This document shows, in pieces, positions 1 to 64,000 of a DNA stretch of 64,000 nt (positions are counted from its first letter, which is position 1; each line of letters starts with the position of its first letter). The translations under genes and the position numbers were made by a program. The stretch comes from Phaeovibrio sulfidiphilus. Lineage in GTDB: Bacteria > Pseudomonadota > Alphaproteobacteria > Rhodospirillales > Rhodospirillaceae. The stretch spans positions 620,001 through 684,000 of the forward strand of contig NZ_JACZHT010000001.1 of NCBI RefSeq assembly GCF_014861485.1, written 5' to 3'. The notes under the pieces were generated by a model. The model had not been told where the DNA came from, ran no database searches, and worked only from the letters and a program-made list of their open reading frames with translations.

Positions 1-207
1 GCGGTGTCCGCCACCGGGCGGGTTCAGGGCTCGGGCCTGCACCGTCTGTTCTGCTCGGACGTGTTCCGCACCCACTGGCTGGCGGACACAGGAGCCGCCG
101 TTTCTTCACTGGACTACGAGGCCCGGATCGAAGAGGCTCTCGACAGGCTGGCCGACCATATGGAGGCCGACCTCGACCTTGATGCGCTGCTGGCGCTCGC
201 TCGATAG
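1..207 (+). CDS. cobQ: Cobyric acid synthase CobQ, C-terminal fragment
   Basis: An open frame runs in from the left edge and stops with TAG at 205-207. Its last 68 residues contain G-x-x-H-x-L-F-x-x-D-x-F-R (GSGLHRLFCSDVFR), which resembles the end of the glutamine amidotransferase domain of CobQ. There the His belongs to the Cys-His-Glu triad. A tail of the form YEARIEEALDRLADHME then follows, also typical of CobQ C-termini. CobQ amidates adenosylcobyrinic a,c-diamide at four side chains in the cytoplasm. cobF follows after 16 bases, so a cobalamin operon enters from the left. The amidotransferase domain of CobB is the main alternative. The catalytic Cys lies outside the window. Confidence 0.65.
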   Translation, partial: AVSATGRVQGSGLHRLFCSDVFRTHWLADTGAAVSSLDYEARIEEALDRLADHMEADLDLDALLALAR

Positions 208-223
208 GATGGAACGATCCCCC

Positions 224-1012
224 ATGAAAACCATTCACCTGATCGGAATCGGTGCCGGCAACCCCGAGCACCTGACGCTTGAGGCCGTGCGCGTCCTGAA
301 CACCGTGGACGTCTTCTTTCTGCTGGAGAAGGACGGCGTGGGCAAGGACGCGCTTCTCGACGTCCGGCGCAGCATCCTCGAGAAGCACGCCACCGCGAAG
401 CCCTGGCGCGTCGTGACCAGCTCCACCCCCGCCCGGGACCGGGAGGCCGCCAACTACGAGGCCGCCGTCAAGGACTGGCGGGACAAGCGCTCGGAGGGCA
501 TCCACGCCATGATCGCCAACGAGATGGCGGACGGCGAGATTGGCGCGTTCCTCGTCTGGGGCGACCCGAACCTGTATGACGGCATGATCGACTCCCTGCT
601 GCAGATCCAGGCCGAAGACCCGAACCTGGGCATGGACTTCACCGTCATCCCCGGCATCACCTGCATTCAGGCCCTGACCGCCGCCCACCGCATCCCCCTG
701 AACCGGATCGGCGAGTCGATCACCATCACCACCGGTCGGCTCCTGGAGGACATGGACCCGGCAGAGGTCACCAACGCGGTGGTCATGCTGGACGCCAAGC
801 GGACCTACCGGGGCTTCGCCGAAACCGGGCACACCATCTACTGGGGCGCCTACCTGGGCACCTCGAACCAGATCCTGGCCCGGGGACCGGTCGGGGATGT
901 GAGTGCCCAGATCGACCAGGCCTTGGACAACGGCCGCCAGCGGAACGGCTGGATCATGGACACCTATATCCTGCGCTCGAACGCCGAGCCGGGGGACAAG
1001 AAGGGCCACTAG
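224..1012 (+). CDS. cobF: Precorrin-6A synthase (deacetylating) CobF
   Basis: This 262-residue protein is a SAM-dependent tetrapyrrole methylase. It starts with a beta strand and the GIGAGNPEHLT loop (about residues 6-16). It also carries GDPNLYDGM (about 115-123), the substrate/SAM-binding GDPxxY motif of the superfamily, and VIPGIT. CobF methylates precorrin-5 at C1 and releases the extruded acetyl group as acetate, giving precorrin-6A. It belongs to the aerobic (late cobalt insertion) cobalamin route. I chose the ATG at 224, where the MKTIHLIGIG consensus begins, rather than ATG 179, which would overlap the preceding gene. Length and motifs are normal for the family. Confidence 0.93.
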   Translation: MKTIHLIGIGAGNPEHLTLEAVRVLNTVDVFFLLEKDGVGKDALLDVRRSILEKHATAKPWRVVTSSTPARDREAANYEAAVKDWRDKRSEGIHAMIANEMADGEIGAFLVWGDPNLYDGMIDSLLQIQAEDPNLGMDFTVIPGITCIQALTAAHRIPLNRIGESITITTGRLLEDMDPAEVTNAVVMLDAKRTYRGFAETGHTIYWGAYLGTSNQILARGPVGDVSAQIDQALDNGRQRNGWIMDTYILRSNAEPGDKKGH

Positions 1013-1447
1013 GCCCGGAGCCGGGTCGGGCTCACGGAGAGGAACACAGACCGGGACAGGGATAAGGGGTAGGGACAGGAAAAGCGTGGGCCAAGAAAAC
1101 CTTCGCCCCGCCCTTTCCCCGGCACCCGCAACCGCCGCCCGCCCCTCCCCCAGGGGCACGCGCCTGAAGTTGCCCCCCAAAGGGGACTCCGGCCCCGGTC
1201 GCCCCCAAAGCGCTCTCCCGCACGCCCCAAACCGCCCCCCGCCCCCAAAACGCGCGCCCGCCCACCCGGACAGCGCGAGGCTCCCGGTCCGGCTGTCCGG
1301 TTTTCCTTGCGCTATTCCACAAGACCTGTATAGTGCCCGGCTTCCGAAACCCTTGCCGAATCGCCACGGTGATACGGCTATGCCCCGCCGAACCGGCACT
1401 CCGCCTGTTCACCGGGGGGGAAGAGACAAGCCATAAGGGAATGAAAA
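1013..1447. other. GC-rich spacer before rpsF
   Basis: There is no convincing gene here; open frames on both strands are low-complexity Pro/Arg-rich readings of C-rich DNA. The last ~140 bases are less extreme and hold the likely rpsF promoter at 1307-1334. C-tracts and CCGCCC-like words recur at 1130-1260 without a clear period. Confidence 0.6.
1307..1334 (+). promoter_or_regulatory. Candidate sigma-70-type promoter of rpsF-rpsR-rplI
   Basis: TTGCGC at 1307-1312 and TATAGT at 1329-1334 are separated by 16 bases, placing a start site roughly 110 bases before rpsF. The long untranslated leader could carry autoregulatory structure, as in ribosomal-protein operons. This is a sequence match only. 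Confidence 0.5.
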
Positions 1448-1894
1448 ATGGCCTTTTATGAATGTACTGTTATTGCGCGTCAGGATCTGAGCTCCGCCCA
1501 GATCGACGCACTCGGAGAGGAGGTCGTCTCCATCCTCGCCGAGGGAGAGGGCACGGTCACGAAGCGTGAGAACTGGGGCCTTCGCGCTCTGCTTTTCCGC
1601 ATTCGCAAGAACCGCAAGGGACACTACCTGTTCTTCAACGTTGATTCCCCGGCCCCCGCGGTCCACGAGCTGGAACGCCGCCTGCGCATCAACGAAGACG
1701 TGATCCGCCACATGGTGGTCCGCGTCGACGAGCTGGAGGAGGCTCCCTCCGCCATGATGCAGAAGAACGACCGTCCGGAGCGCCCGACCCGCGGCCGCGG
1801 TGATCGTCCGGAGCGTGGTGACCGTCCGGAGCGCGGCGACCGCGCCCCGCGTGGCGAGCGCCGCAGTGCCCCGCAGGAAGAAGGAGAAGAATAA
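1448..1894 (+). CDS. rpsF: 30S ribosomal protein S6
   Basis: Residues 1-95 form the S6 fold: [20 protein letters not shown], then the [21 protein letters not shown] segment and [22 protein letters not shown]. In S6-S18 proteins this fold binds 16S rRNA as a heterodimer with S18. From about residue 108 the protein carries an Arg/Glu/Asp-rich tail with repeated RPERGD units, longer than in E. coli S6 and typical of alphaproteobacterial versions. A purine-rich AAGGGAATGAAAA precedes the ATG. The stop codon shares one base with the rpsR start (TAATG), so S6 and S18 are translationally coupled. Confidence 0.97.
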
Positions 1895-2130
1895 TGGCCC
1901 CTCCCCGTCGCCCGTTTTTCCGTCGTCGCAAGACGTGTCCGTTTTCGGGCCCCAACGCCCCGAAGATTGACTACAAGGACATCAAGCTGCTCTCGCGCTT
2001 CATTTCCGAGCGCGGCAAGATCGTCCCGTCCCGCATCACGGCCGTCTCGGCCAAGAAGCAGCGTGAACTGGCCCTGGCCATCAAGCGCGCCCGCTTCCTG
2101 TCGCTGCTGCCGTACGTGACGAACGGCTGA
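1894..2130 (+). CDS. rpsR: 30S ribosomal protein S18
   Basis: The 78-residue protein matches S18 from end to end: a basic N-terminus ([15 protein letters not shown]), then [24 protein letters not shown] and the helix [22 protein letters not shown]18 binds beside S6 on the platform of the 30S subunit. Its ATG overlaps the rpsF stop by one base. A 184-base gap separates it from rplI, within what looks like one transcription unit. Confidence 0.98.
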
Positions 2131-2314
2131 TCCGCCGACACCGTCCCGAAACGGACCTGCGGTCCCGGATGCCTGTGCGCTCCGGGGCCGCAGCGGCGTT
2201 CCGGGACACGGCCTTCACTGTCTGGCCCGCAACGCGAACCCTCTTTCCAGCGGAAAGACCCGTCGGCCAGCCCGGGGATGGTGCCCTGCACCGCCTCGCA
2301 TCGGAGAATGAACA

Positions 2315-2902
2315 ATGGATATTATTCTGCTTGAGCGCATCGAGAAGCTTGGCTTCATGGGCGATATCGTCAAGGTCAAGGACGGCTACGCGCGCAACTA
2401 CCTTCTTCCGCAGAAGAAGGCCCTTCGCAACACCAAGGAAAACCGCGCCATTTTCGAGGCCCGCCGCGTTGAGCTGGAGGCCCTGAACCTTAAGCGCCGC
2501 GAAGAGGCCCAGGAGATCGCGAAGCGCGCCGAGGGCATGAGCATTCTCATGATCCGCCAGGCCTCCGAGGGCGGCCAGCTGTACGGCTCGGTCACGGCCC
2601 GCGACATCACCGATGCGCTGAAGAGCGAGGGCCTGACGGTCTCCCGCCAGCAGATCCAGCTGCACCACCCGATCAAGGACCTGGGCAACCACGAGATCCG
2701 CATCTCCCTCCACCCGGAAGTGGTGGTGACGGTCTCCGTCGCGATCGCGCGCACCGAGGAAGAGGCCCGCGCCCGTGCGGCCGATCTCCTGGAGAGCGCC
2801 GAGGCGGCCGAGCTCGCCGACGCCCACGAGCTGGAAGCCGAAGCCCTCATCCACGAGGACGAGGACGAGCACGCTCCGGAAGGTCTGTCCACGGACCTCT
2901 GA
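2315..2902 (+). CDS. rplI: 50S ribosomal protein L9
   Basis: The 195-residue protein has the L9 N-terminal RNA-binding domain (MDIILLERIEKLGFMGDIVKVKDGYARNYLLP), the long connecting helix (about 40-75) and the C-terminal domain that begins GGQLYGSVTARDI. L9 binds 23S rRNA at the L1-stalk base and helps maintain reading frame. An acidic tail (HEDEDEHAPEGLS) extends it by roughly 45 residues beyond E. coli L9, a common feature of alphaproteobacterial L9. A purine-rich CGGAGAATGAACA precedes the ATG. A terminator follows 30 bases after the stop. Confidence 0.98.
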   Translation: MDIILLERIEKLGFMGDIVKVKDGYARNYLLPQKKALRNTKENRAIFEARRVELEALNLKRREEAQEIAKRAEGMSILMIRQASEGGQLYGSVTARDITDALKSEGLTVSRQQIQLHHPIKDLGNHEIRISLHPEVVVTVSVAIARTEEEARARAADLLESAEAAELADAHELEAEALIHEDEDEHAPEGLSTDL

Positions 2903-2933
2903 TCCCGTTTCCCGCGGATCACAGACAAAAATT

Positions 2934-2963
2934 GGGGGCCGGATCCGTCCGCGCCCCCTTTTT
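2934..2963 (+). terminator. Rho-independent terminator of the rpsF-rpsR-rplI operon
   Basis: GGGGGC at 2934-2939 pairs with GCCCCC at 2953-2958 and is followed directly by five T (2959-2963). A preceding A-tract could extend pairing into the T-run and give some bidirectionality. It lies 31 bases after the rplI stop. Confidence 0.8.
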
Positions 2964-3123
2964 CGTGTCCGGATGCCCGGCCGGCCGTCGCCCACGGGCA
3001 CGCGGACCGTGGCCGTCGCCCACCGGGGCCTGTGGCCCCCGTGCAGGCCGGGCTCCCGCCCACAGCCCAAACCACCCGACGGCCCCACGGGACCACCCGG
3101 CGACACCGACGATACCGACGGGG

Positions 3124-4113
3124 CTAGCGCCCCGCCAGGAACTCCTTCAGGCCATCGGCCAGGGGGGTCTGGGCCCGCCCGTCCACCGCAATCGCCGCCG
3201 GAGACAGGCCGGGGCCGTAAATCGCCTGGTTCCAGGAATAGCGGGGCTCCACCGCCGTGCCCTCCAGGTTCAGACCGCCGTACAGGCCGGTGGACTGGGA
3301 GAAGCCATAGATGTCGGCCCCCACGTTTGTGGTGGTGGAGGCCTCGGCCCCGCCGCCGACAAACAGGAAGGTGGCCGAGGCGGTGGCCCCGCCCTTGAAC
3401 TGGTCTTGCATGACCGCCCGGATCCCGGCCTCGGTCATCAGCAGGAAGACGATCTCCGCGTCCTGAATCCCCACCTGAAGGCCCAGAGACCCGGCGGTGA
3501 GGCGATAGAACGCCGGTGACGACCAGCTCCCGTCGCGAAGACGGGTCATCAGGATGCCGTTGCCCCAGGCCCCGCCCACAATGAAGCCCGCCCGGGTGAA
3601 CGAGGGGACGATCAGCAGGCCCCGCGCCTTCGGCAGAAGGTCATTCAGGGATTTGGCACTGCCGCCGTCGGTCATCATGCGATAAAGGGTGGCCTCGCTG
3701 GCCAGGATCAGGGCGCGGGCATCGCGACGGGCCTCAGCATCCGTGGGCGGTGCCGTCATGTACTGCGAGCCGGACGACGTCGCGCCGGTGGTTCCGGTCC
3801 TCAGGGGCGGCTTCGCCCCTCTGGGCGCGCCGGGCGCGCCGGACGCGCCAGACGCACCGGATGCGCCATCATACGACGCTCCGCCTCCGTAGCTGTCGGA
3901 TCCGCCGGCCGAATGCACCGGCGGCGGCGGCGCCACCATGGTCGGCTGGGAGAACTCGTCTCCCCAGGCCGGGGAGGTCAAATCAACAGGGCTACCGTTT
4001 GCCGCCTGCGCAAGGGTCGTCCAGCCCGCTGCCGCGACCGAAAACACGATCACGAAAACCAGGACGATGGCACGCAGGGGACCGGTAACAGGCGGGTGAA
4101 CAGGGGGGCACAT
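3124..4113 (-). CDS. Secreted SYLF (Ysc84-type) lipid-binding domain protein
   Basis: Residues 1-37 form a signal peptide: a hydrophobic stretch with AIVLVFVIVFSVAAAGW, ending ..LAQA. A linker rich in Pro, Ser and Gly follows and includes a collagen-like run of GAS/GAP triplets (about 85-97). The C-terminal ~190 residues are the SYLF/DUF500 domain: ARGLLIVPSFTRAGFIVGGAWGNGILM, SPAFYRLTAGSLGLQVGIQDAEIVFLLMT and GADIYGFSQSTGLYGGLNLEGT. In eukaryotic Ysc84 this domain binds phosphoinositides and actin. Bacterial members are exported proteins of unknown role. GGAG lies nine bases before the ATG. It is divergent from the SDR gene; the two share a 204-base regulatory region. Confidence 0.85.
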   Translation of the reverse strand: MCPPVHPPVTGPLRAIVLVFVIVFSVAAAGWTTLAQAANGSPVDLTSPAWGDEFSQPTMVAPPPPVHSAGGSDSYGGGASYDGASGASGASGAPGAPRGAKPPLRTGTTGATSSGSQYMTAPPTDAEARRDARALILASEATLYRMMTDGGSAKSLNDLLPKARGLLIVPSFTRAGFIVGGAWGNGILMTRLRDGSWSSPAFYRLTAGSLGLQVGIQDAEIVFLLMTEAGIRAVMQDQFKGGATASATFLFVGGGAEASTTTNVGADIYGFSQSTGLYGGLNLEGTAVEPRYSWNQAIYGPGLSPAAIAVDGRAQTPLADGLKEFLAGR

Positions 4114-4250
4114 GGCATCAAACTCCGCTGACAGGTCCGGTTCCGGGCCCCGGATCAGCCCCCGGGACGCCAGAAAAGGGAGGCTTTGCCCTATTATGAG
4201 CCTCGGGGGTTAAGATCGGGTTATTAATCTTTGGTTGAAATCCAGGCGTT

Positions 4251-4278
4251 GTTATCATAACGAATGAGTTTAACTCAT
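4251..4278. promoter_or_regulatory. Two adjacent palindromes between divergent genes
   Basis: GTTATCATAAC (4251-4261) is a perfect 11-bp palindrome about a central C. ATGAGTTTAACTCAT (4264-4278) is a perfect 15-bp palindrome about a central T. They sit in an AT-rich pocket 40-65 bases before the SDR gene. A TTGGTT (4231) and TATCAT (4253) pair spaced 16 bases overlaps the first palindrome, so a repressor bound there would block a promoter. The binding protein is unknown. Confidence 0.45.
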
Positions 4279-4317
4279 GTCTCCCACCCCCGCATCTCCT
4301 CAGGCCGAGGCTAAATT

Positions 4318-5241
4318 ATGAAAAAGAGACTGCTGTGTTTTGGGTTCGGATATACGGCCCGCCATCTCGCCCGCCACCTGGACGCGGACGAGTGGGACGT
4401 GGCGGGCACGACCCGAACCGGGCTCTGGGCGGAGGGGCTGTCCCGGTACCACCCGGACGTCCGCATTCTCCGGCTGCGGGGGCACGACGACAGCTTTCTG
4501 CGGGACTTCCAGGCGGTCCTCGAGGACTGCACCCATCTCCTGGTCACCGCCCCCCCGGATGAGAACGGCGATCCGTTCCTGCGGGACTATGCGTCGGTCC
4601 TTGAGAAGGCGCCCGTGGACTGGATCGGCTACACGTCCTCCACGGGAGTCTACGGCGACACCCGGGGGGACTGGGTGGACGAGACCTCCCCCTGCCGCCC
4701 GGGCTCGGAGCGCGCGAAGCTCCGCCTCGAGGCCGAGGACGCCTGGCGCGCGTTCGGCGCCCGAACCGGCATGCCTGTGACCGTGTTCCGGCTGTCCGGG
4801 ATCTACGGGCCGGGCCGGTGCACGGTGTCGGACCTCCTGCGGATCGAAAGTGCGGCCCGGGGCACGCCCCCCGTTCCGATCGCAAAGGAAGGGCACGTGT
4901 TCTCGCGCATTCATGTGGACGACATCGCCCGGGCCGTGCACGCCAGCATGGACGCGCCGGGCGCGGGCGGGCTCTACAACCTGGCGGATGACGAACCGGC
5001 TCCGCACGCGGATGTGGTCCGCTACTCTTATGAGCTTCTGGGGATGCCCGCCCCGGAGACCCTGGAGTTCGAGGACGCCTCCCGGACCATGTCGCCCATG
5101 GCCCTGTCCTTCTGGTCCGAATGCCGGCGGGTGCGCAATGACCGGATGAAATCCGACCTGGGGGCCGAGCTCCTGTATCCCAGCTACCGGGAAGGCCTGG
5201 CGGCCGTCCTGGAGGAACAGCGGCTCCCCGAAGCCGAGTGA
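4318..5241 (+). CDS. NAD(P)-dependent SDR-family epimerase/dehydratase (YeeZ-like)
   Basis: This 307-residue extended SDR begins with a Rossmann strand and glycine-rich loop (LLCFGFGYTARHLARHL, residues 5-21). It shows YTSSTGVYGDTRGDWVDE (about 104-121) with the SSTGVYG element of YeeZ/Gal-epimerase-like proteins. FRLSGIYGPGR and HVDDIARAVHASM complete the family pattern. The active-site Tyr is probably that of GVYG. Substrate is not predictable. GAGG lies seven bases before the ATG. The gene stands alone between the shared regulatory region and a long repeat-rich spacer. Confidence 0.85.
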   Translation: MKKRLLCFGFGYTARHLARHLDADEWDVAGTTRTGLWAEGLSRYHPDVRILRLRGHDDSFLRDFQAVLEDCTHLLVTAPPDENGDPFLRDYASVLEKAPVDWIGYTSSTGVYGDTRGDWVDETSPCRPGSERAKLRLEAEDAWRAFGARTGMPVTVFRLSGIYGPGRCTVSDLLRIESAARGTPPVPIAKEGHVFSRIHVDDIARAVHASMDAPGAGGLYNLADDEPAPHADVVRYSYELLGMPAPETLEFEDASRTMSPMALSFWSECRRVRNDRMKSDLGAELLYPSYREGLAAVLEEQRLPEAE

Positions 5242-5651
5242 CGCGGCGCGACGCGGAGGCACACGAGCGGGCGATGTCACCGGGCCAGCGCCGGTCGATG
5301 CGGCCCCACGCGGGCGAGGACCGGACCCTGCGACCCCGCGCGGAGGCCTCTGACGGACACCGGTCCACACGACCCGACGCCGAGACGCGCCAGCGGGCAC
5401 CGGATGATACCAAAGGACGCGGGATGTCACCGCGTGACGCTCTGGACGCCACAAAGGGGCGCCGGGAGCCCCGCAGCGCCAGGGATCGCGAACAGACACC
5501 CCACGCCCCAGCGAGATGCGAAGACGCGCCGACCAGCACCCCATGCCTCGGCGGGATGGGCAGACACGCAGGCGGCACCCCATGCCCCGACGGCGATGCA
5601 AGGGATCACGGGCGGGCGCCCCACGCCCGGGCGATGCGAAGGCGCCCCGAC

Positions 5652-5820
5652 GGGTGCCACGGGGCGATACCCGGCAAGGGGGCGGAACGGCACAACGAGG
5701 GATCACGGGCGGGCACCCCCGTGAGGGCGGGTGCCACGGGGCGATACCCGGCAAGGGGGCGGAGCGGCACAACGAGGGATCACGGGCGGGCACCCCCGTG
5801 AGGGCGGGTGCCACGGGGCG
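5652..5820. repeat. 77-bp direct tandem repeat, about 2.2 copies
   Basis: Copies at 5652-5728 and 5729-5805 differ at only one position that I can see (GGAACGG versus GGAGCGG). A third copy begins at 5806 and runs ~15 bases (GGGTGCCACGGGGCG). Each unit holds the complementary words GGCACCC and GGGTGCC, so it can fold into a hairpin across the unit boundary. The near identity suggests a recent duplication. Confidence 0.85.
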
Positions 5821-5967
5821 GGACCGGGCAAGGCGAGGCAGTGCGGCACGACGAGGGATGACACCGGGCGGCGCCGGGCCCTACGACCCCACGCGAAGGC
5901 ATCGGACGGGCCCCGGTCCATACGACCCCGTGCAAGAGCCACGCGGGCAGGCATACACACCCCCACG

Positions 5968-6110
5968 CACCATGACCCCACGCGGGGGGCATATGCGAGC
6001 ACACTCACCCCCAGGCACCATAAACCCACGCGGCGGCATATGCGGGCACACTCACCGGCAGGCATCATGACGCGGTACAGGGGCACATGACGGGCACACT
6101 CACCGCCAGG
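5968..6110. repeat. 48-bp degenerate tandem repeat, three copies
   Basis: Units start at 5968, 6016 and 6063 (48, 47 and 48 bases). Each begins CACCAT or CATCAT and ends GGGCACACTCACC(G/C)(G/C)CAGG or a close variant. The first two share GCATATGCG in the middle. Divergence between units is larger than for the 77-bp repeat, so this array is older. Confidence 0.75.
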
Positions 6111-6170
6111 CACCCTGGCGGCCCAGAGGCACTCCGGGCACAAAGCCCCCGACACAGCCCGACACCGGGC

Positions 6171-6204
6171 AAAAAAAACCCCGCTTGCAAAAATACAAGC
6201 GGGG
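6171..6204 (-). terminator. Rho-independent terminator (minus strand)
   Basis: CCCCGCTTG (6179-6187) and CAAGCGGGG (6196-6204) form a perfect 9-bp stem. The eight A at 6171-6178 read as U8 on the minus strand. The nearest upstream minus-strand gene, lysR, ends about 400 bases away, which suggests a separate transcript in between. Confidence 0.88.
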
Positions 6205-6347
6205 TAAGTCGGAACAGGGAGGTTTCACGTCTGGGAGACGTAGGATACTGGAGACCAGCACCCTGGAGCCGGGCAGAAGCCCGGAACAAGATGGAAACCG
6301 CGAGGCTTCCGAAATCCTGTGAAGCGTCACCGCCTCTCTAAGAACAG
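6171..6347 (-). ncRNA. Candidate structured small RNA with its own terminator
   Basis: Read on the minus strand, this non-coding segment folds into a nested structure. AGAGAGG (6339-6333) pairs with CCTCCCT (6222-6216) with one mismatch. TTCAC (6323-6319) pairs with GTGAA (6228-6224), and AGGAT (6318-6314) with ATCCT (6246-6242). Inside lie perfect hairpins CCGGGC/GCCCGG (6269-6284) and ACGTCT/AGACGT (6227-6241). It ends in a strong intrinsic terminator. A GTGACG/TAAAAT pair spaced 16 bases lies upstream near 6378-6405. The long stem with side hairpins recalls 6S RNA, but I cannot match the 6S consensus, so the family is open. No coding frame fits. Confidence 0.5.
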
Positions 6348-6607
6348 TTTTACCCCTGAAAGCCCGCGAAAGCCATATATTTTATTTCATGGGAGCCATG
6401 CGTCACGCGCATGTGTGACTCGGACGGCCCACGCCCGGCGGCAGCCCCCCCTGAGCCGCATCCCCGGGGAAAAGGCGCCCCGTGGCCCCGTCCTGGCCCT
6501 GCCCCACCCCACCCGGAGGCATCCGGACACCCGCCGAACCTGCGCCCCCCTCTCCGGCCCCGGCCCGGCCGTCTTGGCCAGACATCCCGACCCCGGCCCT
6601 GGGAAGG

Positions 6608-7549
6608 TCAGGTTCCCAGATCCTCGGGGGCGTTCAGCCCGCAGGCCTTCAGCTCGCTGATCAGAAAGTCCCGGAACACCTCGACCCGTTTCCGGTAGCG
6701 CATTTCCTTGGTGTACAGGAAATAGAGGCTCAGGGAGGGCACGTCGAAGCCCGGCAGCGAGACGATCTCGTCGCACGGGGAGTCGCACAGGAAGTACCCC
6801 GGAAGGGCCGCAATGCCCATTCCGTTGCCCACTGCCCGATGTATGGCCAGAAGGTTGTTGATCCGCAGCGCCGGCTGACGGGGCGGGCTCTTGGGGGGGA
6901 GCCCGGCGCTCAGGAGCCAGTTCAGGTTGTCCGCCGGCGGATCGAGCTCGTTGCCATACGCCAGGATCTTGTGCCGGTCCAGATCCTCGACCCCGCGGGG
7001 GACTCCGTAGCGCTGGAGGTACTCGCGGGAGGCCAGAACCCGGTAGGGCATCCGCACCAGGTGTCGTTGGATCAGGTCCTGCTGCTCGGAGGCGATAAAG
7101 CGCACCGCCAGGTCCGCCCGACGGGTTCCCAGGTCGATGGACACATCCGTCAGGGTGACCGACAGCTCCAGCTTCGGGTAGCGGTCCGTGAGGGTTTTCA
7201 GGCGCGGCGTCAGCCAGAGGGTTCCGAACGCCAGCGAGGTGCAGATGGTGAGGGGGCCGGACACATCGTCCGCCTGCTCGTCCAGGCGGGACTCCAGCTC
7301 GGTCAGGTTGGAGACGATGGACCGGGTGGTCTCGAACAGAAGCGTCCCCTGCTCCGTCAGCACCAGGCCCCGGGGATGACGCAGGAAAAGAGGCGCACCC
7401 AGCGCCTCTTCCAGGGCCCCGATCTGGCGGGAGACCGCCGACTGGGACAGGTTCAGGAAATCCCCCGCCCGGGTGAAACTTCCCGCCTCCGCCACGGTGT
7501 GAAACACCCGCAGCTTGTCCCAGTCCATCACATCCAGTCTTTGCGGCAT
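6608..7549 (-). CDS. LysR-family transcriptional regulator next to trxB
   Basis: The 313-residue protein has an N-terminal winged helix-turn-helix (about residues 8-67: DWDKLRVFHTVAEAGSFTRAGDFLNLSQSAVSRQIGALE with LFLRHPRGLVLTEQG). A periplasmic-binding-like effector domain follows (about 95-295). It lies 45 bases downstream of trxB on the same strand, an arrangement common in alphaproteobacteria, so both are probably co-transcribed. The effector and targets are unknown; control of redox genes would be a guess from linkage. The ATG at 7549 has GAGGG very close. Met8 is an alternative start. Confidence 0.93.
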   Translation of the reverse strand: MPQRLDVMDWDKLRVFHTVAEAGSFTRAGDFLNLSQSAVSRQIGALEEALGAPLFLRHPRGLVLTEQGTLLFETTRSIVSNLTELESRLDEQADDVSGPLTICTSLAFGTLWLTPRLKTLTDRYPKLELSVTLTDVSIDLGTRRADLAVRFIASEQQDLIQRHLVRMPYRVLASREYLQRYGVPRGVEDLDRHKILAYGNELDPPADNLNWLLSAGLPPKSPPRQPALRINNLLAIHRAVGNGMGIAALPGYFLCDSPCDEIVSLPGFDVPSLSLYFLYTKEMRYRKRVEVFRDFLISELKACGLNAPEDLGT

Positions 7550-7594
7550 ATCCCTCGTCCGGACGTCTTGCAGGTCGCCCCGGCCCGACCCGGG

Positions 7595-8548
7595 CTAGGC
7601 TCCTGCAGACCCCGTCTCCTCAAGAAAGCGAAGCGCCTCCAGGGCGGCCATGCACCCGGTCCCCGCCGCCGTGACGGCCTGCTGGAACACGGGATCCTGA
7701 ACGTCCCCTGCGGCAAAAACTCCGGGCACACTGGTCTTCGTGCTTCCCGGAACGGTCCGGATGTATCCGGCGTCGTCGGTGTCCAGCTGGTCGCGGACCA
7801 GGTCCGTGTTCGGCGTGTGGCCGATGGCGATGAACACGCCCTCCACCGGCAGCACCTCCTCGGCGCCCGTGTGGACGTTTCGCAGCCGCACGCCGGTCAC
7901 CCCGGCCGGCTCTCCGCCGCCCTCGATCTCCACGACCTGACGGTCCCAGAGAACCCGGATCTTCGGATGGGACAGCAGGCGGTCCTGGAGGGTCTGCTCC
8001 GCGCGCAGCGAGTTCCGGCGGTGGATCAGGGTCACCCGTGATGCGGGACCGGCCAGGAAGAGGGCCTCCTCCACCGCCGAGTTGCCTCCGCCCACCACGG
8101 CGACCTCCCGGCCGCGGAAGAAGAAGCCGTCACAGGTGGCGCAGGCCGAAACGCCGCGGCCCATCCAGGTGACCTCGCTGTCCAGGCCCAGCCAGCGCGC
8201 CGAGGCGCCGGTGGCCAGGATCAGGGTGTCGGCAATGTAGCGATCCCCGCTGTCCCCCACCGCCACAAACGGCCGGGTGGAGAGATCCAGGGACACAATG
8301 TGGTCCTGGCAGAAGACAGTGCCCATCCGCTCGGCCTGAACGCGCATGCGCTCCATCAGCTCGGGCCCCTGGATCGGATCCTCGAACCCGGGAAAGTTCT
8401 CAACCTCGGTGGTGATCGTCAGCTGCCCGCCGGGCTGCATCCCGCTGACGACGATCGGCTTCAGAGCCGCCCGGGCGGCATAGATCGCCGCCGTGCAACC
8501 CGCGGAGCCGGATCCGAGAATGAGCGTTTTCGTAATGTGGTCGGCCAT
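7595..8548 (-). CDS. trxB: Thioredoxin-disulfide reductase
   Basis: This 317-residue flavoprotein reduces thioredoxin with NADPH in the cytoplasm. It has the FAD-binding GSGSAGCTAAIYAARA (about residues 12-27). The redox-active pair is in SACATCDGFF (CATC, about 135-138). The NADPH-binding GGGNSAVEEALFL follows (about 153-165), and the C-terminal FAD motif is GVFAAGDVQDPVFQQAVTAAGTGCMAA. The length is that of low-molecular-weight bacterial TrxB. It starts a two-gene unit with the LysR regulator. Confidence 0.97.
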   Translation of the reverse strand: MADHITKTLILGSGSAGCTAAIYAARAALKPIVVSGMQPGGQLTITTEVENFPGFEDPIQGPELMERMRVQAERMGTVFCQDHIVSLDLSTRPFVAVGDSGDRYIADTLILATGASARWLGLDSEVTWMGRGVSACATCDGFFFRGREVAVVGGGNSAVEEALFLAGPASRVTLIHRRNSLRAEQTLQDRLLSHPKIRVLWDRQVVEIEGGGEPAGVTGVRLRNVHTGAEEVLPVEGVFIAIGHTPNTDLVRDQLDTDDAGYIRTVPGSTKTSVPGVFAAGDVQDPVFQQAVTAAGTGCMAALEALRFLEETGSAGA

Positions 8549-9039
8549 GGTGCTGAGCTACCCCCAAATACTTGAACTGTACCGGTTTCATTTAGAGAGC
8601 CCGCGGCCCGTCGTCAAAGGCGATCTGCAAGAAAACGCCGGGGAGGCACCGGAACAGGCCCCGAAACGCCCGGCGGGAGACATCATCGGACCGAAACCGG
8701 AGGTTCAGACCGCTGCGGATGCCCGTATCACCCGGACCATGCGGCCACCCCGGGGTGCAAGCCCGTTCCCCCGGGCCCGCCATCATGCCGGGCCCCACGG
8801 CCTCCCCGAACCGCGACGGACCAAACCGCCCTGAGGCGGACAAGAAACGCCCCGCCCGGGCGTGGAGTGTACCAGACTTGGGCAAAGTGGGGAATCCCCG
8901 GGGGTGAGCCCGTCAAACCGGGAGTGTAGCTCCCGCCAGCCCCATCGGTCGGGCATGGCCCGGGCAGACACACACGACCGTCGGCCCGGCAGGGGCGGAC
9001 GCCCCCACCCGCGCATGACCGTGGGCCTGGCGCGGGCCC
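8549..9039. other. Spacer between trxB and the nuclease gene
   Basis: About 490 bases without a supported gene. It holds two small hairpins: GGGAG/CTCCC near 8925-8939, and GGGGCG/CGCCCC at 8992-9005. The second could end the minus-strand nuclease transcript but has no U-tract. The trxB promoter should lie in the part near 8550-8650; I see no clear -35/-10 pair. Confidence 0.5.
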
Positions 9040-9879
9040 TCACGGATCCGTGATCGGGCCCTCGATCATCTCCGGATGGGTCACCTCGATCCAGGGCCCG
9101 TTCTTTTCGCGCAGCCAGCCGCGCACCCGCACCGTCTTCCCGGTCCAGGCCAAAGGGTCGCGCCCGAGAGCGGAAAACCGTTCGAGAAGCCGCTCGGGGA
9201 TGGACACGGTAAAATCCCGGCGCCAGTCGCGCCCGAAGTTCAGGTACACGGTCCGGCCCGCCCGGGCGGCGGACACCACCGTTCCCTCCACCACCTGGAA
9301 GGTGCCGATCTCGGAGTCCAGACGGGCAGGCGGACGCACGGCGTACCAGTCCAGCGCCCAGATCCCGGCGCGGGCGGCCCGGGCGTCGGCCTCGCGCCCG
9401 TACAGGGCTTCGGTCAGGGCCCGGTTGTCGGGAAAGGTGTAAACCCGCGCAAGCCCGCGGGAGATCATCTCGCCCTGGATCCAGACCCCGTCGTCCGTGA
9501 CAAGGTGGGCCAGGATCCGGCCGTGCCGGTCCTCGGTCGCGCCCCCGGCGTGAAGGGTCACGGTCCGGCCGTCCACCAGGTCCACAAGAGCCTGCCGGGA
9601 TTCAGGCGCCAGGGGCCACTCGGCAAACCCCTTGCGCCCCAGGGGCAGCTTGGGCGCCTGAATGCCCACCAGCCGGACCTCGCGGCCCGTATCCAGAACC
9701 ACTGTGTCGCCGTCGACCACATCGGTCACCCTGTGGCGCCCGATGGACGGCAGCTCAGCAGGATCCCGGACCCGGGACAGGGCGTCGGCCCCGTCGGCGG
9801 CCGCCCCGGCCGGACCGGACCGGACAAGCCCCGCACACACGAGGCCCAGGCAGAAAATCAGGACAAACATCCGGTACAT
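9040..9879 (-). CDS. Secreted thermonuclease-family (SNase) protein
   Basis: A signal peptide (MYRMFVLIFCLGLVCAGLV.., cleavage probably after ..AGAAA) is followed by an SNase-like OB-fold. The conserved segments are DVVDGDTVVLDTGREVRLVGIQAPKL (Asp pair for Ca2+ and the catalytic-Arg region), ATEDRHGRILAHLVTDDGVWIQGEMISRGLARVY (second Arg region) and ALYGREADARAARAGIWA. Staphylococcal nuclease cleaves DNA and RNA with Ca2+. Many alphaproteobacterial homologues of this layout, with a C-terminal extension holding GRDWRRDFT, are exported and uncharacterised. The ATG at 9879 has GGAG at a spacing of eight; the GTG at 9897 is an alternative. Confidence 0.82.
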   Translation of the reverse strand: MYRMFVLIFCLGLVCAGLVRSGPAGAAADGADALSRVRDPAELPSIGRHRVTDVVDGDTVVLDTGREVRLVGIQAPKLPLGRKGFAEWPLAPESRQALVDLVDGRTVTLHAGGATEDRHGRILAHLVTDDGVWIQGEMISRGLARVYTFPDNRALTEALYGREADARAARAGIWALDWYAVRPPARLDSEIGTFQVVEGTVVSAARAGRTVYLNFGRDWRRDFTVSIPERLLERFSALGRDPLAWTGKTVRVRGWLREKNGPWIEVTHPEMIEGPITDP

Positions 9880-9905
9880 GGGAGGGGCTCCGGACACCAG
9901 GACAG

Positions 9906-9938
9906 AAAAAAGCGCCCCCCGGGAGGGCCGGGAGGCGC
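9906..9938 (-). terminator. Intrinsic terminator of the OmpA-type lipoprotein gene
   Basis: On the minus strand GCGCCTCCCGG pairs with CCGGGGGGCGC (one G-U) around a short loop, followed by six U (A6 at 9906-9911). It lies 30 bases after the stop at 9968. Confidence 0.8.
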
Positions 9939-9967
9939 AGGCGGATCGCCTTTCGGAAAACCGGCGC

Positions 9968-10816
9968 TTACTGCTCGAGGGTGATCTCGACGCGACGGTT
10001 CAGGCGGTTGGCCACGTTCTCGCCGGTGGCAACGGCCAGGTCGGCCTCACCCTTGGCGCGCACCACGATGGCGCTCTGGGGCACGCCGCGCTTCACCAGA
10101 GCCTTGACGACCGCCTCGGCCCGGCGCTGCGACAGGGCCAGGTTGGTCTTCTCGGAGCCGACGGTGTCCGTGTAGCCGGTCACGACCAGGCGGGGCTTCA
10201 GGCTGTTGGCCTTGCTGGTGTTGTAGAGGGCAACAGCGGTCTCGATGGTGCGCACGCCCTCGCGGTCAACGGCGGTGGAGCCGGTGGCGAAGTGGATGCC
10301 GGTCGGGGAGCCGCGCAGAACGATCATGGCCTCCTCGTAGTCGGCCCGGCATTCCTGGATGCGGATGGGCTGACGGTTCTCGGCGGCTTCCTCGGTCCAG
10401 CAGTCAAAGGAGACCTGCGCCTTGGCCGAGGCATCCGGGTTGGTGGACGTCACGCCCGAGGCGAGGACGCGAACCAGCTCCGCGCGGGCGGCGGCGAGTT
10501 CCGGAGCGAGGCTGCCGGTCTCGAGCGTCGCGGGATCCGTCGGCGACGGAGTCCGGCCCTGGGCCGCCATCTTGGCCTTGCCGGTGTAGTACTCGACCGA
10601 TGCCCAGTCTCCACCGCTGTACTGCCCGCCGTACTCGTAGTCGGCCAGGGCCACGTACTCTTTCATCAGAGCGGCGTCGAACGCGGTTCCGGTGCAGGGC
10701 ATCTGGGAGACAGCCTCGTAATCCCACGGGTCTTCGGTAATCCAGTTGTAGTCGCTGGATGCACACCCGGTGAGAAGAGCGGCAGCGGCAACCCCGATAG
10801 CAAGCCTTTTGACCAT
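9968..10816 (-). CDS. OmpA-family peptidoglycan-binding lipoprotein
   Basis: The protein starts MVKRLAIGVAAAALLTGCASS, a lipoprotein signal with lipobox LTGC (Cys18), and the C-terminal ~110 residues are an OmpA/MotB domain. The peptidoglycan-binding motif TGYTDTVGSEKTNLALSQRRA (about 203-223) and the closing NRRVEITLEQ are intact. Such proteins tether the outer membrane to peptidoglycan. The ATG at 10816 is preferred because GAAGGA lies nine bases before it. ATG 10825 overlaps that site, and longer upstream versions have no ribosome site. A long leader and the divergent rlmN promoter lie upstream. Confidence 0.9.
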   Translation of the reverse strand: MVKRLAIGVAAAALLTGCASSDYNWITEDPWDYEAVSQMPCTGTAFDAALMKEYVALADYEYGGQYSGGDWASVEYYTGKAKMAAQGRTPSPTDPATLETGSLAPELAAARAELVRVLASGVTSTNPDASAKAQVSFDCWTEEAAENRQPIRIQECRADYEEAMIVLRGSPTGIHFATGSTAVDREGVRTIETAVALYNTSKANSLKPRLVVTGYTDTVGSEKTNLALSQRRAEAVVKALVKRGVPQSAIVVRAKGEADLAVATGENVANRLNRRVEITLEQ

Positions 10817-11041
10817 ATTTTCCATTCCTTCATCTTCGGCTATGTCTTGGTGCCTGGTCGCCCCGGTAAAAGCTGTCCAAGCCCGGGTCAAGACACGCGA
10901 ACCCTGTTCCCCGCCCCATAGGGATACGGCGCCCCGGATGCCCCCGGGAAAACCGTTGCTGGCCGGCAGGCTGGCGGGTATAGCCTCCGTTTCTCCGGTC
11001 CCGGCTCCGCCCACGAAAAAGGGGAGCCTTTCCGCCTTGCG

Positions 11042-11070
11042 TTGCAAGTGGGACTTCTCCCTTATATAGC
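11042..11070 (+). promoter_or_regulatory. Candidate rlmN promoter giving a very short leader
   Basis: TTGCAA (11042-11047) and TATAGC (11065-11070) are 17 bases apart. Transcription would start near 11077, only about eight bases before the GTG start of rlmN, and no Shine-Dalgarno sequence lies there. This fits a leaderless or near-leaderless mRNA. Confidence 0.5.
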
Positions 11071-11084
11071 AGAATGATGATAAA

Positions 11085-12242
11085 GTGAACCTTATCAACT
11101 TAACGAAGAACGAAGTAAAGACCTTCCTCACCGAGCAGGGAGAGAGTCCTTTTCGCGCAAAACAGCTCTGGCACTGGATCTATCACCAGGGTGCGACGGA
11201 CTTCTCGCGCATGACATCGCTTGGGGCCGCCCTGCGGGAGCGGCTGGCGGAGACCTGCACCCTCGCCCGCCCGGAGATCGTGCGCACCCAGACCTCGGAG
11301 GACGGGACCGTCAAGTGGCTGCTTCGCTTCTCGGACGGGCGCGAGGCCGAAATGGTCTACATCCCCGAAACGGACCGGGGCGCCCTGTGCATCTCCTCCC
11401 AGGTGGGCTGCACGCTGGACTGCCGCTTCTGTCACACCGGCACCCAGCCGTTCCTGCGCAACCTCACCGTCGCCGAGATCGTCGGGCAGTTCCTGGTGGC
11501 CCGCGACCTGTTCGGCGAGTGGCCCACGCCCACCGACGAGGCCCGCAAGCTCTCGAACATCGTGGTGATGGGCATGGGCGAGCCCCTGCACAACTTCGAC
11601 AACGTCCGTGACGCTCTCAATATCCTGATGGACGACGAGGGCACGGCCCTGTCGCGCCGGCGCATCACCCTGTCCACCGCCGGAGTCGTCCCCATGTTCG
11701 GGCGCTGCGGAACCGAGCTGGGCGTCCGGCTTGCGATCTCGCTGCACGCCGCCACGGACGAAATCCGCGACGCCATCATGCCCATCAACAAGAAGTACCC
11801 CCTGGCGGAGCTGATGGCCGCCTGCCGCGCCTACCCCGGAGCGCGCAACGCCCGGCGGATCACGTTCGAGTACCTTCTGCTGGACGGGATCAATGATTCG
11901 GATGCGGACGCCCGGGAGCTGATCCGTCTTGTGCGGGGCATTCCGTGCAAGTTCAACCTGCTGCCGTTCAACGCCTGGCCCGGAGCGCCCTACCAGCCCT
12001 CCAGCGAGGCCCGGATGGAACGGTTCGCCGCGCTTCTGAACGACGCGGGCTTCACGTCGCCGATCCGCCAGCCCCGGGGGCGCGACATCCTGGCCGCCTG
12101 CGGTCAGCTGCGCAGCGAGTCCATGCGGGAGTCCCTGCGCGAGGCCGGGCAGACCGGGGAAACCGGAACGGAAAATGCAGAGGGTGCAGGGGCCGGGGGC
12201 GCAACCGACGCTACGGGTCCGTGCGGACCGGCTGCATCCTGA
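11085..12242 (+). CDS. rlmN: 23S rRNA (adenine-2503-C2)/tRNA methyltransferase RlmN
   Basis: This radical-SAM enzyme methylates C2 of A2503 in 23S rRNA and A37 in some tRNAs. The CxxxCxxC cluster motif is visible as [11 protein letters not shown] (about residues 109-119). [25 protein letters not shown] and [11 protein letters not shown] are family hallmarks, and the second catalytic Cys lies in [10 protein letters not shown] near the C-terminus. After about residue 353 the protein carries an extra ~30-residue Gly/Thr/Ala-rich tail not typical of the family. GTG at 11085 is the only plausible start; the in-frame sequence upstream offers none. Confidence 0.96.
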
Positions 12243-12550
12243 CCCCGTTCCCGTGACCGAAGCCTGACCGGATCCTTCCCGGATCCGGTCCCGCACGGAA
12301 AAGCCCGACAGACCATGGGGTGTCCGCCATCCGTGGACTCTCCCGGAGCGGGACCGGCCGGAACGGATTGCCTGTGCAACCCGGTCCGATCCCGTTGCAA
12401 CACTCTCCCGGCACACGGCTGCCCCGCCGGGGAGGGGCCGCCCGATGACCCCCAGGACACGGAGCGCCCCGGGAGACACGGAACGCGCACCCCCGCATAA
12501 GGGACCGGCGCGCAGCCCGGGGCAAACACCCGGACCCGCAGGCTCAAAGC
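12243..12550. other. Spacer with a convergent hairpin
   Basis: This is the junction of rlmN and the minus-strand argD. It contains a perfect 10-bp inverted repeat, GACCGGATCC (12266-12275) and GGATCCGGTC (12281-12290), around TTCCC. There is no U-tract on either side, so it is a terminator-like element only by position. The rest is C/G-rich with no supported gene. Confidence 0.6.
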
Positions 12551-13957
12551 CTAGGGCCGGGGGTCATCCGGAACCGCCGGAGCGCCGGATCCGTCCGCGT
12601 CCGGAGAGCCGGTCACGCCGCCGGGCCAGCCGGGGGCGAAAGCGGGCTCCGCCTCCGCCGGGTCCGGACGTCCCAGAACCGCCGACGCAGAGAGAGCCGG
12701 AACAGCAACAGCCGCCGGATCCTCCGGAGACTCCGCAGCGGATTCGGCAGGCGCCGCCGGAAGGGCAGAGCCCTCCCGCAGGGGCTCCAGAAGCCGCGTG
12801 ACCCGGGCCACGATGTCATCAATCTGCGCGCCGTCACACACCAGGGGCGGCAGCAGGCGGATCGTGCTGTCCCGGGTGACGGTCAGAAGCAGGCGCTCCT
12901 CCTCCAGGGCGCGGCCCACGAGAATGCCGCAAGGCCGGGTCATCTCGATCCCCACCAAAAGCCCCTGCCCCCGGATGGTCACGACCCCGGGATGGGAGTC
13001 CAGAGCTGCCCGGAGTCCGTCCAGCAGGCGGCGCCCCAGTTCGGCAGCCCGTTCCGGCAGCCGGTCCCGGGCCATGATATCGAGAACCGTGCAGGCCACC
13101 CGGCAGGCGAGCGGATTGCCTCCGAAGGTCGAGCCGTGAAGACCCGGCTCAAAAAGCTCGGCGGCAGGGCCGTGGGCAAGGCACGCACCGATGGGGATGC
13201 CGTTGCCCAGGGCCTTGGCCAGCGTCATCACATCGGGAACAATGCCCGCGTGCTGGTGGCCGAACCAGGCGCCGGTGCGCCCCAGCCCGGTCTGGATCTC
13301 GTCCACCATCAGAAGCCAGCCCTGGCGGTCGCACAGATCGCGCAGCTCCTGCAGATAGCCGGGACGGGCCACCCGGACACCGCCCTCGCCCTGAACCGGC
13401 TCGACCAGAACCGCGACGATCTCCGGATCGCGCTCGGCCGCCCGGCGCACGGCCTCCATGTCGTTGTAGGGAACGCGAACAAACCCGGGCAGGAGAGGCT
13501 GGAAACCGAACTGGGCGGAGCGGCTTCCGGTGGCGGACAGAGTTGCCAGGGTCCGGCCGTGGAAGGCGTTCTCCATCACCAGGATGCGGGGGTTGGAGAC
13601 CTGCCGGCGATGGCCGTGAAGGCGGGCCAGCTTCAGGGCGGCCTCGTTGGCCTCGGCTCCGGAGTTGCAGAAGAACGCCTTGCCCATGCCGGACAGGGCG
13701 CACAGACGCTTGCCCAGACGCTCCTGCCAGCCGACCCGGAAAATGTTGGACGTGTGCAGCAAGATCCCCGCCTGCCCGGCGATGGCATCCCCGACCTCCG
13801 GGTGGGCGTGGCCGAGGCTGGTCACCCCCACTCCGGCCATGGCGTCCAGATACTCCACGCCGTTCTCATCCCACAGGCGGGCGCCGCTCCCGCGGACAAA
13901 CGATACGGGCTGACGCGCGTAAGCCTTCATAAGGTATGACGTGTCGGGATCCATCAT
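12551..13957 (-). CDS. argD: Acetylornithine/succinyldiaminopimelate-type aminotransferase
   Basis: This class-III PLP aminotransferase transfers the amino group in the arginine pathway (N-acetylornithine + 2-oxoglutarate). Recognisable are FFCNSGAEANEAALKLAR (phosphate-binding, about 94-111), NAFHGRT (about 129-135), LVEPVQGEGGV, MVDEIQTGLGRTG, and LAKALGNGIPIGA with the Schiff-base Lys (about 250). GSTFGGNPLAC is the other cofactor segment. The fold ends near residue 395. The remaining ~73 residues are an Ala/Pro/Ser-rich tail absent from typical ArgD. The start overlaps the pdxY stop by four bases. Substrate assignment within class III is by overall likeness. Confidence 0.85.
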   Translation of the reverse strand: MMDPDTSYLMKAYARQPVSFVRGSGARLWDENGVEYLDAMAGVGVTSLGHAHPEVGDAIAGQAGILLHTSNIFRVGWQERLGKRLCALSGMGKAFFCNSGAEANEAALKLARLHGHRRQVSNPRILVMENAFHGRTLATLSATGSRSAQFGFQPLLPGFVRVPYNDMEAVRRAAERDPEIVAVLVEPVQGEGGVRVARPGYLQELRDLCDRQGWLLMVDEIQTGLGRTGAWFGHQHAGIVPDVMTLAKALGNGIPIGACLAHGPAAELFEPGLHGSTFGGNPLACRVACTVLDIMARDRLPERAAELGRRLLDGLRAALDSHPGVVTIRGQGLLVGIEMTRPCGILVGRALEEERLLLTVTRDSTIRLLPPLVCDGAQIDDIVARVTRLLEPLREGSALPAAPAESAAESPEDPAAVAVPALSASAVLGRPDPAEAEPAFAPGWPGGVTGSPDADGSGAPAVPDDPRP

Positions 13958-14907
13958 GACATCTCCGGCCGGAACATGAACGGCGAGGCGAGGGGCCGGA
14001 CCCCGATCTGGCGCACGATGATGTCGCCCATGTCCCCGTCGCAGAAGCCCATGGGGGCGGCCAGAAGCTCGCCGCAGTTCGCCTGCTGCGTCAGACGCAA
14101 GACCCGCACAAGATGCTGGCAGGCGCGGGTCGCGGCCTCGGACACGTCGGCTCCGCCCAGCCAGTGCCCGGTCAGGGTGGCGCAGAACAGGTCACCGGTC
14201 CCCTTGGGCACATCCTCCAAACGGGGGTGGGAGAGCAGCCACGACCCGGTCCGGGTCACAAGAACCACCCGGATCTCCCTCGAGCCCTCGGCATCCGGGG
14301 GCTCCGCAGGATCGGAGGCGGCGCTGGTCACGGCAACCCACCGGGTGCGGCCGGTCAGAAGGGTCCGGGCGGCGGCCAGCACGCTGTCGATATCGTCGAC
14401 CGGCATGCCCGTGAGGTAGCCCAGCTCGAAGCCGTTGGGGGTGAGCCCGTCCGCGAGCGGCACCAGATCCCGCCGGACGGCGGCGGCCAGGTCCGGATCC
14501 ACATAGAGGCCGTCCTCCGAGTCGCCCAGCACCGGATCGACCACGACCCGCAGGTTCGGACGCCGGGCCTGCAGGGCCCGGATCCAGGCGGCCAGAGCCC
14601 CGGCCTGCTCGGCCGTGCCCAGGTAGCCGGTCAGCACGGCGCGAAGGGACTCGAGCGCGCCCCGGCGGTCCAGATCCTCCAGGTATCCGGTGAACCAGTC
14701 GAGAGGCAGCGCCCCGCCGTGCAGGGTCGGGTAGTCGGGGGTGTTGCTCAGAACAACGCTGGGCACCGAGGCCACCGTCAGCCCCAGCGCCTCGAGCGCC
14801 GGCACGGCAACCGAGTTGCCCACCCGCCCGTAGACCACCAGGGACTGCACCGACACCACGTCGTACTGAAGTGCACCCGGAACGCGTACCGAACCGTTAG
14901 AAATCAT
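13954..14907 (-). CDS. pdxY: Pyridoxal kinase PdxY
   Basis: The protein shows the ribokinase-like PdxY/PdxK pattern. VVSVQSLVVYGRVGNSVAVPALEALGL binds the substrate, followed by VDPVLGDSEDGLYV and LTPNGFELGYLTG. The C-terminal GTGDLFCATLTG is the anion-hole/catalytic Asp motif. It phosphorylates pyridoxal with ATP to make PLP in the salvage pathway. The ATG at 14907 has AGGA nine bases upstream and overlaps the yggS stop (ATGA). An upstream TTG at 14925 is less likely. It lies between the PLP carrier YggS and the PLP enzyme ArgD. Confidence 0.9.
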   Translation of the reverse strand: MISNGSVRVPGALQYDVVSVQSLVVYGRVGNSVAVPALEALGLTVASVPSVVLSNTPDYPTLHGGALPLDWFTGYLEDLDRRGALESLRAVLTGYLGTAEQAGALAAWIRALQARRPNLRVVVDPVLGDSEDGLYVDPDLAAAVRRDLVPLADGLTPNGFELGYLTGMPVDDIDSVLAAARTLLTGRTRWVAVTSAASDPAEPPDAEGSREIRVVLVTRTGSWLLSHPRLEDVPKGTGDLFCATLTGHWLGGADVSEAATRACQHLVRVLRLTQQANCGELLAAPMGFCDGDMGDIIVRQIGVRPLASPFMFRPEMS

Positions 14908-15713
14908 GGGGATCCGTCCTGACAAATCACGGGCCAGTAATGACTGTCGGGAAGGGCCCGGGCCCCAAAAATCCCCTGCCCGACCCGCACCACAGTGGCG
15001 CCTTCCTCGATAGCAATCTCAAAATCACCGGACATGCCCATGGACAGCCCGTCCAGCTCGACGCCCCGGGGGACGTTCTGCCGAAGCCGGTCGCGCAGAC
15101 CGCGCAGCAGCTGGAAGCACGGGCGCACCCGGGCCGGATCGTGGGAAAACACCGCCAGCGTCATCAGCCCGCGCACCCGCAGGCCCGAGTACACCGGGAG
15201 ATTTCTCAGAAACGCGGCCACGTCCCGGGGTGCCAGGCCGTACTTGCTGGCCTCCCCGGAGGTGTTGACCTGAACGAACACATCCAGACCCCGCCCCTCG
15301 ACCTGAAGCCGGCGGTCCAGAGCCTCGGCCACCCGCAGGCTGTCGAGCGCCTGGAACTCGCTGGCGAATCGGGCCACCTGGCGGGCCTTGTTGGTTTGCA
15401 GGTGCCCGATGACCGACCAGCGCAGGTCCGGAAGATCCTGCAGGGCCTCCCACTTGCGCCAGGCCTCCTGCACCGTGTTCTCGCCCAGCATCCGGCATCC
15501 GGCGGCGTAGGCCGCGCGCAGGCTGGACTCGGGCTTTGTCTTGCTGACGGGCAGAAGCCGCACACCGGCGGGATCGCGCCCCACCCGGCGGCAGGCCGCG
15601 TCCATGCGCGCCCGGACGCCCGCGAGCGCCTGGCGGAACTCCTCCTCGGTGGAGGGCTCGGGATAAAGGCCGTGGGCCTCGTGCCGGGTTGGTGTCTCAA
15701 GCAGAAAGGACAT
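14904..15713 (-). CDS. PLP-binding homeostasis protein, YggS/PLPBP family
   Basis: The 269-residue protein has the alanine-racemase-like TIM barrel of the YggS/PROSC family. The PLP-binding Lys is in LLPVSKTKP (about residues 53-61), followed by LGENTVQEAW, WSVIGHLQTNKAR, VNTSGEASKYGL and LSMGMSGDFEIAIEEGATVVRVGQGIFG. These proteins bind PLP without a known catalytic reaction and buffer the PLP pool. In most bacteria yggS sits with cell-division or proC genes; here it heads a unit with pdxY. GAGGAGGGC precedes the ATG at a good distance. Confidence 0.93.
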   Translation of the reverse strand: MSFLLETPTRHEAHGLYPEPSTEEEFRQALAGVRARMDAACRRVGRDPAGVRLLPVSKTKPESSLRAAYAAGCRMLGENTVQEAWRKWEALQDLPDLRWSVIGHLQTNKARQVARFASEFQALDSLRVAEALDRRLQVEGRGLDVFVQVNTSGEASKYGLAPRDVAAFLRNLPVYSGLRVRGLMTLAVFSHDPARVRPCFQLLRGLRDRLRQNVPRGVELDGLSMGMSGDFEIAIEEGATVVRVGQGIFGARALPDSHYWPVICQDGSP

Positions 15714-16235
15714 GGACTCGCCCTCCTCTCAGGGGACGCAAAAGCGCAGGCATCCCGGACCCACGCCGGGACAGGCGCCGCTCCCGCGTGCCGGAAGGGG
15801 CCAGCCCTTCTGCCGGGCCCCGGGGCACTGCGAGCCAAACCACCGGCCCCCCTTGCACTGCGGGCCGGACCACCGCCCCCCCTGGCACCGCCCGGGTCCG
15901 CGCCGGCGAAACCGCGGGAAGCCGCGCAAACGCCACCGCGGGAAGCCGTGCAATCGCCTTCGGAGCGTCCGAACCGGGAACTCCCGGAACACCCCGACCC
16001 CGGTGCGGCCGAAACGCGCCCGAGCGGACAGGGCCTGCCATGCGGCGGGCCTGCGGACTTGGGAACGCACACCGGAAACACCGGAAACACTCGACGGCGA
16101 ACATAATCAGGCAACGGCTCCAGGACAGAGCATGAGAAACCGGACACTCTCGGGACATGCCCGATTGCTATCCCCCACTATAGCGCTAGAATGGACTGAT
16201 TAGACCGGCCAATTTTCAAAAGACAGGCAGACCAC
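15714..16235. other. Divergent intergenic region of the PLP module, with short tandem repeats
   Basis: 522 bases separate yggS from the MocR-type regulator. A 30-bp repeat starts at 15825, 15855 and (partly) 15885 (GCACTGCG... units). A 24-bp repeat occupies 15911-15934 and 15935-15958 with two differences. The part nearest the regulator (16160-16235) is less GC-rich and holds its promoter and an 8-bp palindrome TAGCGCTA (16181-16188), where operator sites would be expected. No gene is supported. Confidence 0.65.
16165..16192 (+). promoter_or_regulatory. Candidate promoter of the MocR-type regulator
   Basis: TTGCTA (16165-16170) and TAGAAT (16187-16192) are spaced by 16 bases. The palindrome TAGCGCTA overlaps the start of the -10 element. 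Two related words, GGACTGAT and AGACCGGC, follow in tandem at 16193-16210. MocR regulators usually bind direct repeats near such promoters, so autoregulation is possible. Confidence 0.45.
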
Positions 16236-17921
16236 TTGTTCCGTCACGCCCAGCTTGAATCCGTCAAGGCCTGGATCGTCGCCCCGGCGAACAGCGCCCT
16301 GCCCCTGCACATCCGGATCCAGCGGGCGATCCGGCAGATGATCCTGGACCGGGTCCTGGAGGCCGGACGCCCCCTGCCCGCCTCCCGGGCCCTGGCGACG
16401 TCCCTGGGGGTCTCCCGGGACACGGTGGAGTCGGCCTACGGACAGCTTCACGCCGAGGGCTTCATCGAGCGCCGGGTGGGCAGCGGCAGCTTCGTATCGG
16501 AGCGGGCCTACCACCGCCCCGTCCGGGAACGGGCGGTGCACCCCGCCGATCCGGCCGAGGCCCCGCACCCCGCGCATCCGGCCGAGACCCCGCACCTCAG
16601 CGAGCGCGGCCACGCCATGTTCCGCACCGGCGGGATCCGGCGCATGCCGGTCACCCGCCCGTTTGCCGCCGGCGCCCCGGACGCCCGCAGCTTTCCCATC
16701 GCCACCTGGGAGCGGCTGGAGCGCCAGATGCTCAAGGAGCATGGTGCCCGGGCCCTGCTCTACAGCGCTCCCCAGGGCGTGGAGCCGCTGCGGCAGGTCA
16801 TCGCCGACTATGTGAACCTGGAGCGGGGCGCCAACGCGACTCCGGACCGGGTTCTGGTGCTGACCAGTTCCCAGCAGGCGCTGAGCCTGTGCGCCCATGT
16901 GCTTCTGGATCCGGGGGAGCGGATCCTGGTCGAGGATCCGGGCTACCACGGCGCCCGCAAGGCCTTCGAGGCCGCCGGGCTGGTCTGTGTCCCCATCCCC
17001 GTGGACGGGGACGGCCTGCAGCTGGAGCCCCTGAAACAGGCGGTCAGCGGCCCGGGGGGCGCTCCGCGGGCCATCTTCCTGACGCCCTCCCACCAGTTCC
17101 CCACGGGGGCGACCCTGTCCCTCGACCGGCGGCTGGGGATCATCGAGTGGGCCTGGCAGCACGGCAGCTGGATTATCGAGGACGACTACGACAGCGAGTT
17201 CCACTACGCGGGCAAGCCCACGGCCTGCGTCCAGGGCCTGGACCCCCACCAGCGGACGATCTACGTCGGCACGTTCACCAAGTCCCTCTTTCCGGGTCTG
17301 CGCATCGGGTACATGGTCCTGCCCCCCTCCCTGGTGGAGCCCATGACCGTGGCCCGCACCCTTCAGGACGGACACAACGCCACGGTCCCCCAGCTCACGC
17401 TCGCGCGGTTTATCGAGGGCGGGCACTACGGCGCCTATGTGCGCAGCATGCGCGCCGTCTACGCGGGGCGCCGGGACCAGCTGGCCCAGCTGGTCCACAC
17501 GTATCTGGGAGAGGTGATGGAGCCGCAGGTTCCCACCGGAGGGCTCCAGATGCCCTGCCTGTTTGTGCGGGATCTGCCGGAGCAGGCCATTGTGGACGCG
17601 GCGCTGCGCGAGGGAATTGATCTTCTGGGGCTCACGGACCTGCACATTGAGCAGCCGCCCCAGGCGGGTCTTCTTATGGGATTTGCGAGCCACGCCCCCC
17701 ACGAGATGGAGGCGGCCATCCGGAAACTGGCCCGGGTGATCGAATCCGTGACCGGGATCGCCCCCGGGACGGCCACCGGCGCAAAGGGAGCCGGAAAAGC
17801 CGGCCGGAAAGCCGCAGGGACACACCCCGCGGGCCACGGCCCGGCAAACAGGCCGCAGCCGGGCGAGCCCCTCCCCGCCGCAGCCGCGCCGGGGGGCCGG
17901 ATTCGCGCCGCCAACACCTGA
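16236..17921 (+). CDS. MocR/PdxR-type regulator (GntR winged helix + aminotransferase-like domain)
   Basis: An N-terminal GntR winged helix (about residues 20-88: IRRQM.., PLPASRALATSLGVSRDTVESAYGQLHAEGFIERRVGSGSFV) is joined by a Pro/His-rich linker to a fold-type-I aminotransferase domain (about 130-500). That domain keeps the PLP-site features DDYDSEFHY and TFTKSLFPGLRIGY, with the Schiff-base Lys in TFTKSLF. MocR proteins use PLP as effector; PdxR members control PLP synthesis. Divergence from yggS-pdxY-argD makes PLP-responsive control of that unit likely. The start is a TTG at 16236 after AGGCAG; no ATG/GTG fits the N-terminal domain. A ~55-residue Gly/Ala/Pro tail follows the fold. Confidence 0.88.
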   Translation: MFRHAQLESVKAWIVAPANSALPLHIRIQRAIRQMILDRVLEAGRPLPASRALATSLGVSRDTVESAYGQLHAEGFIERRVGSGSFVSERAYHRPVRERAVHPADPAEAPHPAHPAETPHLSERGHAMFRTGGIRRMPVTRPFAAGAPDARSFPIATWERLERQMLKEHGARALLYSAPQGVEPLRQVIADYVNLERGANATPDRVLVLTSSQQALSLCAHVLLDPGERILVEDPGYHGARKAFEAAGLVCVPIPVDGDGLQLEPLKQAVSGPGGAPRAIFLTPSHQFPTGATLSLDRRLGIIEWAWQHGSWIIEDDYDSEFHYAGKPTACVQGLDPHQRTIYVGTFTKSLFPGLRIGYMVLPPSLVEPMTVARTLQDGHNATVPQLTLARFIEGGHYGAYVRSMRAVYAGRRDQLAQLVHTYLGEVMEPQVPTGGLQMPCLFVRDLPEQAIVDAALREGIDLLGLTDLHIEQPPQAGLLMGFASHAPHEMEAAIRKLARVIESVTGIAPGTATGAKGAGKAGRKAAGTHPAGHGPANRPQPGEPLPAAAAPGGRIRAANT

Positions 17922-18048
17922 GCACAAACGGGGCCCGGGGCCGACTCGGGCCAGTCAGAAGGCCGGGGACGCGCCCGGCACAAAGCCGTTGGCCCACGCA
18001 CCAAAACCGCCCATTCCGCACGGGGCGGGGGCGGTTATCGGCAGTGCT

Positions 18049-18089
18049 CTCGATGGAATCGAGGGTTTGGTCCCGGGAGATCCGGGACC
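18049..18089 (-). terminator. Tandem hairpins after rpsU
   Basis: GGTCCCGG/CCGGGACC (18069-18076 with 18082-18089, loop GAGAT) lies 3 bases past the rpsU stop. CTCGAT/ATCGAG (18049-18054 with 18058-18063) follows it. Neither is followed by a clear U-tract, so termination would be non-canonical or the hairpins protect the 3' end. Confidence 0.5.
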
Positions 18090-18092
18090 GGC

Positions 18093-18299
18093 CTAGAAGC
18101 CTTCGCGCTCCAGGCGCTTTCTCTCGAGCTTGCGGGCGCGGCGCACGGCCTCGGCCTGCTCACGAGCCTTCTTCTCCGAGGGCTTCTCGAAATTGCGGCG
18201 GAGCTTCATTTCACGGAAAACGCCTTCGCGCTGCATCTTCTTTTTGAGCGCCTTCAACGCCTGGTCGACGTTGTTGTCGCGAACAAGAACCTGAACCAG
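18093..18299 (-). CDS. rpsU: 30S ribosomal protein S21 with a non-standard start codon
   Basis: The reading [20 protein letters not shown].. through [12 protein letters not shown] and TAG (18095-18093) is S21, the small basic protein of the 30S platform near the anti-Shine-Dalgarno region. The frame is open upstream but has no ATG, GTG or TTG near the expected N-terminus. The codons read GGA-ATC-CTG-GTT-CAG, and AAGGAG sits eight bases before CTG (18299-18297) and eleven before GTT (18296-18294). Alphaproteobacterial S21 normally begins at this spot, commonly with GTG, so a G-to-T change (GTG to GTT) with use of CTG or GTT is the simplest reading. The protein is otherwise intact. ORF finders miss it for this reason. 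Confidence 0.88.
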
Positions 18300-18554
18300 G
18301 ATTCCTACTCCTTGTGACGGGGCACGCTTCGGACACGGGCCGGGCGCGCGGGGTGGACAGGGAACGGCGATAAGGGGGCCGGCCCCTTTTGACAGAGCCT
18401 ACCCTGAAGGCGCCTGCAATATCACAGGTCGCGCTCCGAGAAAAGCCAAAACCTTCAAAACCCGGGGTCAGATGCCGGAACGTTCCCGCATCCCCGGCAA
18501 CGGGGGCAGGGCCGGGCGCCCGAAGCGCACACGGCCCGCACCCAAGGGGCCGGG

Positions 18555-19514
18555 TTACCGGCGGGAGACCAGCCGGGCCTCGATCGCATCCCAGAGGGCG
18601 GCCTCCAGGCAGCAGCCGTCAAACCGGTTGATCTCCTGCAGGCCGGTGGGGGAGGTGACGTTGATCTCGGTCAGGTAGCCGCCGATCACGTCGATTCCCG
18701 TGAAGATCAGGCCCCGCTCCCGAAGCACCGGGCCCAGGGCGGCGCAGATCTCCCGGTCCCGGGCGGTGAGGGTGCTCTTCTCCGGGCGGCCCCCTGCGTG
18801 CATGTTGGAGCGCGCCTCCCCGGCCGCCGGAACCCGGTTGATGGCCCCCGCCGGAATGCCGTCGATCAGGATGATGCGCTTGTCGCCCTCGCGCACCTCG
18901 GGCAGGTAGCGTTGCACCATGACCGGTTCGTGCAGGAAGCCCTGGAACATGTCCAGAAGGGCGTTGAGGTTCTCGTCCTCCGGCTTCAGGTGGAACACCC
19001 CGGCGCCGCCGTTTCCGTACAGCGGCTTGACGATGATGTCCTTGTGGCGGGCCCGGAACTCCGCAATGGCCTCCCGGTCCGCGCTGACCAGGGTGGGCGG
19101 AACCAGATCCGGGAACTCGGTGGCGAACAGCTTCTCGGGGGCGTTTCTCACGCTCGCGGGATCGTTCACCACCAGGGTCTTTGCGGCGACCCGCTCCAGA
19201 AGGTGGGTGGCGGTGATATAGGCCATGTTGAAGGGCGGATCCTGGCGCATCAGCACCACGTCCACATCCGCCTCCAGGTCCAGGACCCGGGTCTCGCCCA
19301 GGGTCGCGTGGTTGCCCGGCTCGCGGCGGACCTGGAGCGGGCGGGCCCGGGCCACGACCCGGCCGTCCTCCATGGAGAGGGCGCCGGGACCATAATACGA
19401 CAGCTCGTACCCCCGCTTCTGGGCTTCCAGGGCAAGAACGAAGGTGGAGTCCCCGTTGATGTCGATGTGCTCGACGGGGTCCATCTGAATGGCAACGCGA
19501 AGGGGTGTGCTCAT
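18555..19514 (-). CDS. gshB: Glutathione synthetase
   Basis: The 319-residue ATP-grasp enzyme joins gamma-glutamylcysteine and glycine. The N-terminal substrate domain begins [36 protein letters not shown]-grasp elements are [19 protein letters not shown] (about 140-158), [21 protein letters not shown], and the Mg2+/glutathione-site segment [25 protein letters not shown]. Length is standard. It closes the rsmI-yraN-BON-gshB run on this strand, a gene order conserved in alphaproteobacteria. Its partner gshA is at 33454. Confidence 0.97.
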
Positions 19515-19603
19515 GGGTCTCGTCTACCGGCTTTCAGTGGATCGCGGGCCCCGGTGGTCGGAGCCGCTCGCGAGAGAGAAGGCAGGATCGACGGACGAGG
19601 CCC

Positions 19604-20311
19604 CTACGGAGCCCGGGACAGCTCGGCATAGGCGGAACCGTCCCCTGTTCCCCCCGGCCCGTCCTCGCCCTTCAGAAGGGTGTGGTCGGTCACCGTGCGC
19701 ACACGCGGACAGGCGCGGGCATAGGCCAGAACAAGGTCACGTTCCCGGGTGTCGCGCGCAATTCCGAAGAGGTAAAGGTCACGACCAACGATCCGAGCCC
19801 GATAATTGCGTTGGGAGATGCCGGTGTCCAGTGCCAGTGTGGTTTCAAAGCGCTCGGCCAGCAGAAGATCGCGCGCGGAGTCCACCATGTCCGGCTCGCC
19901 CACCTGGATCTCGTTGACCACGTCGCTCACCCCGGCCACGTTCCAGGCCAGCACGGTGGCCCGGGCCCGGGCCTCGGGGCTCCGGACGACACCGGTCAGA
20001 AGAACCCGACCGTCAAACACGGTGGTGTTGGTCCGGGCAAACAGCCCCGCGCTCTCGGACAGGAAGGCCCCGTTCAGGGCGGTCTGGATGCCCAGGTCCC
20101 GGGCCGCGCCCCCGGCACCCCGCTCCGAGGCCGCCGAGTCCGCCGTTCTCCAGGCGACCTCGGCGATCATGCCGTAGGGCGTGCAGGCGGACAGGCCGGA
20201 CGATAGTACACCCAGAGCGAGCATAAACCCCAGTCGCCGGAGGGTCCGCAGATCAGGGCCGGAGCCACGGTGCGGGAGGGCAGGCTGGTGGTGTTTCGGG
20301 CCGGAGATCAT
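19604..20311 (-). CDS. BON-domain periplasmic lipoprotein
   Basis: A positively charged N-region (LRTLRRLG), a hydrophobic stretch (MLALGVLSSGL) and lipobox LSAC mark a lipoprotein. Two BON-like units follow: DLGIQTALNGAFLSESA..TVFDGRVLLTGVVRSPEARARATVLAWNVAGVSDVVNEIQV, then a second with RNYRARIVGRDLYLFGIARDTRERDLVLAYA. BON domains bind phospholipid or support envelope integrity (YraP/DolP, OsmY). The position between yraN and gshB matches the alphaproteobacterial pattern. The start is uncertain: Met1 at 20311, or Met30, which would lose the charged N-region. Confidence 0.82.
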   Translation of the reverse strand: MISGPKHHQPALPHRGSGPDLRTLRRLGFMLALGVLSSGLSACTPYGMIAEVAWRTADSAASERGAGGAARDLGIQTALNGAFLSESAGLFARTNTTVFDGRVLLTGVVRSPEARARATVLAWNVAGVSDVVNEIQVGEPDMVDSARDLLLAERFETTLALDTGISQRNYRARIVGRDLYLFGIARDTRERDLVLAYARACPRVRTVTDHTLLKGEDGPGGTGDGSAYAELSRAP

Positions 20312-20378
20312 CGCCGGTGGCCCCCCTGGTTCCTCGGGACAGTTCCCAAAGAGTAGGCCTGAAGTTCATAACGGGGGG

Positions 20379-20831
20379 TTAACCGGGACGCCATGCATCC
20401 GGAAGATGTGTCACGCGCCCGAAGGAACCGCCGGTCCCCGCCCCGGGCGGCGTGACCGACATCAGGTCAAAGCGGACGTCCGTACCCGGCAACTGGGGAT
20501 TGAACGCCAGCCAGGCAGCCGCACCGTTCTCGATCCGCCTGCGCTGCCGGTCGGTCAGGGCGTGGGGAAGGGCGTCGGGGCGGGTCCGGGCCTTGACCTC
20601 CACAAAGGCAAGGACCGGCGGCTTGCGGGCGATGATATCGATTTCCCCCGCCGCCACCCCCCGACCGAAGCGCACCCGGCGGGCCAGGATCTCCCAGCCG
20701 TCCAGCCACAGGGTCAGGGCGCACAGGGTTTCGGCGGCCGCGCCCCGGCGGACCCGCGCACCGGCTCCGTCACCGGCACCCGCCCCGGACCGGGGCGGAC
20801 CGGGGCTCCGGGGCAGGGCAGGGCCTGTCAC
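20379..20831 (-). CDS. YraN-family (UPF0102) nuclease-like protein
   Basis: The 150-residue protein shows the UPF0102 pattern: RGAAAETLCALTLWLDGWEILARRVR, GEIDIIARKPPVLAFVEVKART (E-x-D..ExK, a PD-(D/E)xK-like nuclease core) and LTDRQRRRIENGAAAWL. The biochemical role of YraN is not settled; linkage to rsmI is widespread. Its first ~28 residues are Pro/Gly/Arg-rich and may not all be translated. The start overlaps the rsmI stop by four bases. Confidence 0.88.
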   Translation of the reverse strand: MTGPALPRSPGPPRSGAGAGDGAGARVRRGAAAETLCALTLWLDGWEILARRVRFGRGVAAGEIDIIARKPPVLAFVEVKARTRPDALPHALTDRQRRRIENGAAAWLAFNPQLPGTDVRFDLMSVTPPGAGTGGSFGRVTHLPDAWRPG

Positions 20832-21739
20832 CGGGCGGGATCCGTTCTGTCGCTATCACCGTCGCTGTCGCCGCGCTCCAGCTCCAGGGCGCGCTGGTAG
20901 AGGGCCCGCCGGGGCTGGCCGGTTTTCCCGGCGACCTCGGCAGCCGCGTCCCGGACACTGCGCCCCGCAGCCAGCTCGGCGCCCAGCAGGGCATCGACGG
21001 TGTCCGCATCGGGGCCGTCCCCCTTCTCGGCGGGCGCCACCACGATCACGGCCTCGCCCCGGGGAGCCCCGGCCTCGCGGTAGAAGGCCGCCAGCTCCTC
21101 GAGGGTTCCGCGGCGGACCTCCTCGTGCAGCTTGGTCAGTTCCCGGCACAGGGCCGCCTGCCGCTGCCCGCCCAGAGCCACCGCAAGCGCCTCGAACGTC
21201 CGGTCCAGCCGGGAGACCCCCTCGAACAGGACCAGGGTTCCCGGCACGCCCGCCAGCTCCTCGCAGAAGCGGGCCAGCTTCCCGCCCCCGGTGGGGGGAA
21301 AGCCCGCAAAGTGGAAGCGGTCGGTGGGCAGGCCGGACAGGGCCAGAGCCGTCAGAACCGCCGACGGCCCGGGCGCGGTGGTGACGTAGAGACCGGCCTC
21401 GCGGCAGTCGCGCACCAGCTTGTAGCCCGGGTCGGAAATCAGCGGCATGCCCGCATCCGAGACCAGGGCCACAGCCTCTCCGGCCCGAATCCACTCCAGG
21501 ATGCGGGGCCTCTGGGCATCCGCGTTGTGGTCGTGGTACGGAACCAGGGTGCCCGACAGCCCCAGGCGCTTCAGAAGCGAGCCGCTGACCCGGGTGTCCT
21601 CGCAGGCGATGCGGTGGGAGCGGGCCAGATATTCCCGGGCCCGGGCTGTCATATCGCCCATGTTTCCTATGGGCGTTCCGACCACATAAAGTCCGGGAGG
21701 CAATGGACTTCCGGGCAGGGTATCGTTAGTGTATTTCAC
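20828..21739 (-). CDS. rsmI: 16S rRNA 2'-O-ribose C1402 methyltransferase RsmI
   Basis: The 303-residue SAM-dependent methylase of the tetrapyrrole-methylase fold acts on C1402 in the ribosomal P-site region. Diagnostic segments are LYVVGTPIGNMGDMTARAREYL (about 18-39), IACEDTRVSGSLLKRLG, VSDAGMPLISDPGYKLVR and GPSAVLTALALSGLPTDRFHFAGFPP. The tail after residue 285 is Asp/Gly-rich. It is divergent from lppC, with start regions a few bases apart. yraN follows with a four-base overlap. Confidence 0.96.
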   Translation of the reverse strand: MKYTNDTLPGSPLPPGLYVVGTPIGNMGDMTARAREYLARSHRIACEDTRVSGSLLKRLGLSGTLVPYHDHNADAQRPRILEWIRAGEAVALVSDAGMPLISDPGYKLVRDCREAGLYVTTAPGPSAVLTALALSGLPTDRFHFAGFPPTGGGKLARFCEELAGVPGTLVLFEGVSRLDRTFEALAVALGGQRQAALCRELTKLHEEVRRGTLEELAAFYREAGAPRGEAVIVVAPAEKGDGPDADTVDALLGAELAAGRSVRDAAAEVAGKTGQPRRALYQRALELERGDSDGDSDRTDPAR

Positions 21740-21773
21740 GTTTCTCGTTCGTTTCCATCAGGGAGATCAAGCG

Positions 21774-23006
21774 GTGCCTGGCGAAATCAAGCATTTCGAC
21801 GGTGCGGTCCGTCCGTTCCGGTTTGTCCTTGCCGCGCTTGTGGCGCTGTCTCTGGCGGCCTGCGCCAATGGTGGCTCCGGAAGAGCGTTCCCGTCAACCG
21901 AGGAACCGGCCCCTCCGGCGGCCCATCCCACGGTCAGCGTCACCGGCACGGACCTGGGGACCGGCATGCTGGCCGACACCGCCTCGATCCGGGTGGCCTT
22001 TCTGGCGCCTTTGTCGGGATCGGCGGCCGCGGTGGGGCAGGAGCTGCTGAACGCGGCCCAGATCGCCGCCATCGAGATCGGCCCCGCGAACTTTGTTCTC
22101 CAGCCCTACGACACGGGCGGAACCGCCCAGGGCGCCGCCCAGGCGGCCCGCAGCGCCGTTTCCCAGGGCGCGCGCATGATCGTCGGGCCCCTGTTTGCCG
22201 ACTCGGTCCGGGCGGTTGCCCCGGTGGCCAACGAGGCGGGCATCCCGGTGGTGGCGTTCTCCTCGGACGCGACGGTGGCCGGCGGCGCGGTCAACCTGAT
22301 CGGCTTTGTCCCCGCCGAGCAGCTGCGGCGCATCTTCGAGCACGCGGTGCAGAAGGGCCGTCACTCGGTCGCGGTTCTGGTGCCCAACACCCCCGCCGGC
22401 CGCAAGACCGCCGAGGCCGCCCAGAGCGTCGCCGCCCAGACCGGCATGCGGCTTGTGGGCGCGGAGAGCTACCAGCCCGGCGGCGCCGGGGCCGACGTGG
22501 CCATGAGCCGCCTGCGCTCCCGGGGCAGCTTCGACGCCCTGCTGATTGCCGACACCGGCGCCGGACTGACCTCCGTGGCCAACCAGCTGGCCATGTCGGG
22601 CATTGAATCCGGTCCGGTCATGATCCTGGGCACCATGCTGTGGGACTCGGACCCGGGCCTCGGGCGGAACCGGACCCTGACCGGAGCCCGCTTCCCGGCC
22701 CCGGACGAGGCCGGCATCTCTGCCTTCCGGCAGAAGTACGAGAACATGTACGGGGCCTCGCCCTCGGACATTGCCGCGCTGGGCCACGATGCCACAGCGC
22801 TGGCGGCGGTTCTGGTGCGCACCGGACCGAACGCCATCACCCTTCAGACGGTTCGCAACCCCCACGGCTTTGTGGGCGCGGGCGGACTGTTCCGGTTCCG
22901 CGCCGACGGCGTCGCCGAGCGGGGCCTGGCCATCCGCGAGGTGACCGCCAGCGGCTCCACCCAGGTGGAACCGGCGCCCCGCGCGTTTCCGGGGCCGATG
23001 CTGTGA
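21774..23006 (+). CDS. LppC/LpoA-type penicillin-binding protein activator lipoprotein
   Basis: A lipoprotein signal ends in LAAC (Cys30), followed by a periplasmic-binding-protein-like fold (about 70-390): RVAFLAPLSGSAAAVGQELLNAAQIAAIE, ARMIVGPLFADSVRAVAPVANEAGIPVVAFSSD and VPNTPAGRKTAEAAQ. E. coli LpoA activates PBP1A from the outer membrane. Alphaproteobacterial homologues lack the LpoA N-terminal TPR region, so the activator role is inferred. GTG 21774, with AGGGAG nine bases before it, is preferred over ATG 21729, which would overlap the rsmI start. Divergent rsmI is the usual neighbour. Confidence 0.85.
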   Translation: MPGEIKHFDGAVRPFRFVLAALVALSLAACANGGSGRAFPSTEEPAPPAAHPTVSVTGTDLGTGMLADTASIRVAFLAPLSGSAAAVGQELLNAAQIAAIEIGPANFVLQPYDTGGTAQGAAQAARSAVSQGARMIVGPLFADSVRAVAPVANEAGIPVVAFSSDATVAGGAVNLIGFVPAEQLRRIFEHAVQKGRHSVAVLVPNTPAGRKTAEAAQSVAAQTGMRLVGAESYQPGGAGADVAMSRLRSRGSFDALLIADTGAGLTSVANQLAMSGIESGPVMILGTMLWDSDPGLGRNRTLTGARFPAPDEAGISAFRQKYENMYGASPSDIAALGHDATALAAVLVRTGPNAITLQTVRNPHGFVGAGGLFRFRADGVAERGLAIREVTASGSTQVEPAPRAFPGPML

Positions 23007-23084
23007 GGGGCCGGGGCCTGACAGGAGCCCCCGTCCGGACCCTTCCGGGAAACACGGGGCTCCCCCGGCGGGAGACGCGCTAGC

Positions 23085-24203
23085 ATGGCGTCCTATATTC
23101 TCCGGCGTCTGCTTCTGATCCCCTTCACCCTGTTCGGGATCATTCTTGTCGCGTTTGTGGTCGTCCAGTTCGCCCCGGGCGGCCCCATCGAGCAGCTTCT
23201 GGCGGAGAGCGCCGATCTGGCTGTCTCCGGCACCGACCGGTTCTCGGGCACCACCGCGGGCGAGATGGCCTCGGGCAAGACCTCCCTGGGCCAGCACCCG
23301 GGCGGATCCGCAGGCGAGACCTCGGGCTATCTCGGCGCCCAGGGCCTGGACCCGGCCCGCCTGGCGGCGCTCGAAGCCCAGTTCCACTTCGACAAGCCCC
23401 CGGTCCAGCGCTTTTTCATCATGCTGGCGGACTTTGCCCGCTTCGACCTGGGAGACTCCTTCTTCCGGGGCAAGCCGGTCATCGACCTGATCCTGGAGAA
23501 GCTGCCCGTCTCCGTCTCCCTGGGCCTGTGGAGCACCCTGATCATCTACCTGGTCTCCATCCCGCTGGGCATCGCCAAGGCGGTGCGGGACGGCTCGCGC
23601 TTTGACGTGATCACCAGCTGGATTGTCTCCATCGGCTATGCGGTTCCCGGGTTCGTCTTCGCCATTGCCCTGGTGGTCCTGTTCGCCGGAGGCAACTACC
23701 TGGAATGGTTCCCCGCCCAGCACCTGACCTCGGCCGGCTGGGAGGACTTCACCGTCTGGGAGAAGATCAAGGACTACGCCTGGCACGTGACCTTGCCGGT
23801 TCTGGCCATGGTGGTGGGCGGCTTTGCCAGCCTGACCCTGCTGACCAAGAACAGCTTCCTCGAGGAGATCCACAAGCAGTACGTGGTGACGGCCCGCTCC
23901 AAGGGGCTGTCCGAGACCCGCATCCTGTGGACCCACGTCTTCCGCAACGCCATGCTTCTGGTGATCGCCGGGTTTCCGGTGGCCCTGGTGTCGATCCTGT
24001 TCACCGGCTCCCTGCTGATCGAGACCATCTTCAACCTGGACGGCCTGGGCCTGCTGAGCGTGGAGGCCATCTGGCGCCGGGACTATCCCATCGTGTTCGG
24101 ATCGCTTTACATCTTCGCCCTGATTGGCCTGGTGCTGACCCTGGTGAGCGACCTGACCTACCACCTTGTTGACCCGCGCATCGATTTCGAGAGCCGCACA
24201 TGA
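23085..24203 (+). CDS. yejB: Microcin C/peptide ABC transporter permease YejB
   Basis: The 372-residue inner-membrane permease starts MASYILRRLLLIPFTLFGI (first TM segment). It has the YejB-type insertion (about 35-110) and the BPD-transporter core with KQYVVTARSKGLSETRILWTHVFRNAM, the EAA loop that contacts the ATPase. The C-terminal DYPIVFGSLYIFALIGLVLTLVSDLTYHLVDPRIDFE is diagnostic for YejB rather than DppB/OppB. The stop overlaps the yejE start. In enterobacteria YejABEF imports short peptides, including microcin C. No yejA binding-protein gene is next to it here. Confidence 0.93.
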   Translation: MASYILRRLLLIPFTLFGIILVAFVVVQFAPGGPIEQLLAESADLAVSGTDRFSGTTAGEMASGKTSLGQHPGGSAGETSGYLGAQGLDPARLAALEAQFHFDKPPVQRFFIMLADFARFDLGDSFFRGKPVIDLILEKLPVSVSLGLWSTLIIYLVSIPLGIAKAVRDGSRFDVITSWIVSIGYAVPGFVFAIALVVLFAGGNYLEWFPAQHLTSAGWEDFTVWEKIKDYAWHVTLPVLAMVVGGFASLTLLTKNSFLEEIHKQYVVTARSKGLSETRILWTHVFRNAMLLVIAGFPVALVSILFTGSLLIETIFNLDGLGLLSVEAIWRRDYPIVFGSLYIFALIGLVLTLVSDLTYHLVDPRIDFESRT

Positions 24204-25252
24204 CGAGCCACCGGATCCTGCCCCGCCTCTCCCTGTCGCCCCTGACCCGGCGGCGCCTTCAGGTTTTCCGGGCGAACCGGCGGGCCTGGTGGTCCTTCTG
24301 GATCTTCCTGGTTCTGTTCGTCGTCAGCCTGTTTGCCGAGTTCATCGCCAACGAGCGCCCGCTTCTGGTCCGCTACGAGGGCTCGTGGTACGTCCCGGTC
24401 CTGGTGGACTACCCGGACAAGGCCTTCGGCGGCTTCCTTGAGGGCAACGCGGTCTACACCGACCCCTACACCGTGGATGAAATTGAATCGAAGGGCTGGA
24501 TCCTGTGGCCTCCGATCCGCTTCTCCCACCTGACCACCGTGGACAACGTCTTTCCCGTCCCCGCGCCGCCGTCCACCCAGAACTGGCTGGGGGTCGATGA
24601 CTCGGGGAACGATGTTCTGGCCAAGCTGATCTACGGCTTCCGCCTGTCGGTGCTGTTCGGGCTGGGGCTGTGTACGGTGTCGTCGGTGGTGGGCATCCTG
24701 GTGGGGGCCGTGCAGGGCTACTTCGGCGGACTGGTGGACCTGATCGGCCAGAGGCTTCTGGAAATCTGGTCGGGGATGCCGTCCCTGTACGTGCTGATCA
24801 TTCTCATGTCCCTGTTTGTGCCCACCGTGGGTCTTCTGTTCCTGATCATGCTGCTGTTCTCGTGGACCGCCCTGGTGGGGCTGGTCCGCGCCGAGGTCCT
24901 GCGGGCCCGGAACTTCGAGTACGTGCGCGCCGCCCGGGCCCTGGGCGTGGGGGACATGACCATCCTGGTGCGCCACATCCTGCCCAACGCCATGGTGGCC
25001 ACCCTGACCTTCGCTCCGTTTCTTCTGACGGGCTCCATCTCGACCCTGGCGGCTCTGGACCTTCTGGGCCTGGGCCTGCCGGTGACGGAGCCCTCGCTCG
25101 GCCGCCTTCTCATGGCGGGCAAGAACAACCTGAATGCCCCGTGGCTGGGTCTGACCGCCTTCCTGGTGATCGCCATCACCCTGACGCTCCTGGTGTTTGT
25201 GGGCGAGGGGGTGCGCGACGCCTTCAACCCGCGCAAGGGGGGCTCCCGATGA
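24200..25252 (+). CDS. yejE: Microcin C/peptide ABC transporter permease YejE
   Basis: The 350-residue permease has an N-terminal segment LTRRRLQVFRANRRAWWSFWIFLVLFVVSLFAEFIANERPLLV and the YejE-specific periplasmic loop with FSHLTTVDNVFPVPAPPSTQNWLGVDDSGNDVLAKLIYGFR. The EAA loop AEVLRARNFEYVRAARALGVGDMTILVRHILPNAM couples to YejF. Overlaps of four bases on both sides (yejB stop, yejF start) show tight translational coupling in a yejBEF operon. Confidence 0.94.
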   Translation: MTSHRILPRLSLSPLTRRRLQVFRANRRAWWSFWIFLVLFVVSLFAEFIANERPLLVRYEGSWYVPVLVDYPDKAFGGFLEGNAVYTDPYTVDEIESKGWILWPPIRFSHLTTVDNVFPVPAPPSTQNWLGVDDSGNDVLAKLIYGFRLSVLFGLGLCTVSSVVGILVGAVQGYFGGLVDLIGQRLLEIWSGMPSLYVLIILMSLFVPTVGLLFLIMLLFSWTALVGLVRAEVLRARNFEYVRAARALGVGDMTILVRHILPNAMVATLTFAPFLLTGSISTLAALDLLGLGLPVTEPSLGRLLMAGKNNLNAPWLGLTAFLVIAITLTLLVFVGEGVRDAFNPRKGGSR

Positions 25253-26907
25253 CCCGTCCCCTGATCGAGGTCGAGAACCTCCACGTTCGCTTCGGAAGCG
25301 GGGAGGGCGCGGTGCACGCGGTGCGCGGCGTGTCCTTCTCGGTGAACCGGGGCGAGACCCTGGCCCTGGTCGGCGAGAGCGGCTCGGGCAAATCCGTTAC
25401 CGCCCTGTCCCTGCCCAGGCTTCTGCCTCCGGGGGTGGCGTCCTGGCCCGAGGGCATCATCCGCCTGGAGGGGCAGGAGCTTCTGAACGCGGCCTCCCCC
25501 GAAAGCGCCCTGTCCGAGCGGCAGATGCGCTCGATCCGGGCCGAGCGGATTGCCATGATCTTTCAGGAGCCCATGACCTCCCTGAACCCGCTCCACACCA
25601 TCGAGCGGCAGATTGCCGAGACCCTGATGGTGCATCAGGGACTGTCCCGGCGCGCCTGCCACGACCGGGTTCGGGAGCTTCTGGACCTGGTGGGGCTCGA
25701 GCGCCTGAAAGACCGGCTGGGCGCCCTGCCGCACGAGCTCTCCGGCGGACAGCGCCAGAGGGTCATGATCGCCATGGCCATCGCCAACGAGCCGGACCTG
25801 CTGATCGCCGACGAGCCCACCACGGCTCTGGACGTGACGGTCCAGGCCCAGATCCTGGCCCTGCTGGAGGATCTGCGCAGCCGCTTCAACATGGCGCTGC
25901 TCTTCATCTCCCACGACCTGGGGCTGGTGCGCCGCATGGCCGACCGGGTCGCCGTCATGAAGGACGGCCTGATTGTGGAGCAGGCCCCCACCCGCGTGCT
26001 GTTCTCCAGCCCGTCCCACCCCTACACGCGCCAGCTTCTGGACAGCGCCCCCCGCGGCGAGCCCCCGGTGGCCCAGCCCGGCGCGCCCGTTGTCCTGTCG
26101 GGCGACGGCATCCGGGTCTCGTTCCCGCTGCGCAAGGACATCCTGGGCCGGGTCACCGAGGAGGTCCGGGCGGTGGACGGCGTCTCCCTTTCGGTCCGCG
26201 CGGGCGAGACCCTGGGCATCGTGGGGGAAAGCGGCTCGGGCAAGACCACGCTCGGGCTGGCGCTCCTGCGGCTGGTGCGATCGAAAGGGCCGGTGGTCTT
26301 CCTGGGCGACCGGATTGACGGCCTGGGCCGCCGGGCCATGCGTGACCGGCGCAAGGGGCTTCAGATCGTGTTTCAGGATCCGTTCGGATCCCTGTCACCC
26401 CGCCGGACCATCGAGCAGATTGTGGGGGAGGGGCTCTCGGTCCACGGCCTGGCCCGCTCGAAAGACGAGGCGAGGGCCCTGGTGACCCGTGTCCTTTCCG
26501 AGGTGGGCCTGGGGGAGGACGTGCTGACGCGCTTTCCCCACGAGTTCTCGGGCGGTCAGCGCCAGAGGATCTCCATTGCCCGGGCCCTGGTCCTGCGCCC
26601 CTCGGTGATCGTGCTGGACGAGCCCACCAGCGCGCTTGATGTGACCATCCAGGCCCAGATCGTGGACCTGCTGCGGGACATCCAGAAGCGCTACACCCTG
26701 GCCTATGTGTTTATCTCCCACGACCTGCGGGTGGTGCGGGCGCTCGCCTCCCGGATCCTGGTCATGAAGGACGGACGCGCCGTGGAGCACGGGGACACCG
26801 CCAGCATTTTCGAGGCGCCCAAAGAGCCCTATACCCGGGCCCTTCTGGCGGCGGCCTTCAACGGCACGGATTTCCGCGCCGCCGCGTCCCCACCCTCCGA
26901 GGACTAG
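25249..26907 (+). CDS. yejF: Dual-domain ABC transporter ATPase YejF
   Basis: This 552-residue protein has two complete nucleotide-binding domains. Domain 1 has Walker A GESGSGKSV (about 43-51), signature LSGGQRQR and Walker B LLIADEPT. Domain 2 has Walker A GESGSGKTT (about 325-333), signature FSGGQRQR and Walker B VIVLDEPT. It powers the YejBE permeases at the inner membrane. The ATG at 25249 overlaps the yejE stop and begins the IEVENLHVRFGSGEG motif. Longer upstream readings of the frame belong to yejE in another frame. Confidence 0.95.
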   Translation: MTRPLIEVENLHVRFGSGEGAVHAVRGVSFSVNRGETLALVGESGSGKSVTALSLPRLLPPGVASWPEGIIRLEGQELLNAASPESALSERQMRSIRAERIAMIFQEPMTSLNPLHTIERQIAETLMVHQGLSRRACHDRVRELLDLVGLERLKDRLGALPHELSGGQRQRVMIAMAIANEPDLLIADEPTTALDVTVQAQILALLEDLRSRFNMALLFISHDLGLVRRMADRVAVMKDGLIVEQAPTRVLFSSPSHPYTRQLLDSAPRGEPPVAQPGAPVVLSGDGIRVSFPLRKDILGRVTEEVRAVDGVSLSVRAGETLGIVGESGSGKTTLGLALLRLVRSKGPVVFLGDRIDGLGRRAMRDRRKGLQIVFQDPFGSLSPRRTIEQIVGEGLSVHGLARSKDEARALVTRVLSEVGLGEDVLTRFPHEFSGGQRQRISIARALVLRPSVIVLDEPTSALDVTIQAQIVDLLRDIQKRYTLAYVFISHDLRVVRALASRILVMKDGRAVEHGDTASIFEAPKEPYTRALLAAAFNGTDFRAAASPPSED

Positions 26908-26969
26908 CGGGCGACCGGGCAGGGGCGGTTGCACCGGGCGCTTACGGTCCGCGCGCCCCCTCACCCCGT

Positions 26970-27737
26970 TTACGGGCCGGAGTTCACGACCCCCAGCCGC
27001 ACGGTGAGGGGCCAGCACACAGGGCGCCGCGTTTCCGGATCGCCCCAGAGCGCCGAGAGGTCTGCCGAGAACCGGGCCAGGATCGTCCCACATCCGGCGT
27101 TCCGGGCATTGCGGACGGCCGACCAGGTGGACAGGTAGCCCAGAAACTCATCCAGCACCCACAGGCGGCGGATCTCCAGCTCCGGGGCCTCCTGCTCCGG
27201 GAACGGGAAGCCCAGATCCCGGTAGCCGCTGTCCACATGCCGGCGCTCGGGCGGCCACCAGGGACCAATCTCGTGGTCGTAGAAGCTCCGGAACCGGTCC
27301 TGGAGCGCCCCCTGAAGCCGGGGAGGACCGTAGCTCACAAGAGCCAGCACCGCGCCGTCAACCGCGATGCGCCGCACCTCGGCATAGAACGCGGGAAGAT
27401 CGAACCAGTGGGCCGCCTGCGCCACCGTGATCAGGGAGGCGCACCGGTCCGGAAGCGGCAGCGCCTCGGCGGAGGCACACACCCAGCGAACACCGGGCAC
27501 GGCGGCCGCGTGAGCGATCTGGTCCGCGCTGGGATCGACCCCTGTGACCTCGTCGAACAGCGGGGCCAGAAGGGCCGTCAGCTGGCCGCTGCCGCAGCCC
27601 ACGTCAACCGCGCGGCGCAGGGAGGGCGCCCGGTCCGCAAGAAAGGATGCGAGGCGTTCGGGATAGTCCGGCCGGAAGCGGGCATAGGCCTCGCCATTGT
27701 CCTCGAACCAGTTGTGCGGGGCGGCAGAAGGAGGCAT
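26970..27737 (-). CDS. Class I SAM-dependent methyltransferase downstream of hypE
   Basis: The 255-residue protein has the Rossmann motif I DVGCGSGQLTALLAP (about residues 44-58), motif II TGVDPSADQI, and SAEALPLPDRCASLITVAQAAHWFDLPAFYAEVRRI. It resembles the Methyltransf_11 group that includes trans-aconitate-methyltransferase-like proteins. The substrate is unknown. It starts 12 bases after hypE on the same strand, so it probably belongs to the hypD-hypE transcript, a link I do not know from other hydrogenase clusters. Confidence 0.8.
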   Translation of the reverse strand: MPPSAAPHNWFEDNGEAYARFRPDYPERLASFLADRAPSLRRAVDVGCGSGQLTALLAPLFDEVTGVDPSADQIAHAAAVPGVRWVCASAEALPLPDRCASLITVAQAAHWFDLPAFYAEVRRIAVDGAVLALVSYGPPRLQGALQDRFRSFYDHEIGPWWPPERRHVDSGYRDLGFPFPEQEAPELEIRRLWVLDEFLGYLSTWSAVRNARNAGCGTILARFSADLSALWGDPETRRPVCWPLTVRLGVVNSGP

Positions 27738-27749
27738 GGCCGGGTGTCC

Positions 27750-28793
27750 TCAGCAGATCCGGGGCAGGGGGTCGGCGTTCAGCCAGTCCAGAAGCCTCTG
27801 GCCGCCGAAGGGCGTGTTCAGGCGCACAAACCGGTTCTCGTCCGCAATGACCTCGCCCACGATCACCGCACCCCGCCCATACGGGTGTGCCCTGAGGGCC
27901 TGAAGCGCCGCGTCCGCCTGGTCGGGGGCGCAGACCACCACACACTTGCCCTCGTTGGCCAGGTACAGCGGATCGAGCCCGGTCAGGGCACAGGCGGCCC
28001 GCACGGGAGCGGAGACGGGAAGGGCGGCCTCGTCCAGAACCATGCCCACGCCGGACTGCCGGGCGATCTCGTTGAGCACCGCCCCCAGCCCGCCGCGGGT
28101 CGGATCCCTCATGGCGTGAACCGCACCCGGCGCGACCGCCTGAAACAGGGCCTCCACCAGACCGCCCAGGGGGGCCGTATCCGAGGTGATGGAGGACTCA
28201 AGGCCCAGATCCTCGCGCGCGTTGAACACCGTGATGCCGTGATCCCCCAGGGTGCCGCTGACCAGGATCCGGTCCCCGGGCCGGGCTCCGGCGCCCTCGG
28301 GGCTCTGGCCGGGCAGGCGGGTTCCCACTCCGGCGGTGGTGATGAACACCCCGTCGCCCTTGCCCCGCTCCACTACCTTGGTGTCGGCGGTCACAACGGC
28401 CACGCCCGCCTCCTGACAGGCCTCGGCCATGGAGGCCACGATGCGGCGCAGATCCGAAAGGGGAAAGCCCTCCTCGAGGATAAAGCCGGCGCTGAGCCAG
28501 CGGGCCCGGGCGCCCATCATGGCCAGGTCGTTCACGCAGCCGCACACGGCCAGCCGCCCGATATCGCCGCCGGGGAAAAACAGGGGCGAGACCACATGGG
28601 AGTCCGTGGTCATGACCAGAGACGCCGCCGCCCCCCCGGCAGCATCGGGCTCCAGGACCGCGCCATCGTCGGCCCGGTCCAGCCAGGGGTTGCCCAGAAG
28701 GGGGCGGAAGACGTTCTCCACCAGACGGTTGCCCGCCCTTCCGCCCGAGCCGTGGGCGAGTTCAACCACATCGCCGGGATCGCCTGCTGTCAT
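27750..28793 (-). CDS. hypE: Hydrogenase maturation protein HypE (carbamoyl dehydratase)
   Basis: HypE takes a carbamoyl group from HypF onto its C-terminal Cys, dehydrates it with ATP to a thiocyanate, and donates CN- to the Fe of [NiFe] hydrogenase. The protein is of the PurM/ThiL-like fold: VELAHGSGGRAGNRLVENVFRPLLGN, DDGAVLEPD, TTDSHVVSPLFFPGGDIGRLAVCGCVNDLAMMGA and RDPTRGGLGAVLNEIA. The required C-terminal tail is intact (..PLPRIC). ATG 28793 overlaps the hypD stop (ATGA). The length of 347 residues is normal. Confidence 0.96.
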   Translation of the reverse strand: MTAGDPGDVVELAHGSGGRAGNRLVENVFRPLLGNPWLDRADDGAVLEPDAAGGAAASLVMTTDSHVVSPLFFPGGDIGRLAVCGCVNDLAMMGARARWLSAGFILEEGFPLSDLRRIVASMAEACQEAGVAVVTADTKVVERGKGDGVFITTAGVGTRLPGQSPEGAGARPGDRILVSGTLGDHGITVFNAREDLGLESSITSDTAPLGGLVEALFQAVAPGAVHAMRDPTRGGLGAVLNEIARQSGVGMVLDEAALPVSAPVRAACALTGLDPLYLANEGKCVVVCAPDQADAALQALRAHPYGRGAVIVGEVIADENRFVRLNTPFGGQRLLDWLNADPLPRIC

Positions 28794-29941
28794 GATGGCC
28801 GAGCCTCCTGTCCGACCGGGACGCGGTGGCGCCCGGATGCGTAATATGCGGCGCAGGCCCCCTCGCCCGACACCATGCACGAGCCCACCGGGTTTTCCGG
28901 TGTGCACACCGTGGCAAAAAGCCCGCAGTCCCGGGGATGGGTCCGCCCCCGGAGGATGGCCGCGCACGCGCAGCCGGGGGGATCGGGCACCGGCGTGCAG
29001 GTCAGGCCGAACCGGGCCTCCGCATCGAAGCGGGCGTAGGGGGGCGCGATCTCCAGCGCCGAGCCGGGGAGGCTCCCCAGACCCCGCCACTCGAACGAAC
29101 CGCGGACCCGGAAGACCTCGTCCATCAGCTGGCGGGCTTTCATGTTGCCCTCCGGACTGGCGCCCCGGGAAAACTCGTTCTCGACCTCGGCCCGACCGCT
29201 GGACACCTGGCGGACCAGCATCAAGATGGCCTGGAGGATGTCCAGAGGCTCGAACCCGGCCACCACCACCGGCATGCCCCAGGCGGCAGCAACGGCGCCG
29301 TAGGCCCCGGTCCCGATGACGCTCGAGACATGGGCCGGGCCCAGGATGCCGTCCAGCGCCGTGCCGCCCGCAAGGACAGCCGCCATGGCCGGGGGCGTCA
29401 GGACGTGGTTGCAGATCACCGAGAAGTTGGGAAGTTCCTCGGCCGCCGCCTGCCTCAGGGCCAGGGCGGTGGGCGGGGTCGTGGTCTCGAAGCCGATGGC
29501 GAAAAAGACGACCTCCCGATCCGGGCAGGACCGGGCGAGGGCGAGCGCGTCCGCCACACTGTGGACCATGCGGACCGAGGCCGCCCCGCTGCCCCCGCGC
29601 CCGCCGAGGGCCCGCACCTTCTGGAGCGACAGGCCCCCCGAGGCCGGCACCCGAAGGCAGTCGCCGTAGGTGCACAGGGTCACATCGGGTCGGGTCCGGA
29701 CCAGATCGATGACCATGTCAATGCGGCCCACGGGAAGCACGCAGACCGGACACCCGGGGCCGTGCACAAGCCGGACGGTCTCGGGGAGAAGGTCGGCCAG
29801 CCCGTAGCGGGAAATGGCGTGGGTATGGCCGCCACAGAATTCCATGAACGCGTAGGAGCGGTCCGGGTCGGCCTCCCGGCGGATGGCGTCGGACAGCTCC
29901 CGGACCAGGGCCGTGTCACGAAAGGCATCGATGTATCGCAT
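28790..29941 (-). CDS. hypD: Hydrogenase formation protein HypD
   Basis: HypD is the [4Fe-4S] scaffold that, with HypC, assembles Fe(CN)2CO for [NiFe] hydrogenases. The 383-residue protein keeps MEFCGGHTHAISRYG (catalytic Cys), HGPGCPVCVLP, GFETTTPPTA, and the C-terminal cluster region PPGCACAAILRGRTHPRDC..VCTPENPVGSCMVSGEGAC. I start it at ATG 29941 (MRYIDAFRD), which aligns with the family; upstream in-frame sequence is low-complexity. hypC, the usual immediate neighbour, is not found upstream, and no hydrogenase structural gene lies in the window. Confidence 0.95.
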   Translation of the reverse strand: MRYIDAFRDTALVRELSDAIRREADPDRSYAFMEFCGGHTHAISRYGLADLLPETVRLVHGPGCPVCVLPVGRIDMVIDLVRTRPDVTLCTYGDCLRVPASGGLSLQKVRALGGRGGSGAASVRMVHSVADALALARSCPDREVVFFAIGFETTTPPTALALRQAAAEELPNFSVICNHVLTPPAMAAVLAGGTALDGILGPAHVSSVIGTGAYGAVAAAWGMPVVVAGFEPLDILQAILMLVRQVSSGRAEVENEFSRGASPEGNMKARQLMDEVFRVRGSFEWRGLGSLPGSALEIAPPYARFDAEARFGLTCTPVPDPPGCACAAILRGRTHPRDCGLFATVCTPENPVGSCMVSGEGACAAYYASGRHRVPVGQEARPS

Positions 29942-30416
29942 GGGGTCAGGCTCCCAGTTCACCGGAGCAGGGGAGGGCACGGGTACCCGGGCAGGGTGCC
30001 AGGATCGGCGTCGGGGTCGGGGTCGGGGCCGAGGCTCCATCCCGAAGCCGCCTGCGCAGACCCTGTCGCCCGAAGGCCCGGTGGCCCGCAGCCCCGAGCG
30101 CCCGGGGAAGCCGGACGGGACCGGAGGCCGGAGACCGCCCGAGCGGGTCCGGAAAGGCACCGCCCCCGACCCGCTCCGGACAGAACCGCCAACCCGAAGA
30201 GCCCAGGGGAGCCGCAGCCGGTCCGGTCGGCCCCCGGGGCGTCGAGGAGGACGCCACCGGGGAGCCGCCAGACAGGGCCCGAACCGGAACGCCCGGGATG
30301 GACGCGAACCGGACCGGGGCCCTGCGGGGCAGGGCGAACCCTGCCCTCAGAGCCGGGAGAGGATCTCCCAAACGGACAAACAAAGAGGCGGACAGACGGA
30401 CAGGTGGTCCGGCCCG
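29942..30416. other. Spacer upstream of hypD, without hypC
   Basis: 475 bases of G/C-rich sequence. I looked for a HypC-like start (MCLxIPG) in all frames and found none. Near 30005-30030 there is a short run of CGGGGTCGGGG words. The hypD promoter should lie here but no clear hexamers are visible. Confidence 0.55.
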
Positions 30417-31337
30417 TCAGCGGGTCAGCTGGCCGGCCACAATGGCGCCCAGCATGATCCACCCCAGGCTCCAGTTCGAGTTGAACAGGCGCCCGCAGAC
30501 CTCGCGGTCATTGATGTCCAGCACCCGGTGCTGCCAGGCAAAGTGCAGCGCCACAAGAGCCAGGCCCGGCCAGAAGCCCCAGCCCAGACCCGCCGTCGCT
30601 CCGGCCGCCGCAACCAGCGCAAGGAAGCACAGGTTGAAGGCGAACAGGACGGCACCGGTCTTCTCGCCCAGGGCAAGGGCGGTGGACTTCACACCGATGC
30701 TGATGTCGTCCTCCCGGTCCTGGTGGGCGTAGAGGGTGTCGAAGTGAAGCGGCCAGAAGATGCAGCCCAGGTAGAACAGGATCGGGGCCAGGGACAGGCT
30801 GCCCTGCTCGGCGGACCAGCCCACCAGCGCTCCCCAGGTGAAGACCACACCGAGAACCGCCTGCGGCCAGTACGTGATCCGCTTCATGAACGGGTAGACG
30901 AAGATCAGCGGCGTGACCGCCATGCAGACCCAGACCGTGAAGGTGTTGAAGGTCATCAGGATGGCGAAGGCCATCAGCAGCGTGACAAACATGTAGACAA
31001 TGGCCTCGGGAATCGAGACCAGCTTGCCGGGCAGGGGCCGCTGGGCCGTGCGGCGGACCTTCGCGTCAAACTTCATGTCCACCATGTCGTTGAAGATGCA
31101 GCCCGCACCCTCCATCAGGATGCCCCCGAGAAGGAACAGGAGCATGTAGAGAGGGTTCGGAAACGTGCCCGTGGACGCCAGCGCAAGGCTCCACCAGGCG
31201 GGAAATGTCAGGAGCCACCAGCCCGCATCCAGATCAATGCGCATGATGCTCAGATAGGGCTTGAGCCACGACGGCGACTTGCTGATGACCCAGCCGCCGA
31301 ATTGCGGGACGCCGACAGGGATGGTTTTGGCTTTCAT
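30417..31337 (-). CDS. UbiA-family prenyltransferase, second (divergent) copy
   Basis: This 306-residue membrane protein has the two Asp-rich motifs of UbiA enzymes: NDMVDMKFD (NDxxDxxxD) and YAHQDREDD. It has about eight hydrophobic segments, and SIMRIDLDAGWWLLTFPAWWSLALA at the N-terminus matches 4-hydroxybenzoate polyprenyltransferases. It is a paralogue of the next gene upstream. Differences at usually conserved positions include CIFNDMVDMKFDAKVRRTAQRPLPGK against the standard ..RPLPSG. The downstream position suggests this is the extra copy; it could serve a different aromatic acceptor or prenyl donor. An intact length argues against decay. Confidence 0.88.
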   Translation of the reverse strand: MKAKTIPVGVPQFGGWVISKSPSWLKPYLSIMRIDLDAGWWLLTFPAWWSLALASTGTFPNPLYMLLFLLGGILMEGAGCIFNDMVDMKFDAKVRRTAQRPLPGKLVSIPEAIVYMFVTLLMAFAILMTFNTFTVWVCMAVTPLIFVYPFMKRITYWPQAVLGVVFTWGALVGWSAEQGSLSLAPILFYLGCIFWPLHFDTLYAHQDREDDISIGVKSTALALGEKTGAVLFAFNLCFLALVAAAGATAGLGWGFWPGLALVALHFAWQHRVLDINDREVCGRLFNSNWSLGWIMLGAIVAGQLTR

Positions 31338-31479
31338 GAGGTCTCTCTCCCCGATACAGGCCTGTCCTCACCCGGAGACCCGGGCCGGGAGGTGGCCTTT
31401 TCCTGTTTTTTGTATTTGGGGGGGAGGGGACCGGCCTGCCACAGGACAAGCCCTCCCTTCCCCCGGCACTCGTGTCCGG

Positions 31480-32409
31480 TCAGGCCGTGATCTGTCCGGC
31501 GATGATCGCCGCCAGAACCAGCCAGCCAATAATCCAGTTGGTGCTGAAGAGGTACAGGCACCGCTCGGAGTTGTTGATATCAAGGGCCCAAAGCTGCCAC
31601 ACGAAATGGGCGAAAACAAGAGCCAGCACAGGCCAGAAGGCCCATCCCATGCCCGCAAGCGCTCCGGCCGCGGCCAGGAAACCCACCATAAGGATGTCAA
31701 AGACCAGCAGCGCGGGCTTCGTCTTCTCGCCCAGCCTCAGGGCCGAGGACTTCACGCCGGCGAAGATGTCATCCTCCCGGTCCTGGTGCGCGTAGATGGT
31801 GTCAAAGTGGAGCGGCCAGAACACACAGCCCGCGTACAAAAGAATCGCGGGAAGATCCAGGCTGCCACGCACGGCCGTCCAGCCGATCACCGAGCCCATC
31901 ATGAAGGTCAGGCCCAGCACCGCCTGGGGCCACCAGGTGAAGCGCTTGGCCAGCGGGTAGAACGCCACCAGAGGCAGGAACGCGATGGCGGTCCAGATGG
32001 TGGTGGTGTTGAAGGTCAGCAGGATGCACAGCGAGACAAACAGCTGGAACAGAAGGAACAGCGCCGCCTGCTTCCGGCTGACCATGCCCGAGGGCAGGGG
32101 ACGGCTGCGGGTGCGGGACACCTTGCGGTCAAAGTTCTCGTCGAGCATGTCGTTCAGGGTCGACCCGGCTCCGTGCATGAAGATGGCGCCGAGAAGGAAC
32201 AGGACACACCAGACCGGCACCATCCACAGGGGGTCACCCTCGCGAAGGGCGAGAGCCATGCCCCAGAAGGCCGGAAAGGCCGGGATCCACCAGCCGGCGT
32301 CCAGGTCGATGCGCAGAAGTTTCAGGTAGGGCATCCACGAGGGGGGACACTTGCGGATGATCTGTGCTCCCAGCGGGGGCGCCGCGAGCAGTGTGCGAAA
32401 AGAAAACAT
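31480..32409 (-). CDS. ubiA: 4-hydroxybenzoate polyprenyltransferase
   Basis: UbiA attaches the polyprenyl chain to 4-hydroxybenzoate in ubiquinone synthesis at the inner membrane. The 309-residue protein has LLRIDLDAGWWIPAFPAFWGMALA, the first Asp motif NDMLDENFDRKVSRTRSRPLPSG and the second YAHQDREDDIFAGVKSSALRLG, with eight or nine membrane segments. ATG 32409 has AAGG eight bases before it, preferred to the GTG at 32418. It is divergent from rsmE, which is followed by gshA, the usual alphaproteobacterial ubiA neighbourhood. This copy is therefore taken as the canonical UbiA. Confidence 0.92.
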   Translation of the reverse strand: MFSFRTLLAAPPLGAQIIRKCPPSWMPYLKLLRIDLDAGWWIPAFPAFWGMALALREGDPLWMVPVWCVLFLLGAIFMHGAGSTLNDMLDENFDRKVSRTRSRPLPSGMVSRKQAALFLLFQLFVSLCILLTFNTTTIWTAIAFLPLVAFYPLAKRFTWWPQAVLGLTFMMGSVIGWTAVRGSLDLPAILLYAGCVFWPLHFDTIYAHQDREDDIFAGVKSSALRLGEKTKPALLVFDILMVGFLAAAGALAGMGWAFWPVLALVFAHFVWQLWALDINNSERCLYLFSTNWIIGWLVLAAIIAGQITA

Positions 32410-32546
32410 TATTGTCACCTTGCCAGTTGACAGAGCGGGGCTACACTATCCAATTCCACGAGCCGGGACTATGCTGTTTTTCGTCAGTATGCGGCCCGGC
32501 CAACCATCCGAAGATTTAGAGTTTTTCAAGCCAGGGAGCAGGCGTT

Positions 32547-33323
32547 GTGGAGACAGAGCGCAAAGACCGGACCAGCGGGCGCGGGCGCGTGTGTACGCTT
32601 CCCCGAGTTTTTGTGGATGCTTCCCTGAGCGAGGGGCAGCCGGTCCGCCTGGACCCGCCACAGGCCCACTATTTGCGCAACGTGCTGCGACTCGGGGAGG
32701 GCGACCCGGTCCGGCTGTTCAACGGCCTGGACGGCGAGTGGCTGGCCGAGCTCGAGGGCGGCCGCAACGGCCCCGCCCGGGTTCTCGAGGCCCTGCGCCC
32801 CCAGGCGGTGACCGACGGCCCTTGGCTTGTGTTCGCCCCCCTGAAAAAGGACGCCACCGACTACCTGATCCAAAAGAGCGTGGAGCTGGGGTGCTCGCGC
32901 CTCCAGCCGGTTCACACCCGCCGGACCCAGGGGCGCTCGGCCCGCCCGGACCGCTACCGGCCCCAGGCCGTCGAGGCGGCGGAGCAGTGCGAGCGCCTGG
33001 ACCTGCCGGTGATCGGCTCCGCCCTCTCGATCGAGGAGCTGGTCCGGGCCTGGCCCGCCGGGCGGACCCTGTTCGTGGCCCTGGAGCGCGATGACACCAC
33101 TCTGGACGCCCTGCCCGCCCTGCAGGCCCATGCGGGAGAGAAGGTTGCGTTCCTGATCGGACCCGAGGGCGGCCTTGCTCCCGAGGACCTGGAGATCCTG
33201 TCCGGGCTTAATCCGGTGTACATTTCTTTGGGACCGCGTATTTTACGGGCCGAAACCGCCTGTGTGGCGGCCCTTGCCCTGTGGCAGGCCAGCGCGGGCG
33301 ACTGGCCGCGCCGCGCGGTCTGA
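32547..33323 (+). CDS. rsmE: 16S rRNA m3U1498 methyltransferase RsmE
   Basis: The 258-residue SPOUT-class enzyme has an N-terminal PUA-like domain (LPRVFVDASLSEGQPVRLDPPQAHYLRNVLRLGEGDPV) and a knotted methylase domain with LIGPEGGLAPEDLE (about 207-220) and LGPRILRAETA (about 231-241). It methylates U1498 of 16S rRNA with SAM. The start is GTG 32547, with AGGGAGCAGG upstream. gshA follows after about 130 bases. Confidence 0.95.
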   Translation: METERKDRTSGRGRVCTLPRVFVDASLSEGQPVRLDPPQAHYLRNVLRLGEGDPVRLFNGLDGEWLAELEGGRNGPARVLEALRPQAVTDGPWLVFAPLKKDATDYLIQKSVELGCSRLQPVHTRRTQGRSARPDRYRPQAVEAAEQCERLDLPVIGSALSIEELVRAWPAGRTLFVALERDDTTLDALPALQAHAGEKVAFLIGPEGGLAPEDLEILSGLNPVYISLGPRILRAETACVAALALWQASAGDWPRRAV

Positions 33324-33453
33324 TTCCGTCTTGCCGCATTCCCTGTGACGCCTTCCCGCACCCCGCGGGCGGGCCTTTTCCCTCCATACCGGCACGTCCG
33401 GATGCCCTGCGGTCTCGCGCGGCTCCGACGTGCTTCAGACGACTGGATACAGC

Positions 33454-34815
33454 ATGGCGCTTTCCAAGCACGACCCGCTCACTCGCGACGACCTCATCGG
33501 ATGGCTCGAGTCCGGCTGCCGCCCCCGGGAGCAGTGGCGCATCGGAGCGGAGCACGAAAAGTTCGTTTTCCGGACCGATGATTTCCGCCCCCCCGCCTAC
33601 GAGGGCGAGCGCGGCATCGGCGCCCTCCTGCGCCAGATCATGGAGCGTGACCCGTCCTGGACCGGGGTCTACGAGGGGGATGCCCTCATCGCCCTGAGCG
33701 GCGGGCCGAAAGGCTCCATCACCCTGGAGCCCGGCGGACAGCTGGAGCTCTCGGGCGCGGTCCTGGGCTCGGTGCACGAGACCTGTAAGGAAACCACGGA
33801 CCACCACAAGGCCATGAAAGCGGTGGCCCAGGATCTGGACCTCGCCTTCCTCGGTCTGGGGTTCAATCCGAAATGGCACCGCGAGGACTTCCACTGGATG
33901 CCCAAGGGCCGCTACCGGATCATGCGCTCCTACATGCCCAAGGTGGGCAGCCTGGGCTTGGACATGATGCTGCGGACCTGCACCGTGCAGGCCAATCTGG
34001 ACTTCTCGTCCGAGGCGGACATGGTCAAGAAGTTCCGGGTGTCTCTGGCGCTCCAGCCGGTGGCGACGGCCCTGTTTGCCTCCAGCCCCTTCCGGGAGGG
34101 CAAGCCCTCGGGCTACCTGTCCACCCGGGCCCACATCTGGACCGACACGGACCGGGCGCGCACCGGCCTGCTGCCCTTCGTCTTCGAGGACGGCATGGGC
34201 TTCGAGCGCTACGCCGACTACCTGCTGGACGTGCCCATGTATTTCGTCCACCGGGGTGACACCTACATTGATGCCTCGGGCCAGTCGTTCCGGGACTTCA
34301 TGAACGGGCGCCTCGAGGCCCTCCCCGGAGAGCTCCCGGTCCTGTCCGACTGGGAGGACCACAGCTCGGTCGCCTTCCCCGAGGTGCGCCTGAAGCGCTA
34401 CCTGGAAATGCGCGGCGCCGACGCGGGCCGCTGGCAGGATCTGTGCGCCCTGCCCGCCCTGTGGATCGGCCTGCTGTACGACACCACCGCCCTCGACGCC
34501 GCCTGGGACCTGGTCAGGGACTGGACCCTGGAGGAGCGCGCGGCTCTCTACGCGGCGGTGCCCACCACCGGCCTTCGGACCCCGTTCCGGGATGGAACCG
34601 TCCGGGACCTGGCCCTGAAGGTTCTCGAGATCGCGGCGGCCGGACTGAAGGCCCGCGCCATCACCAACGAGCGCGGCCAGGACGAGTCCATGTTCCTGGA
34701 CGCCCTGTGGATGCACGCGGAGGAAGGGAAGTCTCAGGCCGACCGGCTGCTTGAGTTCTACCACCAGCGCTGGAACGACAGCGTTGATCCCATCTTCGCG
34801 GAATGCATGTACTAG
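33454..34815 (+). CDS. gshA: Glutamate-cysteine ligase, plant/proteobacterial (GCS2) type
   Basis: This enzyme makes gamma-glutamylcysteine from Glu, Cys and ATP, the first step of glutathione synthesis. The ~453-residue protein shows PREQWRIGAEHEKFVFR, GDALIALSGGPKGSITLEPGGQLELSGA (ATP/Mg2+ site), HWMPKGRYRIMRSYM and TCTVQANLDFSSEADMVKKFRVSLALQPVATALFASSPF. These place it in class 2 (plant-like) rather than E. coli GshA. I chose ATG 33454; GTG 33430 would add eight residues and neither has a strong ribosome site. Gene order rsmE-gshA is conserved in alphaproteobacteria. Confidence 0.95.
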   Translation: MALSKHDPLTRDDLIGWLESGCRPREQWRIGAEHEKFVFRTDDFRPPAYEGERGIGALLRQIMERDPSWTGVYEGDALIALSGGPKGSITLEPGGQLELSGAVLGSVHETCKETTDHHKAMKAVAQDLDLAFLGLGFNPKWHREDFHWMPKGRYRIMRSYMPKVGSLGLDMMLRTCTVQANLDFSSEADMVKKFRVSLALQPVATALFASSPFREGKPSGYLSTRAHIWTDTDRARTGLLPFVFEDGMGFERYADYLLDVPMYFVHRGDTYIDASGQSFRDFMNGRLEALPGELPVLSDWEDHSSVAFPEVRLKRYLEMRGADAGRWQDLCALPALWIGLLYDTTALDAAWDLVRDWTLEERAALYAAVPTTGLRTPFRDGTVRDLALKVLEIAAAGLKARAITNERGQDESMFLDALWMHAEEGKSQADRLLEFYHQRWNDSVDPIFAECMY

Positions 34816-34826
34816 GGAGCGGAGCC

Positions 34827-35486
34827 ATGGAGCTTCTTGCGAGCCTTGATCCCGTCAAGGTCGGGAAGTTCCTGATCTCGGCTGTGGCGCTGACCCTGGC
34901 CCCGGGACCGGACAACCTGATGGTCCTCGGGCTGGGGCTGGCCCGGGGGCGGCTGGAGGGCATCCTGTTCGGTGCCGGCTGTGCCCTCGGGACGCTGGTC
35001 CACACGCTTCTGGCCACCCTGGGCATCAGCGCCCTGATCGTGGCCTCCCCCGCCGCCTTCACCGGCCTGAAAATCGCCGGGGCCGCCTACCTGGCCTGGC
35101 TGGGGATCCAGGTGCTCCGCCATGCCCGGGATCCGGCCCGCGGACGCACCAACGGCGTCCCCGTCCGGCGACTGGGCGTGTTCCTCAAGGGGATGGGGGC
35201 CGCGGCCGTCAATCCCAAGCTGGTTGTGTTTTTCCTCGCCTTCCTGCCCCAGTTCATTGTCCCGGCGCACGGGGAGGTCTGGTTCCAGACGCTGGTGCTG
35301 GGGGTTCTGTTCGGGCTCCAGGGCGGGCTGGTCCTGGCCCTGATCGGCTATTTCGCCGGCACCCTGGGCCGCCGGATGGCCAGTGACCCGCGCCTTGTCG
35401 TGGGACTTAACGTGCTGGCCGGTCTTGTCTTTCTGACCCTGGCCCTGAATCTCGCCGTGGACCTTGTTTTTTTAGCCATTGCGTAA
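34827..35486 (+). CDS. LysE/RhtB-family amino-acid exporter
   Basis: The 219-residue inner-membrane protein has about six hydrophobic segments and the family motif near the N-terminus (ALTLAPGPDNLMVLGLGLARGRLEGILFGAGCALG). GAAAVNPKLVVFFLAFLPQFI is the second conserved block. These transporters export amino acids such as Lys, Arg, Thr or homoserine lactones; the substrate is not predictable. GGGAGCGGAG lies before ATG 34827, 11 bases after gshA, so it is likely co-transcribed with gshA. Confidence 0.9.
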   Translation: MELLASLDPVKVGKFLISAVALTLAPGPDNLMVLGLGLARGRLEGILFGAGCALGTLVHTLLATLGISALIVASPAAFTGLKIAGAAYLAWLGIQVLRHARDPARGRTNGVPVRRLGVFLKGMGAAAVNPKLVVFFLAFLPQFIVPAHGEVWFQTLVLGVLFGLQGGLVLALIGYFAGTLGRRMASDPRLVVGLNVLAGLVFLTLALNLAVDLVFLAIA

Positions 35487-35514
35487 CACCGGGGCGGCTT
35501 ATACGCTTTCCCTT

Positions 35515-35560
35515 CTCCGGAGCCGGGCGCTTCCGACCCGGGTTCCTTCCCCCTTTTTTT
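35515..35560 (+). terminator. Weak intrinsic terminator after the LysE-type gene
   Basis: CCGGG and CCCGG (near 35523-35527 and 35537-35541) can form a short stem. A pyrimidine stretch ending in seven T follows near 35554-35560, twenty bases before the next gene. The short stem and the spacing make this uncertain. Confidence 0.35.
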
Positions 35561-35579
35561 GTGATCATGCCGCGCGACG

Positions 35580-37187
35580 ATGGACGCACTTCTGGATATC
35601 GGCTTTCTCTCCGCCCTGGGCCAGGTTTTTCACCAGGCCTTTTCCGAGCCCCGAGTTCTTGCCGGGCTCCTGACCCTGATCGGGCTTGAGATCGTCCTCG
35701 GGGTCGACAACCTCATTTTCATCGCCATCCTGACCGAGAGCCTGCCTCCGGCCCAGCGGGACCGGGCCCGGATCGTGGGCCTGAGCCTGGCGCTGTTCAT
35801 GCGCCTTGCCCTGCTGGCGGGTATCGCCTGGATGGTGGGCCTGACCCAGGAAATCTTTGCCATCGGGCCCATCAGCCTGTCCTGGCGCGACATCATCCTG
35901 ATCGGGGGCGGCTGCTTCCTGCTGTTCAAGGCCACCACCGAGATCCACGAGCGGATCGAGGGCGTCTCCCACACCAAGAAGCGCCTTGTGCGGGCCAGCT
36001 TCTTCGCGGTGATCGCCCAGATCCTGGTGCTGGATGCGGTGTTCTCGCTGGATTCCATCATCACCGCTGTGGGCATCGTGCGGGAGCTCTGGGTGATGAT
36101 GACCGCCGTCGTGGTGGCCATGATCGTCATGATCGTGGGCTCGGGCCCCCTGACCCGATTTGTGGGGCGTCACCCCACGGTCATCATGCTGTGCCTGTCC
36201 TTCCTTCTGATGATCGGCCTGTCCCTGATCACCGAGGGGCTGGGAGCCGACATCCCCAAGGGCTACCTGTATGGCGCCATGGCGTTCTCGATCCTGGTGG
36301 AGTTCTTCAACCAGGTGCGCGAGCGCAACATCCGCAAGCACGCCGAGAAGGTTCCCCTGCGCGAGCGGGCCGCCGACACAGTGATCCGCCTGCTTGGCGG
36401 GCGGACCGTGTCCGAGGGTGGCGTCCTCGCGGATCCGACCCCGGCGCCGGGTGAGGAGCCCCTGCCCTTCGGCGAGACCGAACGGGAGATGGTCGCGGGC
36501 GTCCTGCGGCTGGGTGGCCGCACGGTGCGCTCCATCATGACGCCGCGCGGCGAGATCGCCTGGCTCGACATCGCTGCGGACAACGAGGCCATCCGCTCGG
36601 TGGTCGCCCGGCACGGCCATGCGCGCTACCTGGTCTGTGACGGGCGCCTCGAGGAGGTCCGCGGCGTGGTCCTGGTCCGCGACCTGTTCGGCGATCTTGT
36701 GGCAGGCGGACAGATCGACCTGAAGGCCCGCATGCATCCGCCCCTGGTGGTGCCCGAGACCCTTCCGGTCACCAGCCTGATCGAGACCCTGAAGACCACC
36801 CCGACCCGGCTTGCCATCATCTCGGACGACTTCGGGGACATCCACGGCATCGTCACCCCCACCGACGTCCTGGCGGAAATCTCCCGGGACCTGGTGGAGG
36901 ACGAGGACGCGGTCGCCCGCCCCGAGCGCCTGGCCAACGGAAGCCTGCGTTTCCGCGGAGCCATGCCCATCGACGAGGTGGCCTCCATTCTGGAGCGGCG
37001 GGACATGGTGGGCGCCGGGCGCTACTCGACCCTGGCCGGGTTCGTCCTGTGGCACATCGGATCGGTTCCGGCCCAGGGTCATGCCTTCGACTGGCAGGGC
37101 TATCACTTCGTGTGCTCGAAGGTGGAGGGAAACCGGATCCAGACCATCGACATCACCGGATCCCCGGACCGGGGCCGTCCGGCCTGA
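35580..37187 (+). CDS. TerC-family membrane protein with CBS pair and CorC/HlyC domain
   Basis: Residues 1-240 form a TerC domain: GLEIVLGVDNLIFIAILTESLPPAQRDRARIVGLSLALFMRL has the Asp-rich VLGVDN motif, and DAVFSLDSIITAVGIV the second. Two CBS motifs follow (about 320-440: RSIMTPRGEIAWLDIAADNEAIRSVVARHGHARYLV and RLAIISDDFGDIHGIVTPTDVL). A CorC/HlyC-type C-terminal domain ends the protein (about 455-530: GRYSTLAGFVLWHIGSVPAQGHAFDWQGYHFVC). This layout is that of E. coli YegH/YoaE. TerC proteins are linked to Mn2+ export or tellurite stress. The role here is open. Confidence 0.92.
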   Translation: MDALLDIGFLSALGQVFHQAFSEPRVLAGLLTLIGLEIVLGVDNLIFIAILTESLPPAQRDRARIVGLSLALFMRLALLAGIAWMVGLTQEIFAIGPISLSWRDIILIGGGCFLLFKATTEIHERIEGVSHTKKRLVRASFFAVIAQILVLDAVFSLDSIITAVGIVRELWVMMTAVVVAMIVMIVGSGPLTRFVGRHPTVIMLCLSFLLMIGLSLITEGLGADIPKGYLYGAMAFSILVEFFNQVRERNIRKHAEKVPLRERAADTVIRLLGGRTVSEGGVLADPTPAPGEEPLPFGETEREMVAGVLRLGGRTVRSIMTPRGEIAWLDIAADNEAIRSVVARHGHARYLVCDGRLEEVRGVVLVRDLFGDLVAGGQIDLKARMHPPLVVPETLPVTSLIETLKTTPTRLAIISDDFGDIHGIVTPTDVLAEISRDLVEDEDAVARPERLANGSLRFRGAMPIDEVASILERRDMVGAGRYSTLAGFVLWHIGSVPAQGHAFDWQGYHFVCSKVEGNRIQTIDITGSPDRGRPA

Positions 37188-37397
37188 GGGCAGGCGGCAC
37201 CCCGGCCGGGGCGCCGGAAGCGCCCTCCGACAGCCGACGGGGGCGGCCCACAGCGGACCGTCCCCCACCGCCCGCACCAACAACAACCCCAGAGTGTTTT
37301 ATAGGCCCGGAACGGCACCGGCCTCGCGCCCGCGGGTTGAGTAGGGTGCTCGACCCCCGCGGGTGACAAACACGTAATGCCCTGCGAAGAAACAGCG

Positions 37398-37427
37398 TTG
37401 TGCTTCTTAAATTGGCATGACTATAAT
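37398..37427 (+). promoter_or_regulatory. Promoter of the OB-fold periplasmic protein gene
   Basis: TTGTGC (37398-37403) and a perfect TATAAT (37422-37427) are 18 bases apart in an AT-rich pocket, about 43 bases before the start codon predicted from the transcription start. Confidence 0.65.
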
Positions 37428-37476
37428 CCAACTGTCCCCAGCCCCAGCCACCTTAACCCAACTGAGGATTGTTGCC

Positions 37477-37863
37477 ATGACGCACACTGTTGCACGCCGT
37501 ACACGTCCGCTTGCCGTTCTCGCTCTCGGGGCGGCTCTTGCTCTCCCCGCGGTGGGCGCCCACGCCCAGAACCCCGCCGATGACCTGCCCATCCCCACCC
37601 CGGCCCTGACCACGGTCAAGGGAACCGCGGACATGCGCGACGACACCCCCGTCACCCTTCGCGGCTACCTCGTCAAGGCCCTGGGCGACGAGAAGTACAC
37701 CTTCAAGGATGACACCGGCACCATCGTCGTCGAGATCGATGACGACAAGTGGCAGGGGATGACCTTCAACCCCAATGAGATGGTCGAGCTGGACGGTGAG
37801 ATCGACCGCGGCATGATGAAGATGAAGGTCGACGTGGATGTGATCCGCAAGGCCCAGCCCTGA
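37477..37863 (+). CDS. YgiW/YdeI-family (BOF) periplasmic OB-fold protein
   Basis: The 128-residue protein has a signal peptide (RRTRPLAVLALGAALALPAVGAHA, cleaved about residue 30) and one BOF domain: TVKGTADMRDDTPVTLRGYLVKALGDEKYTFKDDTGTIVVEIDDDKWQGMTFNPNEMVELDGEID. E. coli YgiW and YdeI of this family are stress-related (peroxide, cadmium, cationic peptides). ATG 37477 has GAGGATTG upstream; ATG 37417 would put 20 extra residues before the signal. It has its own promoter and terminator-like hairpin, so it is a single-gene unit. Confidence 0.88.
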   Translation: MTHTVARRTRPLAVLALGAALALPAVGAHAQNPADDLPIPTPALTTVKGTADMRDDTPVTLRGYLVKALGDEKYTFKDDTGTIVVEIDDDKWQGMTFNPNEMVELDGEIDRGMMKMKVDVDVIRKAQP

Positions 37864-37870
37864 TCGTTAA

Positions 37871-37901
37871 CCGCCCGCGGACACCCAGGGTCTGCGGGCG
37901 G
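37871..37901 (+). terminator. Hairpin after the OB-fold protein gene, no U-tract
   Basis: CCGCCCGC (37871-37878) pairs with GCGGGCGG (37894-37901) seven bases after the stop. A CCC/GGG pair inside extends it. No T-run follows (CCCCTCTGGG). Confidence 0.5.
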
Positions 37902-39021
37902 CCCCTCTGGGCCGGAGAGAAGACCACCGGGTCACCCGAACGCAAAGGTCCAGCTTTCCCGGACACCATGCCTCCGGCTCAGCCGGACGCCAACGTCCGG
38001 CCCTCCTGCGCACCATCCTTCCGACTCCCCGACACCGGACATACAGCCGTCCCCGGCTCACTGCCTCTGCCCCCCCGGACGGCCAGCGCCCCACCTTCCC
38101 CCATGCCACGCCTGTGGCTCTCCAGGGGCGCGCAACGTCCAGCCCTCCTGCGCACCATCCTTCTGGCTCCCGGACAGACAGCCGCCAGCTTTCCCGAACG
38201 CAGAACACCGGCTCCCCCGAACCCAAGGCGGGCACCCTCTCCCGACGCCGGACCACCGGCGCGCCGGCCTCCAGCGCGTGTCATTGACCGGCGTCCCGGA
38301 ACCACCCGTCCCGCCGTGTGAACACCCCCCAAACGCACATCCGCGCCCACAGCGACTCCGGCCGGGTGCCCGCGCTGCCTCCGCCCCCCACCAGCGTCTT
38401 GGCCGCCCCAGGCATCCCCCCTGCCTCGGCCCCAGCGCCTGCTCACAGCCGGACACACCCGCCTCCCCAAACTGCCCGGCACACAAGAGGCCCCGCATAA
38501 CGGACCCGCATGCCAAGGCTGGCCATAAAGGCCGCAACCGTATACCCCATCCTGTCCAGCCTCCATCGGATGGAGAGCGGCTCTCCCGTAGCACCGCCAG
38601 GCGGCCAATCTGCGCCCGCAGGGCATACGGCCCCCTGCCTCGGCCCCAGCGCCATCAGGATCCACGCCCACTGACCCGTGCGCCTGCCTTCCGGTTGCGT
38701 CTTCCCACGCCACCACCCGGAACCACCGTGCGAAGGCGCGCTGTAGGGAGCCCGGGCTGGCCCGGCGCGGGTACCGTCTCCCGGCCTTTTGCCGAGCGAC
38801 CTCTTTTGCTATGCTTTTTTGTAGAACGACTCGGAGCGTGGCGCCACACGGGCCCGTGTGGGCGGCCCTGCCTGTCCATACGGCCGGTTCGGGCGCGGAG
38901 CGGGACAACGCCGCGCCCTGCAAACAAAGCCCAACACGTCCCGGCGGATCCCTCCGGCCCCGGCCGGGGCCGTTTTTCGCGCCGGTCCACACGCGCCTGT
39001 CCACGATGGAGCACCCGGTCC
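37902..39021. repeat. Long GC-rich spacer with degenerate repeats (1.1 kb)
   Basis: No supported gene before 39022. A ~47-bp unit containing CCTCCTGCGCACCATCCTTC occurs at about 37989 and 38131 (142-base spacing) with about six differences. The 23-base word at 38417-38439 recurs exactly at 38631-38653. Words such as CAGCTTTCCC(G)GAACGC recur nearby. The last 250 bases (38800-39021) include a T-rich spot (ATGCTTTTTTGTAG) that could hold the promoter for the next gene. Open frames here are compositional. Confidence 0.65.
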
Positions 39022-40713
39022 ATGACCACCCCCGTCCCTCCGCCCTCCAGTCCCCTCCCGACCCTGCCCGGAGGCTCGGGAACGAGCATGGTGGCCTCCA
39101 TCCCCTCGCCGCCCCCGGCCATGACCGCCCTGAGCCCGGGAACACCCGTGGAGGCCACGGTGTCGGGCTATCCGTCACGGGGCGAAACACTTCTGCAAAC
39201 GCCGTTTGGCGAGGTCTCGCTGCGCACGGCCCAGTCCCTCCCGGCGGACCGGGCGCTGACGCTCGTCTATCTGGGAACAGGCGCCCAGGGGCAGGCCCTC
39301 GTGCGGCTGTCCTGGCCCGGTCCCGGCGTGATGGGGCCTGCAGGAAGCCTGACCGGCACGGGATCGGCCCCCACACTCACACCTGCAACGCCGGTGGTGG
39401 CCCCTGGGGGACCGTCCGCACCCGTGGGCATTCCGGCCTCTGTGGTGGGGCCGCCGGGTGGGCCGTGGGTCGGAGCCCTGCCCGCGGGCCTGACCCCGCT
39501 GCCCGTCGGAAGTCTCCTGGCGGTGCGGATTGTGGACATCGGCCCCGCCGGATCCGCCGCTCCGGGGAGCACTCCGGCAAGCGGAGCCGGAGGTCCGGCG
39601 ACCGGGGCTGCGGCGGGAATTACGCAAAGCGTAACGGCCTATAATACAATTGGAAAATTTATAAAAGCTGCACCCGGGGGGCCTGCAGGGCCCGTGTCTC
39701 CGCCCCTCCCGGACCCGTCTTCCGAGGCCACAAAACCCGGTGTTCCGCAAGACGGAACACGCGGTGCCACGACCGCAGCCGGTGCGGCGCGCGCAACGGG
39801 CCCCTCCACCCTGACCCTGCTGACCGGTTTGCAGCTTCCCGGCACCATCGTCTCGACCGGATCCGCCTCCGCGTCCCTGGTGGACACGGCACTGGGGCGC
39901 CTCGCCATCAACACGTCCCTGCCCGGGGACACCGGAACCACGATCCGCGTCCAGATCCTGTCTGCCGGCGGAACCGTGAGCGCGCCGGGCACCCTGTCCC
40001 TTCCCCTGCTGTCCGGCGGGGGCTGGCCCGCGCTCCAGGACGCCCTGGCCCTGGCCCAGGCCAGCGCCGCCCTTGGCCGGAGCGCAGACACAGGCGCCCT
40101 GCTGGATGCCATGATCCGCCCGGGCCCGGCCATGCTGGTCAATGCCCTGGGTTTCCTTGCCAGTCTGCGGGCGGGCGGAGAGCTGGGGGTTTGGCCGGGA
40201 AACCGGGCGCTTCGGGATCTGGAGCGTCTTGGGGAGAAGGGGAAGGCCGTCGCCAGCCGCCTGGGCAGTGATCTGAAGGCCATGGCCGCCGAGCCGCGGG
40301 AGGGCTCCGGCCCGCCGTCCGAATGGCGGGTGCTCACCCTGCCGTGCCTGAATGACGGGGAAATCACTCCCATCCGCCTGATCACCCGCCACACCCCCGA
40401 GCACGACGCGGGAGACGGCCACCCCGGCGCGCCGGGAGACCGCTTCCTTGTGGACGTGGCCCTGTCACGCCTGGGGCCGATCCAGCTGGACGGGTTCTTC
40501 CAGAAGGGACCGCGCCAGATGGACCTTGTGGTCCGCAGCGGCACGCCCCTGCCCCCGGTGATGCATCGGGATATCCGGGCTCTGTACAACGAGGCCCTGT
40601 CGGCCCTGGGCTTTCGCGGGTCAATCCGGTTCGAGGCCGGGCAGCCCTTCTTCGAGCCGCCGGAGCTCCCGCACCCCCCCAGTCGGCCGGACACGGGCGG
40701 CCTGGTGATCTGA
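39022..40713 (+). CDS. Pro/Gly/Thr-rich protein with a FliK-like C-terminal domain
   Basis: The 563-residue protein is low-complexity (Pro, Gly, Thr, Ala, Ser) to about residue 275. It then becomes a folded region: LLTGLQLPGTIVSTGSASASLVDTALGRLAINTSLPGDTGTTIRVQILSAG, and near the end RFLVDVALSRLGPIQLDGFFQKGPRQMDLVVRSGTPLPPVMHRDIRALYNEALSALGFRGSIRFEAG. That segment resembles the C-terminal domain of flagellar hook-length-control FliK proteins. No flagellar gene is adjacent, so the role is tentative. The start is placed at ATG 39022 (GGAG upstream, rather far), because upstream in-frame sequence is spacer-like. About 50 bases at 39618-39668 are strikingly AT-rich. Confidence 0.6.
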   Translation: MTTPVPPPSSPLPTLPGGSGTSMVASIPSPPPAMTALSPGTPVEATVSGYPSRGETLLQTPFGEVSLRTAQSLPADRALTLVYLGTGAQGQALVRLSWPGPGVMGPAGSLTGTGSAPTLTPATPVVAPGGPSAPVGIPASVVGPPGGPWVGALPAGLTPLPVGSLLAVRIVDIGPAGSAAPGSTPASGAGGPATGAAAGITQSVTAYNTIGKFIKAAPGGPAGPVSPPLPDPSSEATKPGVPQDGTRGATTAAGAARATGPSTLTLLTGLQLPGTIVSTGSASASLVDTALGRLAINTSLPGDTGTTIRVQILSAGGTVSAPGTLSLPLLSGGGWPALQDALALAQASAALGRSADTGALLDAMIRPGPAMLVNALGFLASLRAGGELGVWPGNRALRDLERLGEKGKAVASRLGSDLKAMAAEPREGSGPPSEWRVLTLPCLNDGEITPIRLITRHTPEHDAGDGHPGAPGDRFLVDVALSRLGPIQLDGFFQKGPRQMDLVVRSGTPLPPVMHRDIRALYNEALSALGFRGSIRFEAGQPFFEPPELPHPPSRPDTGGLVI

Positions 40714-41096
40714 TCCAACAGCGGCTGCGCAACCCGGTGCCTGATCGGAACGGCAGACGGGACGCACGGACAGGGCACCGGCCCCGATGCCGATGCCGCT
40801 CGGGCCCCCGCAACGCCGTGCAGGCCGCCTTCAGGGGAGCGGAGCGCAATAAGGGGGCTATCGGCCCGGCACCGGCACGGCCGCACAGCCGTAAAGGCGA
40901 CTCACAATGGCCAAGGGGCAGCGCAAGGCTATCGGCCAGGCAGAACACCGCCGCGGGCTGGGCCAGCGTTGTGCGGACCTCTGTCGCCAACAAAGGTGGG
41001 GCGCTGTGCAAGGCGGTCCACCTCGGACAGGCGCGACCACCGCGGCCCCGCCGTCAGGCCCGCATGCGACGATCCGACCTTTCCCGCCGGACCCGC
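40714..41096. other. Convergent spacer
   Basis: 383 bases between converging genes, with no supported gene. An imperfect repeat, GCGCAAT(AAGG)GGGCTATCGGCCCGGC near 40846 and GCGCAAGGCTATCGGCCAGGC near 40921, is visible. No intrinsic terminator with a U-tract was seen for either flanking gene. Confidence 0.5.
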
Positions 41097-42287
41097 CTAA
41101 AGCAGGTGGCCGCCGCGCTTCGCTTTCGTCTCGAGATAAGCCCGGTTGTGGGGATTGGGGGCGAAGGCGTGGGGAACGCGCTCCACCACGTCGACGCCGT
41201 GCGCCCGCAAAGCGTCCACCTTCAGGGGATTGTTGGTCAGCAACCGCACGGACCGGATCCCGAGCGCCCGCAGCATCACGGCAGCGGGCAGATAGAGCCG
41301 CTCGTCATCCTCGAAGCCCAGCTGCTCGTTGGCGTCCAGGGTGTCCAGGCCCTCGTCCTGAAGGCGGTAGGCCCTCAGCTTGTTCACAAGGCCGATCCCC
41401 CGCCCCTCCTGGGCAAGGTACAGGACAACGCCCGCCCCTTCCTGGTCCATGGTCCGCATGGCGCCACGAAGCTGCTGGCCGCAGTCGCAGCGCAGGGATC
41501 CCAGAAGGTCGCCGGTCAGGCACTCGGAATGCAGGCGCACCAGAACGGGCTTGTCGGTCTCCAAGGTTCCGATCACGATGGCCAGGTGCTCGAGGCCGCC
41601 ATCCGCCGGGCGGAACGCCTTGACCCGCGTGTTTTCCGCATCGAACAGCGGCACCCGGGCCTCGCCCACGCACGCCAGGGACTCCGCCTGAACCGAGGGA
41701 TGAACGGCCATGTCCTCGGCCCGGATCACCGGGAACCCGTCCTGGGACGGGTCGGCAAGAAGGCCGGGAACAACCGGAGGCTCGGCGACCACCGCCACCG
41801 TCGGAAGAAGCCGTGCAGCCTTGGCCAGACGCACTGCACCCAGAGCGGCTGAATCCGCCGCCACGCCCCGGACGTCCTCCAGGAACGGAGCCAGCGGACA
41901 CGACGGGCCGCTGCGGTACGTGGGATCCCCCAGGACGCCAAAAACGGCCTCGGGGGCGCCGGGGGCAATCTTCAGAAGAAAGGCCTCGGCGTCTTCGGTT
42001 CCCGGCGGGGCCTCAAGCCCCAGAGCCCGGAAACGGCGGCCGCTCATGGCAATGGCCCAGCCCCGGGACGATCCGCCGTCCGCGGCCAGAGGCGCAAAGA
42101 ACTCCACCGAAACCGCCCAAAGGACGTCGTCGGGCGCCTGCCCCTGGATCCGGATCGGAAGACCGGTGCGAACCTGGGCAATGCCCCGGCCCACCCGTGC
42201 GAGAAGAGCGTGCCCCTCGGGGGACAGGGTCAGGCCGTCCTCCTGAAAATAAACAGATAGCATCGGAGTGTTCACAAGCGTCCCCAT
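41097..42287 (-). CDS. ribA: GTP cyclohydrolase II with N-terminal extension
   Basis: GTP cyclohydrolase II opens GTP to the first riboflavin intermediate. The C-terminal ~200 residues carry VLVRLHSECLTGDLLGSLRCDCGQQL with the Zn ligands Cys-x10-Cys-x-Cys, then YLAQEGRGIGLVNKLRAYRLQD and RSVRLLTNNPLKVDALRAHGV. The first ~190 residues are an extra domain seen in alphaproteobacterial RibA of ~370-400 residues. It is not a DHBP synthase domain, as the acidic catalytic motif is absent. The gene is divergent from the winged-helix regulator. No FMN riboswitch pattern is seen upstream. Confidence 0.92.
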   Translation of the reverse strand: MGTLVNTPMLSVYFQEDGLTLSPEGHALLARVGRGIAQVRTGLPIRIQGQAPDDVLWAVSVEFFAPLAADGGSSRGWAIAMSGRRFRALGLEAPPGTEDAEAFLLKIAPGAPEAVFGVLGDPTYRSGPSCPLAPFLEDVRGVAADSAALGAVRLAKAARLLPTVAVVAEPPVVPGLLADPSQDGFPVIRAEDMAVHPSVQAESLACVGEARVPLFDAENTRVKAFRPADGGLEHLAIVIGTLETDKPVLVRLHSECLTGDLLGSLRCDCGQQLRGAMRTMDQEGAGVVLYLAQEGRGIGLVNKLRAYRLQDEGLDTLDANEQLGFEDDERLYLPAAVMLRALGIRSVRLLTNNPLKVDALRAHGVDVVERVPHAFAPNPHNRAYLETKAKRGGHLL

Positions 42288-42572
42288 CGGGTCAGTTTGG
42301 AGGGGCTGGGCAGCACCACCGCGCGGTGCCGGTCCGGCGCTCCCTATTTAGGCCGAAAACGCCGGAAATTGAAGACGGAAACCCCTCCCCGGCGATCTTT
42401 CCCGCAGGACACACGCGCCCGACACAGTCAGGGGCGCGGGAAACGGGCCGGGAGACGCTCGTCTGTTCATGACGAATTCTCCACGTAGGAACAAGATATA
42501 CGATTTAATGCGGACAGGACCACATACATGTAGTAAAAATGAGCATCATCCCTGTCGGGAAAGGATCGTGCC

Positions 42573-43241
42573 ATGCCCTCCCCCACGCCCCTGCTCGTCG
42601 TCTCGCGCAGCAAGCCGGTCGCGGATGTCCTGTGCTCGACCCTGGGCGCGCTGGACCGGCCCCTGAGGATCGAGGCCGCCGAAACCACCCGTGACGCCAC
42701 ACAGAACGGCGATCTGGCCCGGTTCCGGGCCATTGTCCTGTACTGCGGCCGGGAGGCCCCGGACGACCAGCCCGGCGACATTCTGGCCACAGGATACGGG
42801 GGCACTTTGGTGTGTCTGGACGACCGCCCGGAGGCGGAGCATCCCGCGCAGGTCCGGCACCTGCCCCTTCCCGTGTCGCTGGCGGCCCTGGAAAGCAGCC
42901 TTTTCGCGCCTCCGACGGCACCGGAAGAGGCCACCGCCCTGCCTCTGGCCGGCGGGCGCTTCCTGTTCAATGCGAAATCCGGCGTTATCTATCGCGCCAA
43001 CGGCGAGGCGGGCCCTCCGCTGACCGAAAAGGAAACGGCTCTCCTTCTGTGCCTCTACAATAGCGCGAGTCACAGTGCGCGGCGGGATGATCTCCTGTCG
43101 GCGGTATGGGGCTATGGAAACGAGATCGAGACCCACACCCTCGAGACCTATATTTATCGTCTGCGCCAGAAATTTCCCCTCCGTGAGGGCGAGACGGCCC
43201 CTCTCCTGACCCGGGCAGGTGGCTACGCACTGGAGGCCTGA
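42573..43241 (+). CDS. Orphan OmpR-type winged-helix regulator with degenerate receiver
   Basis: The C-terminal ~95 residues are a Trans_reg_C winged helix: FLFNAKSGVIYRANGEAGPPLTEKETALLLCLYNSA, DDLLSAVWGYGNEIETHTLETYIYRLRQKFP and LLTRAGGYALEA. The first ~110 residues occupy the place of a receiver domain (LLVVSRSKPVADVLCSTLG..) but lack the acidic pair, the phospho-Asp after strand 3 and the later Lys. It is probably not phosphorylated, and no kinase gene is near. Orphans of this kind occur across Rhodospirillales. Targets are unknown. It is divergent from ribA. Confidence 0.82.
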   Translation: MPSPTPLLVVSRSKPVADVLCSTLGALDRPLRIEAAETTRDATQNGDLARFRAIVLYCGREAPDDQPGDILATGYGGTLVCLDDRPEAEHPAQVRHLPLPVSLAALESSLFAPPTAPEEATALPLAGGRFLFNAKSGVIYRANGEAGPPLTEKETALLLCLYNSASHSARRDDLLSAVWGYGNEIETHTLETYIYRLRQKFPLREGETAPLLTRAGGYALEA

Positions 43242-44174
43242 GCCCCCGAGACAGAGACTCCCCAGGCTGGCGGACGGGCCAAAAGCCCCCGACAGGCCCG
43301 GACAAAACCCTTAAAATTCATTACATTATTCAAAACTATTGCCGGATAGTAGATACGGTGCCACACTGAACCGGTGGACAATGGGTCGTCTACTAGTTTT
43401 TGGATGAGCCTGAAACGGGCGGTAACCTGAAAAGCCCCACCGGAGCACTCGGGTTCTCCGGTCCGGACGCAGCGGAAAAACACCCGAAAACGCAATACGC
43501 GAACACGGGTGAAGATTTTCCCCACTCGCGGGAAACCCCGATAAAAGGGGCGGGGTCGCCTTTTACGATTAGGCGAAAAAACCGAGAAGCCACTCACGCA
43601 ATGCGGGCGCGCCCATTCACGAACACCTCATGTGGATGTTTCGCATGGCGTAACACGCCTTATATTGAGTTTGATCCGCGCCGATTTTTTGTCGCATAAC
43701 GTTAGTCTCGCCGGAAAAACACAAATACACCGAAAACGTCCGGGTCTTTTTGCGCGTAGTGTGACCGAGCGCGATCAACTAAAACGACACGCTCGCCGAG
43801 GTTGACTCGGGAAAAGGGAGAGCGGGTCTTCCCGTAAACCGGGATCTTTTGCGGCTTGGCCCCACTGTAACGCGACTCGACCCGGCCGACGCCAGACCCG
43901 GGACACGAAAATCAGCCCCGCATTCCAAAAATTCCCCCAACAGGACTCCATCTGGGCCGTCAAAACCACGGGCCCCGGCAAAACAGGACGCGGAAAATCC
44001 CCGTCGCGCCGCCGAAAACCCCACCAAAAGGCGAGATCAGAGCCCCGGGCACACGATAAACGGACCAGGCGGGTTTAATCCGGGTCGTCGACGTTTCTCC
44101 ACTATGGTATTCTTGCCGACGCAAGGCCGAAGTGTTCGGCCCGATCCCCCTGAAAATACATACGAGCTTGAACT
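43242..44174. other. AT-richer spacer between the orphan regulator and purH (0.93 kb)
   Basis: This stretch is much less GC-rich than the rest and no gene is supported; a 99-codon frame at 43400-43699 has no ribosome site or recognisable content. A-tracts of 4-6 bases recur every 13-34 bases, especially at 43905-44035. A repeated pair, GGAAAAACAC followed by CCGAAAACG(C/T), occurs at about 43472 and 43707. Hairpins include CCGAG/CTCGG (43796-43810) and CGAGCG/CGCTCG near 43765-43795. The region may be intrinsically curved. It ends in the purH leader. Confidence 0.6.
44112..44141 (+). promoter_or_regulatory. Tandem hairpins in the purH leader
   Basis: CTTGC-CGAC-GCAAG (44112-44125) and GGCCGAA-GTG-TTCGGCC (44125-44141) are two perfect adjacent stems sharing one base. 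The second ends 33 bases before the GTG start of purH. TATGGT/TATTCT boxes lie just before at 44103-44113. They could act as an attenuator or translational control element. Confidence 0.5.
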
Positions 44175-45755
44175 GTGCCACACCTGATCCCTATCCGCCG
44201 TGCCCTTATCAGCGTTTCCGACAAGACCGGACTTGTCGAATTTGCCCGCTTTCTTCAGAAGAGCGGGGTCGAGATCCTGTCCACCGGCGGAAGCGCGAAA
44301 GCGCTTGTTGATGCCGATATCGCCGTGACCGAGGTCTCGGACTTCACCGGCTTTCCCGAGCTTCTCGACGGACGGGTGAAGACCCTGCACCCGCGGATCC
44401 ACGGCGGCATTCTGGGCGTCCGGGACAACCCGGCCCACCAGAAAGCCATGGAGGAGCACGACATCCCCCCCATCGACCTGGTGGTGGTGAACCTCTATCC
44501 GTTTGAGTCCACCGTGGCCGGAGGCGCCGAGTTCGCCACCTGCATCGAGAACATCGACATCGGCGGACCGTCCCTGATCCGGGGCGCGGCGAAGAACCAC
44601 GCGTTCGTGACGGTCGTCGTCGACCCGGAGGACTACGCCCCGGTGATGGACGCCATGAAGGACAACAACGGCGCCACGCCCCTGGCCCTGCGCCGCCAGC
44701 TTGCCTCCACCGCCTTCGCCCGCTGCGGAGCCTACGACGGCGCCATCGCAACCTGGTTCCAGGACCAGATCAACGAGCAGACCCCACGCTACTGCGTCTT
44801 CGGCGGCCGCCTGCGCCAGCCCCTGCGCTACGGCGAGAACGGCCACCAGCACGCCGGCTTCTACGTGAGCGGCCTGGGTCGGCCCGGCGTCGGCTCGGCC
44901 CGCCAGCTCCAGGGCAAGGAACTGTCCTACAACAATATCAATGACACGGATTCCGCCTTCGATCTGGTGTGCGAGTTCTCAAAACCCGCCGTCGCCATCA
45001 TCAAGCACGCGAACCCGTGTGGCGTGGCCAGTTCGGACTCCATCGTCGACGCCTATAAGGCAGCCTTCGCCTGCGATCCCGTCAGCGCCTTCGGGGGCAT
45101 CATCGCCCTCAACCGCCCCATTGACGGCCCGACCGCCGAGGCCATCACCTCGATCTTCACCGAGGTGGTCATCGCCCCCGGCGCCGACGAGGACGCCCTG
45201 CGCATCTTCGAGACCAAGAAGAACCTGCGCCTTCTGCTGACCGATGCCCTGGGCGACGCCCGTGCGGCGGAGCGGACCGTCCGCTCGGTGGCCGGCGGTT
45301 TCCTGATGCAGGACCGGGACGCCCTAGTGGTCGACGAGCGCGACCTGAAGGTCGTCACCCGCCGCGCGCCCACGGACCAGGAGATGGAAGACCTTCTCTT
45401 TGCCTTCACCGTTTGCAAGCACGTGAAGTCCAACGCCATCGTTTACGCGAAGGACGGAGCGACCGTCGGCATCGGCGCCGGGCAGACCAGCCGCGTTGAC
45501 AGCGCCCGGATCGCCTCGTGGAAAGCCGAGGAGGCCGCCACCGCCGCCGGACTGACCGCGCCGCGCACCCACGGCTCGGTGGTCGCGTCGGACGCGTTCT
45601 TCCCCTTCGCCGACGGCCTGGTGGCCACCGTGAAAGCCGGAGCCGTTGCGGTCATCCAGCCGGGCGGATCCGTCCGGGATGACGAGGTCATCAAGGCCGC
45701 CGACGATGCGGGCATCGCCATGGTCTTCACGGGCGTGCGCCACTTCCTGCACTAG
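44175..45755 (+). CDS. purH: Bifunctional AICAR transformylase/IMP cyclohydrolase
   Basis: PurH performs the last two steps of IMP synthesis. The N-terminal MGS-like IMP cyclohydrolase domain shows [37 protein letters not shown] and [15 protein letters not shown]. The C-terminal transformylase domain shows [29 protein letters not shown] and [12 protein letters not shown] with the catalytic Lys-His, then [18 protein letters not shown] and FFPFADGL. The 526 residues are full length. The GTG start at 44175 is the only one fitting the N-terminus. The gene is followed by an exceptionally strong terminator. Confidence 0.97.
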
Positions 45756-45784
45756 GCCGGACGCCAGCACACCACCGGTTCAGG

Positions 45785-45819
45785 CCGGAGCCGACAGATC
45801 TGTCGGCTCCGGTTTTTTT
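45785..45819 (+). terminator. Very strong intrinsic terminator of purH
   Basis: A perfect 28-base palindrome (CCGGAGCCGACAGA and its complement, 45785-45812) is followed at once by seven T (45813-45819). It lies 29 bases after the purH stop. The 250 bases beyond it, up to the HIT gene end, hold nothing I can support. Confidence 0.92.
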
Positions 45820-46069
45820 ATGCCATCAGCGTTTTGGGGGGCAGGTGGAGGGCCCGTCCAGCTTTCGGACACGGTCCTTCCGGCGCGTTCGGGCGAGATC
45901 CCGTCAGCACGTTCAGGGACGTAATCGCTGTCGGCGGCGGGCTCCATGAACAGCCCGAACCCGGACATGACGGCCCGCCCCCACGCAAACGCGGGGGGCG
46001 CCAAACTCGTCAGCCCCACGCCCCCACAGGACCGCCGGACACGGCCGAAGCCGCGCCGGAACGCGTGGA

Positions 46070-46441
46070 TCAGTCGGCCAGAGGCGTGACGATCTTCGTG
46101 CCCAGCCGGGCACCGGCCAGGATGTGGACGTGGAAGTGGGGGACTTCCTGCATGGAGTCCGGCCCCGCGTTGGCAATGGTGCGGTAGCCGGTTTCGGACA
46201 CCCCGAGGGTTTTGGCGACGGTCTGGACGGCCCGGAAGAACCCGGCCACCTCCGCATCGGAGCCCCGCTCGGCGAAATCCCGCCAGCAGGTGTAGGGGCC
46301 CTTCGGAATCACCAGCGCATGAACCGGCGCCTGCGGGTGAATGTCGTGGAAGGCAAAGGCCCAGTCGTCTTCATAGATCTTTTTGGCCGGAATCTCGCCG
46401 CGAAGGATCCGGGCAAAAATATTGTTGGTGTCGTAGCTCAT
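46070..46441 (-). CDS. HIT-family nucleotide-binding protein (HinT-like)
   Basis: The 123-residue protein begins NIFARILRGEIPAKKIYEDDWAFAFHDIHPQAPVHALVIPKG and ends with the histidine triad HFHVHILAG (H-x-H-x-H). It matches HinT-type purine nucleotide phosphoramidases, which hydrolyse AMP-linked substrates. ATG 46441 is preceded by GGGAGGA. Its position after hisE is common in alphaproteobacteria. Confidence 0.93.
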   Translation of the reverse strand: MSYDTNNIFARILRGEIPAKKIYEDDWAFAFHDIHPQAPVHALVIPKGPYTCWRDFAERGSDAEVAGFFRAVQTVAKTLGVSETGYRTIANAGPDSMQEVPHFHVHILAGARLGTKIVTPLAD

Positions 46442-46539
46442 CAGCACATCCTCCCGTGTTGCACGTGCCCTGCCGCCGGAGGCGCCCGGAAAAAGACCCC
46501 GGGCGGCCGCTGCAGCACAGGCCCGTCCGTCCGGAACGC

Positions 46540-46887
46540 TCAGCGCCCGGCGTCGGGCCGGGATGCCTTTTCCTCGAGCCCGGACATTCCGAAGCGCGCC
46601 TCGAGCTCGGCCCAGACGCGCTGCGGGTCCACGCCCACATCGGCCCACAGAACGGTCAGATGATAGAGAAGATCCGCACTTTCCGAAACCACCTCGTCGG
46701 GGCCCTGGGCAAGAGCGGCAGAGGCGACCTCGAAGGCCTCCTCCCCCATCTTGTTGGTGATCTTGACCCGCCCCTTAGAAAAGAGGCGAGCCGTGTAGGA
46801 GGTGCTGTCATCGGCCCCCTTGCGGGACAGGACAACAGAGTGCAGCCTGTCCAGCACGTGGGGAAGCCCGGAGGACCGCTCCGTCAT
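46540..46887 (-). CDS. hisE: Phosphoribosyl-ATP diphosphatase
   Basis: HisE hydrolyses PR-ATP to PR-AMP, the second step of histidine synthesis. The 115-residue all-helical MazG-like protein shows [33 protein letters not shown] and [18 protein letters not shown], with the acidic metal ligands EExxE and ExxDLLYH. It starts at ATG 46887, overlapping the hisF stop by four bases. Confidence 0.95.
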
Positions 46888-47660
46888 GCGGAGGCTCCGC
46901 GGATCGGGTTCACGGGAATGCCGGCGCGGGCCATGTATTCCTTCGCCTCGGCGATGGAGATCTCACCGAAGTGGAAGACCGAGGCCGCGAGAACCGCACT
47001 GGCGTGTCCGTCCCGCACACCCTCGACCAGGTGCTCCAGCGTGCCCACGCCGCCCGAGGCGGTGACCGGAATGCCAACCGCGTCGGCAACCGCTCGGGTC
47101 AGGGGAATGTCGAAGCCGTCCTTGGTGCCGTCCCGGTCCATGGAGGTCACAAGCAGCTCGCCCGCCCCCAGGGCCTCCATGCGACGGGCCCACTCGACCG
47201 CGTCCAGGCCGGTGCCCTTGTGGCCACCGTGGGTGATCACCTCGAAGGTGCCGTCACCCCTGGCGCGGCCGTCGATGGCGACAATGACACGCTCGCGTCC
47301 GAACTCGGCCGCCGCCTCGCCCACAAAGTCGGGATTGAGAACGGCCGTCGTGTTGATGGAGATCTTGTCCGCGCCGGAATCAAACAGCCGGCGAATGTCG
47401 TCCAGGGTGCGAATGCCCCCGCCCACGGTCAGCGGAACGGTGCACTGCTTGGCCGTTCGGGCGACCACATCGAAGAGGGTGTCGCGGTTTTCGGAGCTGG
47501 CGGTGATGTCAAGAAACACCAGCTCGTCGGCTCCACCCTCGGCGTAGGCACGGGCGTGCTCGGCCGGGTCTCCCGCATCGCGGAAGTCCACGAAATTGAT
47601 CCCTTTGACAACCCGCCCGTCCTTCATGTCCAGACAGGGAATGATCCTTACCGTCTGCAT
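46884..47660 (-). CDS. hisF: Imidazole glycerol phosphate synthase, cyclase subunit HisF
   Basis: HisF is the TIM-barrel synthase subunit that uses ammonia from HisH to form IGP and AICAR. The 258-residue protein has the phosphate-binding repeats and catalytic Asp residues: [19 protein letters not shown] (Asp near residue 11), [31 protein letters not shown] and [13 protein letters not shown] (second Asp near 130). ATG 47660 starts the [11 protein letters not shown] consensus; a longer upstream reading runs into hisA. Without HisH it could only use free ammonia. Confidence 0.96.
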
Positions 47661-47673
47661 CGTCTGTTGTCCT

Positions 47674-48396
47674 CTATTTGAGAATCCCGAGGGCAGCCCC
47701 GAGATCAAGAGTGCCGTCATACAGGGCACGACCGCTGATGACCCCGACAATCCCGGAGCCCTCGGCCGACTTGACCGCCCGGATATCCGAAAGGTCAGTC
47801 ACGCCGCCCGAAACGATCACCGGCGTCGTGATCCCCTCGGCGAGGGTCCGCGACGCGTCGATGTTGACGCCCTGCATGGCGCCGTCGCGCTCGATGTCCG
47901 TATGGATGATGGCGCTCACGCCCGCATCCTCGAACAGGAGGGCCAGGTCATGGGCCGTGACGTTGGACGTTTCCGCCCAACCCTCGACCGCCACCTTGCC
48001 CCCACGCGCATCAATGCCCACCGCGATCCGGCCCGGCCAGGCCTGGCAGGCCTCCTTGACAAAGGCCGGATCCCGAAGGGCAACTGTTCCGAGTATCACA
48101 CGCCGGACGCCCAGTCCGATCCAGCGCTCGATGGTTTTCATGGTCCGGATCCCGCCGCCCAGCTGAACCGGGATCTCCACCTCGGCCAGGATGGACCGCA
48201 CGGCATCCTCGTTCACCGGCGTCCCGGTAAAGGCTCCGTTCAGGTCCACCACATGAAGCCACTCACACCCGGCGTCGACAAACTGCCGGGCCTGTTGCGC
48301 AGGGTCATCACCAAACACCGTTACGTTGTTGATGTCGCCCCGCAAAAGGCGGACGCACTGCCCGTCTTTCAGGTCAATTGCTGGAAACAGAATCAT
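47674..48396 (-). CDS. hisA: ProFAR isomerase HisA
   Basis: HisA isomerises ProFAR to PRFAR in histidine synthesis. The 240-residue TIM barrel shows [21 protein letters not shown] (catalytic Asp8), [42 protein letters not shown] and [17 protein letters not shown] (catalytic Asp near 130). ATG 48396 matches the family N-terminus; the GTG at 48417 is an alternative. hisF follows closely. Upstream, where hisH is expected, there is only spacer. Confidence 0.96.
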
Positions 48397-48718
48397 GGTT
48401 CTCGTCTTCTCATCCACCTGGTGCCGCCCCTGCCGGGCTTTTTCGACGAATGCCGAAACTACACTAAACTGGAGCGTTTGCCGCCAAAACGTGAGGGGGA
48501 AAATCTATTATTACCATTTTCTCACTGCATCACGCTCCGCACTCCCGCGCCGCGGGAGGGACCGGAGCCGAGAACCTCGACCGCCTCACGGCCGGGGCCG
48601 CACTGTTTCCAGCCGGGATTTCCCAATGATACCGGGACGCATCGCCCCCTCACACGCTCACACTCACTCCGGTCCTGCCGGAGACCGCGGACCTTATCAC
48701 TTTAGGGGGAGCATGGGA

Positions 48719-48916
48719 ATGCACCGTTTCGCGACGGAACGCCTGTGTTTCCCCGGGACTGCGGACCCGGCGCACGGGCAGCGCAACGCAAAGAAGAATT
48801 TTCTTCTTGACCTTGAGGCCCTTCCAACCCATTTGAAGGACACAACGGATGCGAGTTACGGTCTACCATCACGGGTATCGTTGCAAACGATAAAGACTGC
48901 CCGCCAGACGCGATAA
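48719..48916 (+). CDS. Possible small protein (65 residues), unknown function
   Basis: ATG 48719 is preceded at seven bases by AGGGGGAG, one of the better ribosome sites in the window. The frame encodes MHRFATERLCFPGTADPA.. ending ..TIKTARQTR, with no recognisable domain or membrane segment. Codon third positions are less GC-biased than in known genes, which argues for caution. A terminator-like A/T-rich hairpin follows at 48960. It runs opposite to the his genes. It could equally be a decayed fragment or chance. Confidence 0.28.
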   Translation: MHRFATERLCFPGTADPAHGQRNAKKNFLLDLEALPTHLKDTTDASYGLPSRVSLQTIKTARQTR

Positions 48917-48959
48917 ATCGCTACCGTATTTCGCCACTGAGCTCCCGGTCGGCGGGTGA

Positions 48960-48988
48960 AAAAAGAACACGCGATAAGCGCTCTTTTT
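48960..48988. terminator. A/T-rich hairpin, terminator-like on both strands
   Basis: AAAAAGA (48960-48966) pairs with TCTTTTT (48982-48988), with CGC/GCG inside the loop. U-rich ends are available on both strands. On the plus strand it would end a transcript of the small ORF. On the minus strand it would follow hisB. Confidence 0.4.
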
Positions 48989-49310
48989 CGCTTCGGAAAC
49001 CGGACGGACCACGTTATGAAGATTGATCACAATGCCTGAAGGTTATCGCGTTCTCCCCGCTCTGCCCCGACCGGGACACTCCGGAAACGGGCAGCCGCAT
49101 GCGGCGGAGCGACGCGTGCAGCATCTCCCGCCGGTCGTCCGTGCCGGCGACAGGGGTTATTCCTTGCGAGATCAAGAGTTCGGTGCCACAAAACGGGCCG
49201 GACACAACGGGTGGGGCCTCCGCCCGGGACAGCGCTGCACCGGTGACACACCGGCCCGAGGGCGCGCAACGCGGACAATCCGCGCTGCGCTGTGGACAGG
49301 GTCCGGGTGG

Positions 49311-49928
49311 TCAGGACGCGAGGGGCTGGATGCCCTTGCTGTGAAGAGCGCCCTTGGTCGAGGGCACGCTGTCCGCCGCGCGCTCATCCACGGTCCAGGC
49401 CTGACGGAGGGCTCGCGCAAGAGCCTTGAAGCTGGCCTCGACGATATGATGGTTGTTTTCGCCGTAGAGGGAAGAAACATGAAGAGTTAGACCGGCCGTC
49501 TGGGAAAAGGCCTGAAACCACTCGCGAAACAGCTCGGTATCCATCCTGCCGACTGTGGGGCGCGTGAACCGGACATCCCAGACCAGATAGGGTCGGTTGG
49601 AAAAGTCCAGAGCGACGCGACACAAGGCTTCATCCATGGGAATCAAGGCAGAGCCGTACCGGTAAATACCCTTGCGAACTCCGAGTGCCTCGGAAACGGC
49701 CTGGCCGATCGCAAGGCCCACGTCCTCGGTGGTGTGGTGATCGTCGATGTGAATATCGCCCTTCGCCCGAACCCGAAGGTCCATGAGGCTGTGACGGGAA
49801 AGCTGTTCCAGCATGTGGTCCAGAAAACCAACGCCGGTAGCAATGTCGTAGCTCCCATTTCCGTCGAGATCGAGGGTGACCTCTACGAAGGTTTCTCTTG
49901 TTTCACGAGTAATCGTGGATTTTCTCAC
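49311..49928 (-). CDS. hisB: Imidazoleglycerol-phosphate dehydratase
   Basis: HisB dehydrates IGP to imidazole acetol phosphate. The 205-residue monofunctional form has both Mn-binding histidine clusters: [39 protein letters not shown] and its pseudo-repeat [32 protein letters not shown] 49928 has GGAG eight bases before it and starts [15 protein letters not shown] 49934 is possible. The N-terminal codons contain a partial parS-like word, TGTTTCACGAGT. The next gene on this strand should be hisH but is not found. Confidence 0.96.
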
Positions 49929-50064
49929 CGGCAATACTCCACCTTTTCCCCGGTATGCGGAACATTACCGTCGAACAACTCCGGGGAAGATTTATCAACC
50001 GATCTCTGAATTTATCCCTCAGGTGTCAAAAGACTGGAAACGACGTCTATGACACTGTAGGGTA

Positions 50065-50079
50065 ACCCCGAATCGGGGT
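50065..50079. promoter_or_regulatory. Perfect palindrome upstream of the XRE regulator
   Basis: ACCCCGA-A-TCGGGGT is a perfect 15-bp palindrome 80 bases before the XRE gene and about 135 bases from hisB. XRE dimers bind such symmetrical sites, so it may be an autoregulatory operator. It could also fold as a hairpin. Confidence 0.45.
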
Positions 50080-50160
50080 GCGTAAACAGGATCAACTTCC
50101 GTCCCTCTGACAGCGAACATCACGTCAGGAGGACATAGAAACAGATCATGGGGCAAGAAC

Positions 50161-50610
50161 GTGAAAAGGTCAAAGAGTGAAGAGACGGGACCCGATCCCG
50201 TAGACGTACATGTCGGCTGTCGACTCCGGTTACGCCGCACCCTTCTGAATCTCTCCCAGGAACAGCTCGCAAACTCGGTTGGCGTGACCTTCCAGCAGAT
50301 CCAGAAGTATGAGCGTGGTTCCAACAGGATCAGCGCAAGCCGCCTGTATGATATCTCGAAGGTGCTGGGTGTCCCCGTATCCTTCTTTTTCGAGGATATC
50401 GGCCAAGATATCATCGACAGCAGGAAGCTCAAGGTCTCCCCGGCAGACTCTGTCGCCCTCCTTGAGGAAGCTCCGGTCCCGGCTTACGAGCGGGATCCGT
50501 TTCAGAAAAGTGAAACTCTCGAGCTCATCCGCGCGTACTGGCGACTGCAAAACAGCGCTGTCCGCCAGAACGCCCTTGCACTGCTCAAGAGCCTGACCAG
50601 CCGGGAATAA
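50161..50610 (+). CDS. XRE-family helix-turn-helix regulator
   Basis: The 149-residue protein has an HTH_3 domain at about residues 15-75: VGCRLRLRRTLLNLSQEQLANSVGVTFQQIQKYERGSNRISASRLYDISKVLGVPVSFFFEDI. Homologues of this size and pattern are abundant in alphaproteobacteria. The C-terminal part (LELIRAYWRLQNSAVRQNALALLKSL) is helical, perhaps for dimer formation. The start is GTG 50161. A good AGGAGG lies 28 bases upstream, nearer to a short overlapping frame (ATG 50148, ten codons ending at 50180) that could be a coupled leader. Confidence 0.88.
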   Translation: MKRSKSEETGPDPVDVHVGCRLRLRRTLLNLSQEQLANSVGVTFQQIQKYERGSNRISASRLYDISKVLGVPVSFFFEDIGQDIIDSRKLKVSPADSVALLEEAPVPAYERDPFQKSETLELIRAYWRLQNSAVRQNALALLKSLTSRE

Positions 50611-50618
50611 ACCTCTCC

Positions 50619-50677
50619 TCCCGGGAGCCCGCCACACAGCGGGGGGTTCCCGGGACAGGGCCCCTGAAGCCCTGTCC
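50619..50677 (+). terminator. Overlapping strong hairpins after the XRE gene
   Basis: TCCCGGGA (50619-50626) pairs with TCCCGGGA (50648-50655), extended inside by GCCCGC/GCGGGG-type pairs. GGACAGGG (50653-50660) pairs with CCCTGTCC (50670-50677). The two share three bases, so they are alternatives. Neither has a U-tract. Confidence 0.55.
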
Positions 50678-50832
50678 AGGACACCGACACTCTCCCGTCC
50701 GGCCCCCCTCCTCCAAGGGGGGCCGACGTTGCTTTCGGGCCCTGCAATCAGGAAAAGCCCTTTCTTTCCTCGTCCATCCCCCATAAATGAGTAATCCGTG
50801 CCACGCTCATCCGGCACGTTCCTTTTCCGGGG

Positions 50833-51414
50833 ATGTCTCTCATGAATGAACATGCTCACTCCGCAACGTCCTGGCACGGCACCACCATTCTGGCGGTGCG
50901 CCGCAAGGGATCGGTTGTCATCGCCGGCGATGGCCAGGTCACGCTTGGCAACACGGTGATCAAGGGCACGGCCCGCAAGGTGCGCCCGCTCGCCGGAGGC
51001 ACCGTTATCGCCGGATTTGCCGGCGCGACGGCCGACGCCTTCACCCTGTTCGAGCGCCTCGAGGAAAAACTCGAGCGCTTCCCCGGGCAGCTGACCCGGG
51101 CCTGCGTCGAGCTGACCAAGGACTGGCGCACGGACCGGTACCTCCGCCGCCTCGAGGCCATGATGGCCGTTGCGGACCGGGACATCTCCCTTGTGCTCAG
51201 CGGCAACGGCGACGTGCTCGAGCCCGATGACGGCCTGATCGGCATCGGCTCCGGCGGCGCCTACGCCCTGTCCGCAGCCCGTGCTCTGGCGGGGCTCGAA
51301 AACGACATGGACCCGGAGGACATCGCCCGCAGGGCCATGGCCATCGCCGCCGACATCTGCATCTACACAAACCACAACGTGACGGTGGAGCGCCTCGACG
51401 CCGACACCCCGTAA
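50833..51414 (+). CDS. hslV: ATP-dependent protease peptidase subunit HslV
   Basis: HslV is the threonine protease ring of the HslVU complex. The mature N-terminal Thr appears in [38 protein letters not shown] (Thr at GTTI), so a propeptide of about 16 residues is removed. [38 protein letters not shown] and [16 protein letters not shown] are standard. ATG 50833 or 50842 may start it. hslU follows after 55 bases with its own ribosome site. Confidence 0.96.
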
Positions 51415-51469
51415 CCGCTCGCCCGCGCCCGGCCGCCCAAGGCCATCTTGTGACAACAGGACACCCCCA

Positions 51470-52780
51470 ATGACAACCTTCAGCCCACGAGAGATCGTCT
51501 CCGAACTGGACCGCTACATCATCGGACAGGCCGAGGCCAAGCGCGCCGTTGCTGTCGCCCTGCGCAACCGCTGGCGCCGCCAGCAGCTCCCCGACAGTCT
51601 CCGGGACGAGGTTCTGCCGAAGAACATCCTCATGATCGGGCCGACCGGCGTTGGCAAGACCGAGATCGCCCGACGCCTGGCCCGCCTGGCCCAGGCCCCC
51701 TTCATCAAGATCGAGGCCACCAAGTTCACCGAGGTCGGCTACGTGGGCCGGGACGTGGAGAGCATCATCCGCGACCTGCTGGAAATCGCCATCGCCGAGG
51801 AGCGCGAGCGCCAGCGCAAGACGCTCACCGCCAAGGCCGAGCTCAACGCCGAGGAGCGGGTGCTCGACGCCCTGTGCGGCAGCGGCGCCTCGGACGAGAC
51901 CCGCCAGAAGATGCGCAAGAAGCTCCGCGAGGGCGAGCTGAACAGCCGCGAGATCGACATCCAGGTTCAGGACAGCAGCACGTCCAACATGCCCGCGTTC
52001 GACATCCCCGGCATGCCCGGCGGCCAGATGAACATGTTCAGCCTGGGGGACATCTTCGGCAAGGCCTTCGGCGGCCGGACCAAAACCCGCCGGGTCAGCG
52101 TCTCGGACTCCTATGACATCCTGGTGCGCGAGGAGGCCGACAAGCTGGTGGACAACGACCAGGTCGTGTCCGCCGCCATGAAGCAGGTCGAGAACAACGG
52201 GATCGTCTTTCTGGACGAGGTGGACAAGATCGCCGCCAGCCCGGACCGGCGCGGTGCGGACGTCTCCCGCGAGGGGGTCCAGCGCGACCTGCTGCCCCTG
52301 ATCGAGGGCACGACCGTGTCCACCAAGTACGGCCCGGTCAAGACGGACCACATCCTGTTCATCGCGTCCGGCGCCTTCCACGTGGCCAAGCCCTCGGACC
52401 TTCTGCCCGAGCTGCAGGGCCGCCTGCCCATCCGGGTGGAGCTCCGGTCCCTGGACCAGGACGACTTCAAGCGCATCCTGACCGAGCCGGAGGCCAGCCT
52501 GCTCAAGCAGTACAAGGCCCTGCTGGACACCGAGGGTGTGACCCTGGAGTTCCCCGAGGAAACCATCGAGGCCATCGCCCGCATCGCGACCGAGGTCAAC
52601 ACGGCCATCGAGAACATCGGGGCCCGGCGCCTGCACACGGTCCTGGAGCGTCTTCTGGAGGAGATCAGCTTCACAGCAACCGACCGCAGCGGCACGACCA
52701 TCGTCGTCCAGCCGGACCTGGTGCAGGAGCGGGTGGGCGCCCTGGCGGCCAAGGCGGACCTGTCGCGCTTCATCCTGTAG
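51470..52780 (+). CDS. hslU: HslU ATPase subunit of the HslVU protease
   Basis: HslU is the AAA+ unfoldase that feeds HslV. The 436-residue protein shows [34 protein letters not shown], Walker [16 protein letters not shown] (about 58-72), the pore motif [11 protein letters not shown], the I-domain (about 110-240), Walker [15 protein letters not shown], and the C-terminal ..KADLSRFIL that docks into HslV. All parts are intact. Confidence 0.97.
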
Positions 52781-52828
52781 ACCTGCGGCGCGCCCACCAA
52801 CTGCGGCACGCGCGCTGCATGCCAACTC

Positions 52829-52860
52829 TCCGGGGGCCTTCACCGTGGCAGGCCCCCGGA
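52829..52860 (+). terminator. Strong hairpin after hslU, no U-tract
   Basis: TCCGGGGGCCT (52829-52839) and AGGCCCCCGGA (52850-52860) form a perfect 11-bp stem 48 bases after the hslU stop. The following bases are CCCCGTC, not U-rich. Confidence 0.6.
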
Positions 52861-53745
52861 CCCCGTCACGCCGGCCCCGGCCGCCTCCCCCACATCCGCA
52901 ACACACAGCGGGCGGCAGGCGGCAGGAAACGACGGCCCCCCCGGGGCGTACAACGGCCCGGTTCTCGACCGCACCCACACGATGCCGGTTCCGCGCAACA
53001 GGACGCCCCCGAAACCTCCGCCCGGCCCGGCGCACGGACACACGTCCCCGCGGCAACCAGACCACCCCGTAAACGGCCCTTCAGGCCCCGCAGAGGCCCC
53101 GAAGAAGGCGAGCACAAGGGCAGGCCCGTCGACCGCTACGGGCACTCCCGAGGCTTGCGCCGACGGCCAGAGCGCCGGGACACGGGAAACACCCGACGGG
53201 TCCCTGTGATACCGCCCGGAAGCCTCTCCCGCATCCGCATGGGACAACGGGCGGCAGGGAGCGACTGTCCACCGGAACGGAGCAGAACTGAGCCGCCCCA
53301 CCCGTCCCTCTCTCGCCGGTCCGGCCCGAAGCCCGGAGCAGCCCAGACGGATCCTCGACCGGTCTGGGACATACATCGGGGCGGGCACGAGGAACCGCTT
53401 GCGGCCGGGCCCCACGCCAGACCCCTGCCCCATCCCCAGCCCCCGGCCCCATCCCCTGGCGGCTGTCCCGCCCCGGGACGCCGGAGCGCGCGGTACCGCA
53501 AATCGGCCCTAAAAGCCCCCTGGGGTGTTTCGATCATTACTAGCAACCAAAACGGGTGATCAACACAACCATCGCAACGGGCTCCCCCGTGGACACCCTT
53601 GCCAGGAAATTGACAAAGATCAGCGGCGATCTTTTCGATAAAAAAAATTAATACGCAACCGGTGCGATTTTTTCTCGACGGCGAAATGCGTGACTGGCAC
53701 TTTTATGAGATCACTTATCAACCACTGTTATGGAGAACACGCCTG
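52861..53745. repeat. Spacer with a diverged duplication, then an AT-rich promoter zone
   Basis: No supported gene. Two segments about 340 bases apart resemble each other: GCCTCCCCCACATCCGCAAC..GCGGGCGGCAGG near 52880, and GCCTCTCCCGCATCCGCATG..ACGGGCGGCAGG near 53222. TCTCGACCG and CCTCGACCGG follow at comparable distances. The last 200 bases (53540-53745) are AT-rich, with TTGACA at about 53611, GATC pairs and an A7 tract, and probably hold the antiporter promoter. Confidence 0.6.
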
Positions 53746-55197
53746 ATGACCTTTGTTGCCCTCCGACGTATCCTCCGTCGTGGCATGCCGCTTTTCGCCG
53801 TTTTTGCCGCTCTTCTGTTCCTTCCTTCGCCTCTTCTTGCCGATGACGGCGCGCCCCATCTTCCGGGAGCCGGGCTGTCCCTGGTCTGGACCCTTCCCTT
53901 TGTGGGAATGCTCCTGTCCATCGCCCTGGGCCCCCTGGTGGCCCCGGACTTCTGGCATCGCCATTTCGGAAAAATTTCCCTGTTCTGGGCGCTGGCCTTT
54001 CTGGTCCCGTGCGCCCTGGTTTACGGCATCGAGATTGCCTCCTACGAGGCGGTTCACGCGCTTTTGTTGGAATATCTTCCCTTTATCGTCCTTCTTTTTG
54101 CCCTGTTTACCGTGTCGGGCGGCGTGCGCCTGAAAGGCTCTCTGGTGGGCGGTCCCGGGGTGAACACCGGGATCCTGGTCGTGGGCACGATCCTCGCCAA
54201 CCTTATGGGCACGACCGGAGCGGCCATGCTTCTGATCCGGCCGCTGCTTCGTGCCAACGAGCACCGCCGCTACAAGGTGCACACGGTCATCTTCTTTATC
54301 TTCCTTGTGGCCAATATCGGAGGATCCCTCACCCCTCTGGGTGACCCGCCCCTGTTCCTGGGCTTCCTGAAGGGCATCTCGTTCTTCTGGCCGCTCCAGA
54401 ACATGGCAGGCCCCATGCTGCTGGTGAGCGGGATCCTGATCCCGGTCTACTATATCACCGACCGGATCCTTCTCGCCAAAGAGGGCGGCCTGAAGACGCC
54501 GGCCACCGGCACGCCGGAAAAGGCCGGGATCGAGGGCGGCATCAACCTGGTGCTTCTGGCCGGCATTGTGGCCTCGGTTCTCATGAGCGGGTATGTCCGT
54601 CTGCCCTGGAGCGTTGAGATCCACCACGTGACCCTCGAGGCCCAGAACCTTCTGCGCGACGCCCTGATGCTGGCCATCGCCGGGCTCTCCCTTCTTCTGA
54701 CCCGGGCCGAAACCCGCGAGCGCAACGGCTTCACCTGGTTCCCGATCGTGGAGGTGGGCAAGCTGTTTATCGGGATTTTCCTCGCCATGATCCCGGCCAT
54801 CGCCATCCTGAAGGCCGGCGAGAGCGGCAGCCTGGCCTGGGCCATCGCCCTGGTTTCGGACGCCGAGGGCAACCCCATCAATGTGGGCTATTTCCTGCTC
54901 ACCGGATGCCTGTCCGCGTTCCTGGACAACGCGCCGACCTACCTTGTGTTCTTCAATATGGCGGGCGGTGACGCGGCGGAGCTGATGACGACCCTGTCGC
55001 CGACGCTTCTGGCGATCTCGGCGGGCTCGGTGTTTATCGGTGCGCTGACCTATATCGGCAACGCGCCGAACTTCATGGTCCGGTCCATTGCCCAGGATGC
55101 GGGGGTGAACATGCCCAGCTTCTTCGGCTACATGGTCTGGTCCTGCGGGATCCTGATCCCGGTTCTCGCCATCCTGACCCTGGTCTACTTCGTGTAG
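53746..55197 (+). CDS. NhaD-type sodium:proton antiporter
   Basis: The 483-residue inner-membrane protein belongs to the citrate-transporter/ion-transporter superfamily and matches NhaD-like proteins. It has a signal-like first segment (MPLFAVFAALLFLPSPLLADD), then twelve or so TM segments. Conserved pieces are NTGILVVGTILANLMGTTGAAMLLIRPLLRANEHR, NIGGSLTPLGDPPLFLGFLKG and GCLSAFLDNAPTYLVFFNM. The DNAPTY and TPLGDPP motifs form the transport core. It exports Na+ or Li+ in exchange for protons. ATG 53746 has GGAG ten bases upstream; ATG 53662 is less likely. The gene has its own terminator. Confidence 0.88.
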   Translation: MTFVALRRILRRGMPLFAVFAALLFLPSPLLADDGAPHLPGAGLSLVWTLPFVGMLLSIALGPLVAPDFWHRHFGKISLFWALAFLVPCALVYGIEIASYEAVHALLLEYLPFIVLLFALFTVSGGVRLKGSLVGGPGVNTGILVVGTILANLMGTTGAAMLLIRPLLRANEHRRYKVHTVIFFIFLVANIGGSLTPLGDPPLFLGFLKGISFFWPLQNMAGPMLLVSGILIPVYYITDRILLAKEGGLKTPATGTPEKAGIEGGINLVLLAGIVASVLMSGYVRLPWSVEIHHVTLEAQNLLRDALMLAIAGLSLLLTRAETRERNGFTWFPIVEVGKLFIGIFLAMIPAIAILKAGESGSLAWAIALVSDAEGNPINVGYFLLTGCLSAFLDNAPTYLVFFNMAGGDAAELMTTLSPTLLAISAGSVFIGALTYIGNAPNFMVRSIAQDAGVNMPSFFGYMVWSCGILIPVLAILTLVYFV

Positions 55198-55229
55198 CCG
55201 GACCGGCGCCCACGACGCCACACAGTGTC

Positions 55230-55262
55230 CCCGGGCCCGCCGACGGTTGGCCCGGGTTTTTT
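55230..55262 (+). terminator. Intrinsic terminator of the antiporter gene
   Basis: CCCGGGCC (55230-55237) pairs with GGCCCGGG (55249-55256) and is followed by six T. It lies 33 bases after the stop. Confidence 0.88.
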
Positions 55263-55352
55263 ATGGGCGCTGTGCCCGGGGGCGACAGGGTGCCAAAAGC
55301 GGATGCAGGCGGCCCTGTGCAGGGCCCCGTGCCGGGGGTCAAACGCACGGAC

Positions 55353-55967
55353 CTAGCGGGCAGTGCCCCCATGCTCCAGACGCACCGTGTCCAGAAAGGC
55401 GAGGGCCTTGGTCATACGCGCCTCGCCGAGCGGCGGGTTCCCGGGGGCAAAGGGCGCAGTCTCCCAGGACATCTGGACAAGATAGCTTCCGGCCGTTCCA
55501 CGCAGATACAGGAAAAACGAGACCTCGCCCCGGCCCGTGTCGGTGCGGCGGGGGCAGCTGATGGTCCAGAACCCGCGCCCTCCCCCGCCCTCCACGGAAA
55601 ACTGGAGCGCACTCGAGGCCGAGCCCTCGCAGACCGCGGCGTAGTCGGTTGCGCTGCGCATCTGGGCGGTACGCACGTCCGGAGCCTCGGGATCCCGGGC
55701 GAGCGAGACGATGATCATCTCCCGTGTTCCCGGGACACCCGTCTGTGGCGGATGGAAAACGGTTTTCTGATAGGTGTCCGAGGTCGCCACCGGGACCGGT
55801 GTCCAGCCCGCGGGCAGAGAAAAAATGAGAGCCTCGGACTCGGGGGCCGAAGCCCCCGAGTCCGATCGCGCGCGCGCGTTGTCCGGGGCGGCAAGCGTCT
55901 CCGCCCGTCCCGGACCGGGTAACAGCAGTGCCAGAGCCAGAAGGCCGCCTGCAACGCCGCGCCTCAT
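55353..55967 (-). CDS. Secreted protein of unknown function downstream of rsmB
   Basis: The 204-residue protein has a clear signal peptide (MRRGVAGGLLALALLLPGPGRAE, cleaved about residue 22). It then has a Ser/Ala/Pro linker and a domain with SLPAGWTPVPVATSDTYQKTVFHPPQTG..REMIIVSLARDPEAPDVRT and two Cys (CEGSAS, ISCPRR) that could form a disulfide. I do not recognise the family. It is the third gene of guaB-rsmB-this, 13 bases after rsmB. A perfect hairpin sits in its early coding region. Confidence 0.75.
   Translation of the reverse strand: MRRGVAGGLLALALLLPGPGRAETLAAPDNARARSDSGASAPESEALIFSLPAGWTPVPVATSDTYQKTVFHPPQTGVPGTREMIIVSLARDPEAPDVRTAQMRSATDYAAVCEGSASSALQFSVEGGGGRGFWTISCPRRTDTGRGEVSFFLYLRGTAGSYLVQMSWETAPFAPGNPPLGEARMTKALAFLDTVRLEHGGTAR
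55834..55865 (-). other. Perfect 14-bp hairpin with UUCG loop inside a coding region
   Basis: TCGGACTCGGGGGC (55834-55847) and GCCCCCGAGTCCGA (55852-55865) are perfect complements around CGAA. On the mRNA strand the loop reads C(UUCG)G, an unusually stable tetraloop. Nine bases later the mRNA has a run of six U (CTCATTTTTTCTC). This lies about 100 bases into the secreted-protein gene and encodes part of its low-complexity linker. It looks like an internal terminator or attenuator. Confidence 0.65.
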
Positions 55968-55980
55968 GGCCCCGATCCCT

Positions 55981-58736
<2,756 letters not shown>

Positions 58737-58745
58737 TTATCAGAA

Positions 58746-58785
58746 GCCGATCCCCGGACGCCCGTCCAGACGAAGTGGGATCGGC
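58746..58785 (-). promoter_or_regulatory. Structured guaB leader
   Basis: On the minus strand GCCGATCCC (58785-58777) pairs with GGGATCGGC (58754-58746). Inside it GGACG/CGTCC forms a second short stem (58756-58767). The structure ends about 25 bases before the GTG of guaB, near its ribosome site. It is a candidate for translational or transcriptional control by purines or by a protein. Confidence 0.45.
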
Positions 58786-58992
58786 GAAACCACCATTTAT
58801 TTCAACAGTCTAGAGGCGAAGCACCGCATTTCCTGTGGGCACGTGCGGTACAACCGCCAAAGCGCGTACAAAACCCGTCCGGCACACCCGGGAGCAGTCC
58901 TGGCGCGGTCCGGTGCGCCGGACGCCGTGCCATTGAGCCCTGCGCCCGCGAGCACGCGAACGCTGCAAGCCGACGGCGCCGGCGCCGCGGGG

Positions 58993-59952
58993 TCATTCCC
59001 CGGGGCGACCGGTGTGGGACAGACGACGGAGAATGTCGTCCAGCTGAGCCAGGTTCTCGTAGGTGATGGTCACGGTGCCGCCGCGATCCTTGTTATCGAT
59101 GGCGACATCGAGGCCGAGCGCATTGGACACGTCCCGCTCCAGGGCGAGAGTGTCCGCGTCCTTTTCCCCGCGGCCGGAGCGATCGCTGCGCGAGCGGTCC
59201 CGGGAGGCCGCCGACGGCTGGCCCTGCTGCACCAGGCGTTCCGTCTGGCGGACGTTCAGCCCCTGCCGGACCACCTGATGCGCCATCCCAACGGGGTCAT
59301 CCGCCGTGATCAGCGCGCGGGCGTGACCGGCGGACAGAAGGCCGGCCTCGACCAGATCCTTGACCTCCTGGGGGAGGCCGGTCAGACGAAGCATGTTCGC
59401 CACATGACTGCGGCTTTTTCCAACCGCCTGCGCAAGGGCTTCCTGCGTGTGGGAAAATTCCTCCATCAGACGCCGATAGCCGTCGGCCTCCTCGATGGGC
59501 GACAGATCCTGACGCTGGAGGTTCTCCACCAGGCCAACCTCGAGAACCTGACGGTCCGAAAGGTCGCGCACGATAATGGGAAGCTCGTGCAGGCGGGCAA
59601 GCTGGGCCGCACGCCACCGCCGCTCACCGGCGACAATCTGATAGCCGTCGCCGCCGTCGGGGTTTTTCCGCACAACGATCGGCGTGAGAACGCCCTGGGT
59701 CTGGAGGGAGGACGCTAGGTCCGCAAGGCTCTCGTCGTCGAACTTGCGGCGCGGCTGATGGGGGTTGGGATGAAGGGAGGAAACAGGCGCCGTCAGCACG
59801 CCTCCCCGGCCCTCCCCGGCCTCGACCTCGGGGGTAAGGAGATCCTCCTCCTCGCCCAGAAGCGCCGACAAGCCGCGCCCGAGGCCCCGTTTTTTTGCCG
59901 AAGCGGTGTCGCTGGCTGTCATCGTCTCATTCCTCGCTTCCTGATCCGTCAT
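58993..59952 (-). CDS. parB: Chromosome partitioning protein ParB
   Basis: ParB binds parS and, as a CTP-dependent clamp, spreads along DNA to drive origin segregation with ParA. The 319-residue protein has the ParA-interacting N-terminus (KKRGLGRGLSALLGEEEDL) and the CTPase domain PVSSLHPNPHQPRRKFDDESLADLASSLQTQGVLTPIVVR, GDGYQIVAGERRWRAAQLA (GERRWRA box) and VENLQRQDLSPIEEADGY. The parS-reading HTH is in THTQEALAQAVGKSRSHVANMLRL-like sequence. A C-terminal dimerisation domain closes it. The start overlaps the parA stop (ATGA). Confidence 0.97.
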   Translation of the reverse strand: MTDQEARNETMTASDTASAKKRGLGRGLSALLGEEEDLLTPEVEAGEGRGGVLTAPVSSLHPNPHQPRRKFDDESLADLASSLQTQGVLTPIVVRKNPDGGDGYQIVAGERRWRAAQLARLHELPIIVRDLSDRQVLEVGLVENLQRQDLSPIEEADGYRRLMEEFSHTQEALAQAVGKSRSHVANMLRLTGLPQEVKDLVEAGLLSAGHARALITADDPVGMAHQVVRQGLNVRQTERLVQQGQPSAASRDRSRSDRSGRGEKDADTLALERDVSNALGLDVAIDNKDRGGTVTITYENLAQLDDILRRLSHTGRPGE

Positions 59953-60788
59953 GCTGCCAATCCCCCCTCGCGCTTGATCACCTCGCCAGCGAGATGGAGA
60001 TAGGCCTGTGAACCCGCGCACTTCAAGTCATAGAGGAGAACGGGCTTGCCGTAGGACGGCGCCTCGGAAATCCGAACGTTGCGCGGAATAACCGTCTTGT
60101 AGACCTTTTCCCCGAAAAACCCGCGGACGTCCGCCGCCACCATGTCGGAGAGATTGTTTCTGCGATCAAACATCGTCAGCACAATCCCCTGGATTTCCAG
60201 CGTGGGATTGAACACACGACGCACCCGGTCAATGGTCTTTACAAGGTGGCTGATGCCCTCGAGGGCAAAGAACTCGCACTGAAGCGGAACCATCACCGCG
60301 TGAGCGGCCACCAGAGCATTAAGGGTCAGAAGGCCAAGGGCCGGCGGGCAGTCGATCAGCACATAGTCGATGCCCTCGAGCTGGTTCTCCAGAGCCATAC
60401 GCAGGCGAAATTCCCGCCCCATCTCGGCGACAAGCTCCACCTCCGCGCCGGCCAGATCCACTCCGGCGGGCACGATGCGCAGGCCGCTGATGCCGGTCTC
60501 GTGAACCGACGCGGCCAGAGGATCATCTCCCATAAGAAGCTTGTAGCTGCCCATTTTGCGGGCGGGCGCATCGAGGCCAAGACCCGTCGAGGCGTTCCCC
60601 TGCGGATCCAGGTCGATAATCAGCACGTTCTGTTTGGTGGCTGCAAGGGCCGTCGCGAGGTTGATCGCCGTCGTGGTTTTCCCCACGCCGCCCTTCTGGT
60701 TCGCGATGGCAATCACGCGAGGCCCCTTTGTCCGCGCCTTTTTATCCGGTTCCGGCGAAGAGGTCAGACTCGACGAAGTCTTATACAC
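59949..60788 (-). CDS. parA: Chromosome partitioning ATPase ParA
   Basis: ParA is a deviant-Walker ATPase that moves ParB-parS complexes along the nucleoid. The 279-residue protein has RVIAIANQKGGVGKTTTAINLATALA (deviant Walker A, about 24-49), VLIIDLDPQGNASTGLG (switch I) and YVLIDCPPALGLLTLNAL (Walker B/switch II). The GTG at 60788 has AGGAG nine bases upstream and lies inside the end of rsmG, overlapping by eight bases. Confidence 0.97.
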   Translation of the reverse strand: MYKTSSSLTSSPEPDKKARTKGPRVIAIANQKGGVGKTTTAINLATALAATKQNVLIIDLDPQGNASTGLGLDAPARKMGSYKLLMGDDPLAASVHETGISGLRIVPAGVDLAGAEVELVAEMGREFRLRMALENQLEGIDYVLIDCPPALGLLTLNALVAAHAVMVPLQCEFFALEGISHLVKTIDRVRRVFNPTLEIQGIVLTMFDRRNNLSDMVAADVRGFFGEKVYKTVIPRNVRISEAPSYGKPVLLYDLKCAGSQAYLHLAGEVIKREGGLAA

Positions 60789-61400
60789 GACGAAGGTCTC
60801 CTATCTGGACAATGACACCGTCTGCATCGGAAAGGCTTGGACTCAGCTCAACTTGCATATTCCATTTCACACGCGCGTCCGTCAACTCTTCGTTAACCTT
60901 TTTTCCCTTCAGAAAAAACGCCCGGGTGTTCTGGCCCACAAACGGCTCCGCCCAATCCAGAAGTTGCGTCAAACTCGCGCAGGCCCGCGCGGTGATCGCG
61001 TCCGCCTCAAACGGGGGAAGCGTTTCGATACGCGTGTTGTGAATGGTTACCCGTGTGCCGGTCGCCCGAGCGACCTCCATGAGAAAGGCGCTTTTTTTTT
61101 ATCCGACTCGACCAGATGAACGTCCGGAACCCCCATGAGGGCCAGAACGAGACCCGGGAAACCGGCGCCGGACCCGATATCCACAATGGTCTTCTCGGTC
61201 CCCCGAAACGCGTTCAGAAGCTGGGCCGAGTCCAGAAAATGGCGACGCCACACGTCAGCGAGCGTGGACTGACTCACGAGATTGATCCGCTTCTGCCATT
61301 TCACGAGGGTGGCCCGATAGATGTCCAGGCGCTCCATTGTTTCACGTGAAACATTGGGGTGGGCCTTCAAGAAGCTGAGGAACTCGTTCCTATCCCGCAT
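60781..61400 (-). CDS. rsmG: 16S rRNA m7G527 methyltransferase RsmG, split by a frameshift at an A9 run
   Basis: RsmG (GidB) methylates N7 of G527 in 16S rRNA. The first part (ATG 61400 onward) reads [21 protein letters not shown].. to [33 protein letters not shown], including SAM motif I. At the A9 tract (61100-61092) the frame goes off and stops at 61047, giving 117 residues. In the -1 frame the rest of RsmG continues without a break: [52 protein letters not shown].. to 60781. A -1 ribosomal shift, or RNA-polymerase slippage adding one A, restores the whole ~206-residue enzyme. A GGTCGC-TCGG-GCGACC hairpin follows (61075-61060). A one-base assembly error or true loss of function are the alternatives. 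Confidence 0.88.
61338..61353. other. parS centromere site
   Basis: TGTTTCACGTGAAACA is the perfect 16-bp ParB-binding palindrome. It lies within the rsmG coding region and encodes part of NVSRET, a placement known for gidB genes near bacterial origins. parA and parB lie within 2.4 kb. This indicates that the window is close to the chromosome origin. Confidence 0.97.
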
Positions 61401-63324
61401 TCGGAGTCTCCGGTGAGCGTGTAACAAATCGATAAAGAAGGGTCAGCGCGGCTGGGGTCATTCCGGGAATTCGGCTGGCAATACCGAGGGTCCGGGGGCG
61501 AACCTTGTTCAGCTTCTCGCGAAGCTCGTTCGACAATCCGCTGACGCCAGAATAGTCGGTTGTCTCGTCAAGATAAAGGGACTCGTCGCGACGGAAGGAT
61601 TCAATATCCCGCTCCATCCGTGACAGGTACCCCGCATAGCGCGCCTCGATCTGAATTTGCTCGATCACGCGAGAATCCAGCGAATTGAGCTCGGGCCATT
61701 CGGCTGCAATACGCTCCCAGGACACATCCGGGAAGGCAAGCAAGTCGGCAGGAGTCCGCCGGACACCGTCCTGGTTGACCGCAAAGCCCCTCTTTGCAAG
61801 TTTCTGGGGCGACTCCCGAAGCTGATCCATAAGCTGACGGCCGCGGTCAAGCCGCTCCATTTTCTCATGGAACGCAGCAGCGCGCTCGGAGCCAACGCAT
61901 CCGAGATCGATGCCACGCTGCGTAAGCCGTGAATCCGCATTATCCGCCCGGAGAAACAGCCGATACTCCGCCCGGGAGGTGAACATGCGGTAGGGCTCGT
62001 CGATCCCGACAGTGGTCAGGTCGTCAATCATCACGCCCATATAGCTGGTTGCGCGATCAAATGTCGTACCGGACGTCGGCAGGCCAGAGCCCAGGGTTCC
62101 GGCGAACTGCACCGCGTTTATCCCCGCCACGAGCCCCAGAGCCGCAGCTTCTTCATATCCCGTCGTGCCGATAATCTGCCCGGCCGCAAAGAGGCCCCGG
62201 ATGGCTTTCGTTTCAAGGGTCGGCCTGACCAACAAAGGATCAAGGAAATCATACTCGATCGCGTAACCCGGCCGCAGGATGGTGACGTTTTCCAGCCCCG
62301 GAATAGTCCGCAGAAAGGCATCCTGGACGTCCCTGGGCAGGCTGGTCGAGACCCCGTTGGGATAGACCGTCGGGTCGTCATACCCCTCGGGCTCCAGAAA
62401 CACGTGGTGACTGGTTCGGTCGGCAAACTTGACGATTTTGTCTTCAATGCTGGGACAATACCGGGGCCCCAGGCTCCCGATCTGCCCATTGAACAGCGGC
62501 GAGCGATGAAGCGCCGCGCGGATGATGTCATGCGTCTCAGGGCGCGTATAGGTCACGTGACACGAGACCTGGGGCTGAGTCAGCGCCGTGGTCATATAGG
62601 AAAACGGCTCGGGGTTTTCGTCCCCGCCCTGGATATCCAGACCGGCATAGTCAATGGTGCGACTGTCCAGACGAGCCGGCGTGCCCGTCTTGAAGCGCTT
62701 CAACGGCAATCCCAGGTGCTTGAGCCCGACCGACAGGTGCGCATCATACACATCGCCGAACCGTCCGCCGTAGGTGATTTCCTCACCCACGTGCATCCAG
62801 CCGGTCATAAAGGTGCCAACGGTGAGGACGACGGCACCTCCGGAAATCGTCTCGCCCGTCGTCAACTGAACGCCAACCGCGCGCACATCCCCTGTACAGG
62901 TTTCCCTGTGAAGGACGTCGCTGACGCCGGCCTCAAGAACATACAAATCCGGGGTTTCAGAGATGATACGCTGAATCGCGCCGGCGTAAAGGCGGCGATC
63001 CGCCTGGGCCCTCGGCCCCTGGACCGCGGGGCCCTTCGACCGGTTCAGAACCCGGAACTGAATGCCGGCCTCATCGATCGCGCGTCCCATGATGCCGTCC
63101 AGAGCATCGACCTCGCGCACGATCTGGCCTTTCCCAAGGCCACCGATCGCCGGATTGCACGACATGTCGCCAACGGACCGGAAGGAGTGGGTCACCAGGA
63201 GGCACCGCGCGCCCATACGGGAGACGACAGTGGCGGCCTCAACACCCGCGTGGCCACCTCCTACAACGATCACGTCCCACTGACCCCTTCGGGACGCATC
63301 ATCGGCCGAAAGAACGTCCGCCAT
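61390..63324 (-). CDS. mnmG: tRNA uridine-5-carboxymethylaminomethyl modification enzyme MnmG
   Basis: MnmG (GidA) with MnmE installs carboxymethylaminomethyl groups on wobble U34 of certain tRNAs, using FAD and NADH. The 644-residue protein has the FAD-binding [29 protein letters not shown] (about 16-44), [22 protein letters not shown] with the catalytic-region Cys, and [27 protein letters not shown] and the C-terminal [13 protein letters not shown] are also present. It lies five bases after mnmE. Its stop overlaps the rsmG start by 11 bases. Confidence 0.97.
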
Positions 63325-63329
63325 TCCCT

Positions 63330-64000
63330 TTACTTTCCGATACAGAATTCGCTGAAAATCTGATCCAGCACATCCGAAACATAGGTCCGTCCGGTCAGTC
63401 GTCCCAGGGACGCCGAGGCCTGACGCAGAAGCTCCGCCCTCACCTCGCCTGCCGGAAGTTGGGCGGCCTGGCGAAGCAATGCCGAGGTCTCCCTCAGAAG
63501 AGAGACCTGTCGGGCGCGACTGGGAACGGGGCTCTCCAAGGCCGGGTTCTCCCCCTGAATGGCCTCGAGAAGTGCAGCCTCCAATTCCGCCAGCCCCTCC
63601 CCGGTCCGGACGCTGGTCCAGAGCCCGGGCCCCCGGTCCGACGGGGACACCAGATCGGAATGAGTCCGGACGTGGAGCCAGGGACGAACGTCCTCATCCT
63701 GCGGACCATGACCGGACTCCGGGCCACGACCGTCGGACACCGTGATCACACAGTCCGCACGCTCCACCCAACTGTGCGCCCGACGGATCCCTTCCAGCTC
63801 GACCTCGTCATCCGTTGCCCGGAGACCGGCGGTGTCGGCGAACGTGACAGCATAGCCACCCAAGTCGATCTGGCCCTCGACCACGTCACGGGTGGTCCCG
63901 GGGATCCGGGAGACGATAGAGACGTCCCGACGCACCAGGGCGTTGACGAGGCTCGATTTTCCGGCGTTAGGGGGACCGACTACCGCCACGCGGAAGCCAT
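63330..64000 (-). CDS. mnmE: tRNA modification GTPase MnmE, C-terminal part
   Basis: The gene runs off the right edge; about 223 residues are visible. They hold the G domain with G1 [10 protein letters not shown], switch region [16 protein letters not shown]3 DTAGLR, and the end of the helical domain with the catalytic C-terminal motif FCIGK (CxGK). The G4 guanine-specificity motif, normally NKxD, seems to read THSD, a notable change. MnmE partners MnmG in U34 modification and is a K+-activated, dimerisation-driven GTPase. Confidence 0.95.

Follow-up and report, generated by a model that had tools for sequence, protein, structure and literature searches.

On its minus strand, the 64,000-nt stretch of Phaeovibrio sulfidiphilus DNA analysed here (the window) carries hisB, a gap, hisA, hisF, hisE and a gene that we take, from its sequence, to encode a HIT protein, and beyond hisB it carries the divergent genes hslV and what we take, again from sequence and not from a family search, to be hslU (Table 1). 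Each of hisB, hisA, hisF and hisE passes at least one NCBIfam cut-off, as does hslV, and the gene order given by the first-pass annotation stands. An HTH_3-type regulator gene lies between hisB and hslV. The gap, which occupies the usual site of hisH, measures 893 bp when hisA is read from its GTG start and 914 bp (48397-49310) when it is read from the ATG seven codons further in.

Table 1. Features discussed in the text; positions refer to the window unless another stretch is named.
Feature	Position	Strand	Observations
Spacer at usual hisH site	48418-49310	.	No RNA family, GATase motif or hisH remnant found
hisF, cyclase subunit, 258 aa	46884-47660	-	TIGR00735 match; D11, D130, R5, E46, K99, E167 retained; Q123E, C124R, F74T, R249N and others altered
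hisA	47674-48417	-	Intact; NCBIfam match; 0/54 conserved columns deviating
hisB	49311-49934	-	Intact; NCBIfam match; 1/43 conserved columns deviating
hisE	46540-46887	-	Intact; NCBIfam match; 0/13 conserved columns deviating
HTH_3-type regulator gene	50161-50610	+	
trpG gap	L167, about 11069-11776 (own genome, C23:190001-208000)		In place between ATPase-like gene and trpD
pabB	L156 (own genome, C29), 9007-10152		PRK07093 type
1942-aa ORF	L157 (own genome, C30), 4732-10560		
Isochorismate synthase-like gene	L157 (own genome, C30), 11329-12789		
trpD of relative G035, two ORFs	L169 (C1:405001-420000), 9376-9633 and 9575-10426		Overlapping, in different frames

The first-pass annotation had described the spacer as rich in inverted repeats, a description that we could not reproduce: the repeat search returned no inverted repeat of at least 12 nt (shorter arms being uncounted), the folding z-score of -1.29 is unremarkable, an Rfam search gave no match, and structured RNA and inverted repeats were set aside as having nothing of note to show. 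Two terminator-like matches compare with 1.4 expected, there are no promoter-like matches, and the small ORFs of 60 and 63 aa have no Pfam match. The GATase motif G-x-C-x-G is absent from every frame of the gap, in agreement with the earlier description. Of the further suggestion that the spacer represents a deleted or eroded hisH, loss in place is supported and erosion is not: in a tblastn comparison with 20 HisH proteins the gap scores at most 24.3 bits, a value equalled or exceeded by 11 of 100 shuffles, the best profile match (E about 0.5) is indistinguishable from chance, and the single match between the gap and hisH at E 0.004 was obtained before the shuffle control.

Absence of hisH and changes in HisF

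hisH is absent from the assembly. The HisH profile TIGR01855, which matched in 14 of 14 control genomes, has no match in any of the 31 contigs (2,585,463 bases, 97.61% complete, such that about 2.4% may be missing), and the five PF00117 GATases of P. sulfidiphilus are CarA, GuaA, PyrG, a PuuD-like protein and a PRK09065-like protein; no HisH subunit of a HisFH heterodimer is thus encoded in this assembly. Nor is HisH fused to HisF, the 258-aa ORF consisting of the cyclase domain alone with no GATase domain.

Within the family, HisF was searched for in 73 genomes and HisH in 37 of those. hisH adjoins hisA in all 20 loci chosen from genomes with HisF, and it lies between hisB and hisA in each of the 16 chosen loci that include hisB. 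In two relatives, G008 and G010, it is found away from hisF elsewhere in the genome, and relocation therefore does occur in this family. TIGR01855 matched in 56 of the 61 genomes of the relatives set, P. sulfidiphilus counted, and among the five negative genomes P. sulfidiphilus alone has a HisF over the cut-off. For two of the others, G003 and G017, completeness is about 80%, and the absence of both HisH and a HisF over the cut-off is uninformative. The remaining two, G021 and G035 of genus g22, are listed as 100% complete and are without HisG, HisD, HisI, HisH or a HisF over the cut-off; from this gene content they are likely to be histidine auxotrophs. In P. sulfidiphilus HisG, HisD and HisI were found; with HisB, HisA, HisF and HisE, the pathway is otherwise intact as far as searched.

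HisF of P. sulfidiphilus scores 336.7 bits against the curated TIGR00735 cut-off of 294.55, the lowest score among 60 family genomes over the cut-off. When compared with 104 other HisF sequences (25 from the same family and 79 from named loci), it deviates at 15 of the 102 columns with at least 95% conservation, and none of the 104 reaches 13; the highest, L114, deviates at 12 columns with each sequence left out of its own reference and at 9 otherwise. The controls from this genome, HisA, HisB and HisE, are normal (Table 1), so that, of the four his proteins compared, only the one that lost its partner is altered. The codon-position G+C pattern of hisF is normal for coding DNA.

The changes, in Thermotoga maritima numbering, include Q123E, R249N, C124R and F74T. 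Both Gln123 and Arg249, which contact HisH in the HisFH heterodimer, are invariant in 104 of 104 other HisF proteins and are replaced here by Glu and Asn. The interface residues R5, E46, D98, K99 and E167 are kept, and four of these (R5, E46, K99 and E167) presumably make up the ammonia gate. Also kept are D11 and D130, whose catalytic roles are described in a passage of PMC11350729. Asp98 and Glu167, both in place in P. sulfidiphilus, contact HisH according to excerpts of PMC8115485 and PMC9032424, the latter of which also reports that in T. maritima mutation of E167 weakened HisH binding most and that fR249 and hW123 form a hinge between the subunits. fGln123 is described, in an excerpt of PMC10729027, as contacting the HisH-bound glutamine in the active conformation and as calculated to aid no chemical step. 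The change in HisF lies partly on its HisH-facing side, and we infer that the altered residues may help rather than merely drift. Enrichment of changed columns at the barrel bottom, for a residue set drawn by hand, has p 0.12 for P. sulfidiphilus, which is not significant, and 0.046 for the second hisH-less species described below.

HisF of Oligella urethralis

Sixteen of 80 named HisF loci have no HisH in the stretch examined, and only one of the 80, that of the betaproteobacterium Oligella urethralis DSM 7531 (L087), contains both hisB and hisA without a hisH between the two. HisH was searched for genome-wide in four of the 16, of which three (L068, L081 and L092) do have HisH elsewhere. The fourth, the Oligella genome of about 2.3 Mb, encodes four PF00117 GATases, named TrpG, CarA, GuaA and PyrG by frame length and score; none is HisH, their maximum being 16.3 bits against the HisH profile, compared with 206-319 bits for the HisH proteins of three comparison genomes.

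Oligella HisF is changed at 13 of the 102 conserved columns, and eight of the changed columns are common to Oligella and P. sulfidiphilus, five of them with the same residue (Q123E, C124R, L170V, I199T and I226V). Unlike P. sulfidiphilus, Oligella keeps TrpG and R249 and loses D98. The overlap has a hypergeometric probability of 2.7e-5, or 0.0057 when columns are weighted by their variability elsewhere, and weakens at stricter conservation (P 0.012 at 98%, 0.021 at 99% and 0.13 for invariant columns). The largest overlap among other HisF pairs is three; L114 shares four columns with P. sulfidiphilus.

In the HisF tree, the P. sulfidiphilus sequence groups with those of alphaproteobacteria, and the Oligella sequence falls among beta- and gammaproteobacteria. 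Both are on long branches (1.73 and 1.80, respectively; median 0.26), and those of L117 and L114 exceed either. A common ancestry of the two HisF proteins does not give the best tree and appears in 8% of 200 bootstrap trees; the joint-origin tree is not rejected (AU p 0.313), which leaves transfer of HisF possible. We make no claim for TrpE of Oligella, which deviates at 6 of 85 columns, because TrpD of the same species deviates too (10 of 61).

The trpG site and the nitrogen source of HisF

A second glutaminase subunit is missing from P. sulfidiphilus, in that neither TrpG nor PabA is among its five PF00117 GATases. In the relative G035, a gene that we take to encode a metal ATPase is followed by trpG, trpD and trpC; in P. 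sulfidiphilus the same ATPase-like gene is followed by about 0.7 kb with no TrpG match and then by trpD and trpC (Table 1). The former partners are kept: TrpE scores 513.5 bits, just under its cut-off of 517.7, and PabB passes its own (NF005486). TrpC is also kept, as is TrpD, which was named by position and by its match to the ORF of relatives. TrpE deviates at 10 of 89 columns that do not vary among 15 others, more than any other of the 16 sequences. TrpC deviates at none of 26 (15 sequences) and TrpD at 1 of 52 (12 sequences). The comparison was limited to matches of at least 38% identity, and some of its TrpC rows are partial. PurQ was considered as a further loss and is present; with PurQ and CarA both kept, the loss does not extend to every glutaminase subunit.

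We propose a model, to which we give a probability of about two in three, whereby HisF works alone on free ammonia after loss of hisH in place. In this model, selection would maintain HisF as an imidazole glycerol phosphate (IGP) synthase that acts by itself, free ammonia would replace the ammonia channelled from HisH, and TrpE and PabB would probably use free ammonia too. The in-place loss of trpG with trpE and pabB kept suggests that three such steps run on ammonia. Consistent with the model, an excerpt of PMC11350729 states that HisF on its own forms imidazole glycerol phosphate in vitro when given ammonium salts, and passages of PMC5919458 describe a Klebsiella hisH mutant whose reaction was restored by high ammonium, and a simpler HisH-free route proposed for early metabolism. 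Deletion of hisH from Corynebacterium glutamicum had no effect on growth, according to an unpublished observation mentioned in an excerpt of PMC3896937; ammonia use in vivo is proposed for HisF of both species, and C. glutamicum, unlike P. sulfidiphilus, still encodes hisH. Compared with the HisF-HisH IGP synthase of T. maritima and E. coli, P. sulfidiphilus has a HisF of the same barrel family with the catalytic aspartates and several interface residues, but it has no HisH and is changed at Gln123, Arg249 and positions 74 and 124. The HIS7 fusion of yeast likewise has a HisF-type cyclase, whereas P. sulfidiphilus HisF has no fused glutaminase domain. The first-pass annotation had left four options, namely a relocated hisH, another amidotransferase, free ammonia and a need for histidine; free ammonia, its use being our inference from these observations, is the best supported of them.

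One alternative, which we regard as unlikely, is that a recruited glutaminase, likeliest one of two spare class I GATases on contig C30, partners HisF (as well as TrpE and PabB), the changed HisF surface fitting the new partner. P. sulfidiphilus does have two GATases besides CarA, GuaA and PyrG, and its HisF has changed at some surface residues with other interface residues left as they were. However, both spare enzymes score only about 11 bits against the HisH profile, and in a comparison with 14 picked stretches of relatives the PuuD-like GATase has counterparts of 64-67% identity in four genomes, G010 (one with a HisH of its own), G017, G021 and G035, and the PRK09065-like GATase has a 45% relative in G003, so that neither need have arrived with the loss of hisH. 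Moreover, Oligella shares HisF changes with P. sulfidiphilus and has no GATase beyond the four named above.

A further reading, to which we attach a similarly low likelihood, is that the histidine pathway, along with that of tryptophan, is decaying in a host-fed organism, hisH and trpG being merely the first genes to go. Two glutaminase genes are gone from a genome of 2.6 Mb, and the relatives G021 and G035 are without all five his genes searched (HisH, F, G, D and I). This completeness of loss in the two pathway-losing relatives, however, together with the presence of HisG, D, I, B, A, F and E in P. sulfidiphilus and the restriction of change to HisF among HisF, A, B and E, is what makes a need for histidine the disfavoured option. 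The trp genes searched are present as well, those his and trp proteins that were compared are normally conserved save HisF and TrpE, and HisF keeps both catalytic aspartates and most other positions checked, in a gene with a normal codon-position GC pattern. Least probable of all, and disfavoured by the whole-genome search and the changed HisH-facing side of HisF, is an hisH that lies elsewhere, unassembled, or was lost from view by misassembly of the locus: the assembly is in 31 contigs at 97.6% completeness and hisH does lie apart from hisF in G008 and G010, but a 750 kb contig encloses the hisH gap and one of 301 kb the trpG gap, hisH and trpG would each have had to move separately into the missing part, and with hisH present HisF would not be expected to lose both Q123 and R249.

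Returning to stand-alone use of ammonia by HisF, we tentatively speculate, with somewhat less than even confidence, that HisH-free HisF might be a recurrent evolved form with its own signature (Q123E, C124R, loss of F74 and A95, I199T), reached in both P. sulfidiphilus and Oligella. On this speculation, the enzyme in the P. sulfidiphilus lineage would belong to a broader change: IGP synthase, anthranilate synthase and aminodeoxychorismate synthase would all have lost their glutaminase subunits and would now use free ammonia, giving a present-day example of the 'semi-enzymatic' histidine route put forward for early metabolism. A limited literature search turned up no account of such changes in a HisF that naturally has no HisH. 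HisFH serves as a model of allostery and of ammonia channelling. A natural HisF that evolved without HisH would reveal which residues serve only the partner and what the use of free ammonia requires, and two glutaminase subunits lost from one genome, with change concentrated in each former partner, would directly test reversion to ammonia.

Chorismate-binding proteins and trpD

PabB of P. sulfidiphilus has a weak PF00425 match of 184.5 bits. Of six relatives searched, G010, G018, G021, G034 and G035 each have a second chorismate-binding protein, at 291-301 bits against PF00425, and G013 shows one chorismate-binding protein only. P. sulfidiphilus also encodes an isochorismate synthase-like protein, whose gene is adjoined by an ORF of 1942 aa. 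In G035, trpD is split between two overlapping ORFs (Table 1), which from the sequence is perhaps a frameshift.
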